Assembly (NCBI GenBank): GCA_023823795.1
Contig: CP085711.1
Span: forward strand, 434,001-498,000
From: Bacillus sp. F19
GTDB lineage: Bacteria; Bacillota; Bacilli; Bacillales; Bacillaceae
Direction: 5' to 3'
DNA: 64,000 nucleotides
The translations under genes were made by a program, and so were the position numbers. Numbering within the stretch: the stretch's first letter is position 1; every line of letters begins with the position of its first letter. Shown piece by piece: positions 1 through 64,000 of this stretch. Below the pieces are notes generated by a model. That model saw only the letters and a program-made list of their open reading frames with translations, was not told the origin of the DNA and did no database searches.

Positions 1-332
1 TGAAGGTTGCCTGCAATATCTCCAGCCTGCTCAATCAGGTTGTGCTCCACTTGGAAGAAAAGATCCTCAAACTGTGGATCGTATTCCCCTTTTTGAAGTT
101 TTTCAACTTCTATATTGCCAACTGCCTGACCAATTTTCTTTCCTTCTTCCTCAGTAACTAGACCTTGCTCTTGAAGCATCACTAGATGAGCTGTGTGAAT
201 TTGAAGCATTGACTTTAAAAAATTCTGTTTTGCCTCATTGTAAGCTGGTTTTAAAACCATTGATGTATAAGATTTTGAGGGAAATGAATCTCCTTCGAAT
301 TCAATAATTTGATTTCTTAATGTTAAATCCAT
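1..332 (-). CDS. Argininosuccinate lyase-like protein (fumarase/aspartase superfamily), N-terminal part
   Basis: The reading frame opens with an ATG at 332 and runs off the left edge, so about 110 residues are seen. The segment IHTAHLVMLQEQGLVT followed by FEDLFFQVEHNLIEQAGD and then GNLH resembles the N-terminal domain of argininosuccinate lyases and related C-N lyases, which eliminate an amine from a succinyl adduct to give fumarate. The start lies 1 base after the stop of the creatininase-family gene, with AAAGGGG upstream, so it is the last visible gene of the ABC operon. True ArgH is normally next to argG; here the neighbours are an importer and an amidohydrolase, so a catabolic lyase is more likely than arginine synthesis. 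The exact substrate is unknown. Confidence 0.7.
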   Translation of the reverse strand, partial: MDLTLRNQIIEFEGDSFPSKSYTSMVLKPAYNEAKQNFLKSMLQIHTAHLVMLQEQGLVTEEEGKKIGQAVGNIEVEKLQKGEYDPQFEDLFFQVEHNLIEQAGDIAGNL

Positions 333-333
333 G

Positions 334-1080
334 TCAAACCCCTTTCCCGGTACCGATAAGCCAATTTTTTATCAGCTTATTCATGTTATCAGCCGCTGTT
401 CTGACAATTACTTCTCCCTTTTCCTGGGCTGTTTGTACAATTAATCCTGTATAACCATCCCAACTCTCAGGTGCTCCCTCAACGGTTATATATGGGAGAG
501 TTGAATACTTGTTTGTGTCACTGAACTCATTATCTTCTCTTTCTACTTTTACTAGATCAGGCCTGAATGCCTTTACTGCAGACATTTCAAATGGACCTCC
601 ATGTCCTCTTCCGCTTGTACCAATAAATCCGATTTCCTCAGCTTTCTCAATTTCGACCATTTGCCACCAATTTATTAATAGAAACTTTGCATTTGGATGA
701 CGAATGGATATATATTCCGCGACCGATCGAGATAGTCCCATGTTAGCATCATGCGCATTTAGGAGAATAATCCTTTGGACACCAAGTTTGAGTATTCCCT
801 CTAATATATCCGACAAGTATTCAAGCATGATAGATGGTCGAACAGAAATGGTTCCTGGATACTTAGCCGTTTTTCCTGGACAGGATGAATAGGGAACAGT
901 TGGATAGACGATGCCACCAAGGTCTTTATGAATTAACCCCCCGAAGCTTTCAGCAAGAATAATGTCCGTACCATAGGGAGAATGGGGACCGTGGTATTCA
1001 AAACTTCCAAGAGGCAGTACCACAAAGGCAGCTTGTTTTAATTCATCTAATTGTCGTCCATGTATTTCAAATGCGTTCAT
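334..1080 (-). CDS. Creatininase-family amidohydrolase
   Basis: About 248 residues starting at MNAFEIHG, chosen because AGGGGAG lies about 7 bases upstream; a longer frame would run into the permease gene. Family metal-binding motifs are visible: GSFEYHGPHSPYGTD near residue 27, LNAHDANMG around residue 108 and GRGHGGPFEMS around residue 155. Members of this family hydrolyse creatinine, formamides or other cyclic and linear amides with two metal ions in the cytoplasm. The gene sits between the ABC permease and the lyase gene, with short gaps on both sides. This suggests that it opens or deformylates an imported nitrogen compound before the lyase acts. That order is an inference, and the substrate cannot be read from the sequence. 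Confidence 0.85.
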   Translation of the reverse strand: MNAFEIHGRQLDELKQAAFVVLPLGSFEYHGPHSPYGTDIILAESFGGLIHKDLGGIVYPTVPYSSCPGKTAKYPGTISVRPSIMLEYLSDILEGILKLGVQRIILLNAHDANMGLSRSVAEYISIRHPNAKFLLINWWQMVEIEKAEEIGFIGTSGRGHGGPFEMSAVKAFRPDLVKVEREDNEFSDTNKYSTLPYITVEGAPESWDGYTGLIVQTAQEKGEVIVRTAADNMNKLIKNWLIGTGKGV

Positions 1081-1094
1081 CTGTTTTCTCCCCT

Positions 1095-2819
1095 TTACAT
1101 TGCAGATCCAGCTTTTCCATTTGTCAATTTTTGTGAGACGAATAGGACGATAAGAATTAACAGGATTTGCAATACACCGTATGCACATGCTGTCCCAAAT
1201 TGAAAAGCATACATTTTTTGGAATATCGCAACAGATAAGGGCATTGTCGATGTACTATAAATTAAGATTGAAGCGACAAATTCGCCGATACCCTGTACAA
1301 ATGCGAGCAATGTACCTGCAAGAATACCCGTCATAGTCATAGGGAGGACAATTCTCCGGAAGGAAGTCATCCAACTAGCCCCCAGACTTCTTGCTGCTTC
1401 TTCGATTGATTGATCCACTTGCATTAAACTTGCAGAGGTTGACCTGAAAATGAGTGGCAAGTGTCTGACAAAGTAAGCAAGTGGAAGAATCCAGAACGTC
1501 CCAATCAGAACTTGATTAAAGCTGAATACAGATGGTTCGCTGAATGCAGCAATAAGGTTTACCGCTACAACCGTTCCTGGGAGTGCCCAAGGTACCATAA
1601 TCAGAATATCTAAAACTGTTTTTCCTTTAAATTTAGTCCGGACCATAACATAAGCTGCAGCTACACCGAAAATGATATTTCCTATGGTGGCAACAAAGCT
1701 CATTTGAATTGAGTTCCATATCGGCCGCCATGTTCGTTCATCTGTAAAAAGAGCTAGATAATGTTCAAATGTATAGGCTGGCGGCAAAACTTGAACCGTC
1801 CAAGTCCCATCTACTGAAAAAGAAATAAGAACTAAAACAAGAATTGGTAGCAATAAAATGACAACACCGATAATTGAGAGCATCATAGAGAAGTATTTCA
1901 TAAAGGAAGAACGTACTTCTGTCCGATGGACGCTGATTCCTTTACTTTGGTTTTGATAGTTACGTTTGTTTTGATACCATCTCATCAAGATAAGGAAGGA
2001 AATTGAAACAAACGATAGAATTGTAGACTGAGTTGCAGCCATATCCAGGTTCCCATTAGTTCTAGAAAGGTAAATCTGCATCGTCATTGTTCGTTCCACA
2101 CCGAATATCAATGGGGCAGTATAAGAAGCCATCGCTATCATAAAAACCAGTAAGGACGAAGCAACCAGAGCAGGGGTAAGCATCGGCAAAATTACTTTTA
2201 ACCAAATGCGTATTCTGCCAGAGCCCAAGCTCGTAGCTGCCTCCTCCAAAGAAGGATCAAGCCCTTTAATTGCAGCAGACGCCGTTAGGTAGAAATAAGT
2301 GTACATAGTGAATGTATGGACAACGATAACGCCTGTGATTCCTTTTAAAGAAAAAGGAACGCTATCTAAATTGAAGAGCTCCTGTACTGCGCGAGGGAAA
2401 ATTCCACTTTCTCCATACAAGAATGTAAACGATAGTACCCCAACAAGAGGTGGCAATGCCATAGGGACAAGTACAAGTACAGACAGAATCTTTCTGCCGG
2501 GAAATTCATATCGTTCCAGTAAAAAGGCCATTGCGACTCCAACTAGGGCACAAGTAATGACGCTTAAAACCGATATATACACACTGTTCCACAACGCTTC
2601 AAGGTTTGCTGTGCTTTCAAGACTGAAAAATTTCTTGTAGTTAGCAAGTGTACTGCCCTCATTAGAAAAGCTCTCTAGAAACGTTTGATAAAAAGGATAA
2701 ATAACGTATGCTAGGAGGATTAAAAAAATGGGGGAAACAAGAACATAAATAAAATATTTTGAACGTGAGAGCCTTGGCCAAAAATTTTCAGTGTTTGATT
2801 TATCCTGCATTGAAGCCAT
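1095..2819 (-). CDS. ABC transporter permease, two fused BPD domains (FbpB/PotBC type)
   Basis: 574 residues with two tandem binding-protein-dependent permease domains. Each carries an EAA loop: SLEEAATSLGSG around residue 190 and SIEEAARSLGAS around residue 475, which dock onto the ATPase. The duplicated layout is typical of ferric-iron, 2-aminoethylphosphonate and some polyamine importers. Hydrophobic segments alternate along the whole length. The start MASMQDK has AGGAGGT 8 bases upstream. It is the membrane channel for the solute-binding protein and ATPase encoded just upstream in the same operon. The ligand could be a ferric chelate, a phosphonate or an organic nitrogen compound; the enzymes next to it favour an organic substrate, but this is not decided. 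Confidence 0.88.
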   Translation of the reverse strand: MASMQDKSNTENFWPRLSRSKYFIYVLVSPIFLILLAYVIYPFYQTFLESFSNEGSTLANYKKFFSLESTANLEALWNSVYISVLSVITCALVGVAMAFLLERYEFPGRKILSVLVLVPMALPPLVGVLSFTFLYGESGIFPRAVQELFNLDSVPFSLKGITGVIVVHTFTMYTYFYLTASAAIKGLDPSLEEAATSLGSGRIRIWLKVILPMLTPALVASSLLVFMIAMASYTAPLIFGVERTMTMQIYLSRTNGNLDMAATQSTILSFVSISFLILMRWYQNKRNYQNQSKGISVHRTEVRSSFMKYFSMMLSIIGVVILLLPILVLVLISFSVDGTWTVQVLPPAYTFEHYLALFTDERTWRPIWNSIQMSFVATIGNIIFGVAAAYVMVRTKFKGKTVLDILIMVPWALPGTVVAVNLIAAFSEPSVFSFNQVLIGTFWILPLAYFVRHLPLIFRSTSASLMQVDQSIEEAARSLGASWMTSFRRIVLPMTMTGILAGTLLAFVQGIGEFVASILIYSTSTMPLSVAIFQKMYAFQFGTACAYGVLQILLILIVLFVSQKLTNGKAGSAM

Positions 2820-2832
2820 CCATTTTCACCTC

Positions 2833-3903
2833 CTATTCTCCAATGAAATAGATACTTCGATCAGGAATGTGGAGCGTAATTTTCTCTCCCCGGCTAAGCA
2901 CCTTATTTCCTTTATTTACAACCATTATTTTAAGCGAGGTTTCGTTTACTTTTACAATATAGTTGATGGTGACACCTGTAAATTCCACAAACTGAACTTC
3001 TGCATTGAACTGATTTGGCCCTTCTCCCTCTGCAAAAGCTTCTGGACGTATTGATAGCTTAATAGATTCTCCTTTACGAAAAGTCACGTTCGGTGACGTA
3101 TTTTCAGTCCTACCTTTAAAATTCAACCCATCTGCAGTTTTCACCGTTACTTCGTTTCCTGATATGTTCTCAATGGTTGCATCTAGGACATTGGCTTCTC
3201 CTATAAATGAAGCAACGAAGTTATTAACTGGTTTATTATAGATTTCTTCTGGTGATCCAACCTGCTGAACAACACCATTGTTCATAACCATAATTCTGTC
3301 TGACATCGCCATTGCTTCTGTTTGATCATGGGTAACATAAATGGTTGTCACACCAAGTTCTAACTGTAATCGTTTGATTTCAAGGCGCGTCTCTTCCCGC
3401 AACTTTGCATCTAAATTTGATAGTGGTTCATCCAAAAGAAGGATGCTAGGCTCAATTACAAGAGCTCTTGCAAGGGCAACGCGCTGCTGCTGTCCTCCTG
3501 ATAACTCATTTATTTTTCGGTGGCCATATTGATCGAGATGCACCATTAACTGTGCCCGTTCAACCTTACTTTTAATTTCTGTTTTGCTTAACTTTCGAAC
3601 TTCTAGACCGAAAGCGATATTCTCAAAAACTGTCATATGGGGAAACAGTGCATAGTTTTGAAAAACCATCCCAATATTCCTTTTGTTAGGCTGTAGGGTC
3701 GTCACATCCTGATTATCAAAGAGCACTTTTCCATCAGAAGGAAAGTAGAAACCAGCAATCATTCTCAGGGTTGTGGTTTTGCCACACCCACTCGGTCCTA
3801 AGAATGTAAAAAACTCACCTGGCTTTATGGTAATATCAACGTTACTTACGCCACGAGCCTTCCCAAACATTTTGCTTACTTTATCTAGCTTCACGCTTTT
3901 CAT
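2833..3903 (-). CDS. ABC transporter ATP-binding protein (PotA/FbpC family)
   Basis: 356 residues from MKSVKLDKV, chosen because GAGGTG lies 7 bases upstream; a 9-residue longer frame exists. Walker A GPSGCGKTT, Q-loop FQNYALFPHM, signature LSGGQQQRVALARAL, Walker B ILLLDEPLSNLDAK and the H-loop YVTHDQTEAMAM are all present, followed by a C-terminal TOBE-type regulatory region. This is the class of ATPase that drives spermidine, iron(III), maltose and phosphonate importers. The gene lies between the solute-binding protein gene and the permease gene and is 13 bases from the latter, so it is clearly the energising subunit of that importer. Confidence 0.92.
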   Translation of the reverse strand: MKSVKLDKVSKMFGKARGVSNVDITIKPGEFFTFLGPSGCGKTTTLRMIAGFYFPSDGKVLFDNQDVTTLQPNKRNIGMVFQNYALFPHMTVFENIAFGLEVRKLSKTEIKSKVERAQLMVHLDQYGHRKINELSGGQQQRVALARALVIEPSILLLDEPLSNLDAKLREETRLEIKRLQLELGVTTIYVTHDQTEAMAMSDRIMVMNNGVVQQVGSPEEIYNKPVNNFVASFIGEANVLDATIENISGNEVTVKTADGLNFKGRTENTSPNVTFRKGESIKLSIRPEAFAEGEGPNQFNAEVQFVEFTGVTINYIVKVNETSLKIMVVNKGNKVLSRGEKITLHIPDRSIYFIGE

Positions 3904-4051
3904 CTTTATGCACCTCATTTTCATGGACACTTCATGTTAGTTGAAATAAAGAGGCCTCGAGAGTTTATCATCTTCTCAAGGCCAGCCTATTAACAGATGA
4001 AGCAGCTGTAAAATTCAACATTGCCTTACTTAAAAATGTTTTATGGCACTA

Positions 4052-5122
4052 TTATTTTCCTTTAATATTTTCATCCCAATGCTGCATCCACTCGGCTTCT
4101 TTTTCTGCCATTACTGACCAATCGATATCGAGCGCTTTTAGATCTAACTCTTTATACCATTCAGGCATATCTTCTTCTGCAATATCCGTACGTGTTGGAA
4201 TTTGATATAATTCATCGGCAAGTTTAGCTCTTGTTTCTTTTGAGAACAGGAACTCATAGAATTTTTCTGCATTAGACTTGTTTTTTGCACCCTCTACCAT
4301 GGCTACTCCATCAACTAAAATTGGTGCACCGCTTTCTGGATAGACATAATCAAAAGGCTGGTTATTTTCATTTTTTTGAAGGAGAATATCTTGCAGATTC
4401 CAAAGTGAAATTAAACCTTCTTGTCTAGCTAACTTCAAATATAAATTAGTCGGGTCTTGAGCATACTCTTTCGTATTAGCATCAAGCTTTTCTAACCATT
4501 CATAACCTTTCTCAGGAGTCTCTGCCCCTTCACGGAAAATCATAGATGAGTAAATCGTTCTCATCGTTCCAGAAGCCATAACACCACGAATGACAATCTT
4601 GTCCTTCCATTCTTCATCTAAAAGATCATCCCAGTCTTTTGGCGCATCTTTTTTCTTTAGAGCTTCACTGTTAATCATAATAACTTCAGGTAAAAGCATT
4701 TCCCCATACCAACGGCCCTCAGAATCTTTATGTTCTTCTTTAATCACATCATCAAAAGATGGTTTAAACTCTGCAAGAAGATCTTCATCTGCTGCTACCA
4801 TAAGAGAAGATTGAGTGCCTCCCCACCAAAAATCAGCCTGTGGATTCGCTTTCTCTCCACGAACACGCTCTAAGATTTGTTGGGCTCCCATCGTAAGTGT
4901 CTCGACCTCTATATCGGGATACTTTTCGTTAAACATTCCAATTACTTTGTCTACAACCGCTTGGTCACGAGCTGTGTAAATTACAAGTTTACCTGTATCG
5001 CCTTCATTTTTTGGGTCATTTCCTTTTGTTTCATTTCCCCCGCTGCTATTGCTGCTGCATGCAGCAATGAAGAGCATTACCATAACCAAAAGTAAGCTAA
5101 ATAACCCCTTTTTCTTAAACAT
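4052..5122 (-). CDS. Extracellular solute-binding lipoprotein (iron/polyamine-class, family 1)
   Basis: 356 residues. It begins with a lipoprotein signal peptide: KKK, a hydrophobic core, and a lipobox ending in AAC with Cys22 as the acylated residue, followed by a Ser/Gly/Asn linker. The mature part starts GKLVIYTARDQAVVDKVIGMFNEKYPDIEV, typical of Fe(3+)/2-aminoethylphosphonate-type binding proteins (Pfam SBP_bac family). It would be anchored on the outer face of the membrane and hand ligand to the permease. First structural gene of the operon after the ROK regulator, with GGAGGGG upstream. The two Tyr residues that hold iron in FbpA proteins could not be placed with confidence, so the ligand is open. 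Confidence 0.88.
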   Translation of the reverse strand: MFKKKGLFSLLLVMVMLFIAACSSNSSGGNETKGNDPKNEGDTGKLVIYTARDQAVVDKVIGMFNEKYPDIEVETLTMGAQQILERVRGEKANPQADFWWGGTQSSLMVAADEDLLAEFKPSFDDVIKEEHKDSEGRWYGEMLLPEVIMINSEALKKKDAPKDWDDLLDEEWKDKIVIRGVMASGTMRTIYSSMIFREGAETPEKGYEWLEKLDANTKEYAQDPTNLYLKLARQEGLISLWNLQDILLQKNENNQPFDYVYPESGAPILVDGVAMVEGAKNKSNAEKFYEFLFSKETRAKLADELYQIPTRTDIAEEDMPEWYKELDLKALDIDWSVMAEKEAEWMQHWDENIKGK

Positions 5123-5138
5123 GTTTACCCCTCCTAGA

Positions 5139-6326
5139 TTATAATGATCTATTCTGAGAGCCGAACTGGGTGAATTCCCCCAGTGCTAGATGAACTGCAC
5201 CATATAGTCCAGCTTTAGAACCAAGAGTTGTTAAAACTATTAATGGTAATTTGGGAATGTATGTATCTATGCTTTTAATTAATTTCTCCAAGTACTCGTT
5301 CTGCAGGTCTGACATATCTCCAGAAAGAATAATGAGTTCAGGATCCAGGATGCTCGCGAGGTTTACAATGGCTGTAGTCCAGTTTTTAAGAAGTTCATTT
5401 AATAAATCACGAGCAGTTGAATGTTGCGAAGAGAAGCTTTGAAGCTGAGTAATAGCTCTTTTACTATAATCAACAGGAAGACCTATGCTTTCCATCCTTT
5501 GCAATAACCTAGTAGAACCATAATTGGATTCAAAAACACCCATGTCTTTTTTTTTATTTAAAGTGTCACCGATTAGCATATACCCAATCTCTCCGGCTGC
5601 CTTATGTGCACCCCTTATAAATTCCCCGTTTAAAATGATAGCGCTTCCAATTCCGTTTCCAGCAAATAGGTATATGGTATTTTGATATTTGACACCCAAC
5701 CCTTTATGAAATTCACCGAGTGCCATTAGATTCACATCGTTGTCAATGACCACAGGTACACCGATATGTTCTTCAAATGCTTTTACAACATCGGTGTCAG
5801 ACCATGATAGCCCTGGAGAAAACCCTATTCCTTCTCCTGTTTCTGTGGTGATTCCTGGTACGCCGATGACCATGCCTAGAATCTGGTTCTTGGATATTGC
5901 AAATGAAGTGATGATCTTGGTCAACAAAGAATCCACTGCGTTAAAAATAGCGCTATCGTTAGCAGGCATTGTAATGAACTCACTTAAAGTTTTGATCAAA
6001 TTCCCATCCATATCTGCAAGTGTCACTTTCATTAACCCATCTTGGAAAATAGAACCCACTACAAAATTTGATTGAGCATTGTACTCCAGTAAAATGGGTT
6101 TGCGTCCACCACTTGAAGTAGAGTTCCCTATGCCAACTTCGCGAATTAGTCCCTCTTTTATCATTTCTTTTACCAGTTCTGACACACTAGGTCTGCTTAA
6201 TTTTGTTTTTTTTGATAATGCGGCTCGAGACTGAAGTGGATGGGATCGAAGCTCCTGTAATATTAAATTTCGATTTAGCTCTCTCAGTAATGGAGGACTT
6301 GCTTTTCCTTTTGAAAAAGACGTCAC
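5139..6326 (-). CDS. ROK-family transcriptional regulator (NagC/XylR type)
   Basis: About 395 residues. A winged helix-turn-helix (LRSHPLQSRAALSKKTKLSRPSVSELVKEMI) occupies the first ~60 residues, followed by a ROK kinase-like domain with MVIGVPGI, VVIDNDVNLMALGEF and GNGIGSAIILNG. The normal ROK zinc motif CxCGxxGC is not evident, so sugar kinase activity is unlikely. I prefer a GTG start at 6326, with AGGTG 6 bases upstream; an in-frame TTG at 6365 would add 13 residues. The gene is immediately upstream of the solute-binding protein gene (17-base gap) and is probably co-transcribed with, and a regulator of, the importer operon. ROK regulators usually sense sugars, so a sugar-linked or amino-sugar-linked substrate is possible. 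Confidence 0.85.
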   Translation of the reverse strand: MTSFSKGKASPPLLRELNRNLILQELRSHPLQSRAALSKKTKLSRPSVSELVKEMIKEGLIREVGIGNSTSSGGRKPILLEYNAQSNFVVGSIFQDGLMKVTLADMDGNLIKTLSEFITMPANDSAIFNAVDSLLTKIITSFAISKNQILGMVIGVPGITTETGEGIGFSPGLSWSDTDVVKAFEEHIGVPVVIDNDVNLMALGEFHKGLGVKYQNTIYLFAGNGIGSAIILNGEFIRGAHKAAGEIGYMLIGDTLNKKKDMGVFESNYGSTRLLQRMESIGLPVDYSKRAITQLQSFSSQHSTARDLLNELLKNWTTAIVNLASILDPELIILSGDMSDLQNEYLEKLIKSIDTYIPKLPLIVLTTLGSKAGLYGAVHLALGEFTQFGSQNRSL

Positions 6327-6647
6327 ATCAGTCACCTGCCTTTCGTTTGTTAAGGTTACTAACAAACTATATGAAAAGTATAGGCTGAACTAATTTAAAC
6401 AGTCAAGAAATTTTTTACAATCTTTTGAATATTAGAACATAATTTACATTCATTCTGGAAAAGTATTTAATGATACATCCTTATTTCATGTGCAATTTTC
6501 AGTTAGGTATATCAAGGATTTTTTCGTTTTATAGAGGAAAGAAATTTGATAATTTCATCTATCTTGTAGATAAATTGACCCATGGCTTTAACAGCTGTCA
6601 TCTCCCCTACTTATCAGCGATAGAGGGCGACGAGGGTTCTTTCGAGG

Positions 6648-6959
6648 ATGGCCATTAAAGCTGTTGCATTTGGAAGAGACAAACGTGATTCCAAAGAGCT
6701 GATTAAGAGTGCTAAAGGTTCTATCGGCACTTTTTCAAGTGGACTGTTAAATCAGCTAAAGGGACGGGAATGGTGGTGGTTCCGTACGATTCGGCCATTG
6801 TTTCGCTGGGAGTATAAGAATCGCATTTATCCGATGGAGACGATGAAAAAGCGAGTGATTTTAGGTACTGAAGAGATTGTAGCGATGATGAGGCTTCCAA
6901 GCCAGAGAGTTCACAGCAATAAACTCAACCGGCTAAAGATGCGCTCCTTGATAAAATAG
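6648..6959 (+). pseudogene. Relic of a plasmid/conjugation-type protein (uncertain)
   Basis: A 103-residue frame with ordinary codon use, lacking a convincing ribosome binding site. Residues GTEEIVAMMRLPSQRV resemble the short segment found in VirB4/HerA-like conjugation ATPases of Gram-positive plasmids, and the preceding WWWFRTIRPLFRWEYKNRIYP is rich in aromatics. It is far shorter than such ATPases and is surrounded by non-coding DNA, so I read it as an internal fragment of a larger gene. The family match is from general resemblance only and could be wrong. Confidence 0.3.
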
Positions 6960-7320
6960 ACTTTATCATTGAACGTGCATGTGGTATGGATGTAGAACTC
7001 CATTACTGCATTCAAACTCAATGCATTTTACATTCGCATAAAAATCGCACTACACCTGGATATTTTTCACCTTAGCTTGTTATCTCAAATCCATAATTTT
7101 TGTAAAACATTACTGCATTTTATTATGGATATGCATTTTCTAATTAAAATGTCTTAAATTAAAACATAGTTGATCTACGGTCTCTTACGAGATATATTTA
7201 TTAAATAAAAAATTTCATCACTCCTATTTTATAAATCATTCAGATGCTAAAAGAAGAATGATATATAATGAGGTTTAACACAGTTTTGGTTTAATATAAT
7301 TACACTTTACGGAAATTAAA
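6960..7320. other. Non-coding stretch downstream of kynA
   Basis: About 360 bases, AT-rich, with no frame that looks coding on either strand. The repeated pattern ACTGCAT with TTTTA nearby occurs several times but forms no clear element. I see only the hairpin immediately beyond it as a feature. Confidence 0.4.
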
Positions 7321-7354
7321 TCAAAGAAACGTTGATACAATCACGTTTCTTTGA
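7321..7354 (-). terminator. Hairpin terminator after kynA
   Basis: An 11-bp perfect inverted repeat, TCAAAGAAACG and CGTTTCTTTGA, separated by 12 bases. Read on the minus strand it is followed by a T/A-rich tract. It lies 51 bases beyond the kynA stop codon and would end the kynU-permease-kynA transcript. Confidence 0.6.
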
Positions 7355-7404
7355 TTTCACAAAATGGCTTTATTGCCAATATATTAATTCATCGAGGTTT
7401 TTAA

Positions 7405-8262
7405 TCACAGCTTCGTTCTTAGACTCCATAGTTCCGGGAAGAATTGCTGGTCCAGAGCTTTTTTTAAATATGTAACACCTGATGATCCCCCTGTTCCTTG
7501 TTTATGCCCAATTATTCTTTCCACAGTACTCATATGATTAAAGCGCCATAATTGCTGTTGAGTGCCAATGTCAACTAACTTCTCTGCCAACTCATATAAA
7601 TCCCAATATTGATCGACATTTCGATAAACTGTCAACCATGCTTCTTCTACACTTGCATTCGATTGATAGTTTTGTGACCAATCCCTATTAAGAGCTTCTT
7701 GATCAACAGGCAATCCACGCATGACAAGAGCGTTAATTGCTGCATCATAAATACTCGGCTCATGAAGCGCCTGATGCATTTGTTCGTTTAAGTCAGTTTG
7801 ATGTTGATAGACCGATAGCATATGGGCATTTTTGTTTCCTAGTGCAAATTCAATCAAACGATTCTGATAAGACTGAAATCCAGAAGAGTGTCCCAATTTA
7901 TCCCTGAATTCCATGTATTCGGCTGGAGTCAGAGTTGAAAGAACGCTCCAAGACTGGATCAGCTGCTGCTGAATTCTCGAAACCCGCGATAACATTTTAA
8001 ATGAAGGTTCCAAATTGTTAGTGCGGATACATTGAATAGCTGCTGACAACTCATGTAAAATGAGCTTCATCCATAACTCACTTGCCTGATGGATAATGAT
8101 AAAAAGCATTTCATCATGGTGTGTGGACAATCTATGCTGACTTGATAATATTTTATCTAGATGGAGATAATCTCCGTAAGACATTGATTTTTGAAAATCT
8201 GTTTGTATTTCTTTTTCTAGCCCCATACTTACATTCTGTTCATTGTTATTTATGTTGTTCAT
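7405..8262 (-). CDS. kynA: Tryptophan 2,3-dioxygenase
   Basis: About 285 residues, normal family length. It opens the indole ring of L-tryptophan with O2 to give N-formylkynurenine, using haem b. Signature segments are [48 protein letters not shown] and, near the C-terminus, [20 protein letters not shown], which contains the proximal haem histidine. ATG at 8262 follows GGGGATTGGGT; an upstream in-frame TTG is less likely. It is third in a minus-strand cluster kynU-permease-kynA. Product use continues through kynureninase in the same cluster, but the intervening formamidase is not seen in the window. Confidence 0.96.
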
Positions 8263-8334
8263 ACCCAATCCCCATTCTTTTCTTATATACTTAGCTGATC
8301 TAGGAAAAATCTCAATACTACTTATTCTGTCAAT

Positions 8335-9759
8335 CTATTCTATATTCTCTTTCAGAAAAACATCCGATTCCTGTGATGACTTTTCGTTCATATTTCTTTT
8401 TTTCCAAATATAATAAACAATAGATAAAAACAGTAACCATGGAATCCCGAATTGAAGCATAATCTTGAAATCTGTAAACCATGTTGTAATTGATAAACTA
8501 AATAGAAGAAACGCACCTAATATCGTTAAATATGGAAAACCCAGCATTCTAACAGGTAATTTACGTCCGCCCATTTTCTCCCACTTTCTTCTGAAAAACA
8601 AATGAGAAACAAACACCATAAACCATGTGAATATAGCACCAAACATGGAAATTCCCATCATTAATGCATAGGATGAACCCGGAAGCAGCGCATTAACTCC
8701 TGCAGCAATAAAAATCCCAAGAGTTGAAACGGCAAGGGCTCTTGTCGGAACTCCTTTTTTGTTAATTTTCCCTAAAAAAGCTGGTGCAAAGTTCCCCCTT
8801 GATAATGAAAACATCATGCGTGTTGAAGCATATAGCTGGCTATTCATAGCTGATAGTGCAGCTGTTAATATGATAAAATTCATAATTCCAGATGCACCTG
8901 GAATGTTCAAGATTTCCATTACTTTTACAAAAGGACTTTTATCGACTGACGCTGATTGCCATGGAACAATCATTAACATGATGCCAATTGTGAGCACATA
9001 GAATGTAGACAAACGGAATACAGTTGCTTTCAATGCTTTTGGCACCGCAATGTCTGGGTCCTTTGCTTCCCCTGATGTAACCGCTATCATTTCTGTTCCT
9101 AAAAAGCTGAATAGAGAAATAAAAATAGCAACCCACATCCCCCACCAGCCAAACGGCATAAAACCTCCGTCATTCACAATATTTTCTGGACCTATATCCG
9201 GCTGTCCAGATGCACCGAATAGAACATAGGAACCAAGTAGAATGAAACCAACAATTGCGCTAATTTTTATCATGGAGAACCAATACTCAAATGTAGCAAA
9301 TGTGTTTACACTAGTAGCGTTGACATAAATCAATACAGCTGCAAAAAACAAAATCCATACGAAGCCAGGCACATCAGGAAACCAGTATTTCATATACACT
9401 GCTATTGCACTTACTTCTACCCCAACAGCAAGGACATTGGCTACCCAATATGAATAACGAACAAGAAAGCCTGCCATTGGATTAATGTATTTTTCAGAAA
9501 TTGTTCCAAAAGATCCTGAGGTAGGATGGGCGACCGTCATTTCAGCTAAACATCCCATTAAAAGTAATACGATAAATGCACCTAACCCATAACTGAGCAA
9601 AACACTGGGACCTGCTGTTTTAATGGCTAGCCCGCTTCCAAGGAACAGCCCTGTTCCGATGGCACACCCCATAGCAATCATCGTAAGCTGGCTTGTTTTT
9701 AAATCACGCTTTAGTTCCGGTTCATTTTGATTATTCAATTGAGTATTGTTGTTCTCCAT
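8335..9759 (-). CDS. Amino-acid permease, APC superfamily (AAT type); probable tryptophan/kynurenine uptake
   Basis: About 474 residues, with the AAT-family opening LKTSQLTMIAMGCAIGTGLFLGSG at residues ~20-43 and about a dozen hydrophobic segments. The conserved motif with EMTVAHPTSGSFG follows in TM3. ATG at 9759 is preferred because GGGGG lies 6 bases upstream; the ATG at 9765 abuts that box. AAT permeases take up amino acids with protons. Placement between kynU and kynA, where other bacilli often carry kynB, suggests import of tryptophan or another aromatic amino acid; the substrate is inferred from position only. Confidence 0.9.
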   Translation of the reverse strand: MENNNTQLNNQNEPELKRDLKTSQLTMIAMGCAIGTGLFLGSGLAIKTAGPSVLLSYGLGAFIVLLLMGCLAEMTVAHPTSGSFGTISEKYINPMAGFLVRYSYWVANVLAVGVEVSAIAVYMKYWFPDVPGFVWILFFAAVLIYVNATSVNTFATFEYWFSMIKISAIVGFILLGSYVLFGASGQPDIGPENIVNDGGFMPFGWWGMWVAIFISLFSFLGTEMIAVTSGEAKDPDIAVPKALKATVFRLSTFYVLTIGIMLMIVPWQSASVDKSPFVKVMEILNIPGASGIMNFIILTAALSAMNSQLYASTRMMFSLSRGNFAPAFLGKINKKGVPTRALAVSTLGIFIAAGVNALLPGSSYALMMGISMFGAIFTWFMVFVSHLFFRRKWEKMGGRKLPVRMLGFPYLTILGAFLLFSLSITTWFTDFKIMLQFGIPWLLFLSIVYYIWKKRNMNEKSSQESDVFLKENIE

Positions 9760-9894
9760 ATTCATCCCCCTTTTTACCCAATGACTTTATCCAATAATTA
9801 TAGGATCACCATTTTATTTAGCGCGGGCTAACCTGGAACTGATTCGTTCAACTATTCATCAGGAGATTAATCCTCATCTGACGGAAGTTTCACT

Positions 9895-11181
9895 TTATGC
9901 CACTACTTCACGTTTATTCTCAAATTTTTCATATTGTTTATCTGACATGATTTTTTTGAGAATTTGTACCACTTCCCAAGTTTCCTTGTAAGAAGTATAC
10001 AATGCAACTGGAGCAAGACGAATGATGTTAGGTGCACGGAAGTCGGGAATCACACCGTTATCTTTTAATGCCTTGCAAATGCGTGCAGCTTCTTCATGTT
10101 CAAGGCTCACATGACCTCCACGACGTATGTCCTCTCTAGGATTACCTATGACAAACCCGTAGTCTTTTAACTCATATTCAATTAAGTTCATTAAATATCG
10201 ATTAATTTCAAGAGACTTTTCACGAATATTTTTAATACCAGCTTCTTTAAAAATTTCTAAAGATCCAATTAAAGGTGCAAGGCTTAACACATGGGGCGTC
10301 CCAATTTGATAGGCTCCTGCTGATTCAGCTGGCGTTAACGTATGTTCCATGTCAAATTGTTTATCTTTTCTAGAGCCGAACCATCCAGCCAATCCAGGCT
10401 TCGTTCCAAAATGTTTACGGTTCACATATAAGCCGCCAACACATCCAGGTCCTCCGTTTAAATGTTTATAATTGCACCAATACGCAAAGTCCACTCCCCA
10501 TTCACTAAACGAATGTGGAATCGCACCTATCGAATGACATCCGTCAAATCCAATTAAAATACCCCGTTTCTGTGCTTCTGCTGTTAATCGTTTCATATTT
10601 AATATTTGACCGCTCCGATAAAGTACGGTTGGCAATATAACCAAAGCAATATCATCGGTCATCGCTTCAATAATATCGGCTTCTTCTAAAAATCGGCCAT
10701 CCTTGCTTTTTACACGTATTAGATGGGTTTCTGGATCGTATCCATGCGTGCGGAGCTGGCTTTGAAGGGCATAAATATCAGATGGAAAGGTTAGTTCATC
10801 TGCTAATATTTTTGTGCGTTCTCCTTGCGGCTTATAAAATGTTGCTACAAGCTGATGCAAATTAACAGTTGTGGAACCGGTTACAATTACCTCCTCAGGT
10901 AATGCTCCCACTAATGTAGCACTCATCTCGCCTAATTTCTCTGACAATGAAAACCATGGGTGCTTTCCTTGTGTCCATCCATCAATACCATGTTCTTTCC
11001 AATCATCTAAAGATTCCAACAGCGTACGTTCAGCTCTTTTCGAAAGAAGTCCCAATGAGTTTCCATCCATGTAGATGGAGCCAGATTTTAAATAAAATTC
11101 TTCCCGATAACCAGAAAGTGCATCTTCTTTGTCCAGTTGTTTTGCGTATTCCAATGTGGAATGAAATGAATCAAATAACAT
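9895..11181 (-). CDS. kynU: Kynureninase
   Basis: 428 residues, full family length. It is a PLP enzyme of fold type I that cleaves L-kynurenine to anthranilate and L-alanine (or 3-hydroxykynurenine to 3-hydroxyanthranilate). The N-terminal [13 protein letters not shown], the substrate/PLP segment [14 protein letters not shown], the Asp-containing [13 protein letters not shown] and the PLP-lysine motif [13 protein letters not shown] are all present. The start has AAAGGAGG 6 bases upstream. It is the first gene of the kynU-permease-kynA set. No kynurenine 3-monooxygenase is seen, so the product is expected to be anthranilate, which matches the anthranilate hydroxylase operon 20 kb away. Confidence 0.96.
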
Positions 11182-11340
11182 AATAAACCTCCTTTATCTT
11201 ATTTTATTATTCTAGTAAAATCGTACCAAAGAATATGACATGATGTCAATAACTTATCATAACATTCTAAAAACTGTATATTATTTGAAAATTCTTTACA
11301 AATATCCCTTTTGTTTTTAAATGGTCAAAAATTATTCACG

Positions 11341-12362
11341 TATTCATATGACCGTATAGATAACGTTAGCTCGATCAAAGTAGCAGATGACAAAGTATAT
11401 TCCTATGAGTACGATGAAAATAGTCGATTATAAATTGCGCAAGAACCTGATGGTTATCGTTTAGAAAATGTATATGATAATGACTTACAAAGTTTAGGTA
11501 ACGGACTTAGAAAGTCTTACATTGAGACGGTTAATGGAAGTGCCCATACTACAACCTTTGGTTATGATATTCTAAAACGTCTAACTTCAATTAAACATCA
11601 TAATGGAATGGTAGTCGGTCTATATTATAACGAAAGCAACGATCCAATACGTTTAACTTTTGGAAAGGCGTATTTGTATCAAGATTACGATGCTGCTGGG
11701 CAGGTAATTAGTCAGAGCTTAATTGGAGATCATGATAAAACCAATTTAAGCTATACCTATTATCCCGATGGAAATATAAAAACATACTTTGATGGAATTT
11801 CTAATCATACTTATACGTACGATTTTGCAGGGCGACTTGATACTTGGACTTACAATGGAAATACGGTTCAATATCAATATGATAAATCAGGTAATTTATT
11901 AAACCCTAATGGAAAAAGTTTATCATTTAATTCTGCTAATGAAGTAGAAGGATATAATTATGATCTTGCAGGTAATCTTCTTCAAGATGATAAGCACAAC
12001 TATAATTGGGATGGTGAAGACCAGCTCCTTTCAGTGAAGGATTTTAATGGACAGACTAAAGCAAGCTTTACATATCATCCTAATGGTTTGAGGAAAACAA
12101 AATATGTTGGCTCAAAAATTTATAATTATCATTATGATGATTCTGACCTAATTAGAGTTACAGATGGATCAGGTAAAACGATCTGGTCATTTACATGGAA
12201 TAATGGTGATCCGATTAGCTTAACCAATCAGAATGGAGAAACGTTTTTCTACATGACTAATCAGCGAGGAGATGTGGTAAGCATTGTTGATTCAAACGGA
12301 GCAGAAGTGGCTTCATACAGTTATGATCCTTGGGGAAATCTAACTTCTGTTGAACCAACTGA
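11341..12362 (+). pseudogene. RHS/YD-repeat protein fragment, truncated by an IS
   Basis: Consecutive YD-type repeats are readable in one frame: SYEYDENSRL, VYDNDL, FGYDILKRLTSIKHHNG, YTYDFAGRLDTWTYNG, YQYDKSGNLLNPNG, YNYDLAGNLLQDD, ending SYSYDPWGNLTSVEP. RHS proteins are large surface or secreted shells that enclose a C-terminal toxin. Here an in-frame TAA at 11431-11433 interrupts the frame, there is no visible start, and the 3' side joins transposase sequence at about 12362. Both the N-terminal region and the toxin-carrying C-terminus are missing, so the gene is dead. Confidence 0.85.
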
Positions 12363-12973
12363 CCCACGTACAGAGCGCACATGCAGGAATTGGCTGCTGA
12401 GAAGATCGTATTCCAATTGGATCTTCGCGCCAGCTGTATGACTACTTCCTCCTGATCCTTGGTAAGTTGAAGCAAAAACATCTGGAAGTTGAAACGTCGT
12501 AGAATCCAAGATTCGCATACGCTGAAACTGAGATGCATAACGATGAGAAAGAGCCTGATAAGTTTGTATCTTCTGAGTAAGTAAGGAAGTGAATACGTTT
12601 CGTAGGAGCCTGACTGCTGAAGGATTAAAACGTTGATTGAGTCCTTCGGGACTCATTAATACACCAGTTGAAGATTCTAGACAGCAACATAGCTGAGTTA
12701 AGGAAGTATTCGCTACCTTTTGGCTTAACCATACGCACAAAGCAACTAAATCTTTCGCTTGATACTTACTGGACCTCTTAACAAAACCTACCTTTTTGGC
12801 CAATTGTTTGAGGACATGAGGAGATAAAGATTGTTGTAATTCCAGCGAAAACAGGTTCAATTCATCTGAAACATTACGAGACATAAAAAGCACCATCCTT
12901 TCCATCATATTACAGAAAGGATAGCGCTTTTTTCGTTTAGGGGGTAACAATTTGCCTTAGCTTGATGGGCATG
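12363..12973 (-). mobile_element. Truncated IS4-family (IS231-like) insertion sequence with one terminal repeat
   Basis: The transposase frame starts at about 12884 on the minus strand (MSRNVSDELNLFSLELQQSL) and runs ~175 residues. It contains LSPHVLKQLAKKVGFVKR, the catalytic-Asp segment ILDSTTFQLPD, and GSGGSSHTAGAKIQLEYDLLS, as in IS231-group transposases. It breaks off at ~12363 in the middle of the DDE domain, so two of three acidic residues are absent. The outer end is the terminal repeat at 12956-12973, which reads CATGCCCATCAAGCTAAG on the minus strand. The inner half and the other end are deleted, with the break joined directly to the RHS gene. Confidence 0.85.
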
Positions 12974-13086
12974 TGGTGGGTACCCCTTATAGAGCTTAAT
13001 AGCTCGTTTTATTGTCTCTTAGCGTATGTTATCCGCGGTTTGTTGGTAGGACCCCTTTTTGTACTATCAATGTCAAATTTCAACTC

Positions 13087-14610
13087 TTAGACGACTTTTT
13101 GTTTTGCTTCATTTAAATTTTTTTGGGGGTTTATAATTGTCTCTTTTTTAAAGGACTTCATTAAGGAAAAGATTGTAAGTATTAAAATGATGGCTAGTGG
13201 AAAGCCAATAATGATTAATGCACTAACTATTGCGCCTAAGCCCCCAGACCATAACAGAATAATTGCAGTTAATGATTGTAAAATACCCCAAGTAATTTTC
13301 ATTAAGTTTGATGGATTTAAATTACCCCTTGAACTTTGCATAGCTAGGACGAATGTTCCAGAGTCTGCAGTTGTAATAAAGAATGTACCAATTAAAAGAA
13401 TCGCAAGGAATGATATTATCGTACCAAAAGGTAATTCCTTTAGTATAGCAAATAACGCAACTTCAACACCTTGAGTGTCCATGATTTCTTTTATTCCAAA
13501 TTGATTAAACATTTCTAAAGATACTGCAGTACCTCCAAACACACTAAACCACAATATACTAAAAGTTGATGGTACGATAAGCACACCTAATACAAACTCA
13601 CGTACTGTTCTTCCTTTAGAAACACGTGCAATAAAAGATCCAGCAAATGGTGCAGCAGCAATCCACCAAGCCCAATAAAAGACGGTCCAGTCTTTGAACC
13701 ACGATGATTGTTCAAATGGACGTTGGTTTAAACTCATATTCGGCAAATTATGGATGTAATCAGCAAAAGCTGATGTGAATAAATTCAAAATAAAGGTTGT
13801 TGGTCCAGTGAAAAACATGAAAATCAGTAAGAAGATTGCAAGTATAACATTCGTATTACTTAAATATTTAATCCCTCGTTCAAGACCAGTTTTGGCAGAA
13901 AGAGTAAAAAGAATAGTAACAACTACGATAACGATTATTTGAGTTGTAAAATTATTTTGTATATTTGTTAAATATGAGATACCTCCACTAATTTGTGTTG
14001 CACCCATTCCAAGCGGACCAGAAATTGCGAATACTGTTGCCATGATGAAAATGACATTGACAGCTCGTCCAAGTCCACCTTCAACTTTATTTCCAAATAA
14101 TGGACGTAATATTTCGCTTGGTACCTGTTTAAATCCCTTTCTAAATGCAAAATATGCGATGGATAAACCTGTTATAGCGTAAATAGCCCACGCATGAAAT
14201 CCCCAGTGAAAGAACGAATAACGCATTGCTAAGGCAGCAGAGTCAGCAGTTTCACCTTTCCCAAATGGTGGATTATGAAAGTGACTAATTGGTTCTGCAA
14301 CTCCCCAGAATACAAGGCCTATTCCCATACCTGCACTAAATACCATTGCTAACCAAGTAAAAGTACTAAATTCAGGTTTATCAGTATCTTTCCCTAACTT
14401 AATTCGACCAAAACGGGAAAAAGCTAAATATAGTAAAAAAACTAAGAATGCTGTAGCTGAAGTTAAATAAAGCCACCCAAAATTCCCTTGCAGAAACGTT
14501 TGAACTGTACTTGTTGCTGTACTCAAACCTTTAGGTGACAAAGCACCCCATACAATAAAAATCAATGTTATTACTGATGAAATAATAAAAACTGGTGATA
14601 ATTTTTTCAT
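13087..14610 (-). CDS. BCCT-family transporter (betaine/choline/carnitine type)
   Basis: About 507 residues from MKKLSPVF; GAGGGGTGGG lies 5 bases upstream, and the longer frame begins inside the control region. Family hallmarks are GMGIGLVFWGVAEPISHF at about residue 90, the TM8 segment with WTVFYWAWWIAAAPFAGSFIARVSKGRT, and TTADSGTFVLA near residue 400. BCCT carriers move quaternary ammonium compounds such as glycine betaine, choline or carnitine with Na+ or H+. The WxWW aromatic box that binds trimethylammonium groups is present. It lies next to an alcohol dehydrogenase and an aldehyde dehydrogenase on the same strand, so import of a methylated amine for catabolism rather than osmoprotection is possible. 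Confidence 0.93.
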   Translation of the reverse strand: MKKLSPVFIISSVITLIFIVWGALSPKGLSTATSTVQTFLQGNFGWLYLTSATAFLVFLLYLAFSRFGRIKLGKDTDKPEFSTFTWLAMVFSAGMGIGLVFWGVAEPISHFHNPPFGKGETADSAALAMRYSFFHWGFHAWAIYAITGLSIAYFAFRKGFKQVPSEILRPLFGNKVEGGLGRAVNVIFIMATVFAISGPLGMGATQISGGISYLTNIQNNFTTQIIVIVVVTILFTLSAKTGLERGIKYLSNTNVILAIFLLIFMFFTGPTTFILNLFTSAFADYIHNLPNMSLNQRPFEQSSWFKDWTVFYWAWWIAAAPFAGSFIARVSKGRTVREFVLGVLIVPSTFSILWFSVFGGTAVSLEMFNQFGIKEIMDTQGVEVALFAILKELPFGTIISFLAILLIGTFFITTADSGTFVLAMQSSRGNLNPSNLMKITWGILQSLTAIILLWSGGLGAIVSALIIIGFPLAIILILTIFSLMKSFKKETIINPQKNLNEAKQKVV

Positions 14611-14796
14611 AAAAACCCACCCCTCTTTTTTTTTGTAAACCCTTTCAAAATAAGAGAAAAATAGTAAAATAAATTGAAGTAGTTTCAACTGATATAAAAA
14701 AATATAGCTCTATTGTAGAATTCAGAAAGATGTTAAAACAAATTAAATATTTTGAAAATAACAAAAAGACTTAAATGCTTAAAATAGTAAAAAATT

Positions 14797-14834
14797 ATCT
14801 TCTTGATTCATTTGGTTTAATGAAACAAGAAGAT
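14797..14834 (-). terminator. Hairpin terminator after the alcohol dehydrogenase gene
   Basis: The arms ATCTTCTTG and CAAGAAGAT flank a 20-base loop region that can pair further. Read on the minus strand the stem is followed by AATTTTTT. It separates the alcohol dehydrogenase from the BCCT gene. Confidence 0.6.
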
Positions 14835-14841
14835 GTGTTTA

Positions 14842-15996
14842 TTAAACTGTTTCTGCAAGCTCTTGTTTGTCTTTGCAATTTGTATCATCTTGGAATGAAA
14901 TAACTGATCTACCAACATTGACTCCACAACAATCATGGAATCCATCAAATGCTTTATTAATATCCTCTAATGAAAGCTTATTTAAAATTAATTCATCAAG
15001 CATTAATTTTCCATCTAAGTAAAGCTGTGCAAGATTACGAATGTCACGCAGCGGGTTAATATCACCGTAGCTACTTCCTTTTAACGTTTTTCCTCGTCGA
15101 TGGAACAATTCAGCATCAATTGTTAAATCTTTAGAAGTATAGAATCCTACAACAACGACTATTCCACCTTTTCGTGTTATATCCCATGCATTTGCAGTTG
15201 CCTTAGTATTCCCTGTTGCATCAATTGCAAATTGTACACCAACACCATCTGTTAATCCTTTAACAATTTCTTCTAAATTATCATCAGCAGGATTCACAAC
15301 ATGTGTAGCACCAAATTTTTTCGCAGCTTCTAAATTTTGCGGTTTCATATCAACGGCAATTATTTTACTTGCGCCTGCAATTCTTGCACCTTGAATCGCA
15401 TTAATTCCGACACCTCCGCAGCCAAACACTGCAACTGATGAGCCTGGAGTTACTTTTGCCGCATTTACTGCCGCTCCGTAACCTGTCGCAACACCACATC
15501 CTAATAGTGCTGCTTGCTCTAGCGGCATTGCCTCTGGAAGTTTCACACATGACATCTCGTCAACAACTGCATACTCTGCAAACGTTGACAAAACAGAATC
15601 ATGATAAATTAATTCTCCATCTATACTTAAACGTGATGTTCCCTCTGGTAAAAAACCTTTCTCCATCGGACCGAATGCCGATTCACAGAGATGAACTTGT
15701 CCATTCGTACAATATACACATACACCACAATATGGTATCCAGCTTAATGTTACTTTATCACCTGGCTTTACACTTTTTACGTTTTGCCCAACTTCAACCA
15801 CCACGCCAGCTCCTTCATGACCAAGTACCACTGGCTTTGGTGTTCCTGGACTTTCCTGTGCAATCAAATCACTGTGACAAACACCTGAAGCAGCGATTTT
15901 AACAAGAACTTCATTGGCTTTTGGTGGAGCTAAGTCAATTGTTTCAATTTCTAAGGGCTTTCCTACTTCTCTCAAAACAGCTGCTTTCATTTTCAT
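14842..15996 (-). CDS. Zinc-dependent alcohol dehydrogenase (medium chain, class III-like)
   Basis: 384 residues. Catalytic zinc ligands are in SGVCHSDL and LGHEGAGVV; the structural zinc loop is SWIPYCGVCVYCTNGQVHLC; the NAD fold shows FGCGGVGINAIQGARIAGA followed by an acidic residue in AVDMKP, favouring NAD+ over NADP+. The sequence is of the type seen in formaldehyde/mycothiol and aryl-alcohol dehydrogenases. GGGGG lies 9 bases before the ATG. It is on the minus strand downstream of the aldehyde dehydrogenase and opposite the Fae-like operon. An alcohol to aldehyde to acid sequence is therefore likely, with the natural alcohol unknown. Confidence 0.9.
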   Translation of the reverse strand: MKMKAAVLREVGKPLEIETIDLAPPKANEVLVKIAASGVCHSDLIAQESPGTPKPVVLGHEGAGVVVEVGQNVKSVKPGDKVTLSWIPYCGVCVYCTNGQVHLCESAFGPMEKGFLPEGTSRLSIDGELIYHDSVLSTFAEYAVVDEMSCVKLPEAMPLEQAALLGCGVATGYGAAVNAAKVTPGSSVAVFGCGGVGINAIQGARIAGASKIIAVDMKPQNLEAAKKFGATHVVNPADDNLEEIVKGLTDGVGVQFAIDATGNTKATANAWDITRKGGIVVVVGFYTSKDLTIDAELFHRRGKTLKGSSYGDINPLRDIRNLAQLYLDGKLMLDELILNKLSLEDINKAFDGFHDCCGVNVGRSVISFQDDTNCKDKQELAETV

Positions 15997-16206
15997 TTTG
16001 ATGTACCCCCGTTATTGTTTTGTAATTTTTTCAGGTCAGAAATACTCTTAAATCCACAATATTCTTCAAAATCACTACCATTGTTCCCTTTCTATCAATT
16101 CATAAAAATTGTAAATAATTGGCACTATTAATAAGGCTCATTTCACATTTTTTTCTTAGCCTTTTTCTACCACTTTTAACACCATTCTTTAACAAAACCA
16201 AGAAAA

Positions 16207-17658
16207 TTAAAGACCTAGAGAGACATATTTTGTTTCTAAATACGGCTCAATACCTTCAATACCGCCTTCACGACCAATACCGCTTTCTTTCATACCGCCA
16301 AATGGTGCTTGTGCCGTTGATGGTAATGCATCATTCCAGCCTACAATACCGTAGTCTAATGATTCCATAATCTTCATTCCTCGCGTTACACTTTCTGTGT
16401 AGAAGTATGCTGCAAGACCGTACGGTGTATTGTTCGCAAACTCAATTACTTCTTCTTCTGTTTCAAACTTTTGAATTGGTGCGACAGGTCCAAATGTCTC
16501 TTCACTCATAATAACCATGTCAGGTGTTACATCTTTTAGAATTGTTGGTTGATAAAAGCAAGCATTTTCATTAATGACTTCACCTTGACCACCGATCACT
16601 ACTTCTGCACCTTTATTAATTGCATCCTGTACATGCTTTTCAACCTTTTCATAGCCTGCTTTATTAATCATCGGACCAATGTCGATGCCTTTTTCTAAAC
16701 CGTTTCCTACTTTTAACTTACTTACTGCTTCTTTATATGCCGCAATAAATTTGTCGTATACATTGGACTGTGCGTATATACGGTTTACACAAATACATGT
16801 TTGACCAGCATTACGATATTTAGAAGCAATTGCACCTTGAACCGCTTTTTCAATATCTGCATCATCAAAAATAATTAATGGTGCATGACCGCCAAGCTCA
16901 AGAGAAACATTTTTCACAGTATCTGCACTTTGACGAATTAAAAGTTTACCAACTGCTGTTGAACCTGTAAATGTTACTTTACGAACTTTCGAACTCGTCA
17001 TAAATGCCTCACCGATTTCCGCAGGGTTACCCGTTACTAAGTTCACAACGCCGTTTGGTACACCTGCTTCTACACAGTATTCCATTAATTTCATCGCTGT
17101 TAATGGAGTTGATTCTGCTGGTTTAATCACGATTGTGCAGCCTGCTGCAAGTGCTGGACCTAGTTTTCTTGTAATCATCGCTGCTGGGAAATTCCACGGC
17201 GTGATTGCTGCAACAACACCCACTGGCTGCTTAATCACTTGAATGCGATTATGAACACTTTTACCAGGAACAGTACGGCCATAGACACGTCTTGCTTCTT
17301 CTGCATACCACTCTAGGAAAGATGCTGCATAATTAACTTCGCCTAGAGACTCAGCAAGCGGTTTCCCCATTTCAAGCGTCATAATATTTGCAAGTTCTTC
17401 TTTATTTTCATGCATAATCTTCGCAATTTTTCTTAATATGCTTGAGCGCTCTTGAGCGGCTGTTTTTGACCAACTTTTAAATGCTTGATCTGCTGCTTCG
17501 ATTGCTTCGTCCGTTTCAGCTTTTCCGCTGTTTGGCACTTTTGCAATGACTTCACCGTTCGCAGGATTGACAACATCAAATGTAACTAAATGATCACCTG
17601 TCCATTCACCGTTAATAAAGTTTAAATGCTTTTCTGCCGTTAATTGTACGTCTGTCAT
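16207..17658 (-). CDS. NAD(P)-dependent aldehyde dehydrogenase (succinate-semialdehyde type, GabD-like)
   Basis: 483 residues, normal length. The substrate/cofactor segment [22 protein letters not shown], the catalytic Glu in [17 protein letters not shown] and catalytic Cys in [13 protein letters not shown] are present, as is the C-terminal [15 protein letters not shown]. Closest in general features to the GabD group that oxidises succinate semialdehyde, but this group also includes glutarate and other semialdehyde enzymes. It is transcribed away from the fae-like gene across a 440-base control region that carries matching palindromes, so it may share its IclR regulator. Downstream lies the alcohol dehydrogenase gene. 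Confidence 0.9.
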
Positions 17659-17761
17659 CGTAAATTCCTCCTATTACAGTTTGAGATTGTAATCAATTGC
17701 AACGCTTTCATTTCATAAAAACACTAAAAAAAATTAAATGATGAGTTCATCGTGTTATCAA

Positions 17762-17776
17762 GTTCGTATTATGAAC
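17762..17776. promoter_or_regulatory. Candidate IclR operator 1
   Basis: GTTCGTATTATGAAC, a near-perfect palindrome, lies 104 bases upstream of the aldehyde dehydrogenase start. Its reverse complement matches the site at 18062 with one or two changes. The repeated GTTCRTA half-site on both sides of a divergent control region next to an IclR gene is the basis for the call. Confidence 0.5.
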
Positions 17777-18002
17777 ATTTTTTTCTTAATTTGAACTTGT
17801 GAGCACATTATAAATTTAAATTTACAATTATGTCAATTAGAAATTTTCAAAATTTTTTTCTTTATATCCCTTTTTCAAATGCTCTATAAATATATATTTA
17901 TTAGTCATTACTAAACCCAAATTACGATAAATCCCTTTCATAGAGTTAGTTTCTCGAACTTTTTACCGGAAATTTACTTGAATATAACGATAAAATTTCT
18001 AT

Positions 18003-18031
18003 TTGACACATCACCAATAAAAATTTTATAC
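18003..18031 (+). promoter_or_regulatory. Promoter of the fae-like operon
   Basis: TTGACA at 18003-18008 and TTATAC at 18026-18031 with a 17-base spacer form a good sigma-A promoter. Two candidate IclR palindromes lie immediately downstream, where a bound repressor would block RNA polymerase. TATAAT at 18039-18044 is an alternative -10 element. Confidence 0.55.
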
Positions 18032-18041
18032 TTTTCTTATA

Positions 18042-18076
18042 ATTCGCATTATGAAATTATTGTTCATTATACGAAC
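18042..18076 (+). promoter_or_regulatory. Candidate IclR operators 2 and 3
   Basis: Site 3 at 18062-18076 reads GTTCATTATACGAAC, the reverse-complement form of the site at 17762. A weaker copy at 18042-18057 (TTCGCATTATGAAA core) precedes it by about two helical turns. Both lie between the promoter and the ribosome binding site of the fae-like gene, so binding would repress it. Confidence 0.5.
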
Positions 18077-18101
18077 TATCGATGAAAAGGAGCTGAACAA
18101 A

Positions 18102-18662
18102 ATGCAAATCCTAAAAGAAACGAAAGAAGGACAAGAATTACTAACAGATTTCGATGGAAAGTTTGGTGAAGCATTTGGAGGTACGGCGCCAAACGGCAGT
18201 CATATAAATGTTATCATTGCAAAAAGAGGATCAGCTTCACATGCAGAAGCGGTAAGAACATTAGCAAGCCCAGCAAAAGGACATGTCCCATTTCTTGTCT
18301 GCTTGGGACTTGGAAATGTGATTAAGCCGTCAACGATCGTTATTAATAAAATTACAATTGAAGATGAAAAATATGAGCGCTTCTTTTACGGGGCAGCACA
18401 ACTGGGAATTGGTCAAGGCGTTTTAGATGCGGTAAAAGATGGGTTACTCGATAAAGACTCGTTAGGGGAAATTTCTTTACTTGTTGCCTGCTGGATTGAT
18501 CCCGAGTGTGAAGATGAAACGAAAATTAAAATAAATTCACGCGATGCGATTTATCACGCTATTAAAAATGCGCTGATGACAGCTTCAGAGGAAAAAGATT
18601 ATGTTCAAAACCTGCTTGATACTTATGAAAGCGCTACGAACAATTTTTACAGCGGTGAATAA
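18102..18662 (+). CDS. Formaldehyde-activating enzyme (Fae) family protein
   Basis: 186 residues from MQILKETKEG, chosen because AAAAGGAGC lies 8 bases upstream; an earlier in-frame ATG at 18051 lies inside an operator. Fae condenses formaldehyde with tetrahydromethanopterin in methylotrophs. The conserved pattern is clear: APNGSHINVIIAKRGS with His34 at the place of the catalytic histidine, PFLVCLGLGNVIKPSTIVINK, GAAQLGIGQGVLDAV and VACWIDPECEDETKI. No other tetrahydromethanopterin gene is in the window, and bacilli are not known to make that cofactor, so the true substrate may be another aldehyde or carbonyl. It heads an operon with an IclR regulator and an ABM-fold protein and faces aldehyde and alcohol dehydrogenase genes. 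Confidence 0.82.
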   Translation: MQILKETKEGQELLTDFDGKFGEAFGGTAPNGSHINVIIAKRGSASHAEAVRTLASPAKGHVPFLVCLGLGNVIKPSTIVINKITIEDEKYERFFYGAAQLGIGQGVLDAVKDGLLDKDSLGEISLLVACWIDPECEDETKIKINSRDAIYHAIKNALMTASEEKDYVQNLLDTYESATNNFYSGE

Positions 18663-18709
18663 CCTTACTGCTTTTAAATTGAAAATAAAGGGTAGAGGGT
18701 TCGATCATT

Positions 18710-19549
18710 ATGGTAACGAATAAGTCAATACGTTATACTATTGATATGAAAAATGTAAATAATCCGACTAACCAAAAACAACCGAAAAAGCAGGAAACGT
18801 CATCTGTTCAAGCGGTCGATCGTGCACTCACATTGCTGAAACTAGTGGCTAACAGCAGTACACCTGTTTTAGCTGCGGATCTTGCCATTCAAACAAACAT
18901 GAACCGCACAACAGTATGGCGACTTCTTGCTACATTAGAAGCGCAGGATTTTGTCGAACGTGACCCTTTTACAAGAGGATATCAACTTGGTTATGCGTCA
19001 GCAAAACTAATGAGCGGCATGGATCAATACATTCCGCTTATTAGAAGAGCACGCGGGGCATTGGAGCGATTACTTGATAAAATTCAAGAATCTGTTCTCC
19101 TTAGTGTTCCAAAATCATTTGGTGTTTTAACGATTGATCAAATCAATCCACCACATCAAAGCATTCGTGTTGCCGATTATGTAAATACAACGATGCCTCT
19201 TCACGGCACATCAAATGGTAAGCTTTTATTAAGCTATCTTAGCAAAAGCGAGCTCGATATTTTCTTAGAGCGTCCTCTTGAACAGTTTACCCCGTTAACG
19301 ATAACGGATCGTGAAGAGTTATATAAAGAAATTGAGCAAATTCGAAAGCAGGGATTTGCGACAAATTTTGGGGAAACCGATGAAAATGAAAATGGCATAT
19401 CAGCGCCGATCTTAGATAAGCAAGATCATCTCGTTTCCTTCCTTAGTGTGAGTGGGCCAAGCTTTCGGTTTACGAAAGAAAAAGTTTTAGAGGGGGCACC
19501 GACAATTTGCGCTTCAGCACAAGAAATTGCTGATAATCTTGAAAAATAA
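18710..19549 (+). CDS. IclR-family transcriptional regulator
   Basis: 279 residues. A winged HTH spans residues ~40-100 (VQAVDRALTLLKLVANSS, LAIQTNMNRTTVWRLLATLEAQDFVERD). The effector domain follows with PKSFGVLTIDQI, TMPLHGTSNGKLLLSYL and the C-terminal ENGISAPILDKQDHLVSFLSVSGPS. IclR proteins bind small organic acids or aromatics and often control divergent catabolic genes. GAGGG precedes the ATG by 11 bases; a Met at residue 12 is a less supported start. It lies 47 bases after the fae-like gene and probably acts on the GTTCRTAWTATGAAC palindromes upstream of that gene. Confidence 0.9.
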   Translation: MVTNKSIRYTIDMKNVNNPTNQKQPKKQETSSVQAVDRALTLLKLVANSSTPVLAADLAIQTNMNRTTVWRLLATLEAQDFVERDPFTRGYQLGYASAKLMSGMDQYIPLIRRARGALERLLDKIQESVLLSVPKSFGVLTIDQINPPHQSIRVADYVNTTMPLHGTSNGKLLLSYLSKSELDIFLERPLEQFTPLTITDREELYKEIEQIRKQGFATNFGETDENENGISAPILDKQDHLVSFLSVSGPSFRFTKEKVLEGAPTICASAQEIADNLEK

Positions 19550-19572
19550 TCAGTAAAGTTAGGTGAAACATT

Positions 19573-19866
19573 ATGCATATTGTCCATGTTTCAATTCGTG
19601 TAAAGGAGGAGTATCTTTCTTCTTTTAAAGAAGCAACAGCTGAAAATGCAAAACATAGCTTACAAGAAGCAGGAGTTATCCGCTTTGACGTTTTAGAGAA
19701 GCGGGATGATCCTTGTGAATTTCTGCTTGTCGAAGTGTACAACACACTAGAAGATCAACTAAACCACCGCGAAACAGAGCATTTTAAAAAATGGCGTATT
19801 GCAGTAACTAAAATGCTTATTGAACCGTACACATTTACAAAATATAAAAGACATCATATTATGTGA
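19573..19866 (+). CDS. Small ABM-fold protein (antibiotic biosynthesis monooxygenase/LsrG type)
   Basis: 97 residues with the typical dimeric alpha/beta barrel pattern: HIVHVSIRVKEEYLSSFKEAT, RFDVLEKRDDPCEFLLVEVYNT, HRETEHFKKWRIAV. Proteins of this fold include cofactor-free monooxygenases, LsrG isomerases and small detoxifying enzymes. The His in ETEHFKKW is commonly conserved. It is 23 bases after the IclR stop, so it is the third gene of the fae-like operon. Its role is unknown; it may act on the same small carbonyl compound as the other gene products. Confidence 0.8.
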   Translation: MHIVHVSIRVKEEYLSSFKEATAENAKHSLQEAGVIRFDVLEKRDDPCEFLLVEVYNTLEDQLNHRETEHFKKWRIAVTKMLIEPYTFTKYKRHHIM

Positions 19867-19993
19867 TATAAACACCCTTTTTTTTATGCAGCCTACCGGC
19901 TTCTTCAGAAGTTGAAAACGTTGATCTTGCAGCGCTGCATAAAAACGTGCATAACCCATAAATCCGGACAGCAAAAAACCCCTTGATAATGAA

Positions 19994-20013
19994 GTGAACC
20001 CAAAAAGTTAGAC
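19994..20013. mobile_element. Terminal remnant of an IS3-family (IS150-like) element
   Basis: GTGAACCCAAAAAGTTAGAC is the inverted counterpart of TGTCTAACTTTTTGGGCTCACT found at the transposase remnant near 44.56 kb. No transposase frame accompanies it here. A 40-codon piece ending at about 20146 (ELKTEYIRIGSTKKARKF) follows and is not recognised. Confidence 0.5.
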
Positions 20014-20219
20014 CAACGAGGAAATACTTTCAGAACTAAAAACAGAATATATCCGGATTGGCTCAACCAAAAAGGCCCGGAAATTTCATACGACCAAAAT
20101 TAATGAAATATGGGAAGAAGTCTTAAAAGATGAAAATAAGGAATAGACTTTTGTAAGTTGTGTTTTCACTTTCGCCGTGGTTTACGCGCATCTTGAAAGC
20201 TATGTTTTTTCCTATGTTT

Positions 20220-20411
20220 TCAATCAATAAAAGAGCGCTGAAGATGCCCTTCAGCGCTTTTATTGTGCCGTGTATATAATTTCACCTTTCCATCGAATTT
20301 AGAAAGGGTTATTCTGATGCCATCAAGCTTCAATTCCGTTAAAAACTTTAAATCAGAAAAAGCTTCATTCGATTTATGAAGCAACATAGGAGAAATATAC
20401 AAATAAACCAC
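20220..20411 (-). pseudogene. ATP-dependent DNA ligase N-terminal fragment (LigD/YkoU type)
   Basis: The 63-residue frame reads YISPMLLHKSNEAF followed by FLTELKLDGIRITLSKFDGKVKLYTRHN. ELKLDGIR is ligase motif I, in which the lysine is adenylated, and the flanking residues match the ligase part of bacterial NHEJ ligases. Only about 55 ligase residues remain before a stop, so the protein cannot be active. No Ku gene is visible. It lies among other relics. Confidence 0.65.
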
Positions 20412-20511
20412 CCCATCAAATTATAATGGTTTAATAGAACATAGTAATTAGTGGAGTATTGGAATTGCAGGGGAAAGTTGATAAAAATATAGCTCTATCT
20501 AACCAACAATT

Positions 20512-20685
20512 ATGACCTTCAGGTCAAAAAGGAAAGTCTTTAGGCTTCGATCTTCGATCGAATTAAAAGCTGTCGGTGGTCCTGTTTGTTTGTCTGCCTT
20601 TTGTCGTCTAATCGTAGCATGGCAACGTGCCTTGACTAGCCCCTTTCTGCCATGCTGTTATTCGTCTCTGACGAAAGGAGGTGAC
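20512..20685 (+). promoter_or_regulatory. Structured leader of a small-peptide gene
   Basis: GC-richer than its surroundings. GCATGGCA at 20617-20624 can pair perfectly with TGCCATGC at 20648-20655, and TCGTCTCTGACGA at 20671 forms a second small hairpin next to the ribosome binding site. Such folding is usual for type I toxin messages, whose translation is held back by structure and an antisense RNA; no antisense promoter was identified. Confidence 0.35.
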
Positions 20686-20799
20686 ATGGAGATCATCTTC
20701 CAAGCAATCGCAACGATTGCTAGCTGCATTAGCGCGGTTTACGCGGTTCGGAACTTCCACCGGACGCACAAGAAGCCGAAGGGCAAGCACCGGAAGTAA
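20686..20799 (+). CDS. Small membrane peptide, possible type I toxin
   Basis: 37 residues: MEIIFQAIATIASCISAVYAV, a single hydrophobic helix, followed by a strongly basic tail (RNFHRTHKKPKGKHRK). AGGAGGTGAC directly precedes the ATG at the right spacing, and a stem-loop follows the stop. Base composition is clearly more GC-rich than neighbouring genes. Size, membrane helix, charged tail and structured leader are those of type I toxin or holin-like peptides, but no sequence family was recognised. Longer in-frame versions starting at 20512 lack a ribosome binding site. Confidence 0.5.
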   Translation: MEIIFQAIATIASCISAVYAVRNFHRTHKKPKGKHRK

Positions 20800-20829
20800 G
20801 CCGGGGTGAGGGAAACCTTGCCTCGGCTT
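20798..20829 (+). terminator. Hairpin after the small-peptide gene
   Basis: AAGCCGGGG and CCTCGGCTT pair over nine positions with one G-T wobble and are followed by TCTTGCG. It overlaps the peptide stop codon, as seen for compact toxin transcripts. Confidence 0.5.
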
Positions 20830-20876
20830 TCTTGCGTGTCTTGAAGGCCGTTTTTACGTAGGTAAAGGTTTTCTAC

Positions 20877-21663
20877 CTACTTTAAAGAGTTTGTACAAGA
20901 AAACAATTCTGCTCTTTTATCTTTATATTGTGTGATTAAGTCATTTGTATTTTTATCTTCCTTTAATTCTCCATAAATCCTCATAACAGGCAAAGTTATT
21001 TTGTATGAAGGATGTTCATTAAATTCATGTATAAGTGCAAAAATGGATTCTTCAGAAATATACTTAGTTTCGTCTTTTCCCATTTCTTCAAGTTTTACAA
21101 ATTCTTCTATTGAAAGGTTACGAATTTTATAATTGTGTTCAGATATCTTAGTATCGACTTCAAAAGTAAGCTTCTCAGAGACCATTTCAAATTCTTTATA
21201 CAATTTAGTTATATTCTCAAATGTTTTGAATATATTCACGAATTTAACGTATCTATTATCCTGTTTTTTTCTAATTTTTCTAAATCAATGTAGGGAGGAA
21301 CTGCATTAATTATCTTTTTATAGTTACGAGGTATCCAAAAAAGTCCATGACTATTAGGTATAATAACAGCTGGTAAACTAAATAGTTATTTAACTCTTCT
21401 TTAAAAGATTGATATCGTTTATTTGAATATTCAAATTCTTCTTCTTCCCGTTTTTTCTTAAACATTTTATTTTCTTCTTGTAAGATTTCCATTTTCTTTG
21501 ACACCCATTTTGATACCCTTCTCTGTAACCACATTAAAAACAAACCAACAAAGATACTTCATATTAATGTGTAGATTAAACCTGACCAAAAAGCAATTTT
21601 AAAATTATCAAAATTAGCTTGTGTTTGTTGAATACCAAACAATTCAAATAAATAGTTTAACAT
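20877..21663 (-). pseudogene. Decayed gene for a membrane-anchored coiled-coil protein
   Basis: A start with GGGTGAAGAG is at 21663 and reads MLNYLFELFGIQQTQANF, then WSGLIYTLI, an in-frame TGA, and the same frame continues with FVGLFLMWLQRRVSKWVSKKMEI and a charged helix rich in Glu and Lys. Near 21345 the frame shifts (IPRNYKKIINAVPPYIDLEKLEK), and near 21240 it shifts again into a 120-residue section beginning VNIFKTFENI. One stop and two frameshifts mean that the gene is not functional. An N-terminal membrane segment and a coiled coil are visible; no family was recognised. Confidence 0.55.
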
Positions 21664-21728
21664 TCTCTTCACCCTGTGTAATAGAAATCCTAATATGCTA
21701 GGATGTAATTAATAGGGGAGGAATAGGA

Positions 21729-22343
21729 GTGAATAACGATAAAGTGGTGGATAAACGTCATTTGCGCTCTATTTTGACACGTCAAAAGTTATTAGAGGCT
21801 GCAAAGCAAGTATTTCTTGATGAAGGATTTCATAAAGCGACTATATCCCAAGTAATCAAAAAAGCACAGGTCGGCTATGGAACTGCCTATGTACATTTTG
21901 AAGGAAAGGAAGATTTATTGATTGTACTGATGGAGAACGTCATGGAGCAATTTTATGAAATTGCCGAGACTACCTTCTTTCCAAAATCGAGAGTCGAAGC
22001 AGAGCATATTATTAAAAGCCAAGCCGAAGCTTTTTTAAAAATGGCTGAGGCTGAACGCAATATGATGCAAGTCTTTGAACAGGCTATTGGGGTTTCTGCT
22101 GTTATTTCAGATAAATGGAAAGAAATCCGTGAAAAGTTTATTAACCGAATATCTAAAGACGTTGATTATGCCCAGAAAAACGGACTTGCAAGAGGTGAAT
22201 TAAACCATGTTCTTGTTGCACGCGGCTGGTTTTTCGTAAATGAAATGTATCTTTGGGAGATTGTCCGTAATGAACATCATGGTTCTGTCAAAGAGATCGC
22301 TACTACCATTACGTCTATTTACACTGCAGGCCTTTATCTATAA
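21729..22343 (+). CDS. TetR-family transcriptional regulator
   Basis: 204 residues with a GTG start 2-8 bases after GGGGAGGAATAGGA. The N-terminal HTH is TRQKLLEAAKQVFLDEGFHKATISQVIKKAQVGYGTAYVHFEGKEDL in pieces, the standard TetR recognition helix order. The C-terminal ligand domain is of ordinary length. It is transcribed towards the end of the anthranilate operon and could regulate it through a distant promoter, but its position does not prove this. TetR regulators with GTAYVHF are often linked to fatty-acid or aromatic metabolism. Confidence 0.9.
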   Translation: MNNDKVVDKRHLRSILTRQKLLEAAKQVFLDEGFHKATISQVIKKAQVGYGTAYVHFEGKEDLLIVLMENVMEQFYEIAETTFFPKSRVEAEHIIKSQAEAFLKMAEAERNMMQVFEQAIGVSAVISDKWKEIREKFINRISKDVDYAQKNGLARGELNHVLVARGWFFVNEMYLWEIVRNEHHGSVKEIATTITSIYTAGLYL

Positions 22344-22423
22344 GAATGTTTTCAAACAATAACCAAATTGCTTGGTCAATCCATTGAACATAAGAACGGA
22401 ACAAAATATAAAGATTATAAAGG

Positions 22424-22471
22424 AGCTGTTAAACATATTGTATTTGATTGATATGTTATACAGCTTTTTTT
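22424..22471 (+). terminator. Terminator of the tetR gene
   Basis: AGCTGTTAAACATAT pairs with ATATGTTATACAGCT with one bulge and is followed by seven T residues. It lies 80 bases after the tetR stop. The rest of the 22344-22656 gap holds only the opposing hairpin. Confidence 0.75.
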
Positions 22472-22559
22472 GTCATTGAACAGCGCCACTCGTTCGCCAG
22501 AAGGTCATTGTTAAGTCTTATTGAAGAAAACACCCTTCCTAACGTTTTACATAAAATAA

Positions 22560-22586
22560 CTCCTTTCGCACATAATGCAAAAGGAG
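22560..22586 (-). terminator. Terminator of the anthranilate operon
   Basis: Read on the minus strand, CTCCTTTTGCA pairs with TGCGAAAGGAG around a short loop, followed by TTATTTTAT. It lies 70 bases beyond the last gene of the operon. Confidence 0.65.
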
Positions 22587-22656
22587 CCTATCGCTTGTAT
22601 TTTCTTTATTCCATCTAGGTATTCTTCATGACTAAGAGGACACGTTTGTGCCAAAC

Positions 22657-23445
22657 TCATTCACAGGTAAATGAAACGCTTCCCAGATCTGTAAACTGAG
22701 CCATAATGGTATCACCCGGCTGAAAGCTAATGGCTTCCGAAATGGCTCCGCTTAACACGATGTCACCTTTTTTTAGGCCTTGGCCAATTTCTCCAAGTTT
22801 ATTAACCGCCCAAGCAACAGAAGCAGCAGGATGACCTAGTATAGCAGCGCCGGTGCCATTTGTGACTACTTCCGAATTTTTTGACATATACATTCCTATT
22901 TCCTTCAGGTCAATGTCTTTAGGAGATACCCATTTGCTTCCCACTAAAAATTTAGCAGAAGAACAATTATCGGCAATGACATCTGCTAGCGTAAACTTAA
23001 AGTTTAGATAACGGCTATCAATAATTTCGATTGCTGGTGCTACAAACTTAGTAACTCTTAAAATATCCTTAGCCGTTACGGATGTTCCTTGAATATCTTC
23101 ATTGATCAAGAATGCAATTTCAGGCTCTGCTTTTGGATGGATAAGTTTGTTATATTGAATTGGTTCCCATTCAAGTGCCAGCATATCATCCATTAAATAA
23201 CCATAAATCGCTTCATGGACACCCATCATCTGTTGCTTTGCCTTGCTTGTCAGTCCTAGCTTAACTCCTATTCTGCGATTCCCCGCTTGCTCTTTTCTTT
23301 GAATCAGTTTATTTTGGATTTCATAAGCTTGTTCAAAGGTTAGCTCTGGGAATTTATCGGTAATTTTAACAACTTCCCGCCTTTCTTTTTCTGCTAATAA
23401 AAGGTATTCAACGATTTCTTGGTCCGCACCTTGAATTAATGTCAT
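22657..23445 (-). CDS. mhpD: 2-oxopent-4-enoate hydratase (or paralogous 4-oxalocrotonate decarboxylase)
   Basis: 262 residues of the hydratase/decarboxylase branch of the FAH fold. Motifs GVKLGLTSKAKQQMMG, HPKAEPEIAFLINEDI (metal-binding Glu residues), APAIEIIDSRYLNFKFTLADVIADN and GHPAASVAWAVNKLGEIG are typical. The enzyme hydrates 2-oxopent-4-enoate to 4-hydroxy-2-oxovalerate, the substrate of the aldolase encoded 2 bases upstream. A second, related protein is encoded at 25.4 kb; in meta pathways one is the hydratase and the other the decarboxylase, working as a complex. The assignment here follows position beside the aldolase gene and could be swapped. Last gene of the operon. Confidence 0.85.
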   Translation of the reverse strand: MTLIQGADQEIVEYLLLAEKERREVVKITDKFPELTFEQAYEIQNKLIQRKEQAGNRRIGVKLGLTSKAKQQMMGVHEAIYGYLMDDMLALEWEPIQYNKLIHPKAEPEIAFLINEDIQGTSVTAKDILRVTKFVAPAIEIIDSRYLNFKFTLADVIADNCSSAKFLVGSKWVSPKDIDLKEIGMYMSKNSEVVTNGTGAAILGHPAASVAWAVNKLGEIGQGLKKGDIVLSGAISEAISFQPGDTIMAQFTDLGSVSFTCE

Positions 23446-23447
23446 GA

Positions 23448-24476
23448 TTATACCCCCACCTTTTTGAGTCTTGCTATTTCGGCGGCTACTTCGAGAATCA
23501 TATCCTCTTGCCCGCCCACAGCTTTCCTTTTGCCAAGCTCAATTAAAATATCTCTTGCATCAATTCCAAACCTTTGACTTGCGCGTTCAGCGTGAAGAAG
23601 AAAGCTCGAATAAACGCCTGCATATCCCATTACGAGGCTGCCTCTGCCGATTTCCTGTGAGCGTGGAATTAAGGGCTGCACAATATCCTCAGCAAGGTCC
23701 ATCATCTTATAAATATCGATTCCAAGGTCTATGTTCATCTTGTTTAGAACAGCAAGTAAAACTTCAGTTTGTGTGTTACCTGCTCCTGCACCTAGGCAGC
23801 GAACGCTTCCATCTATACGTGTTGCCCCCTCTTCAATTGCTGCAAGTGTATTGGCAAGTGCTAGTGATAAATTGTTGTGGGCATGGAAACCAATTTCAAT
23901 GTCTAAAGACTCCCTTAGTGCACGGATGCGATCCCTTACTTCATGGGGCAAAAATGCACCTGCAGAATCTGTGACATAAACGGCTTGTGCTCCATAACTT
24001 TCCATCAGTTTCGCCTGTTCTATCAGCTTTTCAATTGGCGCCATGTGTGCCATCATCAGGAAGCCTAATGTCTCCATTCCTAATTCTCTGGCCATGGTGA
24101 TATGCTGTGAAGATACATTTGCTTCTGTTACGTGGGTTGCAACCCTTACCAAGCCTGCACCTAGCTCATGCGCTTGTTTCAGTTCATGTACTGTTCCGAT
24201 ACCAGGTATCAGCAATACTGCAACCTTTGATTGGTTACATTCATCTACCGCAGCCTCGATTAATTTCATTTCATCAACAAGCGAACGTCCATATTGGAGG
24301 GTAGATCCGCCTAATCCATCACCATGGCTGACTTCAATATAATGCATTCCTGCATCATCGAGAGCCCGCGTAACCGTTCGGACTTGTTTCTCTGTATACT
24401 GATGTGCAACGACATGACTCCCATCCCGCAAGCACACTTCTGTTATCTTAATAGGTACATCCCTTTTCATTCTCAT
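23448..24476 (-). CDS. mhpE: 4-hydroxy-2-oxovalerate aldolase
   Basis: 342 residues, full length. It splits 4-hydroxy-2-oxovalerate into pyruvate and acetaldehyde using a divalent metal. ITEVCLRDGSHVVAHQ near the N-terminus is the DmpG/MhpE signature with the catalytic Arg-Asp pair, IEVSHGDGLGGSTLQYG follows, and GFHAHNNLSLALAN supplies the metal histidines. GGGAGG precedes the ATG. The aldolase forms a channelling complex with the acylating acetaldehyde dehydrogenase, whose gene is the preceding one (24-base gap). Confidence 0.95.
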   Translation of the reverse strand: MRMKRDVPIKITEVCLRDGSHVVAHQYTEKQVRTVTRALDDAGMHYIEVSHGDGLGGSTLQYGRSLVDEMKLIEAAVDECNQSKVAVLLIPGIGTVHELKQAHELGAGLVRVATHVTEANVSSQHITMARELGMETLGFLMMAHMAPIEKLIEQAKLMESYGAQAVYVTDSAGAFLPHEVRDRIRALRESLDIEIGFHAHNNLSLALANTLAAIEEGATRIDGSVRCLGAGAGNTQTEVLLAVLNKMNIDLGIDIYKMMDLAEDIVQPLIPRSQEIGRGSLVMGYAGVYSSFLLHAERASQRFGIDARDILIELGKRKAVGGQEDMILEVAAEIARLKKVGV

Positions 24477-24499
24477 GATTAATGGTCCTCCCTTCTTAT

Positions 24500-25399
24500 T
24501 TATCCTTCACCAGTTCCCATTCCAACTGTCTTCTGCCCTAAATGGACAAGAGCAAAATCTTCAGCAGCCTTCACAGCCGCTGCCGTCATGATATCTAAAT
24601 TCCCTGCATAATTTGGAAAGTAATCTCCCGCTCCTTCTACTTCAAGAAAAACGGTCACCTTATTTTCTTCAAATAATGGATCCTGTTTTAGACGATAGCC
24701 CGGCACATAATGCTTCACTGTTTTTACCATATCGTAAATGGATTCGAGTATCGCTTCCTGATCCATGTTTTTCACTTCGCAAAATACAGTGTCACGCATC
24801 AAGACAGGTGGCTCTGCGGGATTAAGGATAATAATGGCTTTCCCACGGTCTGCACCCCCTACTTCTTCTATCCCCCTACGTGTCGTAATCGTAAACTCAT
24901 CAATATTCGCCCGTGTTCCCGGACCAGCACTTTTACTTGAAATAGTAGCAATGATTTCGGCATATGTAACGTCTGCAACGCGGTTAACCGCATGAACGAT
25001 TGGAATGGTTGCCTGACCTCCACACGTAATCATATTCACATTCGACACGTTCAAGTTAGCTTCTAAATTAACTGCAGGGCAAACAAATGGCCCCTTTGCT
25101 GCAGGCGTAAGATCGATGGCAAGCTTCCCCATTTCCTTTAGGATTTTAGCATGCCTGATGTGAGTTTTCGCTGAAGTCGCATCAAAAACGATATCGGCCA
25201 AATCTGGTGAATCCACCAATCCTTGTATTCCATTTGCTATAGCATGATAGCCACGCTCATTTGCACGCTTTAGTCCATCAGATTCAGGATCGATTCCTAT
25301 CATGGCAGCAAGATCGATTACATCGCTTCTTTCAAGCTTATACATAAGGTCAGTACCGATATTTCCGGAGCCAATAATAGCTGCTTTCATTTTTTTCAC
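24500..25399 (-). CDS. mhpF: Acetaldehyde dehydrogenase (acylating)
   Basis: 299 residues. It turns acetaldehyde plus CoA into acetyl-CoA with NAD+. The N-terminal Rossmann motif [14 protein letters not shown], the catalytic cysteine in [17 protein letters not shown] and the C-terminal [15 protein letters not shown]-like segment ([12 protein letters not shown]) are diagnostic of the DmpF/MhpF family. GTG at 25399 has GGGAG 8 bases upstream; an ATG three codons in is possible. Partner of the aldolase in the final step of the operon's pathway. Confidence 0.95.
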
Positions 25400-25412
25400 T
25401 TAAATATCTCCC

Positions 25413-26192
25413 TTACTCAAAAGTTACCGAAACATTGCCTAAATATCCGAACTGAGCTGAAATCACGTCGCCTTGTTTAACAGCAATTGCACCGGATAAT
25501 GCTCCTGGAAGAATCAATTCTCCCGCTTTTAAGGAAATGCCAAACTCATTCAATTTATTGGCTAACCAAGCAACGGCCTGTGCAGGATGACCAAGGGCTG
25601 CTGCTCCCGTCCCTGTTGTCAAAAGCTCTTCATTTTTATAAAGAGACATTCCAATTGAACGCAAATCCAATCCTTCAATCTGGCTTAACTTTTCACCTAC
25701 AACCACCTTAGCGGATGACCCGTTGTCGGCTACCGTATCTACAAGTTTGATTTTCCAATCAGCTATTCTGCTGTCAATAATCTCAATCGCAGGCACCACA
25801 TATTTAGTTGCCATTAATACATCGATATAGTTCACGTTTGGTCCAACTAAGTCTCGATCGAGAATAAAGCCTATTTCCGCCTCAACCTTCGGACTAATAA
25901 GTTCGCTTATTTTTACTGTTTGGCCATCGTTTACTTTCATATTATCTAAAAGGTGACCATAATCTGGTTCATCGACGCCAAGCATCTGCTGCATGGCTAC
26001 GCTTGTGAGCCCTACCTTTTTTCCGATCACTTTATGCCCGTCGTTTATTTTCTTTTCTATTACTTCAAGCTGGATTTGATAGGCATCTTCCACATTTAAA
26101 GCTGAATATTGCTGTGTTAGAGGGGCAATAGCTTTTTGGCTTTTTTCTGCTTCTATTAAATCATATACAACCGATCGTAATAACATATTCAT
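25413..26192 (-). CDS. 4-oxalocrotonate (2-oxohex-3-enedioate) decarboxylase
   Basis: About 259 residues from MNMLLRSVVYD; GGAAGGAG lies 8 bases upstream, and a 21-residue longer frame is not supported. It belongs to the same FAH-fold family as the hydratase at the end of the operon, with GKKVGLTSVAMQQMLGVDEPDYGHL, SPKVEAEIGFILDRDL and VVPAIEIIDSRIADWKIK. The expected reaction is magnesium-dependent decarboxylation of 2-oxohex-3-enedioate to 2-oxopent-4-enoate. It follows the semialdehyde dehydrogenase and precedes the acetaldehyde dehydrogenase, the order seen in many meta-cleavage operons. Equivalent to DmpH/NbaG. Confidence 0.85.
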   Translation of the reverse strand: MNMLLRSVVYDLIEAEKSQKAIAPLTQQYSALNVEDAYQIQLEVIEKKINDGHKVIGKKVGLTSVAMQQMLGVDEPDYGHLLDNMKVNDGQTVKISELISPKVEAEIGFILDRDLVGPNVNYIDVLMATKYVVPAIEIIDSRIADWKIKLVDTVADNGSSAKVVVGEKLSQIEGLDLRSIGMSLYKNEELLTTGTGAAALGHPAQAVAWLANKLNEFGISLKAGELILPGALSGAIAVKQGDVISAQFGYLGNVSVTFE

Positions 26193-26263
26193 CAGTCTTG
26201 CTCCTTCCACTCCTGAATTCATACATAAAAAGTGGCCCTTAAGCCACCTTTTCATTTACTAAA

Positions 26264-27730
26264 CTATAATTTCATGGTGATTGTCTTTGCTTCTGTGTAG
26301 AATTCAAAGCTATGCCGTCCGCCCTCTCGACCGATACCACTCGCTTTAGAACCTCCGAATGGGGTCCTTAAGTCACGATAGTACCAGCAATTGATCCAGA
26401 ATAAGCCCGAATTCACCTGGGCAGCTACTCGGTGTCCACGGCGAAGGTCATTGGTCCAGACAACTCCAGCCAATCCATAAATCGAATCATTGGCGATTTG
26501 AATAGCTTGTTCTTCCGTTTTAAAAGGAATTACAGCCAATACAGGTCCGAAAATTTCTTCTTGTGCTACCCTCATTTTATTATTAACATCAAAAAGCACT
26601 GTCGGCTCATAGAAATTGCCTTGGGACAAGCCTTCCACTCGTTTGCCTCCAACGGCGATTTTAGCACCTTCCGAAATTCCAATTTGCACATAATTCTCAA
26701 CTGTTTCTAAGTGCTTCTTAGAAATTAGAGCACCCATATCTGTACTTTCATCTAATGGGTCTCCAACCTTAATTTTCTTCACTGCATCCACGAATTTTTC
26801 AATGAATTTATCATAAACGGATTCCTGTACTAATAATCGTGAGCCTGCTAAGCAAATTTCCCCTTGATTTCTAAAAATCGCTTCAATGGAACCTGCTACC
26901 GCTTCATCCAAATCTGCATCTTCAAATATGATATTGGCTGACTTTCCGCCTAATTCTAGTGATACAGGAATTAAATTTGCTGCCGCATTTTTCATAACGG
27001 TTTTACCAGTTTCCGATTCTCCTACGAAAGAAATCCTTCGTACATATGGATGTGTCGTCATGGCAGTTCCTACCGTCCCGCCAGGACCTGTCAGGATATT
27101 TAGGGCACCCGGTGGAAGTCCTGCTTCGTTGGCAATTTCACCTAGCATCACTGCACTAAGCGGCGTATAGGATGCTGGCTTTACAATCACCGTATTGCCA
27201 GCTGCTAATGCTGCTGAAACTTTCCATGTCATTTGCATGAATGGCAAATTCCATGGAATGATTAAGCTCGTCACTCCTGCAGGCGCATATTTTGAATAGC
27301 TCATATGCTTGGATTGATCATAATGCTCATGGTTTATATATTTCGCCATTTCCGCGAAGAATCTTAAATTAGCTGCCGCCCGGGGGATATCAAAGTCACG
27401 GCTTTCTTTAATTGGCTTTCCTACATCAACTGTTTCGATCAAGGCCAGCTCATCAACACGTTCCATAACCAGATCTGACATTCTGCAAAGAATCTTTGAT
27501 CTCTCTTCAACAGGCATTTTGCTCCAAATGCCACTTTCAAATGTACCTTGTGCTACCTGGACAGCCATTTCGACGTCCTGCTCATTTGCGCTTGCTACCG
27601 TAGCTAGCCTTTGGTTGGTTGAAGGATTAAAAGTGTCAAACGTCTCACCGGAAATCGCGTTTACATATTCACCGTTAATAAAGAGCTTCGCATCTTTTAT
27701 GGCTATTTGTTTCTCAAGAGCCTGGCTCAT
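26264..27730 (-). CDS. 2-aminomuconate-6-semialdehyde dehydrogenase (2-hydroxymuconic semialdehyde dehydrogenase family)
   Basis: About 488 residues from MSQALEKQ; GGAGGG lies 5 bases upstream. Aldehyde dehydrogenase motifs: IPWNLPFMQMTWKVSAALAAG, VSLELGGKSANIIFEDAD (general base Glu) and RNQGEICLAGSRLLV (catalytic Cys). It oxidises 2-aminomuconate 6-semialdehyde to 2-aminomuconate with NAD+. The start overlaps the end of the deaminase gene by 17 bases, implying translational coupling. Substrate is assigned from the flanking ACMS decarboxylase and aminomuconate deaminase genes; by sequence alone it could equally be a 2-hydroxymuconic semialdehyde enzyme. Equivalent to NbaE/AmnC. Confidence 0.9.
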   Translation of the reverse strand: MSQALEKQIAIKDAKLFINGEYVNAISGETFDTFNPSTNQRLATVASANEQDVEMAVQVAQGTFESGIWSKMPVEERSKILCRMSDLVMERVDELALIETVDVGKPIKESRDFDIPRAAANLRFFAEMAKYINHEHYDQSKHMSYSKYAPAGVTSLIIPWNLPFMQMTWKVSAALAAGNTVIVKPASYTPLSAVMLGEIANEAGLPPGALNILTGPGGTVGTAMTTHPYVRRISFVGESETGKTVMKNAAANLIPVSLELGGKSANIIFEDADLDEAVAGSIEAIFRNQGEICLAGSRLLVQESVYDKFIEKFVDAVKKIKVGDPLDESTDMGALISKKHLETVENYVQIGISEGAKIAVGGKRVEGLSQGNFYEPTVLFDVNNKMRVAQEEIFGPVLAVIPFKTEEQAIQIANDSIYGLAGVVWTNDLRRGHRVAAQVNSGLFWINCWYYRDLRTPFGGSKASGIGREGGRHSFEFYTEAKTITMKL

Positions 27731-28202
27731 ATGGTCCCTCCAAATCCTCAATCTCTAAAATCATCTCTACTTCGACAGCATTATTGTTTGGTAGCTGGGC
27801 CATACCTACCGCAGATCTCCCATGCTTCCCTCTTTCCCCAAATACTTGAACAAGCAAGTCAGAGGATCCATTCATCACTTTAGGCTGGTCTGTAAATTCT
27901 GGTGTAGAGTTAACAAAACCAAGGATCTTAACAATCCGTTTCACTTTGCTGAGCTCGCCAATCTCATTTTTTACTACGGCTAAGAGGTTGAGCATGCATT
28001 GCCTTGCCGCGTCATACCCTACTTCTACTGATATGTCATCTCCAAGCTTACCACGGTATTCATCTGTACCCTGGCCTGAAGTAAAGATCAAATTTCCTGT
28101 GCGCACACAGCTTATATAATTTCCAGCTGCCGGGCGAAGTGCCGGAAGCTTTAATCCAAGGTCCTCTAATCTCTTCTCAGGTTTAATCTCATAGTCCACC
28201 AT
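27714..28202 (-). CDS. RidA-family 2-aminomuconate deaminase
   Basis: 162 residues of the RidA/YjgF fold, somewhat longer than housekeeping RidA (~125). The conserved parts are NYISCVRTGNLIFTSGQGTDEYRGKLGDDI, AARQCMLNLLAVVKNEIGEL and GRSAVGMAQLPNNNAVEVEMILEIED, where Arg and Glu hold the carboxylate and the imine. It should hydrolyse 2-aminomuconate to 4-oxalocrotonate plus ammonia. The gene sits between ACMS decarboxylase and the dehydrogenase, as in 2-nitrobenzoate (nba) and 2-aminophenol (amn) clusters. Housekeeping RidA genes are not found in such operons, so the specialised role is well supported. Confidence 0.88.
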   Translation of the reverse strand: MVDYEIKPEKRLEDLGLKLPALRPAAGNYISCVRTGNLIFTSGQGTDEYRGKLGDDISVEVGYDAARQCMLNLLAVVKNEIGELSKVKRIVKILGFVNSTPEFTDQPKVMNGSSDLLVQVFGERGKHGRSAVGMAQLPNNNAVEVEMILEIEDLEGPYEPGS

Positions 28203-28218
28203 GTGACACTCTCCTTTA

Positions 28219-29232
28219 TTATTTGATTAATAGATTTACTGGAATATTTAAGAATCGAAGAGCGTTTTCCCCCAGCATAGCCCGTTTCTGTCCTTCTGTT
28301 AAAGTGAGTGTATCGTCTATGATTTTACCGGGCGGGGTTTCCCTAAGCAGGAATGGATAATCCGATCCCATGATAACCTGCTCATGACCAAATTTTTCAA
28401 CCAAGAATTTAACGTTCACTGGATCATTTACAATAGAATCATAGTAAAAGCTTTTCGCATAATGACTAGGCGGGTTTTCAATTTGTCTTAAGTGAGGCCA
28501 TACCTTCCATCCATGGTCGAGTCGGGGTAGGATATATGGCAATGATCCTCCGCCATGGGAAAAGCAAATTTTCAGCTTGGGAAATTTCGCCATTACCCCT
28601 CCAAGAATGAGGCTTGCAGCAGCTAAAGCCGTCTCACTTGGCATACCAACCGTATACATTAAATTATGAGCGGGCATCCTCTCCCTGCCTAACGTCTCCC
28701 ATGGATGGACGAATATTGGGACATCCCATTTCTCACACATCTCAAAAAATTCAACAAGTGATTCATCGTCTAAATTTTTACTATTAACGTTTGTACCAAT
28801 CTCAATCCCTTTTAGGCCAAGCTCATGAACGCAGCGGTCCATTTCTCGGATAGCAGCTTCTACATTTTGAAGTGGAACTGTGCCTATTCCAACAAATTTA
28901 GTTGGATACTTTGCAACAGTCTCAGCGATATAGTCATTTTGGAGTCTAGCCATTGCTTCGGCAGCCTCAGAAGGCGCCCAGTATGAAAAGGTAACAGGAA
29001 TTGGAGACAATACCTGGATATCTACATTTTCTAATTCCATGTCATGGATACGCTTTTCAGGACTCCAAACTTGATCAGTCACTTCACGGAAAACCTTCCC
29101 GCCGACCATAATATTTGCTCCACAAGAGCAAGTTGGCTGCAGCACCGGCCATCTATCATTTTGATACTTGCTTGCGAAGTCTGGGAAGTTTGCAGGGATA
29201 ATATGTGTATGGAAATCTACTCGCATTGCCAT
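28219..29232 (-). CDS. nbaD: 2-amino-3-carboxymuconate-6-semialdehyde decarboxylase (ACMSD)
   Basis: 337 residues of the metal-dependent amidohydrolase superfamily. The N-terminal VDFHTHIIP supplies two zinc ligands; IFVHPWETLGRERMP, KICFSHGGGSLPYILPRLDHGW and IMGSDYPFLLRETPPG contain the remaining His and Asp ligands and match ACMSD well. It removes the 3-carboxyl group, steering the flow to 2-aminomuconate semialdehyde and away from quinolinate and NAD. The start lies inside the last codons of the 3-hydroxyanthranilate dioxygenase gene, so the two are translationally coupled. Reading may start at either of two Met codons at residues 1 and 3. Confidence 0.93.
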   Translation of the reverse strand: MAMRVDFHTHIIPANFPDFASKYQNDRWPVLQPTCSCGANIMVGGKVFREVTDQVWSPEKRIHDMELENVDIQVLSPIPVTFSYWAPSEAAEAMARLQNDYIAETVAKYPTKFVGIGTVPLQNVEAAIREMDRCVHELGLKGIEIGTNVNSKNLDDESLVEFFEMCEKWDVPIFVHPWETLGRERMPAHNLMYTVGMPSETALAAASLILGGVMAKFPKLKICFSHGGGSLPYILPRLDHGWKVWPHLRQIENPPSHYAKSFYYDSIVNDPVNVKFLVEKFGHEQVIMGSDYPFLLRETPPGKIIDDTLTLTEGQKRAMLGENALRFLNIPVNLLIK

Positions 29233-29762
29233 TCACTCGCTTCAGGAGGCATGATGTGCCCGCAGTTCTTACATGAACGAAGCTCTAAATTGCTATTAAA
29301 TCCGTTTATAGCCTCTTTCACCTGTACCTCAATATTCGTTAATTGAACTGTTACACGGTGCATTTCTTTATCACAGCTATCGCAGAACCATACAAAGTCC
29401 TCTAGCTCACCTTCAGCACGATCACGTTCAATTACGATACCAATCGTATCAGTAACCCTGTGTGGTGAATGAGGCACGTTTGCTGGAAGTAGGAACACTT
29501 CTCCTTCTTTAACAGTGATAACTTCCCGCTTTCCCTCTGCATTAATAATTTCTACGTAGCAATCCCCTTTTAATTGGTAAAAAATCTCTTCAGATGGATC
29601 AACGTGAAAATCACGGCGTTTGTTTGGACCTCCGAGAACCATAAACATGAGCTCTGAATCCTTCCAAACTACTTTATTATTTACTGGCGGCTTAAGCAGA
29701 GCTTTATTTTCCTCTATAAATCCCCATAGGTTTAATGGTTTAAGCGAGTTTGTCATTTTCAT
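29217..29762 (-). CDS. nbaC: 3-hydroxyanthranilate 3,4-dioxygenase
   Basis: 181 residues, the bacterial length. A cupin extradiol dioxygenase that opens 3-hydroxyanthranilate to 2-amino-3-carboxymuconate semialdehyde using Fe(II). MFMVLGGPNKRRDFHVDPSEEIFYQLKG holds the His/Glu iron ligands, VFLLPANVPHSPHR the third. A second, rubredoxin-like iron site is given by CDSCD and CKNCG near the C-terminus, as in bacterial and fungal enzymes. It is followed without gap by ACMSD. This gene pair defines the pathway of the operon. Confidence 0.96.
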   Translation of the reverse strand: MKMTNSLKPLNLWGFIEENKALLKPPVNNKVVWKDSELMFMVLGGPNKRRDFHVDPSEEIFYQLKGDCYVEIINAEGKREVITVKEGEVFLLPANVPHSPHRVTDTIGIVIERDRAEGELEDFVWFCDSCDKEMHRVTVQLTNIEVQVKEAINGFNSNLELRSCKNCGHIMPPEASEWQCE

Positions 29763-29771
29763 CTTCTCCTC

Positions 29772-29975
29772 TCAGATTTGGGTACCTTCTACAGAAGGAA
29801 TTATTGGGTTTCCCCCAACATTCCAATTTTCAGCAGATATTTCATATAACAGGATGCGAATTTTTTCAATAGGGACGTCAAGGTTTTGAGCAACGGCCCC
29901 TGTGACATCCTTCACTAGCTTCCTTTTTATTTCTGAGCTTCTGCCTTCTAGTATTTTGATTTCAACAATGGGCAT
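29772..29975 (-). CDS. 4-oxalocrotonate tautomerase family protein
   Basis: 67 residues from MPIVEIKILEGRS; AAGGGAG lies 7 bases upstream, and removal of Met would expose the catalytic Pro1. KRKLVKDVTGAVAQNLDVPIEKIRILLYEI is typical of the small tautomerase subunits, which interconvert enol and keto forms of 2-oxohex-3-enedioate. The family normally has Arg11 (here within GRSSEIKR) and Arg39 nearby. It probably converts the deaminase product into the decarboxylase substrate. It lies 9 bases ahead of the dioxygenase gene. Confidence 0.9.
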   Translation of the reverse strand: MPIVEIKILEGRSSEIKRKLVKDVTGAVAQNLDVPIEKIRILLYEISAENWNVGGNPIIPSVEGTQI

Positions 29976-30043
29976 GGTTCCGCTCCCTTTAAACGATAAA
30001 TGTATGATTGACACCCCGTCTTTACCAGCAGGCGTTCAAATAA

Positions 30044-30607
30044 CTAAAGTGCTTCTGGAACCTTGCCTTCATATTTTTTAAAAGCCTTTTGCATAAAGGT
30101 AACTTCCTTTGCCAAAGAAGTAATTCTATTTAACACTTCCGAATCGACAATTTCATTTTCTTTGCTGAAATGGTCGTTATGGGCATACACATAACCTGGC
30201 GCAACAAAAGCACGGAAGTAACCAGCAATCGGCTTCAGCTGATTTTCTATAACAAGATAGTGCTGATAAGTCCCACCTGTAGCTACAAATCCCATTACTT
30301 TATTGCGGAAATCCTGTGGATTGATTAAATCAAACAAATTTTTCAGCGGCCCTGTGATTGATCCCTGGAAAATCGGGGTGCCGATCACATAAAAATCAGC
30401 GGAAGCTACCTTCTCTATCACTTTCCTTGTGTCGTCATTGTAGTTTGCAGGATTCCTGCCATCACAGAACTGTATGTCGTAATCCCTTAAATCCAGCAAT
30501 TCGACTTCATGGTCCTGATTGGATGCCTTCACTTCGTCGAGAACCTTTTGGACCACAATACTTGTTTTTGCTCCGATAATCGTGCCCGATATACCTAATA
30601 GTTTCAT
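30044..30607 (-). CDS. NAD(P)H-dependent flavin reductase (FMN_red family)
   Basis: 187 residues from MKLLGISGTIIG; GGGGAGG lies 8 bases upstream. The flavodoxin-like fold has the phosphate-binding GISGTIIGAKTS, then VIGTPIFQGSITGPLKNLFDL and FVATGGTYQHYL, as in SsuE/MsuE-type reductases. It should reduce flavin with NADH or NADPH for the HpaB-type monooxygenase encoded at the head of the operon. A comparable reductase accompanies the described FAD-dependent anthranilate 3-monooxygenase of Geobacillus. Cofactor preference is unknown. Confidence 0.88.
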   Translation of the reverse strand: MKLLGISGTIIGAKTSIVVQKVLDEVKASNQDHEVELLDLRDYDIQFCDGRNPANYNDDTRKVIEKVASADFYVIGTPIFQGSITGPLKNLFDLINPQDFRNKVMGFVATGGTYQHYLVIENQLKPIAGYFRAFVAPGYVYAHNDHFSKENEIVDSEVLNRITSLAKEVTFMQKAFKKYEGKVPEAL

Positions 30608-30642
30608 ATAAAAACCTCCCCTAATAGCTTGTTGCCTCTTAC

Positions 30643-31179
30643 TTAAATACCAGCGGTCCAACCCAAAAGAGAGCAGGATTCCTTATAATCACCATCTGAA
30701 ATGAGCTTGCGTATCCTCGTTGATGAAATCAGCTTTCCGCTATTACAATAAACTGGAGATGTAACATTGACTGGAAAATGATTTTCTAATAGGGTTACAT
30801 CGCCTTCTCTATTTTTCCCAAACCTAAAATTTGAACCAACGTAGATCTCCATCGGTTTAAGTTTATTTAATTCATAAATAAATTCGAGAGGAAGCCGAGT
30901 AGAATACCATTCATCAAAGCTTGCAACAACGGCGTAGTTTATGCCCAGTTTTTCAATTCTCTTCAGTTTCTCTTCTATTGGCGTTAAAACCACGGCTCCT
31001 TGAAAAAAATGGCGAGGAGGGGGATCAAATGTATAAACAACGCTTGGAATCCTTAGGGCTTCTCCCTTTTCAACAGCTTCCCTAATTACAGATTGATGAC
31101 CTTTATGAACTCCGTCAAAAGCGCCGATGGCGATAACAGATCCTCGTAGTTCAAGAGCACCTTCTCTTATTGTTTGCAT
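30643..31179 (-). CDS. Stand-alone FAD synthetase domain (RibF N-terminal, FMN adenylyltransferase)
   Basis: 178 residues from MQTIREGAL; AAAGGAGG precedes it. The nucleotidyltransferase motifs of RibF are intact: AIGAFDGVHKGHQSVI (GxFDGxHxGH), YTFDPPPRHFF, VGSNFRFGKNREGD and the closing SSTRIRKLISDGDY. Housekeeping RibF has about 310 residues with a C-terminal riboflavin kinase domain; that domain is absent here, and the gene ends in a normal stop. It would make FAD from FMN for the monooxygenase. The Geobacillus anthranilate system includes a RibF-type enzyme described as bifunctional, so this one-domain form is a variation. Confidence 0.88.
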   Translation of the reverse strand: MQTIREGALELRGSVIAIGAFDGVHKGHQSVIREAVEKGEALRIPSVVYTFDPPPRHFFQGAVVLTPIEEKLKRIEKLGINYAVVASFDEWYSTRLPLEFIYELNKLKPMEIYVGSNFRFGKNREGDVTLLENHFPVNVTSPVYCNSGKLISSTRIRKLISDGDYKESCSLLGWTAGI

Positions 31180-31244
31180 TTTCAACACCTCCTTTAGGAT
31201 GAGCAAAATCAAATTGCTTCCACATTTTTATCAAGAAAGTCGTC

Positions 31245-32723
31245 TTATTTGTTAGCTACCTCTTCCTTTACATCAAATACTTTTAAGGCTTCATCTACCA
31301 TATCGAACGAACTCTGCCTCTTGCAGCTGTTGTAAAAAATAGCCCGTTTGCGAATTGGATCGCCTGTATAATAGCGTTCGTATTGAAGAAGCCTTTGTCC
31401 AAATGCCTCTCCGCATAGATCCCAGGCTAATTTAAATAAATGGACTCGGTCTTCTGCTGAAACACCTTCACGCCCTACATAGAATCGGTCTAAATCGCCT
31501 TTTAATTCCGGATTTTTAAAGTCTGCATCCGTTGGGGACATTAACAGTCCTCCAGCTCCTATAATCTGCATGACCTCAATTGCACGAGGATACATTTTTG
31601 GAAGTAAGCCCCGGATTGTTTCTAGCGCTTTCCATTCTGGCATTACTTCGCCTGTTGCTGTGACTTCATGCTCATACTCTGAAACCTTCAATAATGCCCT
31701 GATGGATTCAACAGATTGGATCAATTCACCCAAGTCATTTTGAACGTTTAGGAATACGTCAACTCCGATGGAATCAGCCAATTTACATGCCACTTCAGTA
31801 GCAAATTGCAGCTTCACAAGCCCTCTCACACCAGATTGATGCGCCGGTTGCTGTGCGATACCTGTCTTTGGATAAAGCAAATTAGCAGCTTCTACATTGT
31901 TATAAAGGAATACGCGGTCCCATGGTACTAACACGTCATTAAACACCAGCACAGCATCCATCTCTTCGAATCTTGAAGCTAGTGGATGATCATACACTGA
32001 ACGTTTGCCATCTTGCATAGGCTCGCGGCATAAAATTCTCAATCCTGGAGTATCAAGCGGAAGTGCAAATGCAAGTGCATAACGCTCATCACCAGGCTTA
32101 AAACCTGGGTATGAATAGACAATGACTTCATCGGTGATTGGCGCAAGCGTTGCAAGCATTTTTGCCCCTCTTACAACTAATCCATCTGGGCTTTCTTTGA
32201 CTGTTCCTAAATGGGTAAACATATCTTGTTGTTCGTGGGAAGCCTTGCTTCGGTCATTCTGTGGATTGATAATGGCATGCGTTAAGAAAATGTCATTATC
32301 TCGTATGTATTTATAGTACTCTCTAATATTATTGCCCCATTCCAGATTGTATTTATCTAGGAATTCGGAGTTTGAGGCCATTGATGTCACAACGACATTT
32401 AGGAAGTCTGGAGTCCTTCCCATTAATCCAAAAGTAGATCTTGCAAACTCTTCAAAAACTCTCCTGCGTGCAGCTAAATCCTCATATTTTTTTGGAACTA
32501 AGAAAGCATTGGACACTCTTTCTCCTGTTTCTTCACAAATATGAGTGATTTTTTCTTGATACTCAGGGTCATGCTGCATATCATATAGTTTTGCAATTTG
32601 GAGAATAGGCTGTTGAAAAACGGCTTCTTCAAAAACATTCTCGACTCTTCTTCCAGATAGCCAAACCTCTGGCTTTCGAGATTTTAATCCATCAATATAT
32701 TGCGCACCTGTACGTGTACCCAT
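31245..32723 (-). CDS. geoA: FADH2-dependent aromatic hydroxylase, probable anthranilate 3-monooxygenase (HpaB family)
   Basis: 492 residues of the 4-hydroxyphenylacetate 3-hydroxylase (HpaB) family. Typical segments are [79 protein letters not shown] and [19 protein letters not shown]. Using FADH2 and O2 it should hydroxylate anthranilate to 3-hydroxyanthranilate, the substrate of the ring-cleavage enzyme in the same operon. The set hydroxylase, flavin reductase and FAD synthetase matches what is known of EC 1.14.14.8 from Geobacillus. It is the first gene of the operon; a -10 like TATAAT lies ~30 bases upstream. A phenolic substrate cannot be excluded by sequence alone. Confidence 0.88.
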
Positions 32724-32752
32724 AATACGCCTCCTTTTATATTCATAATCGT

Positions 32753-32758
32753 ATTATA
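32753..32758 (-). promoter_or_regulatory. Probable -10 element of the anthranilate operon
   Basis: TATAAT on the minus strand, about 30 bases before the hydroxylase start codon, followed by AAAAGGAGG. The region upstream is AT-rich with no perfect -35 box, as expected for a promoter that needs an activator. Confidence 0.4.
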
Positions 32759-32943
32759 GAACTGAATTTTCAGAATAATTGTAATCTGATTAACATTTCT
32801 TCAAAGAAATTAAAGTTTCAAAAAAATGATTTTTGTGCTTAGTATTTTAAATCAGCTTAAAAATAAAAGTGCCTCATCTAATTTGATATAAATCCAATTT
32901 AGAGAGACACGCCTCTTTTGTTGATGGTTTCATTTAAAGCATA

Positions 32944-34290
32944 TTAAATTTTCACATCGCCTTTCTTAGGGATAAACAGGACAGTTATGGATGCAATGAT
33001 TCCTGCAACGGCAAATAGAAAGAAGTTAAGCGTGAAATCAAGCTTTGCACTCATGAAGATTCCGATTAAGATTGGCCCGGAAATAGCTCCTATTCTTCCA
33101 AATCCAAGTGCCCATCCCAATGCAGTAGCACGATTGCCGGCATCAAAATATTTAGAAATGTAAGCGTTCAGAATGAGCGTTGTTCCAATTGTTCCAAAGC
33201 CCGCCACTCCGACTAAGACATAAACAAACACCATGGAAGATTTAAAGCTTAATAGTGCAATGGAAATACCCGCAAGGAAATACGAAGCGCTGATAATTTT
33301 CTTTGATCCATAGCGATCTGCTGCCATTCCGGCTAAAAGGGCCCCTACAGCAGCTGAAAAGTTAAGCATTAACAGAAATCCAAGACTTGGGCCAAGTGGA
33401 TATCCAGCCTCTCTCATCATTTTCGGGAGCCAAGTGCTTAAGCCATAAATCATCAACAATCCCATAAAGAAAGTGATCCAGAAAAATACAGTTGCACGAA
33501 TATTTTTCTTTGAAAATAAGCTTGCAATTGCCGCTAATTTACTGCCAGAATCCTTATTAGGAGCATTTGATTGAGCCAGTGTGAATTCGGCAGGAAGATT
33601 AAATTCCTTTGCAATTCGATCTGCCTTGGCGAATTCTTTTTTGACCAAAAGAAAACTAATAGATTCAGGTAAAAATTTAATGATAAAAGGAATAATAAGG
33701 ACAGGAATTACACCTATCCAAAACATTGTTCTCCACCCATGCTCCTGCAGGAAAAACATAGAAAATAAGGCTCCAAGAACCCCGCCAATCGGATATCCCG
33801 TGTACATGATGGCGTAAAGCTTTGATCTGTGTTTAATGGGCGAATATTCAATCGTTAAGGCAGAAGCAGTCGGAATGACACCACCTAAACCAAGTCCACC
33901 AATAAAACGAAAAAATCCAAACATTTCTAAAGAAGTTGATAAAGCTACCAGTGCCATTGAGACGGAAAATAAAGTGATACAAATGACAAGTGTCATTTTA
34001 CGGCCTATTAGATCCGTTAGAGTACCAACACATATTGCACCTATAAGCATACCCATTAGTGCATAGCTGCCTATTGCACCTGCTTGTGCAGGGGTCATGT
34101 TCCATTCCTTATATTCCATTAAAGCTGGCAGCACAGCCCCATAAATGCCCAGGTCATAACCATCAGCAAGCATAGCGAACCAGCACAAGATAAGAACAAG
34201 CTTCGTCGCTTTAGGCATAATCTTTATTGATTCGCCTTTCGTATCAAATTGGCTATTATTTTGTACGGCAGTTTGTAAGTTTTGGCTCAT
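32944..34290 (-). CDS. MFS transporter, aromatic acid:H+ symporter (AAHS) family
   Basis: About 448 residues from MSQNLQTAV; AAGGGGATG precedes it. Twelve hydrophobic segments are expected. Family motifs: LADGYDLGIYGAVLPALM in TM1, the A-motif IGAICVGTLTDLIGRKMTLVICI between TM2 and TM3, and LGLGGVIPTASALTIEYSP. The TM1 Asp-containing DGYD motif is diagnostic of carriers for 4-hydroxybenzoate, benzoate and similar acids. It lies 220 bases upstream of the hydroxylase on the same strand, so the likely cargo is anthranilate or a related aromatic acid. Probably a separate transcript. Confidence 0.9.
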   Translation of the reverse strand: MSQNLQTAVQNNSQFDTKGESIKIMPKATKLVLILCWFAMLADGYDLGIYGAVLPALMEYKEWNMTPAQAGAIGSYALMGMLIGAICVGTLTDLIGRKMTLVICITLFSVSMALVALSTSLEMFGFFRFIGGLGLGGVIPTASALTIEYSPIKHRSKLYAIMYTGYPIGGVLGALFSMFFLQEHGWRTMFWIGVIPVLIIPFIIKFLPESISFLLVKKEFAKADRIAKEFNLPAEFTLAQSNAPNKDSGSKLAAIASLFSKKNIRATVFFWITFFMGLLMIYGLSTWLPKMMREAGYPLGPSLGFLLMLNFSAAVGALLAGMAADRYGSKKIISASYFLAGISIALLSFKSSMVFVYVLVGVAGFGTIGTTLILNAYISKYFDAGNRATALGWALGFGRIGAISGPILIGIFMSAKLDFTLNFFLFAVAGIIASITVLFIPKKGDVKI

Positions 34291-34621
34291 GCTTACATCC
34301 CCTTTTCGGTATTTGTCCAATGCATTAGTCGCTTTCGCATTTTCTGGATGCATTACCCTCCCCACGAAACTCGCTTTCTAGCTCCCCTTTATTAAATCGC
34401 CAGTTTTACCCCCTAACTCTCCTTACCAACATATGCTTACTTTATTATGCAGAGGAAATGTTTTGAATATTCGTATTTGCAAGAATACTCATATTGATTT
34501 TACAGAGTAATTCGTTTAGACTTTTGTAAAGTGGTTAACATAAATTTATTTTTTCTAAAATTTCTAACTATTTTATTTAATAATGCAGAGTTTGCTTATA
34601 TCAGATTCTTGCCGTTCATTT
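34291..34621. other. Divergent control region of the MFS gene and first Crp/Fnr gene
   Basis: AT-rich; it must hold two back-to-back promoters. GAATATTCGTATTTGCAAG followed by AATACTCATATT at ~34473-34502 has partial dyad symmetry and is a candidate site for one of the Crp/Fnr proteins. No classical TGTGA-N6-TCACA box was seen. Confidence 0.35.
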
Positions 34622-34636
34622 ATGTAAGCGCTACCA
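34622..34636 (+). promoter_or_regulatory. Candidate CcpA cre site
   Basis: ATGTAAGCGCTACCA matches the cre consensus WTGNAARCGNWWWCA at 14 of 15 positions. It lies 31 bases before the first Crp/Fnr start codon, inside the expected 5' leader, so it could act as a roadblock under carbon excess. Confidence 0.5.
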
Positions 34637-34666
34637 AGTTAGTCCTTTTTATTAGGAGGTTGTTAT

Positions 34667-35314
34667 ATGACTATCTTTTTTGACAGTGATTTTAAGTGGG
34701 ACAGGTATTTGCAGATGGGATCCAGGCAATTTTTTAAGGAGAAAGCGGTTATTTATACTCAGGGAACAACAGGGGAAGGATTTTATTATATTCACAAAGG
34801 GATAGTTAAAGTTACAACCACTACTACTGCCGGAAATGATCGGCTGTTAAACATCGCGGTTCCCGGTCAATTATTAGGAATACAGGCAATGGACCGGCAG
34901 CCCCATTTTACGACAGCAACTGTAGTAAATGACACCATTCTTTACTATTTTTCTTGCGACCAATTTGAAAAGCTTATCAATTTACAGCCGTCTCTATTAA
35001 ACTTATTTATCAAAACGGTCATCCAGAAAATGCACATTCTTGCAGATAAAATATATTTGTATACATTAACTCCAGAACAACAGCTCTCCTCTATCCTACT
35101 AAATATATGTTATGAATTTAAGAATTACGAAGTTCATATCACCCAACAAGACCTTACAAAATGTACAGGATTATCAAGAATCACAGTCTATAAAATTTTA
35201 AAACAATGGAAAGAGGAACAAATAATTGAGATAAAAGAGCGGAAGTTTTTCATCAAAAAACCTGAATTATTAAAAAGGCTTATTAACCAGAATACCATTG
35301 CCAAAAGTGTATAA
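34667..35314 (+). CDS. Crp/Fnr-family transcriptional regulator 1
   Basis: 215 residues. The cyclic-nucleotide-type sensor fold covers ~130 residues (VIYTQGTTGEGFYYIHKGIVKVTT, NIAVPGQLLGIQAM), then a long dimer helix and the C-terminal HTH (ITQQDLTKCTGLSRITVYKILKQWKEEQII). No N-terminal cysteine cluster is present, so it is not an oxygen-sensing FNR, and the cAMP-binding residues are not conserved. AGGAGG lies 7 bases upstream. It is divergent from the aromatic-acid transporter and is probably the activator of the anthranilate regulon; a cre-like box precedes it. Confidence 0.88.
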   Translation: MTIFFDSDFKWDRYLQMGSRQFFKEKAVIYTQGTTGEGFYYIHKGIVKVTTTTTAGNDRLLNIAVPGQLLGIQAMDRQPHFTTATVVNDTILYYFSCDQFEKLINLQPSLLNLFIKTVIQKMHILADKIYLYTLTPEQQLSSILLNICYEFKNYEVHITQQDLTKCTGLSRITVYKILKQWKEEQIIEIKERKFFIKKPELLKRLINQNTIAKSV

Positions 35315-35402
35315 AGCAACAAATTTTGTGTTTTTTCGATTAGGTCAGAATTCAAAATTAATAGTTCAGTAAAAATGCTTATTTTTATAAGAAGGAGATC
35401 TT

Positions 35403-36059
35403 ATGAAAAATATCCGTAATGCGTGGAGTCCATTTTTAAAATACGGTTATAAATATGAGGTAGAGGAGAACACAGTCGTTTACCACCAGGAAAGCGAAGG
35501 GAAAGGATTTTATTACTTGCATATGGGCGGTGTGAAAATAACTCTCCTCACTCATGAAGGCGTGGAACGTACTATCAACTTTGTACCGGAAGGAATGCTA
35601 TTTGGGGAGCACGGTGTAAATAAGGAATGTTACTTAACATCAGCCATCACGACGACACCTTCTGTTATTTATTATTTTTCTGATGAAGTCTTATCTAGAA
35701 TCAGCAAGGAACATCCAGAAACAGCCATCCTATTTACAAATTCCTTAATCTATAAATTTAGGATACTAGCCGAAGTCATTTCTTTTCTTAATTCACCAGT
35801 TGAACAGCAAATGGCACATTATTTGTTGAAACTTGTAAATGAAAATGGCACTTTTTTGATGGATCAAACGTCATTTGCACGGTACATAGGTACCTCTAGA
35901 ATAACGGTTAATAAAATATTAAATAAGTGGAAAACTCAACATATTATTGCATTTTCTAATCGAACCATTCAAATTTTGGATTTCGAAGGACTAAAGACGA
36001 TCCGTGGATCAGGAGCAAATCCGCTCTCAAATTTGGATGTATTAATATTATCGATGTAG
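35403..36059 (+). CDS. Crp/Fnr-family transcriptional regulator 2
   Basis: 218 residues, paralogous in layout to the gene 88 bases upstream but clearly diverged. The sensor fold includes VVYHQESEGKGFYYLHMGGVKITL and FVPEGMLFGEHGV, and the HTH is LMDQTSFARYIGTSRITVNKILNKWK. Again no cysteine cluster. AGAAGGAG precedes the ATG. Tandem Crp/Fnr regulators beside one catabolic operon suggest two inputs or hetero-dimers; the ligands are unknown. Confidence 0.87.
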   Translation: MKNIRNAWSPFLKYGYKYEVEENTVVYHQESEGKGFYYLHMGGVKITLLTHEGVERTINFVPEGMLFGEHGVNKECYLTSAITTTPSVIYYFSDEVLSRISKEHPETAILFTNSLIYKFRILAEVISFLNSPVEQQMAHYLLKLVNENGTFLMDQTSFARYIGTSRITVNKILNKWKTQHIIAFSNRTIQILDFEGLKTIRGSGANPLSNLDVLILSM

Positions 36060-36090
36060 ATAGACAAGAAGGTATCTTTGTTATCATGAA

Positions 36091-36130
36091 AAAGATGTGC
36101 AAACCATGCAGTGTAAGCGCATCTTTTTTT
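36091..36130 (+). terminator. Terminator after the second Crp/Fnr gene
   Basis: AAAGATGTGC pairs with GCGCATCTTT and is followed by a T run. It lies 32 bases after the stop. The stretch from here to 36385 holds no gene or other element that I can see. Confidence 0.65.
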
Positions 36131-36384
36131 GCTTTATTTCTATAAGAAATAAAGTCGATTGTCCTGCAGAGTCCATCTGGATTTGATTTAACAAATACTC
36201 CTCATGGTAAACTTGAATATTTTTCTTCAATTTTTATACTACCAAGCGTAAAGTAGTTGAACATTCTTCTTTTTAATCAGTTGGTGGTTCTTCAAGCTCT
36301 CCTATTAAAGATCTGTTTGCCCCTTTGTTCTTTTTTCAGAGTTAACCTTTTAATTTAAGCTAGTATGGTTTCCTGTAGATAATT

Positions 36385-36412
36385 ACAATGTTATATTTAA
36401 ATATAACATTGT
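36385..36412. repeat. 28-bp perfect palindrome
   Basis: The half ACAATGTTATATTT is followed directly by its exact reverse complement, with no spacer. It marks the left border of the AT-rich plasmid-like block, and AACATATATATTAACATATTC follows. It could be a protein-binding site or a cruciform; no T run follows on either strand. Confidence 0.7.
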
Positions 36413-36526
36413 TGATAACATATATATTAACATATTCAATAATATATATTAATCGGTTTTATTCATTGATTTCTTAATAAATGTACTCACTTTAAATAGA
36501 CATATTTTCATTGAAGGAGTTTGATT

Positions 36527-37353
36527 ATGAAACGACTAAAACCCTTAAATGATATTCTTTTCAAGAAGCTGTTTGGAGAGAATTAAGATAAAGATTTATT
36601 AATAGGATTCTTAAATGCAGTCTTAGAAAATGATGTTGAAGATTTGTACATTGTAGAAGAAAAGCTAAATAAAGAAAAAATTGATGATAAGCAAGGAATC
36701 CTTGATATAAAGGCCATTTGTTATACTGGAGAAAAAATTAATATAGAGGTCCAACTAGCAAATGAATACTACATGAAAGAGAGAACACTCTTTTATTGGT
36801 CAAAGCTGTTTACTGAAAATTTTAAAGCAGCTCAAAAATATTCAGATTTAAATAAAACCATTACCATCAATATCCTTGGATTTAATTACCTGACGGACAT
36901 TGAATCTTATCACTCGCGCTATAAGATTTACGAGGATCATTCCAAACAGCTTCTAACTGATTTGCTTGAAATTCATTTTATTGAAATGCCAAAATTCAAT
37001 GAAACGGATGTTGACCCTTGCATAGATGGTCATTATTTCTAAGAGGGGATTCGGTTAAGCCGCCTAATTTAGAGGAGGTGTTTATCTTGGATCAGTTAGT
37101 AGCAAAAGCAGAAGATAAACTACGCCGTTTAAGTGCTGACGAGGAAACTATCCGCATGTATCTGCTCCGAGAAAAATTTATTGCGGATCAAAAGACACAA
37201 ATTGAAGGTGCCAGGAATGATGGTATGAATGAAAAAGCCATTGAAATTGCTAAAAGCTTACTCAAAATACCAAGTATGTCCGTTCAAGATGTTGCAAACC
37301 ATACAGGGGTGCCTCTGCAAAAGATCAGGGAAATTGAAAGTGAAGTCCGATAA
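36527..37353 (+). pseudogene. Rpn-family (PD-(D/E)XK nuclease/transposase-like) gene, copy A, broken
   Basis: Starts MKRLKPLNDILFKKLFGEN after GAAGGAG, then an in-frame TAA at 36584 and continues with LLIGFLNAVLENDVEDLYIVEEK. The nuclease core is visible in ILDIKAICYTGEKINIEVQLAN, where D, and E-x-Q are the catalytic residues of this superfamily. Compared with copy B, about 10 bases are missing near 37015, shifting the frame; the C-terminal part then continues in another frame (AEDKLRRLSADEETIRMY and a short helix region). With one stop and one frameshift the gene is dead. Rpn proteins promote recombination and are often multi-copy. Confidence 0.82.
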
Positions 37354-37580
37354 TATATTGATGAGCGCCTATAATGGCGCTCATTTTTTGTTTTTACATT
37401 AATGACTGTCTTATTCAAAAGAAATGATGAAAAGATTCTAAAAATCTTCAAAATGTGCAAGTGCACCCTTGGACTACCTTAAGGATCCTGATGTTGCCGA
37501 AGGTGAACGCTCTTCAATCTTTTTTAATAATTTGTAAAAATTATCGAAATATACAACAACAATTGTATACATTATCAAAT

Positions 37581-37767
37581 TTAACATTAACAACAAAGTT
37601 AATATATATATCGACATATATATTAAAATACAGTGATTAATTAACATCAACAACAAAGTTAATATATGTATCTATATATATATTGAAATACAGTGATTAA
37701 TTAACATCAACAACAAAGTTAATATATGTATCGACATATATATACTAAAATACAGTGATTAATTAAT
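37581..37767. repeat. Three 60-bp tandem repeats
   Basis: Units start at 37581, 37641 and 37701, exactly 60 bases apart, each containing CAACAAAGTTAATATATRTA and ending with ATACAGTGATTAAT. A fourth, separated unit follows Rpn copy B at about 38805-38870. The element therefore travels with the Rpn duplication. Its function is unknown; iteron or protein-binding site are options. Confidence 0.8.
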
Positions 37768-37783
37768 ATTATATCCTTAGAGT

Positions 37784-38552
37784 ATTATTAATAGGATTCT
37801 TAAATGCAGTCTTAGAAAATGATGTTGAAGATTTGTACATTGTAGAAGAAAAGCTAAATAAAGAAAAAATTGATGATAAGCAAGGAATCCTTGATATAAA
37901 GGCCATTTGTTATACTGGAGAAAAAATTAATATAGAGGTCCAACTAGCAAATGAATACAACATGAAAGAGAGAACACTCTTTTATTGGTCAAAGCTGTTT
38001 ACTGAAAATTTTAAAGCAGCTCAAAAATATTCAGATTTAAATAAAACCATTACCATCAATATCCTTGGGTTTAATTATCTGACGGACATTGAATCTTATC
38101 ACTCGAGCTATAAGATTTACGAGGATCATTCCAAACAGCTTCTAACGGATTTGCTTGAAATTCATTTTATTGAAATGCCAAAATTCAATGAAACGGATGT
38201 TAATTTACATAATCCTTTGCATAGATGGTTATTATTTCTAAAAGGGGATTCGGTTAAACAGCCTAATTTAAAGGAGGTGTTTATCTTGGGTCAGTTAGTA
38301 GCAAAAGCAGAAGATAAACTACGCCGTTTAAGTGCTGACGAGGAAACTATCCGTATGTATCAGCTCCGAGAAAAATTTATTGCGGATCAAAAGACACAAA
38401 TTGAAGGTACCAGGAATGATGGTATGAATGAAAAAGCCATTGAAATTGCTAAAAGCTTATTCAAAATACCAAGTATGTCTGTTCAAGATGTTGTAAACCA
38501 TACAGGGTTGCCTCTGCAAAAGGTCAGGGAAATTGAAAGAGAAGTCCGATAA
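37784..38552 (+). pseudogene. Rpn-family gene, copy B, lacking its 5' end
   Basis: Nearly identical to copy A from codon 22 onwards and readable in one frame for about 255 codons (LLIGFLNAVLEND... to the C-terminal VREIEREVR). The first ~20 codons with start and ribosome binding site are missing, replaced by the tail of the 60-bp repeats. An internal TTG at 37833 could serve as start only with a loss of the N-terminal segment. The nuclease residues in ILDIKAICYTGE and IEVQLAN are intact, so this copy records the original protein sequence. Confidence 0.8.
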
Positions 38553-38804
38553 TAAATTGATTGAGCGACTATAATGGCGCTCATTTTTTGTTTTTACTTT
38601 AATGACTGTGTGAATGGATTTTCTAGAGTAATTATTTTTATTCAAAAGAAATGATGAAAAGATTCTAAAAATCTTCAAAATGTGCAAGTGCACTCTTTGA
38701 CTACCTTAAGGTCCTAATGTTGCTGAAGGTGAACGCTCTTCCATCTTTTTTAATAATTTAATTATTGAAAAATTTAACAAAAATTGTATACATTATTAAA
38801 ATCA

Positions 38805-38870
38805 AAATTAACAACAAAGTTAATATATATATCGACATATATATTAAAATATAAAATACAGTGACTAATT
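38805..38870. repeat. Isolated copy of the 60-bp repeat after Rpn copy B
   Basis: AACAACAAAGTTAATATATA followed by TCGACATATATATTAAAAT and ATACAGTGACTAATT matches the tandem repeats at 37.6 kb with a small insertion. It supports duplication of a unit of Rpn gene plus repeat. Confidence 0.7.
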
Positions 38871-39228
38871 GAAAAGTAATTATTGAATCTTTTGGCCAAC
38901 AGCAAATAAAGCTTTTAACTACCTATTCAAACATTTTAAGTGAATATTTCTAAATTGAAGGTTCCCCTCTCTTACTAATACTTATTCAAAAGATATTAAC
39001 CTGCATGTATATAAAATTATTAAAATGGGTATACTGCTAATACCCCCTTGATTTAAATAAATGATTTGCAAGTCCAAGTCCTTCTTAAGAAGGATTTTTT
39101 TATGTTCACAAATTCTTTCAATGAAAATTAGAACCTTCAAGGCACTTAAAAACATTTTCTATGTATAAACCAATCTCATTTGGTCAATAGTGATAGCAAC
39201 ACACATTGAATCAAGGAGATTGATATAT
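38871..39228. other. Non-coding stretch
   Basis: About 360 AT-rich bases. CCTTCTTAAGAAGGATTTTTTT at ~39079 is a small hairpin with a T run and may be a terminator remnant. Nothing else recognised. Confidence 0.35.
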
Positions 39229-39384
39229 ATGGAATGCAGAAAATGTGAGAAGCACATCCGAGTCAGAGATAAAGGGTTACACAAAAAACGCAACGGCCTA
39301 TGCAAGAGCTGCCATGAAAGCGAAATGAAATGGATCCAGCAAGGATTGAAGTTTGCCATGCCTCCAAAAAGAAAAGCAAAATAA
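39229..39384 (+). CDS. Small zinc-ribbon protein
   Basis: 51 residues: MECRKCEKHIRVRDKG, then LCKSCHESEMKWIQQG and a basic tail. The two CxxC pairs about 22 residues apart make a classic four-cysteine zinc ribbon. CAAGGAG lies 9 bases before the ATG. Such proteins are frequent on Bacillus plasmids and phages and may bind DNA or RNA. It is convergent with a ribbon-helix-helix gene, 22 bases apart. No specific family was recognised. Confidence 0.65.
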   Translation: MECRKCEKHIRVRDKGLHKKRNGLCKSCHESEMKWIQQGLKFAMPPKRKAK

Positions 39385-39406
39385 AAAAGCCACCTGGGTT
39401 GATGGC

Positions 39407-39700
39407 TCAGTAAACGACTTGCTGTTTTCCCCCTACATTTATGATCGTAGGATAGACCTTGTATTTTTCATTCACGTTGTGTTTTTCCTGCAGGGCATAA
39501 ACAAAGTCAGGTGAGTTGACACATGCCTGCAGAAGGTAATCTGCGAGCTCTGAGCGCGAAAAACCTGTACTGACTGCAAGAGCGTCTAATTTCTTTTCCG
39601 TATCATTGCTGACGGATATCGAGAACCTGCAGCATCGTTTTCCGCCTAATCCTTTTGTTTTCGCACTTTTCGATTTGTTGGGAACTTTAACTTTCGCCAT
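39407..39700 (-). CDS. Ribbon-helix-helix DNA-binding protein
   Basis: 97 residues. A basic N-terminus (KVKVPNKSKSAKTKG) is followed by CCRFSISVSNDTEKKLDALAV and TGFSRSELADYLLQACVN, the beta-strand and two helices of a CopG/Arc-type RHH domain, and a ~35-residue tail. GGAGGTTGATAAACA precedes the ATG. RHH proteins of this size are plasmid copy-number repressors, antitoxins or partition proteins. No toxin gene is next to it, so a repressor or segregation function is more likely. Confidence 0.65.
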   Translation of the reverse strand: MAKVKVPNKSKSAKTKGLGGKRCCRFSISVSNDTEKKLDALAVSTGFSRSELADYLLQACVNSPDFVYALQEKHNVNEKYKVYPTIINVGGKQQVVY

Positions 39701-40429
39701 TGTTTATCAACCTCCAAAAGTGAATGAGTGGTGCAGTGATGTTATAAGATATGTAGGACTCTCCTGGAAAAGAACAGTTCTGTATCATTTAACAAGGGTC
39801 TCTTTCCTAAAAGCTGAATGCTTTTATATGATGCACAGGCATCTCCTTATTACAAGAAGGAAATGAGGTACCAGAGGAATGTTTAGATAATGAAGGCTTA
39901 AAAACCAGTCTGTATGTCGAATATATGAAGGTGGTTTAACGGAAAAATAGAATCATTTTAGATCGCAAATATACAGAGGATCCGTACCACGAACATGGTG
40001 ATTGTTCGTGTTTTTGGCATGTCTGGTTTATGATAAATGGAGCAAAGACAAGCTTTTTAAATCTTTTTTTCTATAAATCAATGAATCTTACAATCATAAA
40101 AATGCTTTAAGATGCCCCCCCTCCCCCTCTTCTCCATACCCGTAATGTTAGATTTTTCTTAGATTTTTAGAAACGGTAAAGTGGTTCAGTGCATCAATAC
40201 AGCTGCTGCATCACGAAAGGGAGGAAGGAGATTATTTTCATTGTTCGTTTCATATGATAGTGAGGAGCTAGCAAATACACTATCTTACAAGCTAGCTCCT
40301 TGTAAAAAAGATTCCTAGAAAAAAACGAACATTCTCGACATTCTATAAAAGTGAGCATGGATTTTTTTCAGTCATATCCTTATATGGTTTTGAATATCCT
40401 ATAAAAATACGTCCGAAATGAGGGATCCT
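39701..40429. other. Long stretch without a recognised gene
   Basis: About 730 bases. Short frames exist but none has a convincing ribosome binding site or codon use. CACGAACATGGTGATTGTTCGTG at ~39987 is an imperfect dyad, and GAGGAGCTAGCAAATACAC with its complement near 40295 (GCTAGCTCCTTG) forms a hairpin. A run of C residues lies at ~40115. Confidence 0.4.
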
Positions 40430-40597
40430 ATGAGAGTGATTGCTAAGGTGCCAAATGATTTTGTTATTACTTTTGATGAAGAGGAATTTGTGGGGCTATC
40501 TGAAAGAGAAAAAGATCAGATTATCCATGCTGCGGTTAAAGAGATCGTATCTGAGCAAATCAGCTGGATTGAAGTACACGAAAAAATGGCTATCTAG
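40430..40597 (+). CDS. Hypothetical 55-residue acidic protein
   Basis: Reads MRVIAKVPNDFVITFDEEEF, then VGLSEREKDQIIHAAVKEIV and a short tail ending EKMAI. GAGGG lies 7 bases upstream, and a strong hairpin follows two bases after the stop, both supporting a real gene. A beta-hairpin plus one amphipathic helix is likely. No family recognised; the neighbours suggest a plasmid-borne accessory gene. Confidence 0.6.
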   Translation: MRVIAKVPNDFVITFDEEEFVGLSEREKDQIIHAAVKEIVSEQISWIEVHEKMAI

Positions 40598-40599
40598 AT

Positions 40600-40635
40600 A
40601 AGAGACCCCAGAGATCATATTCTCTGGGGTCTCTT
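40600..40635 (+). terminator. Strong hairpin terminator
   Basis: A perfect 15-bp stem, AAGAGACCCCAGAGA with its complement, around a 6-base loop, followed by TATTGAATTTTTC. The stem is strong enough to work in both directions. It isolates the 55-residue gene from the repeat array. Confidence 0.8.
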
Positions 40636-40727
40636 ATTGAATTTTTCTTTTTATATATGAATGCGATTGGTGTTACTGAAAACGAAATTTATGGATTTCT
40701 CGATCCTAACCTATGTTTAGAGTGATT

Positions 40728-41352
40728 TCATCATTAACAATGACAATATTGTTATCAAAAACATATTTTTATTATCATAATTACTAATATATATCTGCAT
40801 TATATTCATCATTAACAATGACAATACTGTTATCATAAACATATGTTTTATTATCATAATTATAAGTACATATCTACATTATATTCATCATTAACAATGA
40901 CAATATTGTTATCATAAACATATATTTTATAATTATGATTACTGTATATATCTACATTATATTCATCATTAACAATGACAATATTGTTATCATAAACATA
41001 TATTTTATAATTATGATTACTGTATATATCTACATTATATTCATCATTAATAATGATAATATTGTTATCATGAACATATGTTTTATTATCATCATTACTA
41101 GTATATATCTACATTATATTCATCATTAATAATGACATTATTGTTATCATGAACATATGTCTTATTATCATCATTACTAGTATATATCTACATCATATTC
41201 ATTATTAACAATGACATTATTGCTATTATTAACATATGTTTTATTATCATCATTACTGATGTATATATCTACATTATATTCATCATTAACAATGACAATA
41301 TTGTTATCATAAACATATGTTTTATTATCATAATTACTGATGTATATATCTA
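40728..41352. repeat. Eight-unit ~78-bp repeat array (candidate plasmid centromere or iterons)
   Basis: Units begin at 40728, 40806, 40885, 40963, 41041, 41120, 41199 and 41280, spaced 78, 79, 78, 78, 79, 79 and 81 bases. Each contains TCATCATTAACAATGACAAT, then ATTGTTATCAT, then the palindrome AACATATGTT or a variant, then TATATCTACATTATA. The AACAAT/ATTGTT parts form a second dyad. It is not a CRISPR: there are no unique spacers. Its position about 1 kb from a parA/RHH pair and the regular spacing of about 7.5 helical turns suggest binding of a segregation or replication protein. Confidence 0.85.
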
Positions 41353-41646
41353 TAGTGCTCTTTATTTCGTTAATATTATTCTTGCATTATCAAAGTAGCT
41401 TTTATCCGTGTTTGGAGCACTATTTCGATGCAATAAGAACATCTATTGTGAATTAAGGTAACTAAGGTATTTCAAATAAATACAATAGAGAGGAAGCGTA
41501 ATATTCATGATAATTTAGGGAGAAATCAAATTCGATAATGGTATTAAAAATGAATTTCAACAGTAAAGCTTTTAAAGATACTCTAGCTTTTAGGTTCTGT
41601 TAAAACGCTTAATGCTGATTTTTTTAACACAAAGACTTAAATGAGA
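41353..41646. other. Non-coding stretch after the repeat array
   Basis: About 290 AT-rich bases with no recognisable gene. No unit of the array is seen past 41352. Confidence 0.4.
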
Positions 41647-42114
41647 TTATTCAAGCTCTTCTTGAGAGGGAGGCTCAAATAGCAGCATGTACTCTTTAAG
41701 GTTAGTCTCAGATAAGTGAAACGTACCTTGAGGAAGTTGAGCATTTCTTGCTGCAAGACGCTCTAAAAGCATCTCTTCAGTTGCATCTAAAAAATGTATC
41801 TTAAAGTCAGCTCCTAATTCTGCTGCTCGTGAGCGAAATTCATCTCGCTCGCTACGTCCCCAAAATCCAAAGTCTAAAATAACATCTACACCAAGAATTA
41901 AAACTCTATCAGCAACATCCCAAAGTAAACTTTCAACTAAGTCGTGTCTAGCATTATGATCCTTGTCATCCGTATCATGTCCAAACAAACGAATATGCCA
42001 TATGTCAGGAGTTAGACGAAGTGCAGAATATTTCTTTTCGAGTTTCTGCGCAAGGGTAGTTTTACCACTGCACGGCAGCCCAACCATTAAATGAAGTGTC
42101 GCGATAGTCCTCAC
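41647..42114 (-). CDS. P-loop kinase-like ATPase (AAA_33 / zeta-toxin-like fold)
   Basis: About 152 residues. Walker A LMVGLPCSGKTTLAQKLEKKY lies at the very N-terminus, then DIWHIRLFGHD, VDVILDFGFWGRSERDEFRSRA and FLDATEEMLLERLAARN, which carries arginines that could close over ATP. The fold is that of small kinases that phosphorylate alcohols or antibiotics. The start is unclear: GGAGGTGAGG sits where an initiation codon is expected at 42108, but the codon there is ATC; GTG at 42114 touches the box, and ATG at 42087 is 24 bases from it and would cut into the fold. The start codon may be mutated or non-standard. Confidence 0.75.
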   Translation of the reverse strand: MRTIATLHLMVGLPCSGKTTLAQKLEKKYSALRLTPDIWHIRLFGHDTDDKDHNARHDLVESLLWDVADRVLILGVDVILDFGFWGRSERDEFRSRAAELGADFKIHFLDATEEMLLERLAARNAQLPQGTFHLSETNLKEYMLLFEPPSQEELE

Positions 42115-42403
42115 CTCCAACAAGTAACGTACACAATGTCTAAACGATATATTTAGTTTAGCGTATTGTAACAAATTGATAATTACAAGATCATTTAAGT
42201 AAATTGTTTTTTTAACGAATGTTTTATAGTAGTTAAGCCACCTGTACTGTTCGTTTAAGAAAGAATAATAGATCAATATTATTCTTTAACACAGTGTTAT
42301 ATTAAAAAAAATCAATCAGGATAAACCTGATTGATCTTTTATCTGATAAAAAGTAAAATTCACTTTAGTTTGAATGGGGTTTTGAGAAACTAATTCATTC
42401 GTT

Positions 42404-42901
42404 CTATCTTGAAGATTTTCCTTCGATAACCCCGTATTCTTCCAATAACTTTCTAATGGCCGCATTGATGAGCTTGGATTTGTCTCCTTTTTCCCCTCTT
42501 GCTGCGATTTTGTCTACTTCTGCAGCTAAGTCCGGATCCATATAAAAAGAGGTGAATACCTTCTTCACTTTTTTCTTTGATGGTTTTTTCCCAGCGACTA
42601 AATCACGAAGATAATCATCATCGTTGTTATCGTCAATGTCAATAATATCAGTAACGTTATTATTAACAACATCAATGTTGTCTTTTTTAACATATGTGTT
42701 GTTGTTAACTTTATCAGTAACATTATTATTATTATTTTCTTTATTTTTGTCATTATTATTAATTATATTTTCATGATTGAGATTGTCATTAACATTGTTG
42801 TCTGATTTCTCATCTGTTTTTTCTGTATCATATGAGTTAAAAAAAGCTTGTGTAGCATTTGGTTTTTTAATTTTATCTTTGAGGCTGTTTTTGGTTGACA
42901 C
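42404..42901 (-). CDS. Asn-rich ribbon-helix-helix protein, candidate ParB-like centromere-binding partner
   Basis: 165 residues with a GTG start preceded by GGAGCTGAAAG. Residues ~30-100 are low-complexity, dominated by Asn, Asp and Val (NNNDKNKENNNNNVTDKVNN). The last ~60 residues are structured: KKVFTSFYMDPDLAAEVDKIAARGEKGDKSKLINAAIRKLLEEYGV is an RHH domain. Type Ib plasmid partition systems pair a ParA with a small RHH protein that binds centromere repeats. The gene overlaps the end of the parA gene by 29 bases, so the pair is translationally coupled. The disordered Asn linker is unusually long for such a protein. Confidence 0.75.
   Translation of the reverse strand: MSTKNSLKDKIKKPNATQAFFNSYDTEKTDEKSDNNVNDNLNHENIINNNDKNKENNNNNVTDKVNNNTYVKKDNIDVVNNNVTDIIDIDDNNDDDYLRDLVAGKKPSKKKVKKVFTSFYMDPDLAAEVDKIAARGEKGDKSKLINAAIRKLLEEYGVIEGKSSR
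42689..42703. repeat. Array-like motif inside the RHH gene
   Basis: ACATATGTGTTGTTG within the Asn-rich coding part resembles ACATATGTTGTTG at 43740 and 43997 upstream of parA and the AACATATGTT core of the eight-unit array. It may be an intragenic binding site. Confidence 0.4.
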
Positions 42902-43670
42902 GGTCTTTCAGCTCCTTCACAAATGGTATGTAGTATTCTAATGCATTTTTTAATTCGGAATTTCCATCAAAACCTGAAATGGCTAATCGTCTAGTAGATG
43001 CTTTTCTTCTTATAATTGAATTAAACATTAATCCAGGATAATCTTCTTGAATGGCTTCTTCCATTACTTCATTTTCTTTAGCTCTAGCATCAATTAAAGA
43101 AAATAAGACCCCGGCAGTTTTTAATGCTGGATTATATCGCTCTTTTGCACCTTCAATAATCTCTAAGAATTTAGGAATGGCATAATATGCAAACATCGAT
43201 CCATCAAACATGACTACAGCATAACTTCCAGCTTCTGAATATGTACTTAATGGCATGACTGTCTGCTCAGATAACGCTGGAGGTGTATCGATAATTATCC
43301 AATCATAATCCTCCATGACAGGCTGAAGAGCTTTTTGTAGGGCATCTAATTTTAACCCTTTTTCAAACATTCTTCGTGGTAATGTTGCCAAGAAATCATT
43401 TGATGGTATTAAATCTAAATTCTCTTGGATCTTAATGATATAAGAACGTGCATCTTCTTCTAAGATGGCCTCAAGAATGGTTTTCTCCTCGAAGACATTG
43501 CATATATCATATTCGCCAGTTAAAAAGCTGGTTAAGTTTCCTTGCCCGTCCATATCAATGGCTAAAACTTTATCTTCCTTACTTAATAGATAGGAAGTAA
43601 TTCCACTGCTGGTAGACTTTGAACAGCCACCCTTACTTATACCGAATGTTACTATTTTTGCTGCCAACAT
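42873..43670 (-). CDS. parA: ParA-type partition ATPase
   Basis: About 265 residues. The deviant Walker A is FGISKGGCSKSTSSG (KGGxxKS), Walker A' lies in AIDMDGQGNLTSFL, and Walker B in YDWIIIDTPPALSEQTVMPL, as in ParA/Soj/MinD ATPases. It lacks a long N-terminal HTH, so it belongs to the small ParA type that relies on a partner for autoregulation. It would form a nucleoid-bound gradient to segregate DNA carrying the centromere. GAGG precedes the ATG by 5 bases; TTG one codon later is an alternative start. The partner is the overlapping RHH gene. Chromosomal Soj has a ParB with a different fold, so this is a plasmid-type system. Confidence 0.88.
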   Translation of the reverse strand: MLAAKIVTFGISKGGCSKSTSSGITSYLLSKEDKVLAIDMDGQGNLTSFLTGEYDICNVFEEKTILEAILEEDARSYIIKIQENLDLIPSNDFLATLPRRMFEKGLKLDALQKALQPVMEDYDWIIIDTPPALSEQTVMPLSTYSEAGSYAVVMFDGSMFAYYAIPKFLEIIEGAKERYNPALKTAGVLFSLIDARAKENEVMEEAIQEDYPGLMFNSIIRRKASTRRLAISGFDGNSELKNALEYYIPFVKELKDRVNQKQPQR

Positions 43671-44277
43671 TAACACCTCTTTTTCTTATTCTAATAATAC
43701 ATCTGAAATTGTTGTTTCTAAATATATAATTATATTAAAACATATGTTGTTGTATATGTCATTTTATATATTAGCACATATAAATATATTGAATTTAAGG
43801 CTTCCTTTACTAATCTTATTAACTGAAGTTTTTTTACATAATAATGCAATTTTTTTATTACACTAAATATATGTTAATATATATGTTAATACATAATATG
43901 CATATATTGTTAAGTTATTATTAGAAACAAAATGTATCAATAAATTGTTGATAGATATATAGTCAATAACATTTTATAAATTAATTACAGTAGCAACATA
44001 TATGTTGTTGTATATGATAAAAACGTTAATATTTATGAAAATGTTATATAACATAAATTTGTTTTTGGTATCATACAGTGATTTATCATTATTGTTGTTT
44101 ATAATGTTAATATATATGCGGACATATATTTTAATATATAGACTATCTATAACAATAACATTAGTTATAAACGATAACTTAGAAAACTATTTTAAATCAA
44201 TGTATATTTTGACATATATGATAATGATAATGTTAATACATAAAATAATATTGCTTGCGTTGTATAAGAAAGGACTA
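43671..44277. other. Very AT-rich region upstream of parA with repeated TATATGTTGTTGTATATG-like motifs
   Basis: Contains two copies of an ACATATGTTGTTGTATATG pattern, at 43740 and 43996, and several ATATATGTTAATATA stretches. AT content is extreme. It includes the parA promoter and could be a binding region for the RHH protein or an unwinding element of a plasmid origin. Open frames here are compositional artefacts; no replication initiator was seen. Confidence 0.5.
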
Positions 44278-44483
44278 TTCAGCAAAGGTTATTTTCTTTG
44301 ATCATATGGAAGGGTGTCTCGTTAATGCTGTCTAGTGGGTGACGGCCGTAGGGATTGCAAATGTCGTATTAGCAGTCTACATGGCTGTCTTCATGGACAT
44401 CGGGGTTGGTGCTTCATCCCTGATTGCCCGTAATATAGGAGCTGGTAACATGAGTAAGGCAAAGACTGTTGCGAAACAATCAT
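44278..44483 (+). pseudogene. Scrambled partial duplicate of the csoR-MATE region
   Basis: Bases 44278-44330 are almost identical to 51501-51553 in the csoR gene, and 44331-44483 to about 51773-51926 in the MATE gene. The ~220 bases between these segments in the original are deleted. There are a handful of substitutions, so the copying is fairly recent. The piece ends abruptly at the IS3 remnant. It has no coding capacity. Confidence 0.85.
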
Positions 44484-44587
44484 GAGCGGATTAAAGAAAA
44501 ACTAAAAGGCATGAGTCCGGTTGAATACCGAACTCATGCCCTACCCGTTGCCTAATAATAAAGTGTCTAACTTTTTGGGCTCACTTC
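44484..44587 (+). mobile_element. 3' remnant of an IS3-family (IS150-like) element
   Basis: The frame ERIKEKLKGMSPVEYRTHAL is the C-terminus of an IS150-group transposase, followed by stops and the terminal repeat TGTCTAACTTTTTGGGCTCA at 44562. The rest of the element is missing. Its break coincides with the scrambled MATE copy, which suggests that the two events are linked. Confidence 0.75.
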
Positions 44588-44689
44588 AGCTTAAGGGGGT
44601 TGTGATGGGGAGCTTCTCTTAGTTACGATTATGTTTACTAGATTTGTATAAACTATTTATGAAATATTTATAATCTTGTTCATCTGCTC

Positions 44690-44851
44690 TTACATACTTC
44701 TTAGCAAAAAAACTGCCACCACAATAAAAATTACAATACAAAAGACTCCGATGAACATCCATACCTTACTATTTTTATCCAATACAAAAAAAGCTGCTAT
44801 TGTAGACAATAAAGCAAGAGTTATAAGAAGTAACCCGGTTCCATCAATCAT
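44690..44851 (-). CDS. Small two-helix membrane protein
   Basis: 53 residues: MIDGTGLLLITLALLSTIAA, a short loop DKNSKVW, and a second hydrophobic helix ending VAVFLLRSM. AAAGGAG lies 7 bases before the ATG. The two predicted membrane helices and good ribosome binding site make it a credible gene, but no family is recognised and no operon partner is near. Confidence 0.6.
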   Translation of the reverse strand: MIDGTGLLLITLALLSTIAAFFVLDKNSKVWMFIGVFCIVIFIVVAVFLLRSM

Positions 44852-45084
44852 ACAATTTCTCCTTTTAATGAATTTTCCCTAGTGTGTTATCAAGTTTAAT
44901 ATCTAGGATCAAAATCCTCTTTTTGGTTCTCGGAATCTTAGTTTTTCATTTCTAACTGAAATATGTGAAGTTAAGGAATTTCAAAAATGTAGATGTTTAC
45001 TTTGTTCCATCAATAAATATAGATGGTAATATTTCATAACGTTATACAATTATTGAAATAGTTAATTATTTTAAATTTCGAAAA

Positions 45085-45099
45085 AACAGCGCTTACATA
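45085..45099. promoter_or_regulatory. Weak candidate cre site upstream of the PTS locus
   Basis: Read on the minus strand, TGTAAGCGCTGTTT matches the core cre pattern with two mismatches. It lies about 30 bases upstream of a TATAAT at 45128-45133, a place used by CcpA for repression or activation of PTS genes. Confidence 0.35.
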
Positions 45100-45152
45100 T
45101 TGTGCTTTTTCATAACTGGTGTTATTTTATAATTAATAATCCATATTGATCA

Positions 45153-45233
45153 CATGTTACTGATTCGATCAGGCAGGGTGGTGCAGTTGAAAGAATTTCA
45201 ATTCTTTTGATTGGATACCACCGTGCCTTTTTT
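45153..45233 (+). promoter_or_regulatory. RAT/terminator leader (GlcT-like antitermination) of the PTS locus
   Basis: TGTTACTGATTCGATCAGGC at ~45155 resembles the RNA antiterminator of the GlcT class as I remember it. It overlaps the left arm of a terminator, GGCAGGGTGGT (45172-45182) paired with ACCACCGTGCC (45217-45227) with one mismatch, followed by six T residues. Binding of the BglG-type protein encoded downstream would prevent termination and allow expression of EIIA. Confidence 0.6.
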
Positions 45234-45295
45234 GCGTTAATTTAAAGAGAATTTATTAGTAAATGATCTAAAAATAGGTAAAAGGAGATTCTAAA

Positions 45296-45793
45296 ATGTT
45301 TTCAAAATTAATTAAGAAAAATCCAAAAACATCACAGCTTATTTTCGCACCAATAAATGGAGAAATTCTTTCCATAGAAGGAGTGCCAGATCCTGTTTTT
45401 AGTCAAAAAATGATGGGGGAAGGAATGGCTATTATTCCGATTGATGGAAATGTAGCATCTCCAGTGGATGGAAAGGTTATACAAGTAGCTCCTACAAAGC
45501 ATGCTATTGGAATATTAGCTGATGGTGGATCTGAAATATTGATTCATGTTGGTCTTGAAACAGTTGCTCTAAAAGGTGAGGGATTTGATTTAAAGGTAAA
45601 TGTTGGAGATTCTATAACTGTCGGGCAGTTATTACTGACATATAATTTACAGCATATTAAAGAACATGCAAAAAGTGATATGTCGATTATGGTTATTACA
45701 AACAGTCAAAAGAATACTCACAAATATGAAATGTCAATGAATAAAGTTGCAATAATAGGTGAAACGGTTGTTATGAAGGTGACGAAAAAGTAA
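45296..45793 (+). CDS. PTS EIIA component, glucose/GlcNAc family
   Basis: 165 residues, a free-standing EIIA-Glc domain. PINGEILSIEGVPDPVFSQKMMGEGMAI is the N-terminal hallmark; ILIHVGLETVALKGEGF holds the phospho-acceptor His; KHAIGILADGG contains the second His. It passes phosphate from HPr to EIIB. AAAAGGAG precedes the ATG. The intact EIICB at 47.3 kb has no EIIA domain of its own, so this protein may serve it. It follows a RAT/terminator leader. Confidence 0.93.
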   Translation: MFSKLIKKNPKTSQLIFAPINGEILSIEGVPDPVFSQKMMGEGMAIIPIDGNVASPVDGKVIQVAPTKHAIGILADGGSEILIHVGLETVALKGEGFDLKVNVGDSITVGQLLLTYNLQHIKEHAKSDMSIMVITNSQKNTHKYEMSMNKVAIIGETVVMKVTKK

Positions 45794-45831
45794 AACTTTC
45801 TTGTACCATGGAGATGAGGAGGGGCATTTAA

Positions 45832-46671
45832 GTGAAAATCAAAAAAATTTTGAATAATAATGCGGTAGTGGTTGAAGACGGTCAAACCGAGAAAATAGCC
45901 ATCGGCACAGGCATTGCCTTTAACAAGCGAAGAAATGATATTGTCAGAACACAAGAAGTTGAAAAGCTTTTTGTTATGGAGGAGACGGATAAGTTACAGC
46001 AGCTTATATTGAGAATTCCTGAAAAACATTTCGAAATATCAGAAGAAATCATTTCCTATGCAGAAGAAAAGTTAGGTGTGAAATTACGTGACCATATCCA
46101 TATTATTCTTACAGACCATTTGTCCTTTGCGATTGAAAGAGTACGAGAAGGAATTCATTTACAGAATAAGCTTATTCAAGAAATTAAAGTACTCTATAAA
46201 ATTGAATTTGAAATTGGTATGTGGGCAATTCAGCATATTGCAGAGAGGTTTCAAATTGAAATGCCAATAGATGAAGCTGGCTATATTGCACTTTATATCC
46301 ATACAGCTAAACCAAAAAGTGGAGATATGAAGGAAATAGTAAGACAGACAGCTATTATCAGTGATCTTATCCAAACCATTACTGAATATTTGGCTATTAA
46401 GATAGATCATGATGATATTTCTTATCAACGATTAATTACACATCTTCGTTATTCCATCTCTAGAGTAAAACATTTTGAACTCCATTCTCTGGATGAGGAA
46501 ATGCTAGAAATGATTAAAAAGAAGTTTCCAATTTCCTATCAATGCTCTAAGGAAGTAGTTCAAGTTTTAAAAAACACTTATGAAATGGAACTTCCTGAAT
46601 ATGAACTTGGATACATATCTCTCCATATAGAAAGATTAAAGCAACGATGGAGTATAGAAGAGAAGAATTAA
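45832..46671 (+). CDS. BglG-family antiterminator with two PRD domains (LicT/GlcT class)
   Basis: 279 residues with a GTG start after GAGGAGGGG. Residues 1-55 are the CAT RNA-binding domain (KIKKILNNNAVVVEDGQTEKIAIGTGIAFNKRRNDIV in pieces). Two PTS regulation domains follow, with DHIHIILTDHLSFAIER, ADEAGYIALYIHTA-type (IDEAGYIALYIHTAK), HLRYSISRVKHFE and ELGYISLHIERL; the His residues in these are targets of EIIB and HPr phosphorylation. It should bind the RAT upstream of the EIIA gene. Whether GlcT- or LicT-like specificity applies is uncertain. Confidence 0.92.
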   Translation: MKIKKILNNNAVVVEDGQTEKIAIGTGIAFNKRRNDIVRTQEVEKLFVMEETDKLQQLILRIPEKHFEISEEIISYAEEKLGVKLRDHIHIILTDHLSFAIERVREGIHLQNKLIQEIKVLYKIEFEIGMWAIQHIAERFQIEMPIDEAGYIALYIHTAKPKSGDMKEIVRQTAIISDLIQTITEYLAIKIDHDDISYQRLITHLRYSISRVKHFELHSLDEEMLEMIKKKFPISYQCSKEVVQVLKNTYEMELPEYELGYISLHIERLKQRWSIEEKN

Positions 46672-46672
46672 A

Positions 46673-46721
46673 GTTTTATATATATTGAAAAAAGCATTTG
46701 CTTTTTCAATATATATAAAAC
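46673..46721. terminator. Long hairpin after the antiterminator gene
   Basis: GTTTTATATATATTG with AAAAAAGC and its complement GCTTTTTCAATATATATAAA form a 22-bp stem with one bulge and a short loop. There is no T run on the plus strand, so it may act as an mRNA-stabilising or bidirectional element. Confidence 0.5.
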
Positions 46722-46739
46722 CATTAGGAGGGATAGAGA

Positions 46740-47165
46740 TGTTAGGATTTTTTCATAAAAATAGGTAAGGCACTTTCTTTCTATTGCTGTAATTGCCAGT
46801 AGCAGCGATCTTACTTCGAATTGGCCGGTCCAATTTATTAGACATTAAGTTTATTACTAATTCAGGGAACGCGATTTTATTTAACATAGCTATTTAATTA
46901 ATTTGCTATTAGTCTACCTGTTGGAGTTTATCAATCGGAAGTAGCGCTGCAGGTTTTTAGTATTAACAAACTGAACCGTAGCTATTATGAAGCGGTCAAT
47001 ATGAATGTTTGTAAGGAATTATATTTGGTATTATATCATCATTTTTCAGATTAAACTTCCAGACTGACTGGTTTTGGTGGAAAGAGATTGGTTCCTACTA
47101 TTAACCCTATAACGTTATTAGTAATGATTATCTAAGCAATAATATTTGTTTTTTTGTCACCAATC
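46740..47165 (+). pseudogene. Decayed PTS EIIC gene
   Basis: MLGFFHKNR is followed by a stop, then fragments LPVAAILLRIGRSNLLDIKF, ITNSGNAILFN and further stops; later pieces echo IISSFF and the GKRLVP region of EIIC. AGGAGGG still precedes the ATG. Many lesions are spread over the 420 bases. This was the original permease of the EIIA/antiterminator operon, now replaced by the intact gene downstream. Confidence 0.7.
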
Positions 47166-47272
47166 CATAGAATTTTGAATAAGTAAATGGAGATAAAACC
47201 AAGATTGTGCGGGTTAAAATAAAGTGAGAAATTCCTTACTTAAGTAAAATTTTCGACAAATGTTTAATTAAC

Positions 47273-47296
47273 AAAAAAACAGTGTACTGTTTTTTT
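47273..47296 (+). terminator. Terminator ahead of the EIICB gene
   Basis: AAAAAAACAGT and ACTGTTTTTTT are perfectly complementary across GT. It ends 49 bases before the EIICB start codon, so any upstream transcript would stop here unless antiterminated; a separate promoter for EIICB is then hard to fit, which hints at regulation by antitermination. Confidence 0.55.
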
Positions 47297-47344
47297 CTAA
47301 AAATATTGGTAATCCCATAATTTTTGATAGGAGGAATTTTAAAA

Positions 47345-48805
47345 ATGATGAAATATTTACAAAGAATTGGTCGCTCTTTGATGTTACCTGTAGCAGTATT
47401 ACCGGCTGCGGCGATTCTGATGGGAATCGGTTATTGGATCGATCCTGCAGGCTGGGGAGCAGGGAATCCGATCGCAGCATTTTTAATTAAAGCCGGATCT
47501 TCTATTATTGACAATATGGCGATTCTTTTTGCAGTTGGAGTAGCACTTGGAATGTCAAAAGAAAAAGATGGTTCTGCCGCTATGAGTGGTTTGGTGGCTT
47601 ACTTGGTTATCACAACGCTGCTTTCAACAAACTCAGTAGCGATGCTTCAAGGGGTTGACCCGGAAAATGTCAACGCGGCTTTTGCAAAAATCGGAAATCA
47701 ATTTGTTGGGATTCTTTCAGGGATCGTAGCATCCATTATGTACAATCGTTTTAGTCATGTACAATTGCCGGCTGCATTATCTTTCTTTAGTGGAAAACGT
47801 TTAGTTCCAATCATGACAGCTGTTTCTATGTTGCTGGTTTCAGTAGTATTGTTCTTCGCATGGCCTGTAATCTTTAATGGATTAGTAGATTTTGGAACAT
47901 GGATCAGTAAGTTAGGGTTTATTGGGGCAGGATTATATGGTTTCTTCAATAGAATTTTAATTCCTACCGGGTTACATCATGCTTTAAACTCAGTGTTCTG
48001 GTTTGATGTCGCTGGAATTAACGATATTGGTAATTTCTGGGCAGGAACTGGAACAAAGGGAATTACAGGAATGTATCAAGCTGGATTCTTCCCAATTATG
48101 ATGTTTGGATTACCAGCTGCAGCGTTAGCAATGTATCATACTGCAAAAACGAAAAGAAAAAAACAGGCGGCATCGCTGATGTTAGCGGCAGGTTTTGCTT
48201 CATTCTTTACTGGGGTAACAGAACCGCTTGAATTTTCATTCATGTTTTTAGCTCCGGCACTTTATGTGGTTCATGCAGCCTTAACAGGTCTTTCATTAGC
48301 TGTTGCAGCATTTTTCCATTGGACAGCAGGATTTGGTTTTAGTGCAGGATTTGTTGACTTTGTATTAAGTTCAAGATTACCGTTAGCTAATCAGCCTTAT
48401 ATGTTGCTTCTGCAAGGACTTGTGGTAGCGGTCATTTATTATGTATTATTCAGATTCTTAATTATAAAATTCAATTTGGCAACGCCTGGAAGAGAAGAAG
48501 ATACAGATGAAATGCTTGAAGAAGGTACAGCAAGCAGTGATCAATCTCCCGCAGAAGGCTCTAAATTTGCAGTAATGGCTGCCAAGATCTATGATGGCCT
48601 AGGCGGAGACGCCAATGTAACGTCTGTTGACAACTGCGTGACTCGCTTAAGAATTGAAGTGAAAGATATGGATGCGGTAGATCAGAAAAAGATTAAAAAT
48701 ACGGGTGTACCGGGAATTAATATTGTTGGAAAACATAGCATTCAAGTTATTGTCGGAACGGAAGTACAATTCATAGCAGATGAGATAGAAAAAATCCGCA
48801 AATAA
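47345..48805 (+). CDS. PTS EIICB transporter, N-acetylglucosamine type (NagE/NagP-like)
   Basis: About 486 residues from MMKYLQRIG, chosen because ATAGGAGG lies 10 bases upstream. The EIIC domain has SLMLPVAVLPAAAILMGIGYWID, GLHHALNSVFWFD and FFTGVTEPLEFSFMFLAP, the last with the conserved sugar-binding GVTEPLEF. The EIIB domain covers the last ~85 residues, with VDNCVTRLRIEVKD containing the phosphocysteine. Transport specificity is most like GlcNAc, though glucosides are possible. No EIIA domain is fused; the free EIIA upstream can supply phosphate. Confidence 0.92.
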   Translation: MMKYLQRIGRSLMLPVAVLPAAAILMGIGYWIDPAGWGAGNPIAAFLIKAGSSIIDNMAILFAVGVALGMSKEKDGSAAMSGLVAYLVITTLLSTNSVAMLQGVDPENVNAAFAKIGNQFVGILSGIVASIMYNRFSHVQLPAALSFFSGKRLVPIMTAVSMLLVSVVLFFAWPVIFNGLVDFGTWISKLGFIGAGLYGFFNRILIPTGLHHALNSVFWFDVAGINDIGNFWAGTGTKGITGMYQAGFFPIMMFGLPAAALAMYHTAKTKRKKQAASLMLAAGFASFFTGVTEPLEFSFMFLAPALYVVHAALTGLSLAVAAFFHWTAGFGFSAGFVDFVLSSRLPLANQPYMLLLQGLVVAVIYYVLFRFLIIKFNLATPGREEDTDEMLEEGTASSDQSPAEGSKFAVMAAKIYDGLGGDANVTSVDNCVTRLRIEVKDMDAVDQKKIKNTGVPGINIVGKHSIQVIVGTEVQFIADEIEKIRK

Positions 48806-49133
48806 ATAGCAATAGATCTTTAAATAGGGATGCATTATTCTACAATATTAAACAGCGCTATGTAGTAAAGAGAACATTGAGGAAATCGACAACTAAACTT
48901 ATTTCTATTACTTCAACGATATAAAAATAAACTATAAAATTATCAAATCATTGGCCTAGCGTATTCAAAATAAGTCAGTTTACATTATTTCTTTTAAAGG
49001 GGGTGTAAGATTTTTGTATAGCAAAGTGGTTGTGCATTAAATTTATTAGAAGCCACTAAATAGCGGACTTGACGGTTATTGAATGCTAACTTTAACATCA
49101 TTGAAAAACTTATGTACAAAAGGAGAGAAATTT
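48806..49133. other. Intergenic region before the secreted enzyme gene
   Basis: About 330 bases with no gene. It includes AAAGGGGGTG at 48998 without a following long frame. No clear promoter pair was identified. Confidence 0.35.
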
Positions 49134-51071
49134 ATGAAAAAGATAATGGTTTTGCTTTTAAGTACTGTTATGTTATTGCAATGTTTTTTCATTCCTTCAA
49201 AGACTCTTAATGTAAAAGCAGAAGATAAATACAATAATGACTATGTGGCAACTATTAATTTTGATAAATTTAAGAAGAAAATTCAAGAAGATGATTTGAT
49301 GTTGACAGTGAAAAAAACACTTTTAAATGCGAATAAATACGCTTTAAACGTATGGTATAAAGATAAAAAACATCTTGATACGCAAGAAGACCAGGAGTAT
49401 TACAATCTTTACAAGGCTGCTGGTTCAAACGTCAATGAATATATTTATCGTTTTCCAGCAGGTCAGGCATTTGGGCTGGCTGTTTCACTTAAAACAGGTG
49501 CTTATGATGAAAGTTATACTGGAGTAAGTGTAGAAGACGCAAAAAATTACGTAATCAAATTATCAACTTCTGTTGCGTATGCCCATAAATCCAATGGCGG
49601 TAATTATAAGGCTTGGGGAGATGATTGGCAGGCAGCTCATTGGGCATATTATGCAGGGTACGCAGCATGGCTATTTTGGGACGATTTGAATGAGGAACAA
49701 AAAAAATTGATACTAAACATGATTACTTATGAAGCAGATCGTTTCATCAATAAAAATCCTGATTATTGGAAACTTACAAACGGAAAAGAATTATACCCAG
49801 GAGATTCAAAAATTGAAGAAGATAGTTGGAACTCCGAATTATTGAATCTGGCTTCTCATATGTTACCACGGCATGAACATGCAGATGCGTGGTATTACCG
49901 CATGATCGAATATCAGTTAGCTTCCTTCTCTACTCCAGAGATGAATGAAAGTGATGAAATCATACATGGAAGAAAAGCAAAAGATTGGGTTTATGGATAT
50001 AATGTCAATAGCGATGGAACAGTTATCAATCATAATCTGATCCACCCAGTCTATAATGCAGCGGCAACCGGTGTAAACAGCTCGATTGTTAATAGCCTAG
50101 TTGGCGAAAAACTTCCACTAGCTGCAAAATACAATTTGGACAATCTTTATAGTGGATTAACTGAAACAACCTTTACATCTCCACCGTATGTTGCACCGGG
50201 TGGAACAATGTATGTAAAAGATTCTAGCGAATTATATTATCCTCAAGGTACGGACTGGGGCACGGGAATATTTGATACATTTGCCAATATTGATATTTCT
50301 GCTTACGTATATGGATACGGTAATGATGCGAAAAAATGGGCAGAATTGCATGCGAATAAAGTTTTAGGACAACAAGACCGCCATGAAGATGGTCACACAT
50401 ATGAACCGAGTGAAAATTCCTATTTAGGAAGAGAGGAAGCAATATCAACAAGAATGGGTTCTGCTTATATGACGCTTTGGTTAAATGAAAAAGTAGGTGT
50501 GAAATTTTCTAACAAGCCTGTAGAATTTCCACATAAAGATTTACCCGAAAATCAGGAATATGTTTTTGCAAGCGAAAGTACATTTGTTCGCGGCGGGAGT
50601 TACGGTAACACTTCCTATTATCCAACAGACATAATGGAAGTGAAAAATGATGGAGGAGAAACTTCCTCTTATTCCCGAGAAGGTTATCTAAAATTTGATT
50701 TATCTGAAATGAAAAGTTACCCGAAATCAGCAATGCTTTACCTTCCTGTTGTAGAAGTAGGAAGCTTAGTAGAATCTAAAAATATAACAAATTCTATTGA
50801 ATTGGTAGACGATAATTCATGGTCTCAAGAAAATCTTACATTTAATAACAAGCCCCAAAAAACTGGGGTAATAATAGAAACATGGACTCCAAATAAAAAC
50901 GGGCTGATGATTGATATAAGCGAATATGTAAAAAAAGCATATGATTCAGATGGTAAATTGAGTCTAAGAATCTTTTCTAATGTTAGTTCTTCTGGAGATA
51001 CTTTTGTAAGATATGGAACGAGTCGTCAGGCTGATCCAAATTATATACCAAGATTGACCTTGACATACTGA
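49134..51071 (+). CDS. Secreted polysaccharide-lyase-like protein with C-terminal DNRLRE/CBM96-type domain
   Basis: 645 residues from MKKIMVLLLST, a signal peptide cut near VKAED; AAAGGAGAG precedes it. Residues ~30-450 look like an alpha-toroid polysaccharide lyase, with DDWQAAHWAYYAGYAAWLFWD, EEDSWNSELLNLASHML and NHNLIHPVYNAAATG. The last ~150 residues are a beta-rich domain (STFVRGGSYGNTSYYPTDIMEV to FVRYGTSRQADPNYIPRL) like DNRLRE/CBM96 modules. It probably cuts a uronic-acid or amino-sugar polymer outside the cell, feeding the GlcNAc PTS next door. After the stop the same frame continues with a Pro/Asp/Gly linker, so the protein was once longer. Confidence 0.75.
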   Translation: MKKIMVLLLSTVMLLQCFFIPSKTLNVKAEDKYNNDYVATINFDKFKKKIQEDDLMLTVKKTLLNANKYALNVWYKDKKHLDTQEDQEYYNLYKAAGSNVNEYIYRFPAGQAFGLAVSLKTGAYDESYTGVSVEDAKNYVIKLSTSVAYAHKSNGGNYKAWGDDWQAAHWAYYAGYAAWLFWDDLNEEQKKLILNMITYEADRFINKNPDYWKLTNGKELYPGDSKIEEDSWNSELLNLASHMLPRHEHADAWYYRMIEYQLASFSTPEMNESDEIIHGRKAKDWVYGYNVNSDGTVINHNLIHPVYNAAATGVNSSIVNSLVGEKLPLAAKYNLDNLYSGLTETTFTSPPYVAPGGTMYVKDSSELYYPQGTDWGTGIFDTFANIDISAYVYGYGNDAKKWAELHANKVLGQQDRHEDGHTYEPSENSYLGREEAISTRMGSAYMTLWLNEKVGVKFSNKPVEFPHKDLPENQEYVFASESTFVRGGSYGNTSYYPTDIMEVKNDGGETSSYSREGYLKFDLSEMKSYPKSAMLYLPVVEVGSLVESKNITNSIELVDDNSWSQENLTFNNKPQKTGVIIETWTPNKNGLMIDISEYVKKAYDSDGKLSLRIFSNVSSSGDTFVRYGTSRQADPNYIPRLTLTY

Positions 51072-51166
51072 ATTGAGAATGGAAGAGGTTCCAATGGTGG
51101 GGATAACAAACCTGACGAAAAGCCCGATGGAACACCTGATGAAAAAAAGGTGACATTAAAACCTTG
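51072..51166 (+). pseudogene. Linker relic downstream of the secreted enzyme
   Basis: In frame with the upstream gene after its TGA: NGRGSNGGDNKPDEKPDGTP, then DEKKVTLKP and a stop. Such Gly/Pro/Asp-rich stretches join domains or precede a cell-wall anchor. A nonsense mutation plus a deletion of the following domain explains it. Confidence 0.55.
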
Positions 51167-51210
51167 ATCAATAGATACCCTTACCTATCTGTATGAACAA
51201 AGGACTAATA

Positions 51211-51243
51211 GGAATGCCGATAATTAAAGATTATCGGCATTCC
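51211..51243 (+). terminator. Strong hairpin terminator
   Basis: GGAATGCCGATAAT pairs perfectly with ATTATCGGCATTCC across 5 bases and is followed by TTATTTAATTT. It ends the secreted-enzyme transcript and separates it from csoR. Confidence 0.8.
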
Positions 51244-51277
51244 TTATTTAATTTCTGAATTTTTAAAATTTATTGAT

Positions 51278-51300
51278 AATATCCTCCCTAGGGGGATATT
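51278..51300 (+). promoter_or_regulatory. CsoR-type operator
   Basis: AATATCCTCCCTAGG followed by GGGATATT is a near-perfect GC-centred dyad of the CsoR/RcnR kind (run of C, then run of G, with A/T flanks). It ends 25 bases before the csoR start codon and so overlaps its own promoter. Confidence 0.6.
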
Positions 51301-51324
51301 ATATATATAAGGAGGAGAATTAAT

Positions 51325-51618
51325 ATGAGTGATCACACACACCAACACAATCATGAACATAAACATCGAAAACAAGTCATCAATCGTCTTGCAAGAATAG
51401 AAGGTCATGTACGGTCCATAAAGGAAATGGCAAAAGACGGTAGAGATTGTCCTGATATTTTGCTTCAGATCGCAGCAGTAAGGAAAGCATTGGACAATAC
51501 AGCAAAGGTTATTTTCTCTGATCATATGGAAGGGTGTCTCGTTAATGCTGTTCATAGTGGCGATGAAGAAAAAGTCCTCGAGGATTTAAAAAAAGCTCTA
51601 AACAATTTTATCCGATAG
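51325..51618 (+). CDS. CsoR-family metal-sensing repressor
   Basis: 97 residues, all-helical CsoR/RcnR (DUF156) fold. Cys42, His67 and Cys71 (in RDCPDIL and SDHMEGCL) have the spacing of the Cu(I) site of CsoR. The first 16 residues contain seven His (HTHQHNHEHKHRK), which could bind Zn, Ni or Co. AAGGAGGAG precedes the ATG, and a C/G-rich dyad lies just upstream. The MATE gene starts 12 bases after its stop, so the regulator likely controls this exporter rather than a CopA pump. Confidence 0.92.
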   Translation: MSDHTHQHNHEHKHRKQVINRLARIEGHVRSIKEMAKDGRDCPDILLQIAAVRKALDNTAKVIFSDHMEGCLVNAVHSGDEEKVLEDLKKALNNFIR

Positions 51619-51630
51619 GAAGGGATGTTC

Positions 51631-53016
51631 ATGTCCGCAGAAAGACTTTTGGAAGGTTGCACAACAAAGGAGAAGCTAACAACGATTCTTTTATTAGCTA
51701 TTCCAGCGATGATCGAGAATATCTTACAAACAGTGGTAGGCTTTGTCGATACTCTTTTTGTGGCTAGATTAGGTCTAGTGGAGGTCACGGCCGTAGGGAT
51801 TGCAAATGCCGTATTGGCAGTCTACATGGCTATCTTCATGGCCATTGGGGTTGGTGCTTCATCCCTGATTGCCCGTAACATAGGAGCTGGTAACATGAGT
51901 AAGGCAAAGACTGTAGCAAAACAATCCACTATTTTAGCTATTATCATAGGAATGATTTTTGGATTGATCACCTTACTTTTATCGGAATCATTACTTCAGC
52001 TTATGGGGGCGGAATCTCAAGTCATTGCAGAAGGCGCTGTTTATTTGCGAATTGTTGGAATCCCTTCGGTTTTCATTTCCTTGATGATTATTTTGGGAAG
52101 TATTTTACGATCGGCTGGCGATACTAGAAGACCGATGAATGTTGCTTTGTGGATGAATGCCTTACACATTGCTCTCGATTATATACTCATCTTCGGATTG
52201 GGAAGTTGGATGGGCTGGGGAGTTGCAGGTGCGGCTTGGGCTACCGTGGTTGTAAGGATACTTGGTACATTTACGCTTTATTACTACATTAAAAAATCAC
52301 CTGTATCCTTTTCACTATTTGATTCAAGCGATGCAGAGTCACAGTATTCATCCATTATTAATTTATCGACACCAGCAGCTATTGAACGTCTAATCATGAG
52401 GCTTGGTCAGGTCCTTTATTTTGGATTAATCGTTTATATCGGAACGGAGACTTTCGCTGCTCATACCATTGCAGGGAATATTGAAACGTTTTCTTATATG
52501 CCTGGTTATGGTTTGGCAATCGCAGCTACAACGCTTGTCGGCCAGCATTTTGGGGCTGGGAAACTGAAAGAAGCTTATCATTATGGCATACTTACAACGG
52601 GAATAGCAGTCATATTCATGAGTTTTATTGGGCTAATCATGTTTTTCACCGCACCTTGGATGGCAACCTGGTTTACGGCTGATGTTGAAGCGATTAGAAT
52701 GGTTACCATTGCTTTGCGAATTGATGCATTTGCCCAACCTGCCTTGGCGATTGGACTCGTTTTAGCAGGCGCCTTGCAGGGGGCTGGTGATACAAAGAGT
52801 CCGATGTACAGTACGGCTATTGGGATGTGGTTAATTAGGATTTTAGGAATCTATATTTTAGGAATCTATTTTAACATGGGGATTGCAGGGATATGGATCG
52901 CCATTGCAATAGACATACTTATACGGGCGATATTCCTAACTTGGAGATATCAAACCTTTTTTAGACGCTTGATTAAGGAAGACATTGAAGAGCAGGGTTA
53001 TATGGTATCAAAGTAA
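51631..53016 (+). CDS. MATE-family efflux transporter
   Basis: About 461 residues. ATG at 51631 has AGGAAGGG 6 bases upstream, better than the ATG at 51625. Two homologous six-helix halves are seen: AIPAMIENILQTVVGFVDTLFVARLG with AVGIANAVLAVYMAI, and LSTPAAIERLIMRLGQVLYFGLIVYIG with FAHTIAGN-type AAHTIAGNIETFSYMPGYGLAIAATTLVGQHFGAG. MATE pumps expel organic cations or metabolites using Na+ or H+. Operon with csoR suggests metal-linked export, for example of a metal chelate or metallophore. A ~150-base part of this gene is duplicated near 44.4 kb. Confidence 0.92.
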   Translation: MSAERLLEGCTTKEKLTTILLLAIPAMIENILQTVVGFVDTLFVARLGLVEVTAVGIANAVLAVYMAIFMAIGVGASSLIARNIGAGNMSKAKTVAKQSTILAIIIGMIFGLITLLLSESLLQLMGAESQVIAEGAVYLRIVGIPSVFISLMIILGSILRSAGDTRRPMNVALWMNALHIALDYILIFGLGSWMGWGVAGAAWATVVVRILGTFTLYYYIKKSPVSFSLFDSSDAESQYSSIINLSTPAAIERLIMRLGQVLYFGLIVYIGTETFAAHTIAGNIETFSYMPGYGLAIAATTLVGQHFGAGKLKEAYHYGILTTGIAVIFMSFIGLIMFFTAPWMATWFTADVEAIRMVTIALRIDAFAQPALAIGLVLAGALQGAGDTKSPMYSTAIGMWLIRILGIYILGIYFNMGIAGIWIAIAIDILIRAIFLTWRYQTFFRRLIKEDIEEQGYMVSK

Positions 53017-53395
53017 AAAATTTTGAGATGTTAAATGCAGCTCTTTTTCTCTTAACAAACCGGTAATTTTTCCAAATAATAAACAATGTAGAGCTGTTAT
53101 ACCTTGAAATTAAATCAATTCTTTTACCAACGGGTGCATTTCTTCAATAAGAGGAGATGCTTTTTTATACTGTAAACGTGACAGTTTAACACTTAATTTA
53201 TTACGTGATTTCAAATAGATTCCAAAATTAATAAAAACCTGAATCGATAACTTTAGAGTAGAATATCGGTTATATTATTTCGGTACTCCTTAATAATATA
53301 CAAAATATTTTGATTATTCTTTACATTCACCTCGAAATTAAATACAATATATTTGTATACAATTATATTTGGATGCATTTTATAGGAGGTGAAAA
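53017..53395. other. Intergenic region upstream of the GntR gene
   Basis: About 380 bases without a gene. AAATACAATATATTTGTATACAATTATATTTG at ~53339 in overlapping parts includes the dyad ATACAATATATTTGTAT, whose position just before the GntR start (half-sites TTGTAT/ATACAA) suits an FadR-type operator. Confidence 0.4.
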
Positions 53396-54088
53396 TTGTT
53401 GAGGGCCCAACGAGATATTCCATTAATGAGAGTTTCGGCTAAAGACTTCGCCTATACAGAGGTCAAGCAAAGAATTATCAATTGTAAATATAAGCCAGGG
53501 AAACAAATCGTTGAAGATGAATTATCTAATGAATTGGAGATTAGTCGAACACCTCTGAGGGAGGCTCTTCAAAGGTTAGAACTAGAGGAATTAGTCGTTC
53601 GTCAGCCGAATGGGCGTTTGAAAGTTGCACCAGTGTCTGTTGAAGAAGTAAAAGAGCTATTTTTAGTTCGTAGCATGTTAGAAGGAATTGTAGTGTCAGA
53701 AGCTGTTGATAATATATCGGATCAGGATATTAAAAATTTATCTTATTTGGTTCGGATGGTTAAAGAGACTTCAGGGGAAGGAAACCATGAGGATGTCAGT
53801 AATTTTGGAACTCAATTTCATACTTACCTTTATAATCTAAGTCAAAACAAAACGGTAGTAAAAATACTATTTCAACTTAACGATCATATCACACGATACA
53901 GACGCTTAGCGCATTTTATTGACACAAAAAAAACCTCTGATGAACATGAAGTAATTCTCGATTTCATAATTAAAAAAGATAAGAAAAATGCTGAAACAAC
54001 TATGAAAAATCATGTGTTAGATTCGATGAATCAGGCTGTCCTAGCAGTAATGCAATATGAGGAAACTTTGCAAATCGAATCCAATTAA
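53396..54088 (+). CDS. GntR-family regulator, FCD (FadR) subfamily
   Basis: 230 residues with a TTG start after AGGAGGTGAAAA. The N-terminal winged helix is AYTEVKQRIINCKYKPGKQIVEDELSNELEISRTPLREALQRLELEELV in pieces, and the helical FCD effector domain follows (FLVRSMLEGIVVSEAV, FGTQFHTYLYNLSQN, DEHEVILDFIIKKD), with His residues placed to hold a metal. Such regulators sense carboxylates. It precedes the opine dehydrogenase-ECF genes by 70 bases in the same direction and is likely their regulator. Confidence 0.92.
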   Translation: MLRAQRDIPLMRVSAKDFAYTEVKQRIINCKYKPGKQIVEDELSNELEISRTPLREALQRLELEELVVRQPNGRLKVAPVSVEEVKELFLVRSMLEGIVVSEAVDNISDQDIKNLSYLVRMVKETSGEGNHEDVSNFGTQFHTYLYNLSQNKTVVKILFQLNDHITRYRRLAHFIDTKKTSDEHEVILDFIIKKDKKNAETTMKNHVLDSMNQAVLAVMQYEETLQIESN

Positions 54089-54159
54089 TATTAAAAGCAA
54101 TTAAGCATTTATTATTCAAAGGATTCCAATATTTATTACAAGTGAATAAGGGGGATAAT

Positions 54160-55212
54160 ATGACATTTGCGGTGATTGGGGCAGGTAATACAGGCCAAGC
54201 GATTGCAAGCTACCTCTCCTTAAAAGGGGAGAAGGTAAAATTATATAGTCGAGACCCATTAAAAGCAAAAAAAATTTCGTATCAAGGATTAGAGCTGAAA
54301 GGGATGTATTCTGCAAAGCTGAGTATAGAAGCGTCTTCTCTTATGGAAGAGGTCATCGAAGATGCAGAATTCGTCATTATCACCACTACATCTTTCGGAC
54401 ATAAACAAGTCTTTAGTAAACTGAAACCTCTTTTGAAAGAAAACCAAACAATAGCTATATTTCCAGGTTATTGGGGAGCAATGGAATGTAAGGAGATTCT
54501 CGGAGATCTTTTAGAAGAGAAGAATATTACAGTTGCAGAAACTAGTGCGATGCCTTTTGTTAGTAAAGCAGATAATGCAGGATCCGTCTTCATCAATAAA
54601 ATTAAGAAAAATGTTCTCATCAGTTCCATTCCTACTTCAAAGAATGCTTCCATCTCAAACAAGTTTTTAGAAACCTTCCCACAGTTAATAACAGCTAAGA
54701 ATATATTTGAGACATCATTAAACAATTCAAACGTTGTTATCCATACTCCAATTACACTTTTCAACGCAAGCAGAATCGATTCATCTGAGGAATTCCAATT
54801 TTATGGTCAGGGTGTTTCACCCCTAACCGTTTCCTATATTGAAAAACTTGATCATGAAAGAATAATGTTAGCAAACTTGTTACAAGTTGAAACACAAGAC
54901 ATTCTAACTATCTTGAATGAATTCTATGGAGCTGATTATTCAAGCCTTTATGAGGCGCTACCAGGGCTGTTCCCAGTTGGAACCGCACCTACCACTCTAA
55001 ATCATCGGTACATCACAGAGGATATCCCATTTGGACTTGTTCCTATATCGGAATTAGGAAAAAAAGTAGGAATTGAAACTCCTTATACAGATTCAATCAT
55101 AAACACAGCTTCTTTATTCATGAATACGGATTATAGAGAAGAAGGAGTTAATTTTAAAGATTGGGCGAAAGAGGAAATCTTAAGTGCTGGAGGGCTAACA
55201 CAACAAATCTAG
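54160..55212 (+). CDS. NAD/NADP octopine/nopaline (opine) dehydrogenase family protein
   Basis: About 350 residues from MTFAVIGAGNTGQAIASYL; AAGGGGG lies 6 bases upstream. The Rossmann motif GAGNTGQAIA with KLYSRDPLKAKKI favours NAD(P)H; the C-terminal helical domain carries the family's substrate histidine region (NSNVVIHTPITLFNA) and LNHRYITEDIPFGLVPISELGKKVGIETP in parts. These enzymes join or split an amino acid and a 2-oxo acid. No CntL or CntK homologue is near, so a metallophore pathway is not indicated. As it is followed 36 bases later by an ECF transporter, an imported opine or similar N-carboxyalkyl amino acid may be the substrate. Confidence 0.85.
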   Translation: MTFAVIGAGNTGQAIASYLSLKGEKVKLYSRDPLKAKKISYQGLELKGMYSAKLSIEASSLMEEVIEDAEFVIITTTSFGHKQVFSKLKPLLKENQTIAIFPGYWGAMECKEILGDLLEEKNITVAETSAMPFVSKADNAGSVFINKIKKNVLISSIPTSKNASISNKFLETFPQLITAKNIFETSLNNSNVVIHTPITLFNASRIDSSEEFQFYGQGVSPLTVSYIEKLDHERIMLANLLQVETQDILTILNEFYGADYSSLYEALPGLFPVGTAPTTLNHRYITEDIPFGLVPISELGKKVGIETPYTDSIINTASLFMNTDYREEGVNFKDWAKEEILSAGGLTQQI

Positions 55213-55248
55213 TAATACAAAATTTAATATAAAGTGGGAGGCAATATA

Positions 55249-55827
55249 ATGACTGAGTTAGCGACTGGAAATAAAATTGCTGTACTTAAGAAGAAGGTAA
55301 CTGCGGTTGATTTAATTACAATTGTCGTATTTGCTGTCTTGTATCGAGTACTATGGTATTTCTTTAAATTTGCAGGAGTTGTCTTTCCCTTTAATCATAC
55401 TTTTGTTTATCTATTTTGTGCTTTCTGTCTAGTCCTGTGTTGGGTGATTGTAAGGAGGCCGTATGCTTCTGTCTACTTTACTGCTGCCTGGTGCGCTATC
55501 AACTTTTTTATCCAAGGAGAAATACCTGTATATTGGGTCTTGGTTGTAATTGCTCCATTGTTACCTGAAATCTATTTAAATATGAGAAGAAAAGCTTTTG
55601 CAAATGCTGACGAGGTTTATTCCAGTACAAAAGATTTAATCGTTGCAGCTGTTCTATATAACATGGTATACGAGGCTTTTGTTTGGTGGAGTATTATTAG
55701 TGTTTATCAGATTCCAGTTCCGTTTAATATGATTGCAATCGTATTCGCCATTTCTATTATAGGTATGATAATTGGAGCTGCTATTGCAAGGAAACTTGGG
55801 CTTAAGTTAAAAGGTCTATTAGGTTGA
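55249..55827 (+). CDS. ECF transporter S component (substrate-binding membrane protein)
   Basis: About 192 residues from MTELATGNKI; GGGAGG precedes it. Five to six hydrophobic segments are visible (LITIVVFAVLYRVLWYFFKFAGVVFPF, VYLFCAFCLVLCWVIV, IPVYWVLVVIAPLLPEIYL, MIAIVFAISIIGMIIGAAIARKLG). Its position directly before T and A components, and its size, fit a dedicated S component of group I ECF importers. The layout S-T-fused A is close to the YkoEDC type. Ligand unknown; YkoE-like proteins are linked to thiamine precursors, but the opine dehydrogenase next door argues for another substrate. Confidence 0.8.
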   Translation: MTELATGNKIAVLKKKVTAVDLITIVVFAVLYRVLWYFFKFAGVVFPFNHTFVYLFCAFCLVLCWVIVRRPYASVYFTAAWCAINFFIQGEIPVYWVLVVIAPLLPEIYLNMRRKAFANADEVYSSTKDLIVAAVLYNMVYEAFVWWSIISVYQIPVPFNMIAIVFAISIIGMIIGAAIARKLGLKLKGLLG

Positions 55828-55858
55828 TAGTCTAGTAATTTACATGGAGGTGTAAGCA

Positions 55859-56668
55859 GTGGCTGCAATTGATTTTGTTTCCAACTTGGATGAAAATACG
55901 TGGGTCCATAAATTGGACCCAAGAGCTAAATTACTTTTAATATTGAGTTTTGTAATTATTCCACTCTTATTCATGAATCCAGTTTATTTAACTTCCATTC
56001 TAATGTTGGGGTTGCCGTTATGGTTTGCAGCGAAGATTAAGATTAAGCCAATCCTTCCATTGCTCGTAACGATCGTAATACTTGCAATGTCTGCGATTGT
56101 TTTTGCCACTTTTTATAACTACAACCAACCAAATGCTAACATCCTTTTTTCAATTGGCTCACTTCAAGCAACCGATATTGGCCTATATTCCGGCCTGATC
56201 CTTGGTTATAGGATTGCCATTCCTTGTTTTATGACGATCATTTTAATTTTAACAACAGACCCCGCTCTATTGGCAAAAGGATTAATGAAAATGAAGGTAC
56301 CTATCAGTGTTGCATTTATGTTTTTGGGTACCCTGCGATTTTTCCCTCTAGTGTTCGAGGAATTAACCAATATATCAAATGCCCAAACAATTAGAGGAGT
56401 AAATAAGAAGGGGATAAGAGGAAGTTGGAACAGTTTCAGATTGGCTGTTTTTCCCTTATTAATTAACTCTTTGAGAAGAAGCAGAACAATGGGTCTTGCC
56501 GTTGAAAGTAAGGGGTTCAGTAAAATGGCATGGAAAGAATACTATCAGGATATGAAATTCTCAAATATCGATACGTTTATTACCATTTTAACGATTATTT
56601 TCTTAATTGTTGCTTTATATGTAAGATTTGTTTTGGGGTTAGGTGCAGATAATTCAGTCGTCTTATAG
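55859..56668 (+). CDS. ECF transporter T component (EcfT/CbiQ family)
   Basis: 269 residues with a GTG start after GGAGGTG. WVHKLDPRAKLLLILSFVIIPLLF is the family N-terminus. The two coupling motifs that dock into the ATPases are NAQTIRGV around residue 180 and GLAVESKGF around residue 218. It links the S component to the ATPase and sits in the membrane. The last 26 bases overlap a longer reading of the ATPase frame, but the real ATPase start lies 40 bases downstream. Confidence 0.9.
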   Translation: MAAIDFVSNLDENTWVHKLDPRAKLLLILSFVIIPLLFMNPVYLTSILMLGLPLWFAAKIKIKPILPLLVTIVILAMSAIVFATFYNYNQPNANILFSIGSLQATDIGLYSGLILGYRIAIPCFMTIILILTTDPALLAKGLMKMKVPISVAFMFLGTLRFFPLVFEELTNISNAQTIRGVNKKGIRGSWNSFRLAVFPLLINSLRRSRTMGLAVESKGFSKMAWKEYYQDMKFSNIDTFITILTIIFLIVALYVRFVLGLGADNSVVL

Positions 56669-56708
56669 TAAAGTTTCCGTCAAAAACCTCACAAAAAGGA
56701 GTGAGAAT

Positions 56709-58451
56709 ATGAGCAATAATATTATTGAGGTGAAAGGCCTAAGTTATTCATACCCCGGGGTAGAAATTAATACATTGAATAATATAGACTTAGAGATCCA
56801 GAAGGGCGAGTTTGTCCTCATTACTGGTACAAGCGGAAGTGGCAAGACAACTTTGGCTAAATGCTTAAACGGTATCATTCCTCATCTCGCTGAGGGTAAA
56901 TTAGATGGAGAAGTAATCATCAACGGAAAGAATACACAAAGTGTGCCTATGCATTCTCTTGCCTCAGAAATAGGAATGGTTTTTCAAAACCCTGAAGACC
57001 AAATTTTTTCAATAAGAGTGGAAGATGAAATTGCCTTTGGGGTAGAATGCCAAGGATATACTCAAGAAGTAATAAAAGAACGGGTACACTATGGGCTGCA
57101 AAAGCTTAGATTAGAAGATATTAAAAAGCAAATAACGTTCTCTTTATCCGGTGGGCAAAAACAAAAGGTGTCAATTGCAAGTAACTTAGCGATGCTACCA
57201 TCAATCTTAATTCTTGATGATCCTACAACGGACCTGGATCCAGTCAGCAAACAAGAAGTCATGGATATATTAGCAGAATTAAAGGAAGAAATTGATACGA
57301 CATTTCTTATTATAGAACATGATTTAAACGATCTTATTGAGTTTGTTGACAGAGTCATCATTATGGATGAAGGAGAAATACTATATAACGGGCATCCGAG
57401 CGAAATATTATATAATCATTTTAATGAATTGGATGAGTTAGGAATACGTATTCCAGATCATATACGACTGGGTAAGTTTCTGTTTCACAAAGGGTTTAAA
57501 TACGATTCCTTTCCTATATCAAAAAAAGAAATTTCTGAGTGGGTTAAAGATTTACTTGTTACTAAGAAATTGACTCTGCCAATATATGAAAATAACTTGA
57601 AAAGCAGTAACCAAGAAATCGTTGCTAAAATAGAAGATGTGAACTTCAGTTATCAGAAAGATAAACAAATCCTTTTTGATATTAACGTAGAAGTTAATAA
57701 AGGGGAACTTTTAGCCATTGTAGGGCATAATGGATGCGGCAAATCTACATTAATGAAGAATCTAATCGGATTATTAAAGCCATCTGAAGGTAAAGTCGAA
57801 ATCAATAACAAGGATACTAAAAACTATAAAGTCCAAGATATCATTTTAGATATTGGATATGTTTTTCAAAATCCTGATAATCAGCTATTTTGTAACACTG
57901 TTGAGGAGGAAGTCCAATTTGGTTTAAAAAATAGGGGCTATAGTGAAGATGTCATCAGTGAACAAGTAGAACTGGCTATCAATACTGTAGGGCTGCAAAA
58001 GAAAAGAAAAGAACATCCTTTTTCCTTAAGCAGAGGGGAACGGCAAAGGTTAGCTGTAGCTACAATGCTAGTTTCAGATCCAAAGATTATCTTGCTGGAT
58101 GAACCCACCACCGGTCAGGATGATCAAAGCTTAAAAGCTCTCTTAACCTTAATGGAAAAGTTGGTAAAGGAAAAAGGAGCAACAGTGGTCATGATTACTC
58201 ATGATATGGAAGTAGTTGCTCAATACGCTAGTAGAGTATTAGTCATAGACGCAGGGAAAATTGTACTTGAGGGTTGTCCTAAAGAAGTATTCTTTCAAAA
58301 CTATCAAAAGCTTCATTCGCTAAAATTAAAGCCACCCATCATCTCTCAGTTTTCAGCAGAATTATTAGAATATGGATTTCCTCAAGTATTAAATTGGCAC
58401 ATGTTTAATGAAGAAGTGGTAAATTATAACCAAGATACTAAGATTGTATAA
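56709..58451 (+). CDS. ECF transporter ATPase, two fused ABC domains (EcfA1A2/YkoD-like)
   Basis: About 580 residues from MSNNIIEVKG; AAAAAGGAG precedes it. Domain 1: Walker A GTSGSGKTT, Q-loop FQNPEDQIF, signature LSGGQKQK, Walker B LILDDPTTDLD. Domain 2: Walker A GHNGCGKST, FQNPDNQLF, signature LSRGERQR, Walker B IILLDEPTTGQD. The first Walker B has Asp instead of the catalytic Glu, and the second signature has Arg in place of the second-last Gly. Both changes would fall in the same composite ATP site, so only one site looks canonical. It energises the S and T components encoded just upstream. Confidence 0.93.
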   Translation: MSNNIIEVKGLSYSYPGVEINTLNNIDLEIQKGEFVLITGTSGSGKTTLAKCLNGIIPHLAEGKLDGEVIINGKNTQSVPMHSLASEIGMVFQNPEDQIFSIRVEDEIAFGVECQGYTQEVIKERVHYGLQKLRLEDIKKQITFSLSGGQKQKVSIASNLAMLPSILILDDPTTDLDPVSKQEVMDILAELKEEIDTTFLIIEHDLNDLIEFVDRVIIMDEGEILYNGHPSEILYNHFNELDELGIRIPDHIRLGKFLFHKGFKYDSFPISKKEISEWVKDLLVTKKLTLPIYENNLKSSNQEIVAKIEDVNFSYQKDKQILFDINVEVNKGELLAIVGHNGCGKSTLMKNLIGLLKPSEGKVEINNKDTKNYKVQDIILDIGYVFQNPDNQLFCNTVEEEVQFGLKNRGYSEDVISEQVELAINTVGLQKKRKEHPFSLSRGERQRLAVATMLVSDPKIILLDEPTTGQDDQSLKALLTLMEKLVKEKGATVVMITHDMEVVAQYASRVLVIDAGKIVLEGCPKEVFFQNYQKLHSLKLKPPIISQFSAELLEYGFPQVLNWHMFNEEVVNYNQDTKIV

Positions 58452-58488
58452 AGAATCTGATGAAACGCTATTAAATGACTACTATTAG

Positions 58489-58517
58489 CACCGTTCAAAA
58501 AATGAACGGTGTTTTTT
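58489..58517 (+). terminator. Terminator of the ECF operon
   Basis: CACCGTTCA and TGAACGGTG form a 9-bp stem around AAAAA and are followed by six T residues, 38 bases after the ATPase stop. Confidence 0.85.
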
Positions 58518-58752
58518 CTATATAACATACAATATTATATATGTTTATTTTGTTGTTATAATATATGTCAATATATACAAAAGATTATAATATAGCTATT
58601 ACCAAATTCCATTTTTAAATGTGGATTAACATAAAGATTTTCAAAAACGCCATTCGTGTTATTCAATTAAAGGGCCACTTTCTGGAGTAACTTATTGTGT
58701 AAATGCAGTGATTTTGAAATAATGGTTATTATGACTAATAGGGGTCCTGACG

Positions 58753-58881
58753 CATCACCGTCAAGCTAATATTTTTAAGTGCACCTAAAACAAACAATTT
58801 TAAATAACAATAGTGATTTTTGAGAATTTAGTTCATTTTTTGGTTTTGGGGATATTCTAGTTTTTCAGCTTGATGGCGATG
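58753..58881. mobile_element. 129-bp MITE-like element with IS4-type inverted ends
   Basis: The left end reads CATCACCGTCAAGCTAA and the right end, as reverse complement, CATCGCCATCAAGCTGA. They resemble each other and the IS231-like end at 12956-12973 (CATGCCCATCAAGCTAAG). The interior has no coding frame. It could be moved by a related transposase. The surrounding 58518-59061 gap shows no gene; GC-richer sequence at 58890-59020 may be another IS fragment. Confidence 0.5.
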
Positions 58882-59061
58882 GGGTAATACCAGTGTCTGT
58901 GTCCCAGGGAGAAAAGGACAGACTTGGCATCAGAATGAAACGAAGAGTCATGATTTCTTCATACGACTAGAGAGTTTGGCAGCTATGCCCGTGGGGAGGA
59001 GAGACCAGACTCTGACTTGTATTGGTTCATTTATAGACCTTAGAAAAGGGGTGTATCTACT

Positions 59062-59571
59062 TTGAAAGTTATTGAAACAAATCGATTAGTACTTCGTTGG
59101 ATATCAACTGATGATGCGGAGTTTATACTTGAGCTTTTGAATGAGCCTTCATGGTTCCAGTTTATCGGGGATAAGGGTGTGAGAACCCTCGAAGATGCGC
59201 GAAATTATATTTTGAAAGGACCCGTTGAAATGTATGATCGTTTGGGGTTCGGTCTGTATTTGACCGAATTGAAAGAGGAAGGTATTCCTATTGGGATCTG
59301 CGGTCTGATAAAAAGGGATGCCTTGGAAGATGTGGATATTGGATTTGCCTTTCTTTCCAGGTTTTGGGCGAAAGGATATGCCTATGAGTCAGCCTCTGCA
59401 GTAATGGCGTATGGAAAAGACGTTTTAGGTCTTAATCGCATAGTGGCTATAACTTCTCCAAACAATCACAGTTCTGCTAAACTACTTGAAAAGCTGGGGT
59501 TGCAATTTGAACGAATGGTTAAGTTTTCTAATGATTCTCAAGAGGTTAGGTTGTTTGCGAATGAAATCTAA
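59062..59571 (+). CDS. GNAT acetyltransferase (RimJ/RimL type)
   Basis: 169 residues from a TTG start with AAAAGGGG upstream. ETNRLVLRWISTDDAEFILELLNEPSW is the usual RimJ/RimL N-terminus; IGICGLIKRDALEDVDIGFAFLSRFWAKGYAYESASAVMAYG holds the acetyl-CoA loop (here FWAKGYA in the R/Q-x-x-G-x-A position). The C-terminal INNHSSAKLLEKLG-like segment (SPNNHSSAKLLEKLGL) is typical. It transfers an acetyl group from acetyl-CoA to an amine; the target may be a protein N-terminus, small amine or antibiotic. Isolated gene. Confidence 0.88.
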   Translation: MKVIETNRLVLRWISTDDAEFILELLNEPSWFQFIGDKGVRTLEDARNYILKGPVEMYDRLGFGLYLTELKEEGIPIGICGLIKRDALEDVDIGFAFLSRFWAKGYAYESASAVMAYGKDVLGLNRIVAITSPNNHSSAKLLEKLGLQFERMVKFSNDSQEVRLFANEI

Positions 59572-59654
59572 CTATCCTTTGAATCCTGAGGAGGAAGAAA
59601 AGAAAAGAATGAAATCCTTCTCCAAACTGTACATCGAGAGCTATAGAAGAATAG

Positions 59655-59789
59655 ATTTCTGTAATTGCTTTATCTGAAGAGACAGGTACTTGTCTTTGTG
59701 ATGATGGTGTAAAAGTTATAGGAAATGCTCCAGCCTATGTTTTTGAAAGTGAAAATAAAAGAAGAACTCAACCAGAGACTTTTATTTAA
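59655..59789 (+). pseudogene. C-terminal relic of a peptidase-E/cyanophycinase-like protein (uncertain)
   Basis: The frame ISVIALSEETGTCLCDDGVK and VIGNAPAYVFESE resembles the C-terminus of peptidase E-type class I glutaminase-fold hydrolases. No start, ribosome binding site or upstream coding sequence remains. A deletion probably joined it to the sequence after the GNAT gene. Confidence 0.4.
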
Positions 59790-59956
59790 AATATATTTTC
59801 TTAATAAGCTAACGGGTGGCTTTCCTTGAATACCAGTTTTGTGGGAAAATCTGCCTATTTCATTAAAATGAAATCAGAATTTATTGTAAGAAACTAAAAT
59901 AAAGTACAGACTCGAGGAAAAAGGATTTTTGTAGAATAGGGATGGGGGGGGTTTTT

Positions 59957-61252
59957 GTGACTACACAAATTGCCTTATTTGGCTCCTCGGCTTTTGTTGA
60001 TCAAGTGCAAGAGTATACAAAGGAATTAGCTGAGATTTCCATAGTTCCATTTATTTATAAAAATCCTAATGAAGTGGTTGATCAAATTGAGAGTGCAAAA
60101 TATTGTGATGTTTTACTTTTTTCTGGAGTATTGCCTTATTACTTTGCGCGAACTGCACTATTGACATATAAAAAGCCCAGCGTCTATATCTCAAATGATG
60201 AATATATGGTATCTATTTCTATATTTAGATTGCTTTATTCTGAAGGCTTTCCACTTGATAGGATTTCTATTGATTTGCCTGACCGCTCCATTCTGTTGCA
60301 ATGCTTACATGATTTTCAGCTTGACGAGAAAAATTTATGGGTAATCGATTATCCTTTTATTCTTAATAATGAGGTTTCATCCTCTTTTTCCACTAAAGAG
60401 ATTGTCTGCTATCATGAGCAGCTTCACAAGCAAGGAAAAGTAGATATAACCTTAACTAGTATTCATGCTGTCTATGATGCACTTCTTTCAAAAGGTATTA
60501 AGTGTCAGAAAATGATTGATCCAAAAAAGAATATTTTGAACACAATCCATGAGGCAGTTGTAAAATCTAAACTTTATCAAACAGAGCAGTCTCAAGTTGC
60601 AGTTGGTTATATTTTAGTTGAAGCTGAAGAAGTTGAAGATTTTTTGGCCCATGATATATTGCTTCATTTTGATTCCGAATTTGAAGGTACCATTCAATAT
60701 ATTGAGGATGGATTGTTTGTTTTTTATAGCACAAGAGGGACAATGGAGAAGGCTACAAGCTTCTATCAAACATACCCACTTAATCACTATATGAATAATC
60801 ATCCTCTGATTACGATTAAAATGGGGATTGGATTCGGACTAACGTCAAACGAAGCAAAACGTAATGCGAAAATAGCTTTATCTCATGCAGAAAAGCATCA
60901 AAGTAAAAACATCGCTTTTATTGTCACTGATGATGAAAGAATTATTGGACCATTAGGGGAAAAAACAAGCAAGGAATATCAACTAAAAAGTGAAGACAAA
61001 AGGATTCAAGAGATGTCAAAAAAAGCTGGAATAAGTGTTGCAAAGTTCAATCATTTCCTTCACTTCATAAACAATCTTCCGGTTAATCGGTTTACAGCCG
61101 AAGATATCTCCGAAAACTTTAATGTTACAAGACGAACAGCTGAAAGATTAATGAAAAAGCTGATAGAACAACAATTAGTCATTAAAATTGGTGAAGAACA
61201 ACTGCACCAGCAGGGAAGACCTAGAGCCATTTATACATTTCGATTAAAATAG
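59957..61252 (+). CDS. Transcriptional regulator with sensor, degenerate nucleotidyl-cyclase-like and winged-HTH regions
   Basis: About 431 residues from GTG at 59957 (GGGGGG lies 5 bases upstream); an ATG 15 bases earlier sits too close to that box. The first ~190 residues look like a PrpR/receiver-like sensor (VTTQIALFGSSAFVDQVQEY, CDVLLFSGVLPYYFARTAL). The middle contains LITIKMGIGFGLTSNEAKRNAKIALSHAE, similar to GGDEF/GTP-cyclohydrolase-III-type folds but without catalytic motifs. The last ~75 residues are a winged HTH (FTAEDISENFNVTRRTAERLMKKLIEQQLV). It is followed by a terminator and the YfcC-M20 operon, which it probably controls through two direct repeats. Confidence 0.75.
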   Translation: MTTQIALFGSSAFVDQVQEYTKELAEISIVPFIYKNPNEVVDQIESAKYCDVLLFSGVLPYYFARTALLTYKKPSVYISNDEYMVSISIFRLLYSEGFPLDRISIDLPDRSILLQCLHDFQLDEKNLWVIDYPFILNNEVSSSFSTKEIVCYHEQLHKQGKVDITLTSIHAVYDALLSKGIKCQKMIDPKKNILNTIHEAVVKSKLYQTEQSQVAVGYILVEAEEVEDFLAHDILLHFDSEFEGTIQYIEDGLFVFYSTRGTMEKATSFYQTYPLNHYMNNHPLITIKMGIGFGLTSNEAKRNAKIALSHAEKHQSKNIAFIVTDDERIIGPLGEKTSKEYQLKSEDKRIQEMSKKAGISVAKFNHFLHFINNLPVNRFTAEDISENFNVTRRTAERLMKKLIEQQLVIKIGEEQLHQQGRPRAIYTFRLK

Positions 61253-61265
61253 TAGTTTAAAAAAG

Positions 61266-61296
61266 TAGCTCCTTATATTTAATGGAGCTATTTTTT
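61266..61296 (+). terminator. Terminator after the regulator gene
   Basis: TAGCTCC and GGAGCTA form a 7-bp stem around 11 bases and are followed by six T residues. It makes the regulator a separate transcription unit from the YfcC gene. Confidence 0.75.
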
Positions 61297-61384
61297 ATTA
61301 GATTTTTTTTTGAACATTGACAATGATAAATTAATTATTTATATTATTTATAATAGTTTGAAAATTAATACCTTTTTTTTGGTG

Positions 61385-61406
61385 AAAAGCGACATATTTA
61401 CGACGA
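61385..61406 (+). promoter_or_regulatory. 22-bp direct repeat, copy 1 (candidate operator)
   Basis: AAAAGCGACATATTTACGAC plus GA. Inside, CGAC occurs twice with starts 11 bases apart, one helical turn. The identical sequence recurs 182 bases downstream. It lies between the regulator terminator and the YfcC gene. Confidence 0.6.
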
Positions 61407-61566
61407 AAAGCAGTAATGGATTTTCTAAAATCTAAAAACTTGAGAAGAGGAAGGTGAAGTTAAGGCAAACTAGTTGAAAAGGTGGAAGGTCCCAAGGCAT
61501 TCATGTATTTTTATTCTTTTTGCAGTTATCAAGGTTATATCCAGCAGTAAAATTATCACTTTTTTA

Positions 61567-61588
61567 AAAAGCGACATATTTACGACGA
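61567..61588 (+). promoter_or_regulatory. 22-bp direct repeat, copy 2 (candidate operator)
   Basis: Exact second copy of the element at 61385, ending 48 bases before the YfcC start codon. Two identical sites in a short intergenic region next to a regulator gene suggest repression or activation by DNA looping. Confidence 0.6.
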
Positions 61589-61636
61589 GATTTTATGAGG
61601 GATTTAAAACCTATTAAATTAAAAGGAGCGATGTGA

Positions 61637-63055
61637 ATGTCTGTTAATGTGCAAACGAGTGGTCAAAAGGTGCAAAATCCAAAATGGAGGGTTCCGCACG
61701 TTTTTGTTATTTTAATTTCTGTTATCATCCTTGCGACTATCAGTACTTATATAGTACCTTCCGGTGAATATGAACGTGTAGAAAACGAACAAGGTAGAAC
61801 TGTGGTTGTAGATGGCAGCTATAGTACTGTTGAAAGTTCTGCTGCATCCTTTCTTGATATTTTTCAATCTATTCATACAGGTATGGTTAACTCTGCAAGC
61901 ATTATTTTTTACATTTTTATTGTCGGGGGTTCGTTTGGGATTCTGCGTGCGACTGGAGCGATTGAAGGAGCTGTTCACAGTATTTCAAGCAAAATTCAAG
62001 GAAAAGAACAACTTCTCATTCCGGTACTGATGACGTTTTTTGCCCTTGGAGGCGCTATGCTGGGTCTTGCAGAAGAAACGCTTCCTTATATAACGATTAT
62101 GGTCCCACTCGTTATTATGCTTGGTTTTGATTCAATGGTTGGTGCAGCGGTAGTTTTATTAGGAACATCAGCTGGATTTACTGCTGCTTTTATGAACCCA
62201 TTTACTGTTGGAGTTGCACAAGGAATCGCTCAACTACCGATATTTTCTGGACTTGGCTTACGAATCATCTTTTTTGTCATCTTTTTAAGTGTCAGTATTT
62301 TGTATGTTATGCGATATGCAAGAAAAATTAAAGAAAATCCTGAAAAAAGTCTTGTTTTTCAAGAAAGCAGACAAATATTTAGTTCACTTGAAAAACAGGA
62401 AAAAGTGGAGTTTACGGGTCAACATAAAGCTGCATTTATTGTCCTTTTCCTCTCTCTAGTTACATTAGCTTTTGGGGTAAGTAAATATGGTTGGTTTCTT
62501 ACTGAAATCGCCGGTCTTTTCCTCATTATGGGTATAGCGATTGGTCTAGTTTCAAAAATGTCGTTTAGCCAAATGTCTGAATCATTTATTGAAGGCTGCC
62601 AGGTTCTTGTTCTTGGAGCGCTAGTTGTGGGAGTTGCCCATGGCATTCTAGTTGTATTGCAAGATGGAAAAATAATGGATTCGATTTTGTATTCACTCGC
62701 AAGTGCAGTTGGGTCGTTGCCATCACAATTATCAGCAATAGGGATGTACTTGGTTCAATGTTTAATCAATTATATTGTTCCCTCTGGAAGTGGTCAGGCG
62801 GCTTTAACGATGCCGATTATGGCACCACTAGGTGATTTAGTAGGTGTTACAAGACAAACCGCAGTGTTAGCATTCCAATTTGGGGATGGTATTTCTAATA
62901 TATTCACACCAACATCCGGCTACTTTATGGCTGGGTTAGCATTGGCAGGGATTTCCTGGATTAAATGGGTAAAATGGATTTGGCCACTCATTTTAATTCA
63001 TTACACACTTGGTGCAATTTTTGTATCAATCGCTCATCTAATTGGTTATCAGTAA
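61637..63055 (+). CDS. YfcC-family membrane transporter
   Basis: 472 residues, about 11-12 hydrophobic segments. WRVPHVFVILISVIILATISTYIVPSGEYERV with the PSGEY motif after TM1 is diagnostic for the YfcC/AbgT-related family of basic amino acid or peptide carriers. Later IVPSGSGQAALTMPIMAPLGDLVG and FQFGDGISNIFTPTSGYFMAGLALAG are strongly conserved. GGAG precedes the ATG. It is followed 75 bases later by an M20 amidohydrolase; this combination is common and suggests uptake of an N-acylated amino acid or dipeptide that is then hydrolysed. Confidence 0.9.
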   Translation: MSVNVQTSGQKVQNPKWRVPHVFVILISVIILATISTYIVPSGEYERVENEQGRTVVVDGSYSTVESSAASFLDIFQSIHTGMVNSASIIFYIFIVGGSFGILRATGAIEGAVHSISSKIQGKEQLLIPVLMTFFALGGAMLGLAEETLPYITIMVPLVIMLGFDSMVGAAVVLLGTSAGFTAAFMNPFTVGVAQGIAQLPIFSGLGLRIIFFVIFLSVSILYVMRYARKIKENPEKSLVFQESRQIFSSLEKQEKVEFTGQHKAAFIVLFLSLVTLAFGVSKYGWFLTEIAGLFLIMGIAIGLVSKMSFSQMSESFIEGCQVLVLGALVVGVAHGILVVLQDGKIMDSILYSLASAVGSLPSQLSAIGMYLVQCLINYIVPSGSGQAALTMPIMAPLGDLVGVTRQTAVLAFQFGDGISNIFTPTSGYFMAGLALAGISWIKWVKWIWPLILIHYTLGAIFVSIAHLIGYQ

Positions 63056-63129
63056 AAACGGAGTTAGACTCATATTTATAAAATAATATGTAACTAAAAA
63101 TTCAAGCAAGAGTAAAGGGAGAGAGTTAA

Positions 63130-64000
63130 ATGGATTGGTCTGAATTAGAAAGAAAAATGGTTGACTATCGTCGACATTTTCATCAATATCCAGAAGTTTC
63201 TCATGAAGAGGTAAAAACACGGGAATTTATTAAACGAGAGTTGATGTTATTAGGTCTAACACCGTTTTCCTTTTCAGGAAAAGATGTTGCTGTCGATTTG
63301 CAAGGAACTAAGTCTGGGAAAATGGTTGCGATTCGGGCTGATATGGATGCATTACAAGTTGAAGAAGAAACAGACTTACCTTTTTCTTCAAAGAATAAAG
63401 GTGTGATGCATGCGTGTGGTCATGATGGGCATATGGCAATTTTACTTGGGCTTGTACACTTCTTTGTGGAAAATCGTGAGCGTTGGAGTGGTACAATCCG
63501 TTTTATTTTCCAACATGCTGAAGAAGCAGTCCCAGGTGGTGCAAATGATATTGTTAAAAATAATGGACTAGAGGGAGTGGAGGCGATTTTTGGTTATCAC
63601 CTTTGGCAGCCCCTACCTACAGGCACGATCGGTATTCGTAGTGGTCCAGTTATGGCGGGTGCAGATAAATTTAGAATTCGTATATTTGGAAAAGGCGGTC
63701 ATGGGTCGATGCCAAACGAAACGGTTGATCCAACCCTTCTCGCAGCACAAGCGATTACACAAATTCATACAATCGTAAGCAGGTCGTTACACCCTTTAGA
63801 TCAAGCTGTTGTAAGCATTGGCGAATTGAAATCAGGATCCACCTATAATGTTATTCCTGATACTGCCTATTTATCGGGAACGGTACGTCAATTTAGCAAA
63901 AAAATCTCTAAGCAAATCCATGAAAGACTAGATAAAATTTTAGCTGGAATATGCCTTTCTTATAATGGAAGATATGAACTTGACTATTCTTATGGCGATT
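63130..64000 (+). CDS. M20-family amidohydrolase (N-acyl-amino acid hydrolase type), N-terminal part
   Basis: About 290 residues are seen before the right edge; the family has 370-400. MDWSELERKMVDYRRHFHQYPEVSHEE is the standard opening. Metal ligands are in RADMDALQVEEETDLPFSS, HACGHDGHMA, and QHAEEAVPGGA with the catalytic Glu. The satellite domain starts near GADKFRIRIFGKGGHGSMPNE. It removes an acyl group from an amino acid or hippurate-like compound in the cytoplasm. AGAGAG precedes the ATG. It forms an operon with the YfcC transporter. Confidence 0.92.
   Translation, partial: MDWSELERKMVDYRRHFHQYPEVSHEEVKTREFIKRELMLLGLTPFSFSGKDVAVDLQGTKSGKMVAIRADMDALQVEEETDLPFSSKNKGVMHACGHDGHMAILLGLVHFFVENRERWSGTIRFIFQHAEEAVPGGANDIVKNNGLEGVEAIFGYHLWQPLPTGTIGIRSGPVMAGADKFRIRIFGKGGHGSMPNETVDPTLLAAQAITQIHTIVSRSLHPLDQAVVSIGELKSGSTYNVIPDTAYLSGTVRQFSKKISKQIHERLDKILAGICLSYNGRYELDYSYGD

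What the first reader, a model, noticed from the sequence alone, without database searches (positions are those of the whole stretch)
40728..43670. Partition-like locus: ParA, Asn-rich RHH partner and an eight-unit 78-bp array
A small ParA overlaps a gene for an RHH protein with a ~70-residue Asn-rich linker, and eight near-identical 78-81 bp units with two internal dyads lie about 1 kb downstream. Type Ib partition systems have short RHH partners and centromere repeats, but the long Asn linker and the unusually long repeat unit differ from known examples. This may be a new centromere type, and it implies that the window is or was plasmid DNA.
Basis: partly seen in the sequence, partly recalled or inferred. 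Interest (0 to 1): 0.75.

Follow-up and report, generated by a model that had tools for sequence, protein, structure and literature searches.

The report
Partition locus with candidate repeat centromere
This looks like the machinery by which a large plasmid of soil bacteria is passed to both daughter cells; its repeat array is probably part of the anchoring site, and in some related plasmids the anchor protein's own gene seems to contain a copy of that site, which might explain the protein's odd repetitive stretch.

Summary
In detail: parA (42873-43670, -), an overlapping RHH gene with Asn-rich linker (42404-42901, -), and 7.9 units of 78-81 bp at 40727-41352. The window lies on a 507-kb second replicon; its nearest named relative is the circular 362-kb plasmid pBY2G20. 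A type Ib-like partition module is the best reading; binding and stabilisation are untested.

The tandem 78-bp form is local. A matrix from five window units finds, as its five best sites in all of pBY2G20, four in the same intergenic gap and one in the RHH linker; 0 of 200 triplet-permuted matrices do so. G050 also has the site there; G046 is marginal and G049 not above control. Array and gap carry a strong 3-bp phase (z 12.6, 11.9); an earlier 6-bp reading failed for them but holds in some relatives.

Across 30 loci, linker-coding DNA matches its own plasmid's flanks better than others' (1 of 20,000 permutations; 52 of 20,000 without four loci noticed beforehand). For the window's own linker support is weak (p about 0.02). 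Site-in-gene remains a suggestive hypothesis.

The parts
40727..41352 (.). Array of 7.9 units of 78-81 bp; candidate centromere or part of it; strong 3-bp phase; tandem form seen only here
42404..42901 (-). Candidate centromere-binding protein (CBP): N-terminal VSTKNSLKDKIKKP, Asn-rich linker, C-terminal RHH
42653..42697 (-). Array-like 45-bp stretch inside the linker-coding part of the CBP gene (begins ACATATGTT, coding Thr-Tyr-Val); best match to the array matrix on the replicon outside the array
42873..43670 (-). parA, deviant Walker ATPase
41647..42114 (-). AAA_33 kinase-like gene between CBP and array; also in pBY2G20, in pieces in G050, no hit at four other close loci
43677..44400 (.). 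AT-rich region upstream of parA with ACATATGT at 43740-43747; candidate operator
40418..40597 (+). 59-aa gene next to the array, also at the pBY2G20, G050, G046 and G049 (L047) loci
39407..39700 (-). Second small RHH gene (97 aa), also at the pBY2G20, G046 and G049 (L047) loci, no hit at G050; rival binder of the array

Best explanation
A type Ib-like plasmid partition module. Inferred: RHH dimers bind runs of short AT-rich subsites in the array, upstream of parA and perhaps in their own gene; this represses the operon and marks the plasmid as cargo; the lysine-rich N-terminal peptide of the RHH protein stimulates ParA on the nucleoid, so copies are pulled apart. Shown: the gene pair and its order in relatives, its place on large plasmids, conserved motif in the same gap in two relatives, own-flank similarity of linker-coding DNA in part of the family. 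Not shown: binding, ATPase stimulation, stabilisation, or the length of the subsite. The eight-unit array is a local amplification of one segment of that cluster.
For: ParA aligns over nearly its whole length with delta of pSM19035 (2oze, E 7.7e-15); Walker lysines K11 and K16 invariant in 10 of 10. The RHH domain is above cut-off. The pair is on records titled complete plasmid and on a phage. It is the only match on C2 at E up to 0.001; the other is on C1, 28%. Array matrix on pBY2G20: top five sites of both strands are 27.3, 26.2, 20.0, 15.2 in the gap 138000-138829 and 16.8 in the CBP linker; next 12.5. 0 of 200 column-permuted and 0 of 200 triplet-permuted matrices reach 27.3, and 0 of 200 of each place all five at par. 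Triplet-permuted control of single gaps: pBY2G20 0/500, G050 0/500, G046 23/500. G050 has the site but no hit to the 97-aa RHH in its 18-kb stretch, so the CBP is the likelier binder.
Against: No binding or stability data. Reviewed type Ib centromeres lie upstream of the operon (PMC5016525, passages); here the array is about 1 kb downstream past another gene. Triplet-permuted matrices also drift to this locus (mean 1.67 of top five; CBP in the top five in 89 of 200), so part of the signal is low-complexity triplets. Gap or upstream sites of L047 (139/500), L048 (94/500), L005 (37/500) and L049 (101/500) are not clearly above that control. Only 3 of 10 partner proteins match Pfam RHH_1 at E up to 0.1; for the rest RHH rests on alignment. 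No arginine finger identified.
Confidence: 0.8

Rival explanations
1. The array is a replication origin (iterons).
For: Tandem AT-rich repeats; GC skew of C2 changes sign around this region. In pBY2G20 the only 10-kb bin with negative skew (-0.015) is 130-140 kb, which holds part of the par locus.
Against: The shared Rep-like gene (called primase C-terminal in pBY2G20; Rep by inference) is about 58 kb away (C2 415039-416595). In pBY2G20 the 36 other bins are positive, so there is no lasting switch at par; the 40-kb negative block of C2 is better read as inserted or inverted.
Confidence: 0.07
2. The array is the target of the neighbouring 97-aa RHH protein and not of the CBP.
For: That gene is conserved beside the gap in pBY2G20, G046 and L047.
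Against: No hit at the G050 locus, which has the best gap site (38.9, 0/500), nor at L005 and L048.
Confidence: 0.07
3. The array is a neutral tandem expansion in AT-rich DNA.
For: Near-identical units; no tandem form in the same gap of four close relatives.
Against: The motif persists in the pBY2G20 and G050 gaps.
Confidence: 0.06
4. On the linker alone (a separate question): its DNA resembles the sites because of shared low-complexity triplets, or because site and linker were copied from each other without function. The strong 3-bp phase of the noncoding array and gap would also fit descent from linker-coding DNA.
For: Synonymous shuffles reach the score in 37% (window), 34, 17, 6.6, 1.3, 1.3, 10, 6.8 and 35% of 1000 trials. 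Codon positions diverge as in ordinary coding DNA (linker 0.73, 0.82, 0.57; rest 0.91, 0.95, 0.64). 12-mer sharing mostly not significant. 14 of 200 triplet-permuted matrices reach the linker's score on masked C2. 23 of 30 loci do not reach z 3.
Against: Own-versus-other-flank permutations 1 of 20,000, and 52 of 20,000 without loci noticed beforehand; shared words differ by lineage; all nine linkers score above their synonymous mean.
Confidence: 0.6

Closest known systems
pSM19035 delta/omega (type Ib)
   Same: Small ParA plus RHH protein in Firmicutes; ParA aligns with delta (2oze)
   Different: Contiguous 7-bp heptads, at least four needed (PMC9499535, passages); the array here has 3-bp phase and depressed lag 7
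TP228 ParF/ParG with parH
   Same: Type Ib; flexible N-terminus and C-terminal RHH; repeats with AT-rich spacers (PMC5016525, passages)
   Different: No site inside the CBP gene mentioned in the passages read
RelB/relO
   Same: RHH dimers on hexad repeats, 12-bp half-sites (PMC2812701, abstract and passages): precedent for the 6-bp phase seen in some relatives
   Different: Toxin-antitoxin operator, not partition
F sopC and B. subtilis parS-359
   Same: sopC: long iterons holding short inverted repeats (PMC5016525, passages); parS-359 lies within parB (PMC4442127, one passage)
   Different: HTH-type ParB (recalled for these two proteins)
SegAB of Sulfolobales
   Same: ParA-type ATPase plus RHH protein; in one species SegB sites also lie within segAB (PMC12284271, passages)
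   Different: 13-bp palindrome scattered over the chromosome

Membership tests
Type Ib plasmid partition | Small ParA with deviant Walker A and no N-terminal HTH domain | tested here: met
   About 265 aa; K11, G12, G13, K16 invariant in 10 of 10; no DNA-binding domain among Pfam matches
Type Ib plasmid partition | Small CBP with unstructured N-terminus and C-terminal RHH | tested here: met
   RHH_1 above cut-off at the C-terminus of the window protein; disorder inferred from composition only, structure prediction was off; 3 of 10 family members match RHH_1
Type Ib plasmid partition | Arginine finger in the CBP N-terminus | tested here: inconclusive
   LKDKIKK-like start, Lys or Arg varies
Type Ib plasmid partition | Centromere of direct and inverted repeats upstream of the operon | tested here: inconclusive
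   Upstream arrays in three relatives; main array downstream here
Type Ib plasmid partition | CBP binds the site, stimulates ParA, stabilises the plasmid | not testable with these tools
   needs bench work
pSM19035 omega/parS | 7-bp heptad repeats | tested here: not met
   array lag-7 z -4.2; 3-bp phase z 12.6
PrgP equivalog NF041283 | Score above the curated cut-off | tested here: not met
   63.3 bits against 400
Iteron-type replication origin | Rep gene beside the repeats | tested here: inconclusive
   Nearest gene taken for Rep is about 58 kb away; the small genes around the array were not tested for initiator function

The most novel reading that the evidence does not exclude
A family of partition systems in which the centromere-binding protein's own gene is part of the centromere: site words lie in frame in the linker, so that the linker's residues (Asn; His/Asn/Asp; Val-Asn; Glu/Lys/Asn) are a by-product of the DNA motif each plasmid uses, and site and linker change together as plasmids diverge.
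Probability: 0.3. Interest if true: 0.82.

Novelty: new variant of a known kind. Interest (0 to 1): 0.55.

Why it matters
If the bold reading is right, a low-complexity protein stretch would be explained by a DNA signal it must encode, and a plasmid's partition site could be read from its CBP gene. The series of related plasmids with the same genes and changing motifs would suit a study of how incompatibility groups split. Even if not, this gives a partition module with a defined candidate site for large Bacillaceae plasmids.

Tried and rejected
6-bp phase of the array: I took lag-6 identity (z 7.2 array, 5.3 pBY2G20 gap; 80 control windows mean 0.5, max 3.45) as a 6-bp phase; setting lags 6, 12, 18, 24 against 3, 9, 15, 21 showed a 3-bp phase instead (array six-over-three z 1.4, gap -1.2; three-bp z 12.6 and 11.9; controls max 2.30 and 6.39). 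The control windows are less AT-rich (GC 0.221-0.305) than array and gap (0.200, 0.206). Because of this and I lowered the novel reading from 0.4 to 0.3 and interest from 0.6 to 0.55.

Own-flank test: one search used site regions picked by eye for winr, L048, L005 and L049 (8 of 30 above z 3, permutations 0 of 20,000; subset 5 of 20,000). One search repeats it with the same flanks for all and is the one to use. Column-permuted controls are too lenient where DNA has triplet phase; replace them. Origin at par from GC skew: not upheld by pBY2G20. RNA element: three weak Rfam matches, none at gathering score. 12-mer sharing (27 rows) mostly not significant; one search timed out. Synonymous and codon-position tests gave no clear DNA-level constraint. 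For the window, linker against 450 bp up and 600 bp down: p 0.77 and 0.53 (the array is outside); z 1.74, rank 11 of 30, with the array region included; L005 z -0.11.

Rows dropped: L010 (broken) and L145 (no partner found) from the linker tests; the 30 loci were picked by hand from the 37 pairs (close copies left out); L052, L054-L126 and L148-L174 were not examined beyond the listing, except L052. Partner genes were taken as the longest frame starting from 70 nt before to 60 nt after the parA end, so adjacency there is by construction.

Searches behind 'no report of a linker/site match found': (listings, some capped: 20 of 42, 10 of 3,774, 12 of 13); passages of six papers read. Most subscription papers are not in that library.

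Full report
What is there. The array is real: 40727-41352, period 79, 7.9 copies, 91% matches, spacings 78-81, one match in the assembly. Beyond a small AAA_33 kinase-like gene lie the RHH gene and parA. The window is part of a 507,307-bp contig; the other contig of this two-contig assembly has 5,085,462 bp. Nearest named records are circular plasmids: pBY2G20 of Metabacillus dongyingensis, 362 kb, ParA 97.8%, and a 250-kb plasmid filed as Arthrobacter citreus, 88%. So the plasmid inference is right.

The module. Of 81 genomes of the family, 6 have a close ParA (E at most 1e-50), 5 of them among the 8 of the same genus, the window's own included. The partners share a short lysine-rich start, a linker of variable length and, where detectable, a C-terminal RHH; Pfam RHH_1 is matched by 3 of 10 at E up to 0.1. 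Asn content is at least 13.8% in all 11 loci with ParA at least 69% identical and an unbroken partner, at most 12.1% in the other 21. ParA matches delta of pSM19035; the nearest NCBIfam equivalog is far below cut-off. I file it as type Ib-like, function untested.

The site cluster. Between the 59-aa gene and the kinase/CBP block, C2 has the array and pBY2G20 about 830 bp that do not align as a whole. A profile of the units hits pBY2G20 only there at E below 1 (4.5e-6, 0.0035, 0.16). A 45-bp matrix from five units gives as the five best sites of pBY2G20, both strands, four in that gap and one in the CBP linker (27.3, 26.2, 20.0, 16.8, 15.2; next 12.5). No column-permuted and no triplet-permuted matrix of 200 each reaches 27.3 or places all five at par, though triplet-permuted ones place 1.67 of five there on average, with the CBP gene in the top five in 89 of 200. 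Single gaps against triplet-permuted matrices: pBY2G20 0/500, G050 0/500, G046 23/500, L047 139/500, L048 94/500; upstream regions L005 37/500, L049 101/500. So the motif in the gap is firm for two relatives, marginal for one and not shown for the rest. Tandem forms elsewhere: 119 bp x 3.6 upstream in G050, 125 bp x 3.4 upstream in the plasmid filed as A. citreus, 102 bp x 2.8 upstream in Mesobacillus foraminis and 343 bp x 5.5 downstream in Neobacillus pocheonensis. The 78-bp unit is one local form.

Phase. The noncoding array and the pBY2G20 gap have a strong 3-bp phase (z 12.6 and 11.9; 80 AT-rich control windows mean 1.68, max 6.39), without excess of 6 over 3 (1.4, -1.2). A true 6-bp phase is seen in other regions: the window's own 60-bp array 5.4, G050 upstream 5.0, L140 7.1, L182 5.0, L178 5.0, L138 4.4, L008 downstream 5.1; controls max 2.30. 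The rest are lower: the region upstream of the window's parA 2.5, L047 upstream 2.5, L005 upstream 2.4, L142 2.1, L004 upstream 2.0, the others at or below 1.7. RelB, an RHH protein, binds 6-bp repeats (PMC2812701, abstract and passages), and omega binds 7-bp heptads (PMC9499535, passages). A 3-bp phase in noncoding DNA fits either subsites made of like triplets or descent from linker-coding DNA; I cannot tell which.

The linker. After the eight units, the best match to the matrix in 507 kb is in the CBP linker (18.6; next 13.0), but on masked C2 14 of 200 triplet-permuted matrices do as well. Triplet-permuted p for nine linkers: window 0.019, L004 0.022, L132 0.024, L133r 0/1000, L047 0.046, L048 0.032, L005 0.001, L049 0.019, L007 0.227; the first five are close relatives. 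ACATATGT is kept in 6 of 9, in frame as Thr-Tyr-Val. Synonymous shuffles and codon positions show no clear DNA-level constraint. For the window alone the case is weak.

Across the family. For 30 loci I compared linker-coding DNA with own and foreign flanks (450 bp up, 600 bp down), scaled by codon-order shuffles. Own z exceeds 3 in 7 of 30 (L136, L135, L137, L008, L049, L140, L051), against 49 of 870 foreign pairs; own flank ranks first of 30 in four of the seven; mean own z 1.81 against 0.36; permutations reach the mean in 1 of 20,000 and the count in 12. Without four loci noticed before the test: 3 of 26, mean reached in 52 of 20,000, count in 1209. The window scores -0.8 there because its array lies beyond the flank. 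The words differ by lineage: L140 has TACGTAAACG-type words upstream and in a linker reading VYVNVNDDVNVHVNVDEK; L135 shares an exact 22-bp word between upstream region and linker; L136, L008 and L051 have others. Where the effect is present, the linker's make-up follows the plasmid's motif.

Mechanism and verdict. Most likely (0.8) a working partition module whose RHH protein lines up on short AT-rich subsites of the array and the parA upstream region, with ParA as motor. Every binding and motor step is inference. That the CBP gene itself is part of the centromere I put at 0.3. Sites in CBP genes have precedents: parS-359 within B. subtilis parB (PMC4442127, one passage) and SegB sites within segAB in one archaeon (PMC12284271, passages).

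Noticed in passing
window 37581-37766: A second array, 60 bp x 3.1 (92% matches), with a true 6-bp phase (six-over-three z 5.4), beside two Rpn-type genes.
   Followed up: partly
window 36644-37353 and 37833-38552: Two similar Rpn family genes; the first is split over two frames, the second is one open frame.
   Followed up: no
window about 1-34500: GC skew is negative in this block (C2 about 430-470 kb) while nearly all other 10-kb bins of the replicon are positive; looks like an inserted or inverted segment.
   Followed up: partly
L007 5902-6000: The annotated ParA of pSH-B74 (and p9912D) starts about 99 nt before the usual start; the extra His/Asn run looks like translated upstream-site DNA (inference).
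   Followed up: partly
L010 5525-6500: In B. velezensis Mr12 plasmid p1 the parA and CBP frames are broken; a 121-bp x 5.5 array 3 kb downstream is GC-rich and unlike the sites.
   Followed up: no
L186 3294-4472: The Alicyclobacillus acidoterrestris partner has about 400 aa with many near-copies of a short Ser/Asn/Glu-rich repeat in the linker.
   Followed up: no
L048 10255-12103: The Neobacillus pocheonensis 343-bp array lies on a 1.44-Mb contig; chromosome or chromid not resolved.
   Followed up: no
L005: The plasmid filed as Arthrobacter citreus NEB 577 carries an 88% identical ParA and is probably from a Bacillales host (inference).
   Followed up: no
L132 7913-8097: The AAA_33 gene beside par is in pieces in G050 and has no hit at the loci of G046, L047, L005 and L048.
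   Followed up: partly
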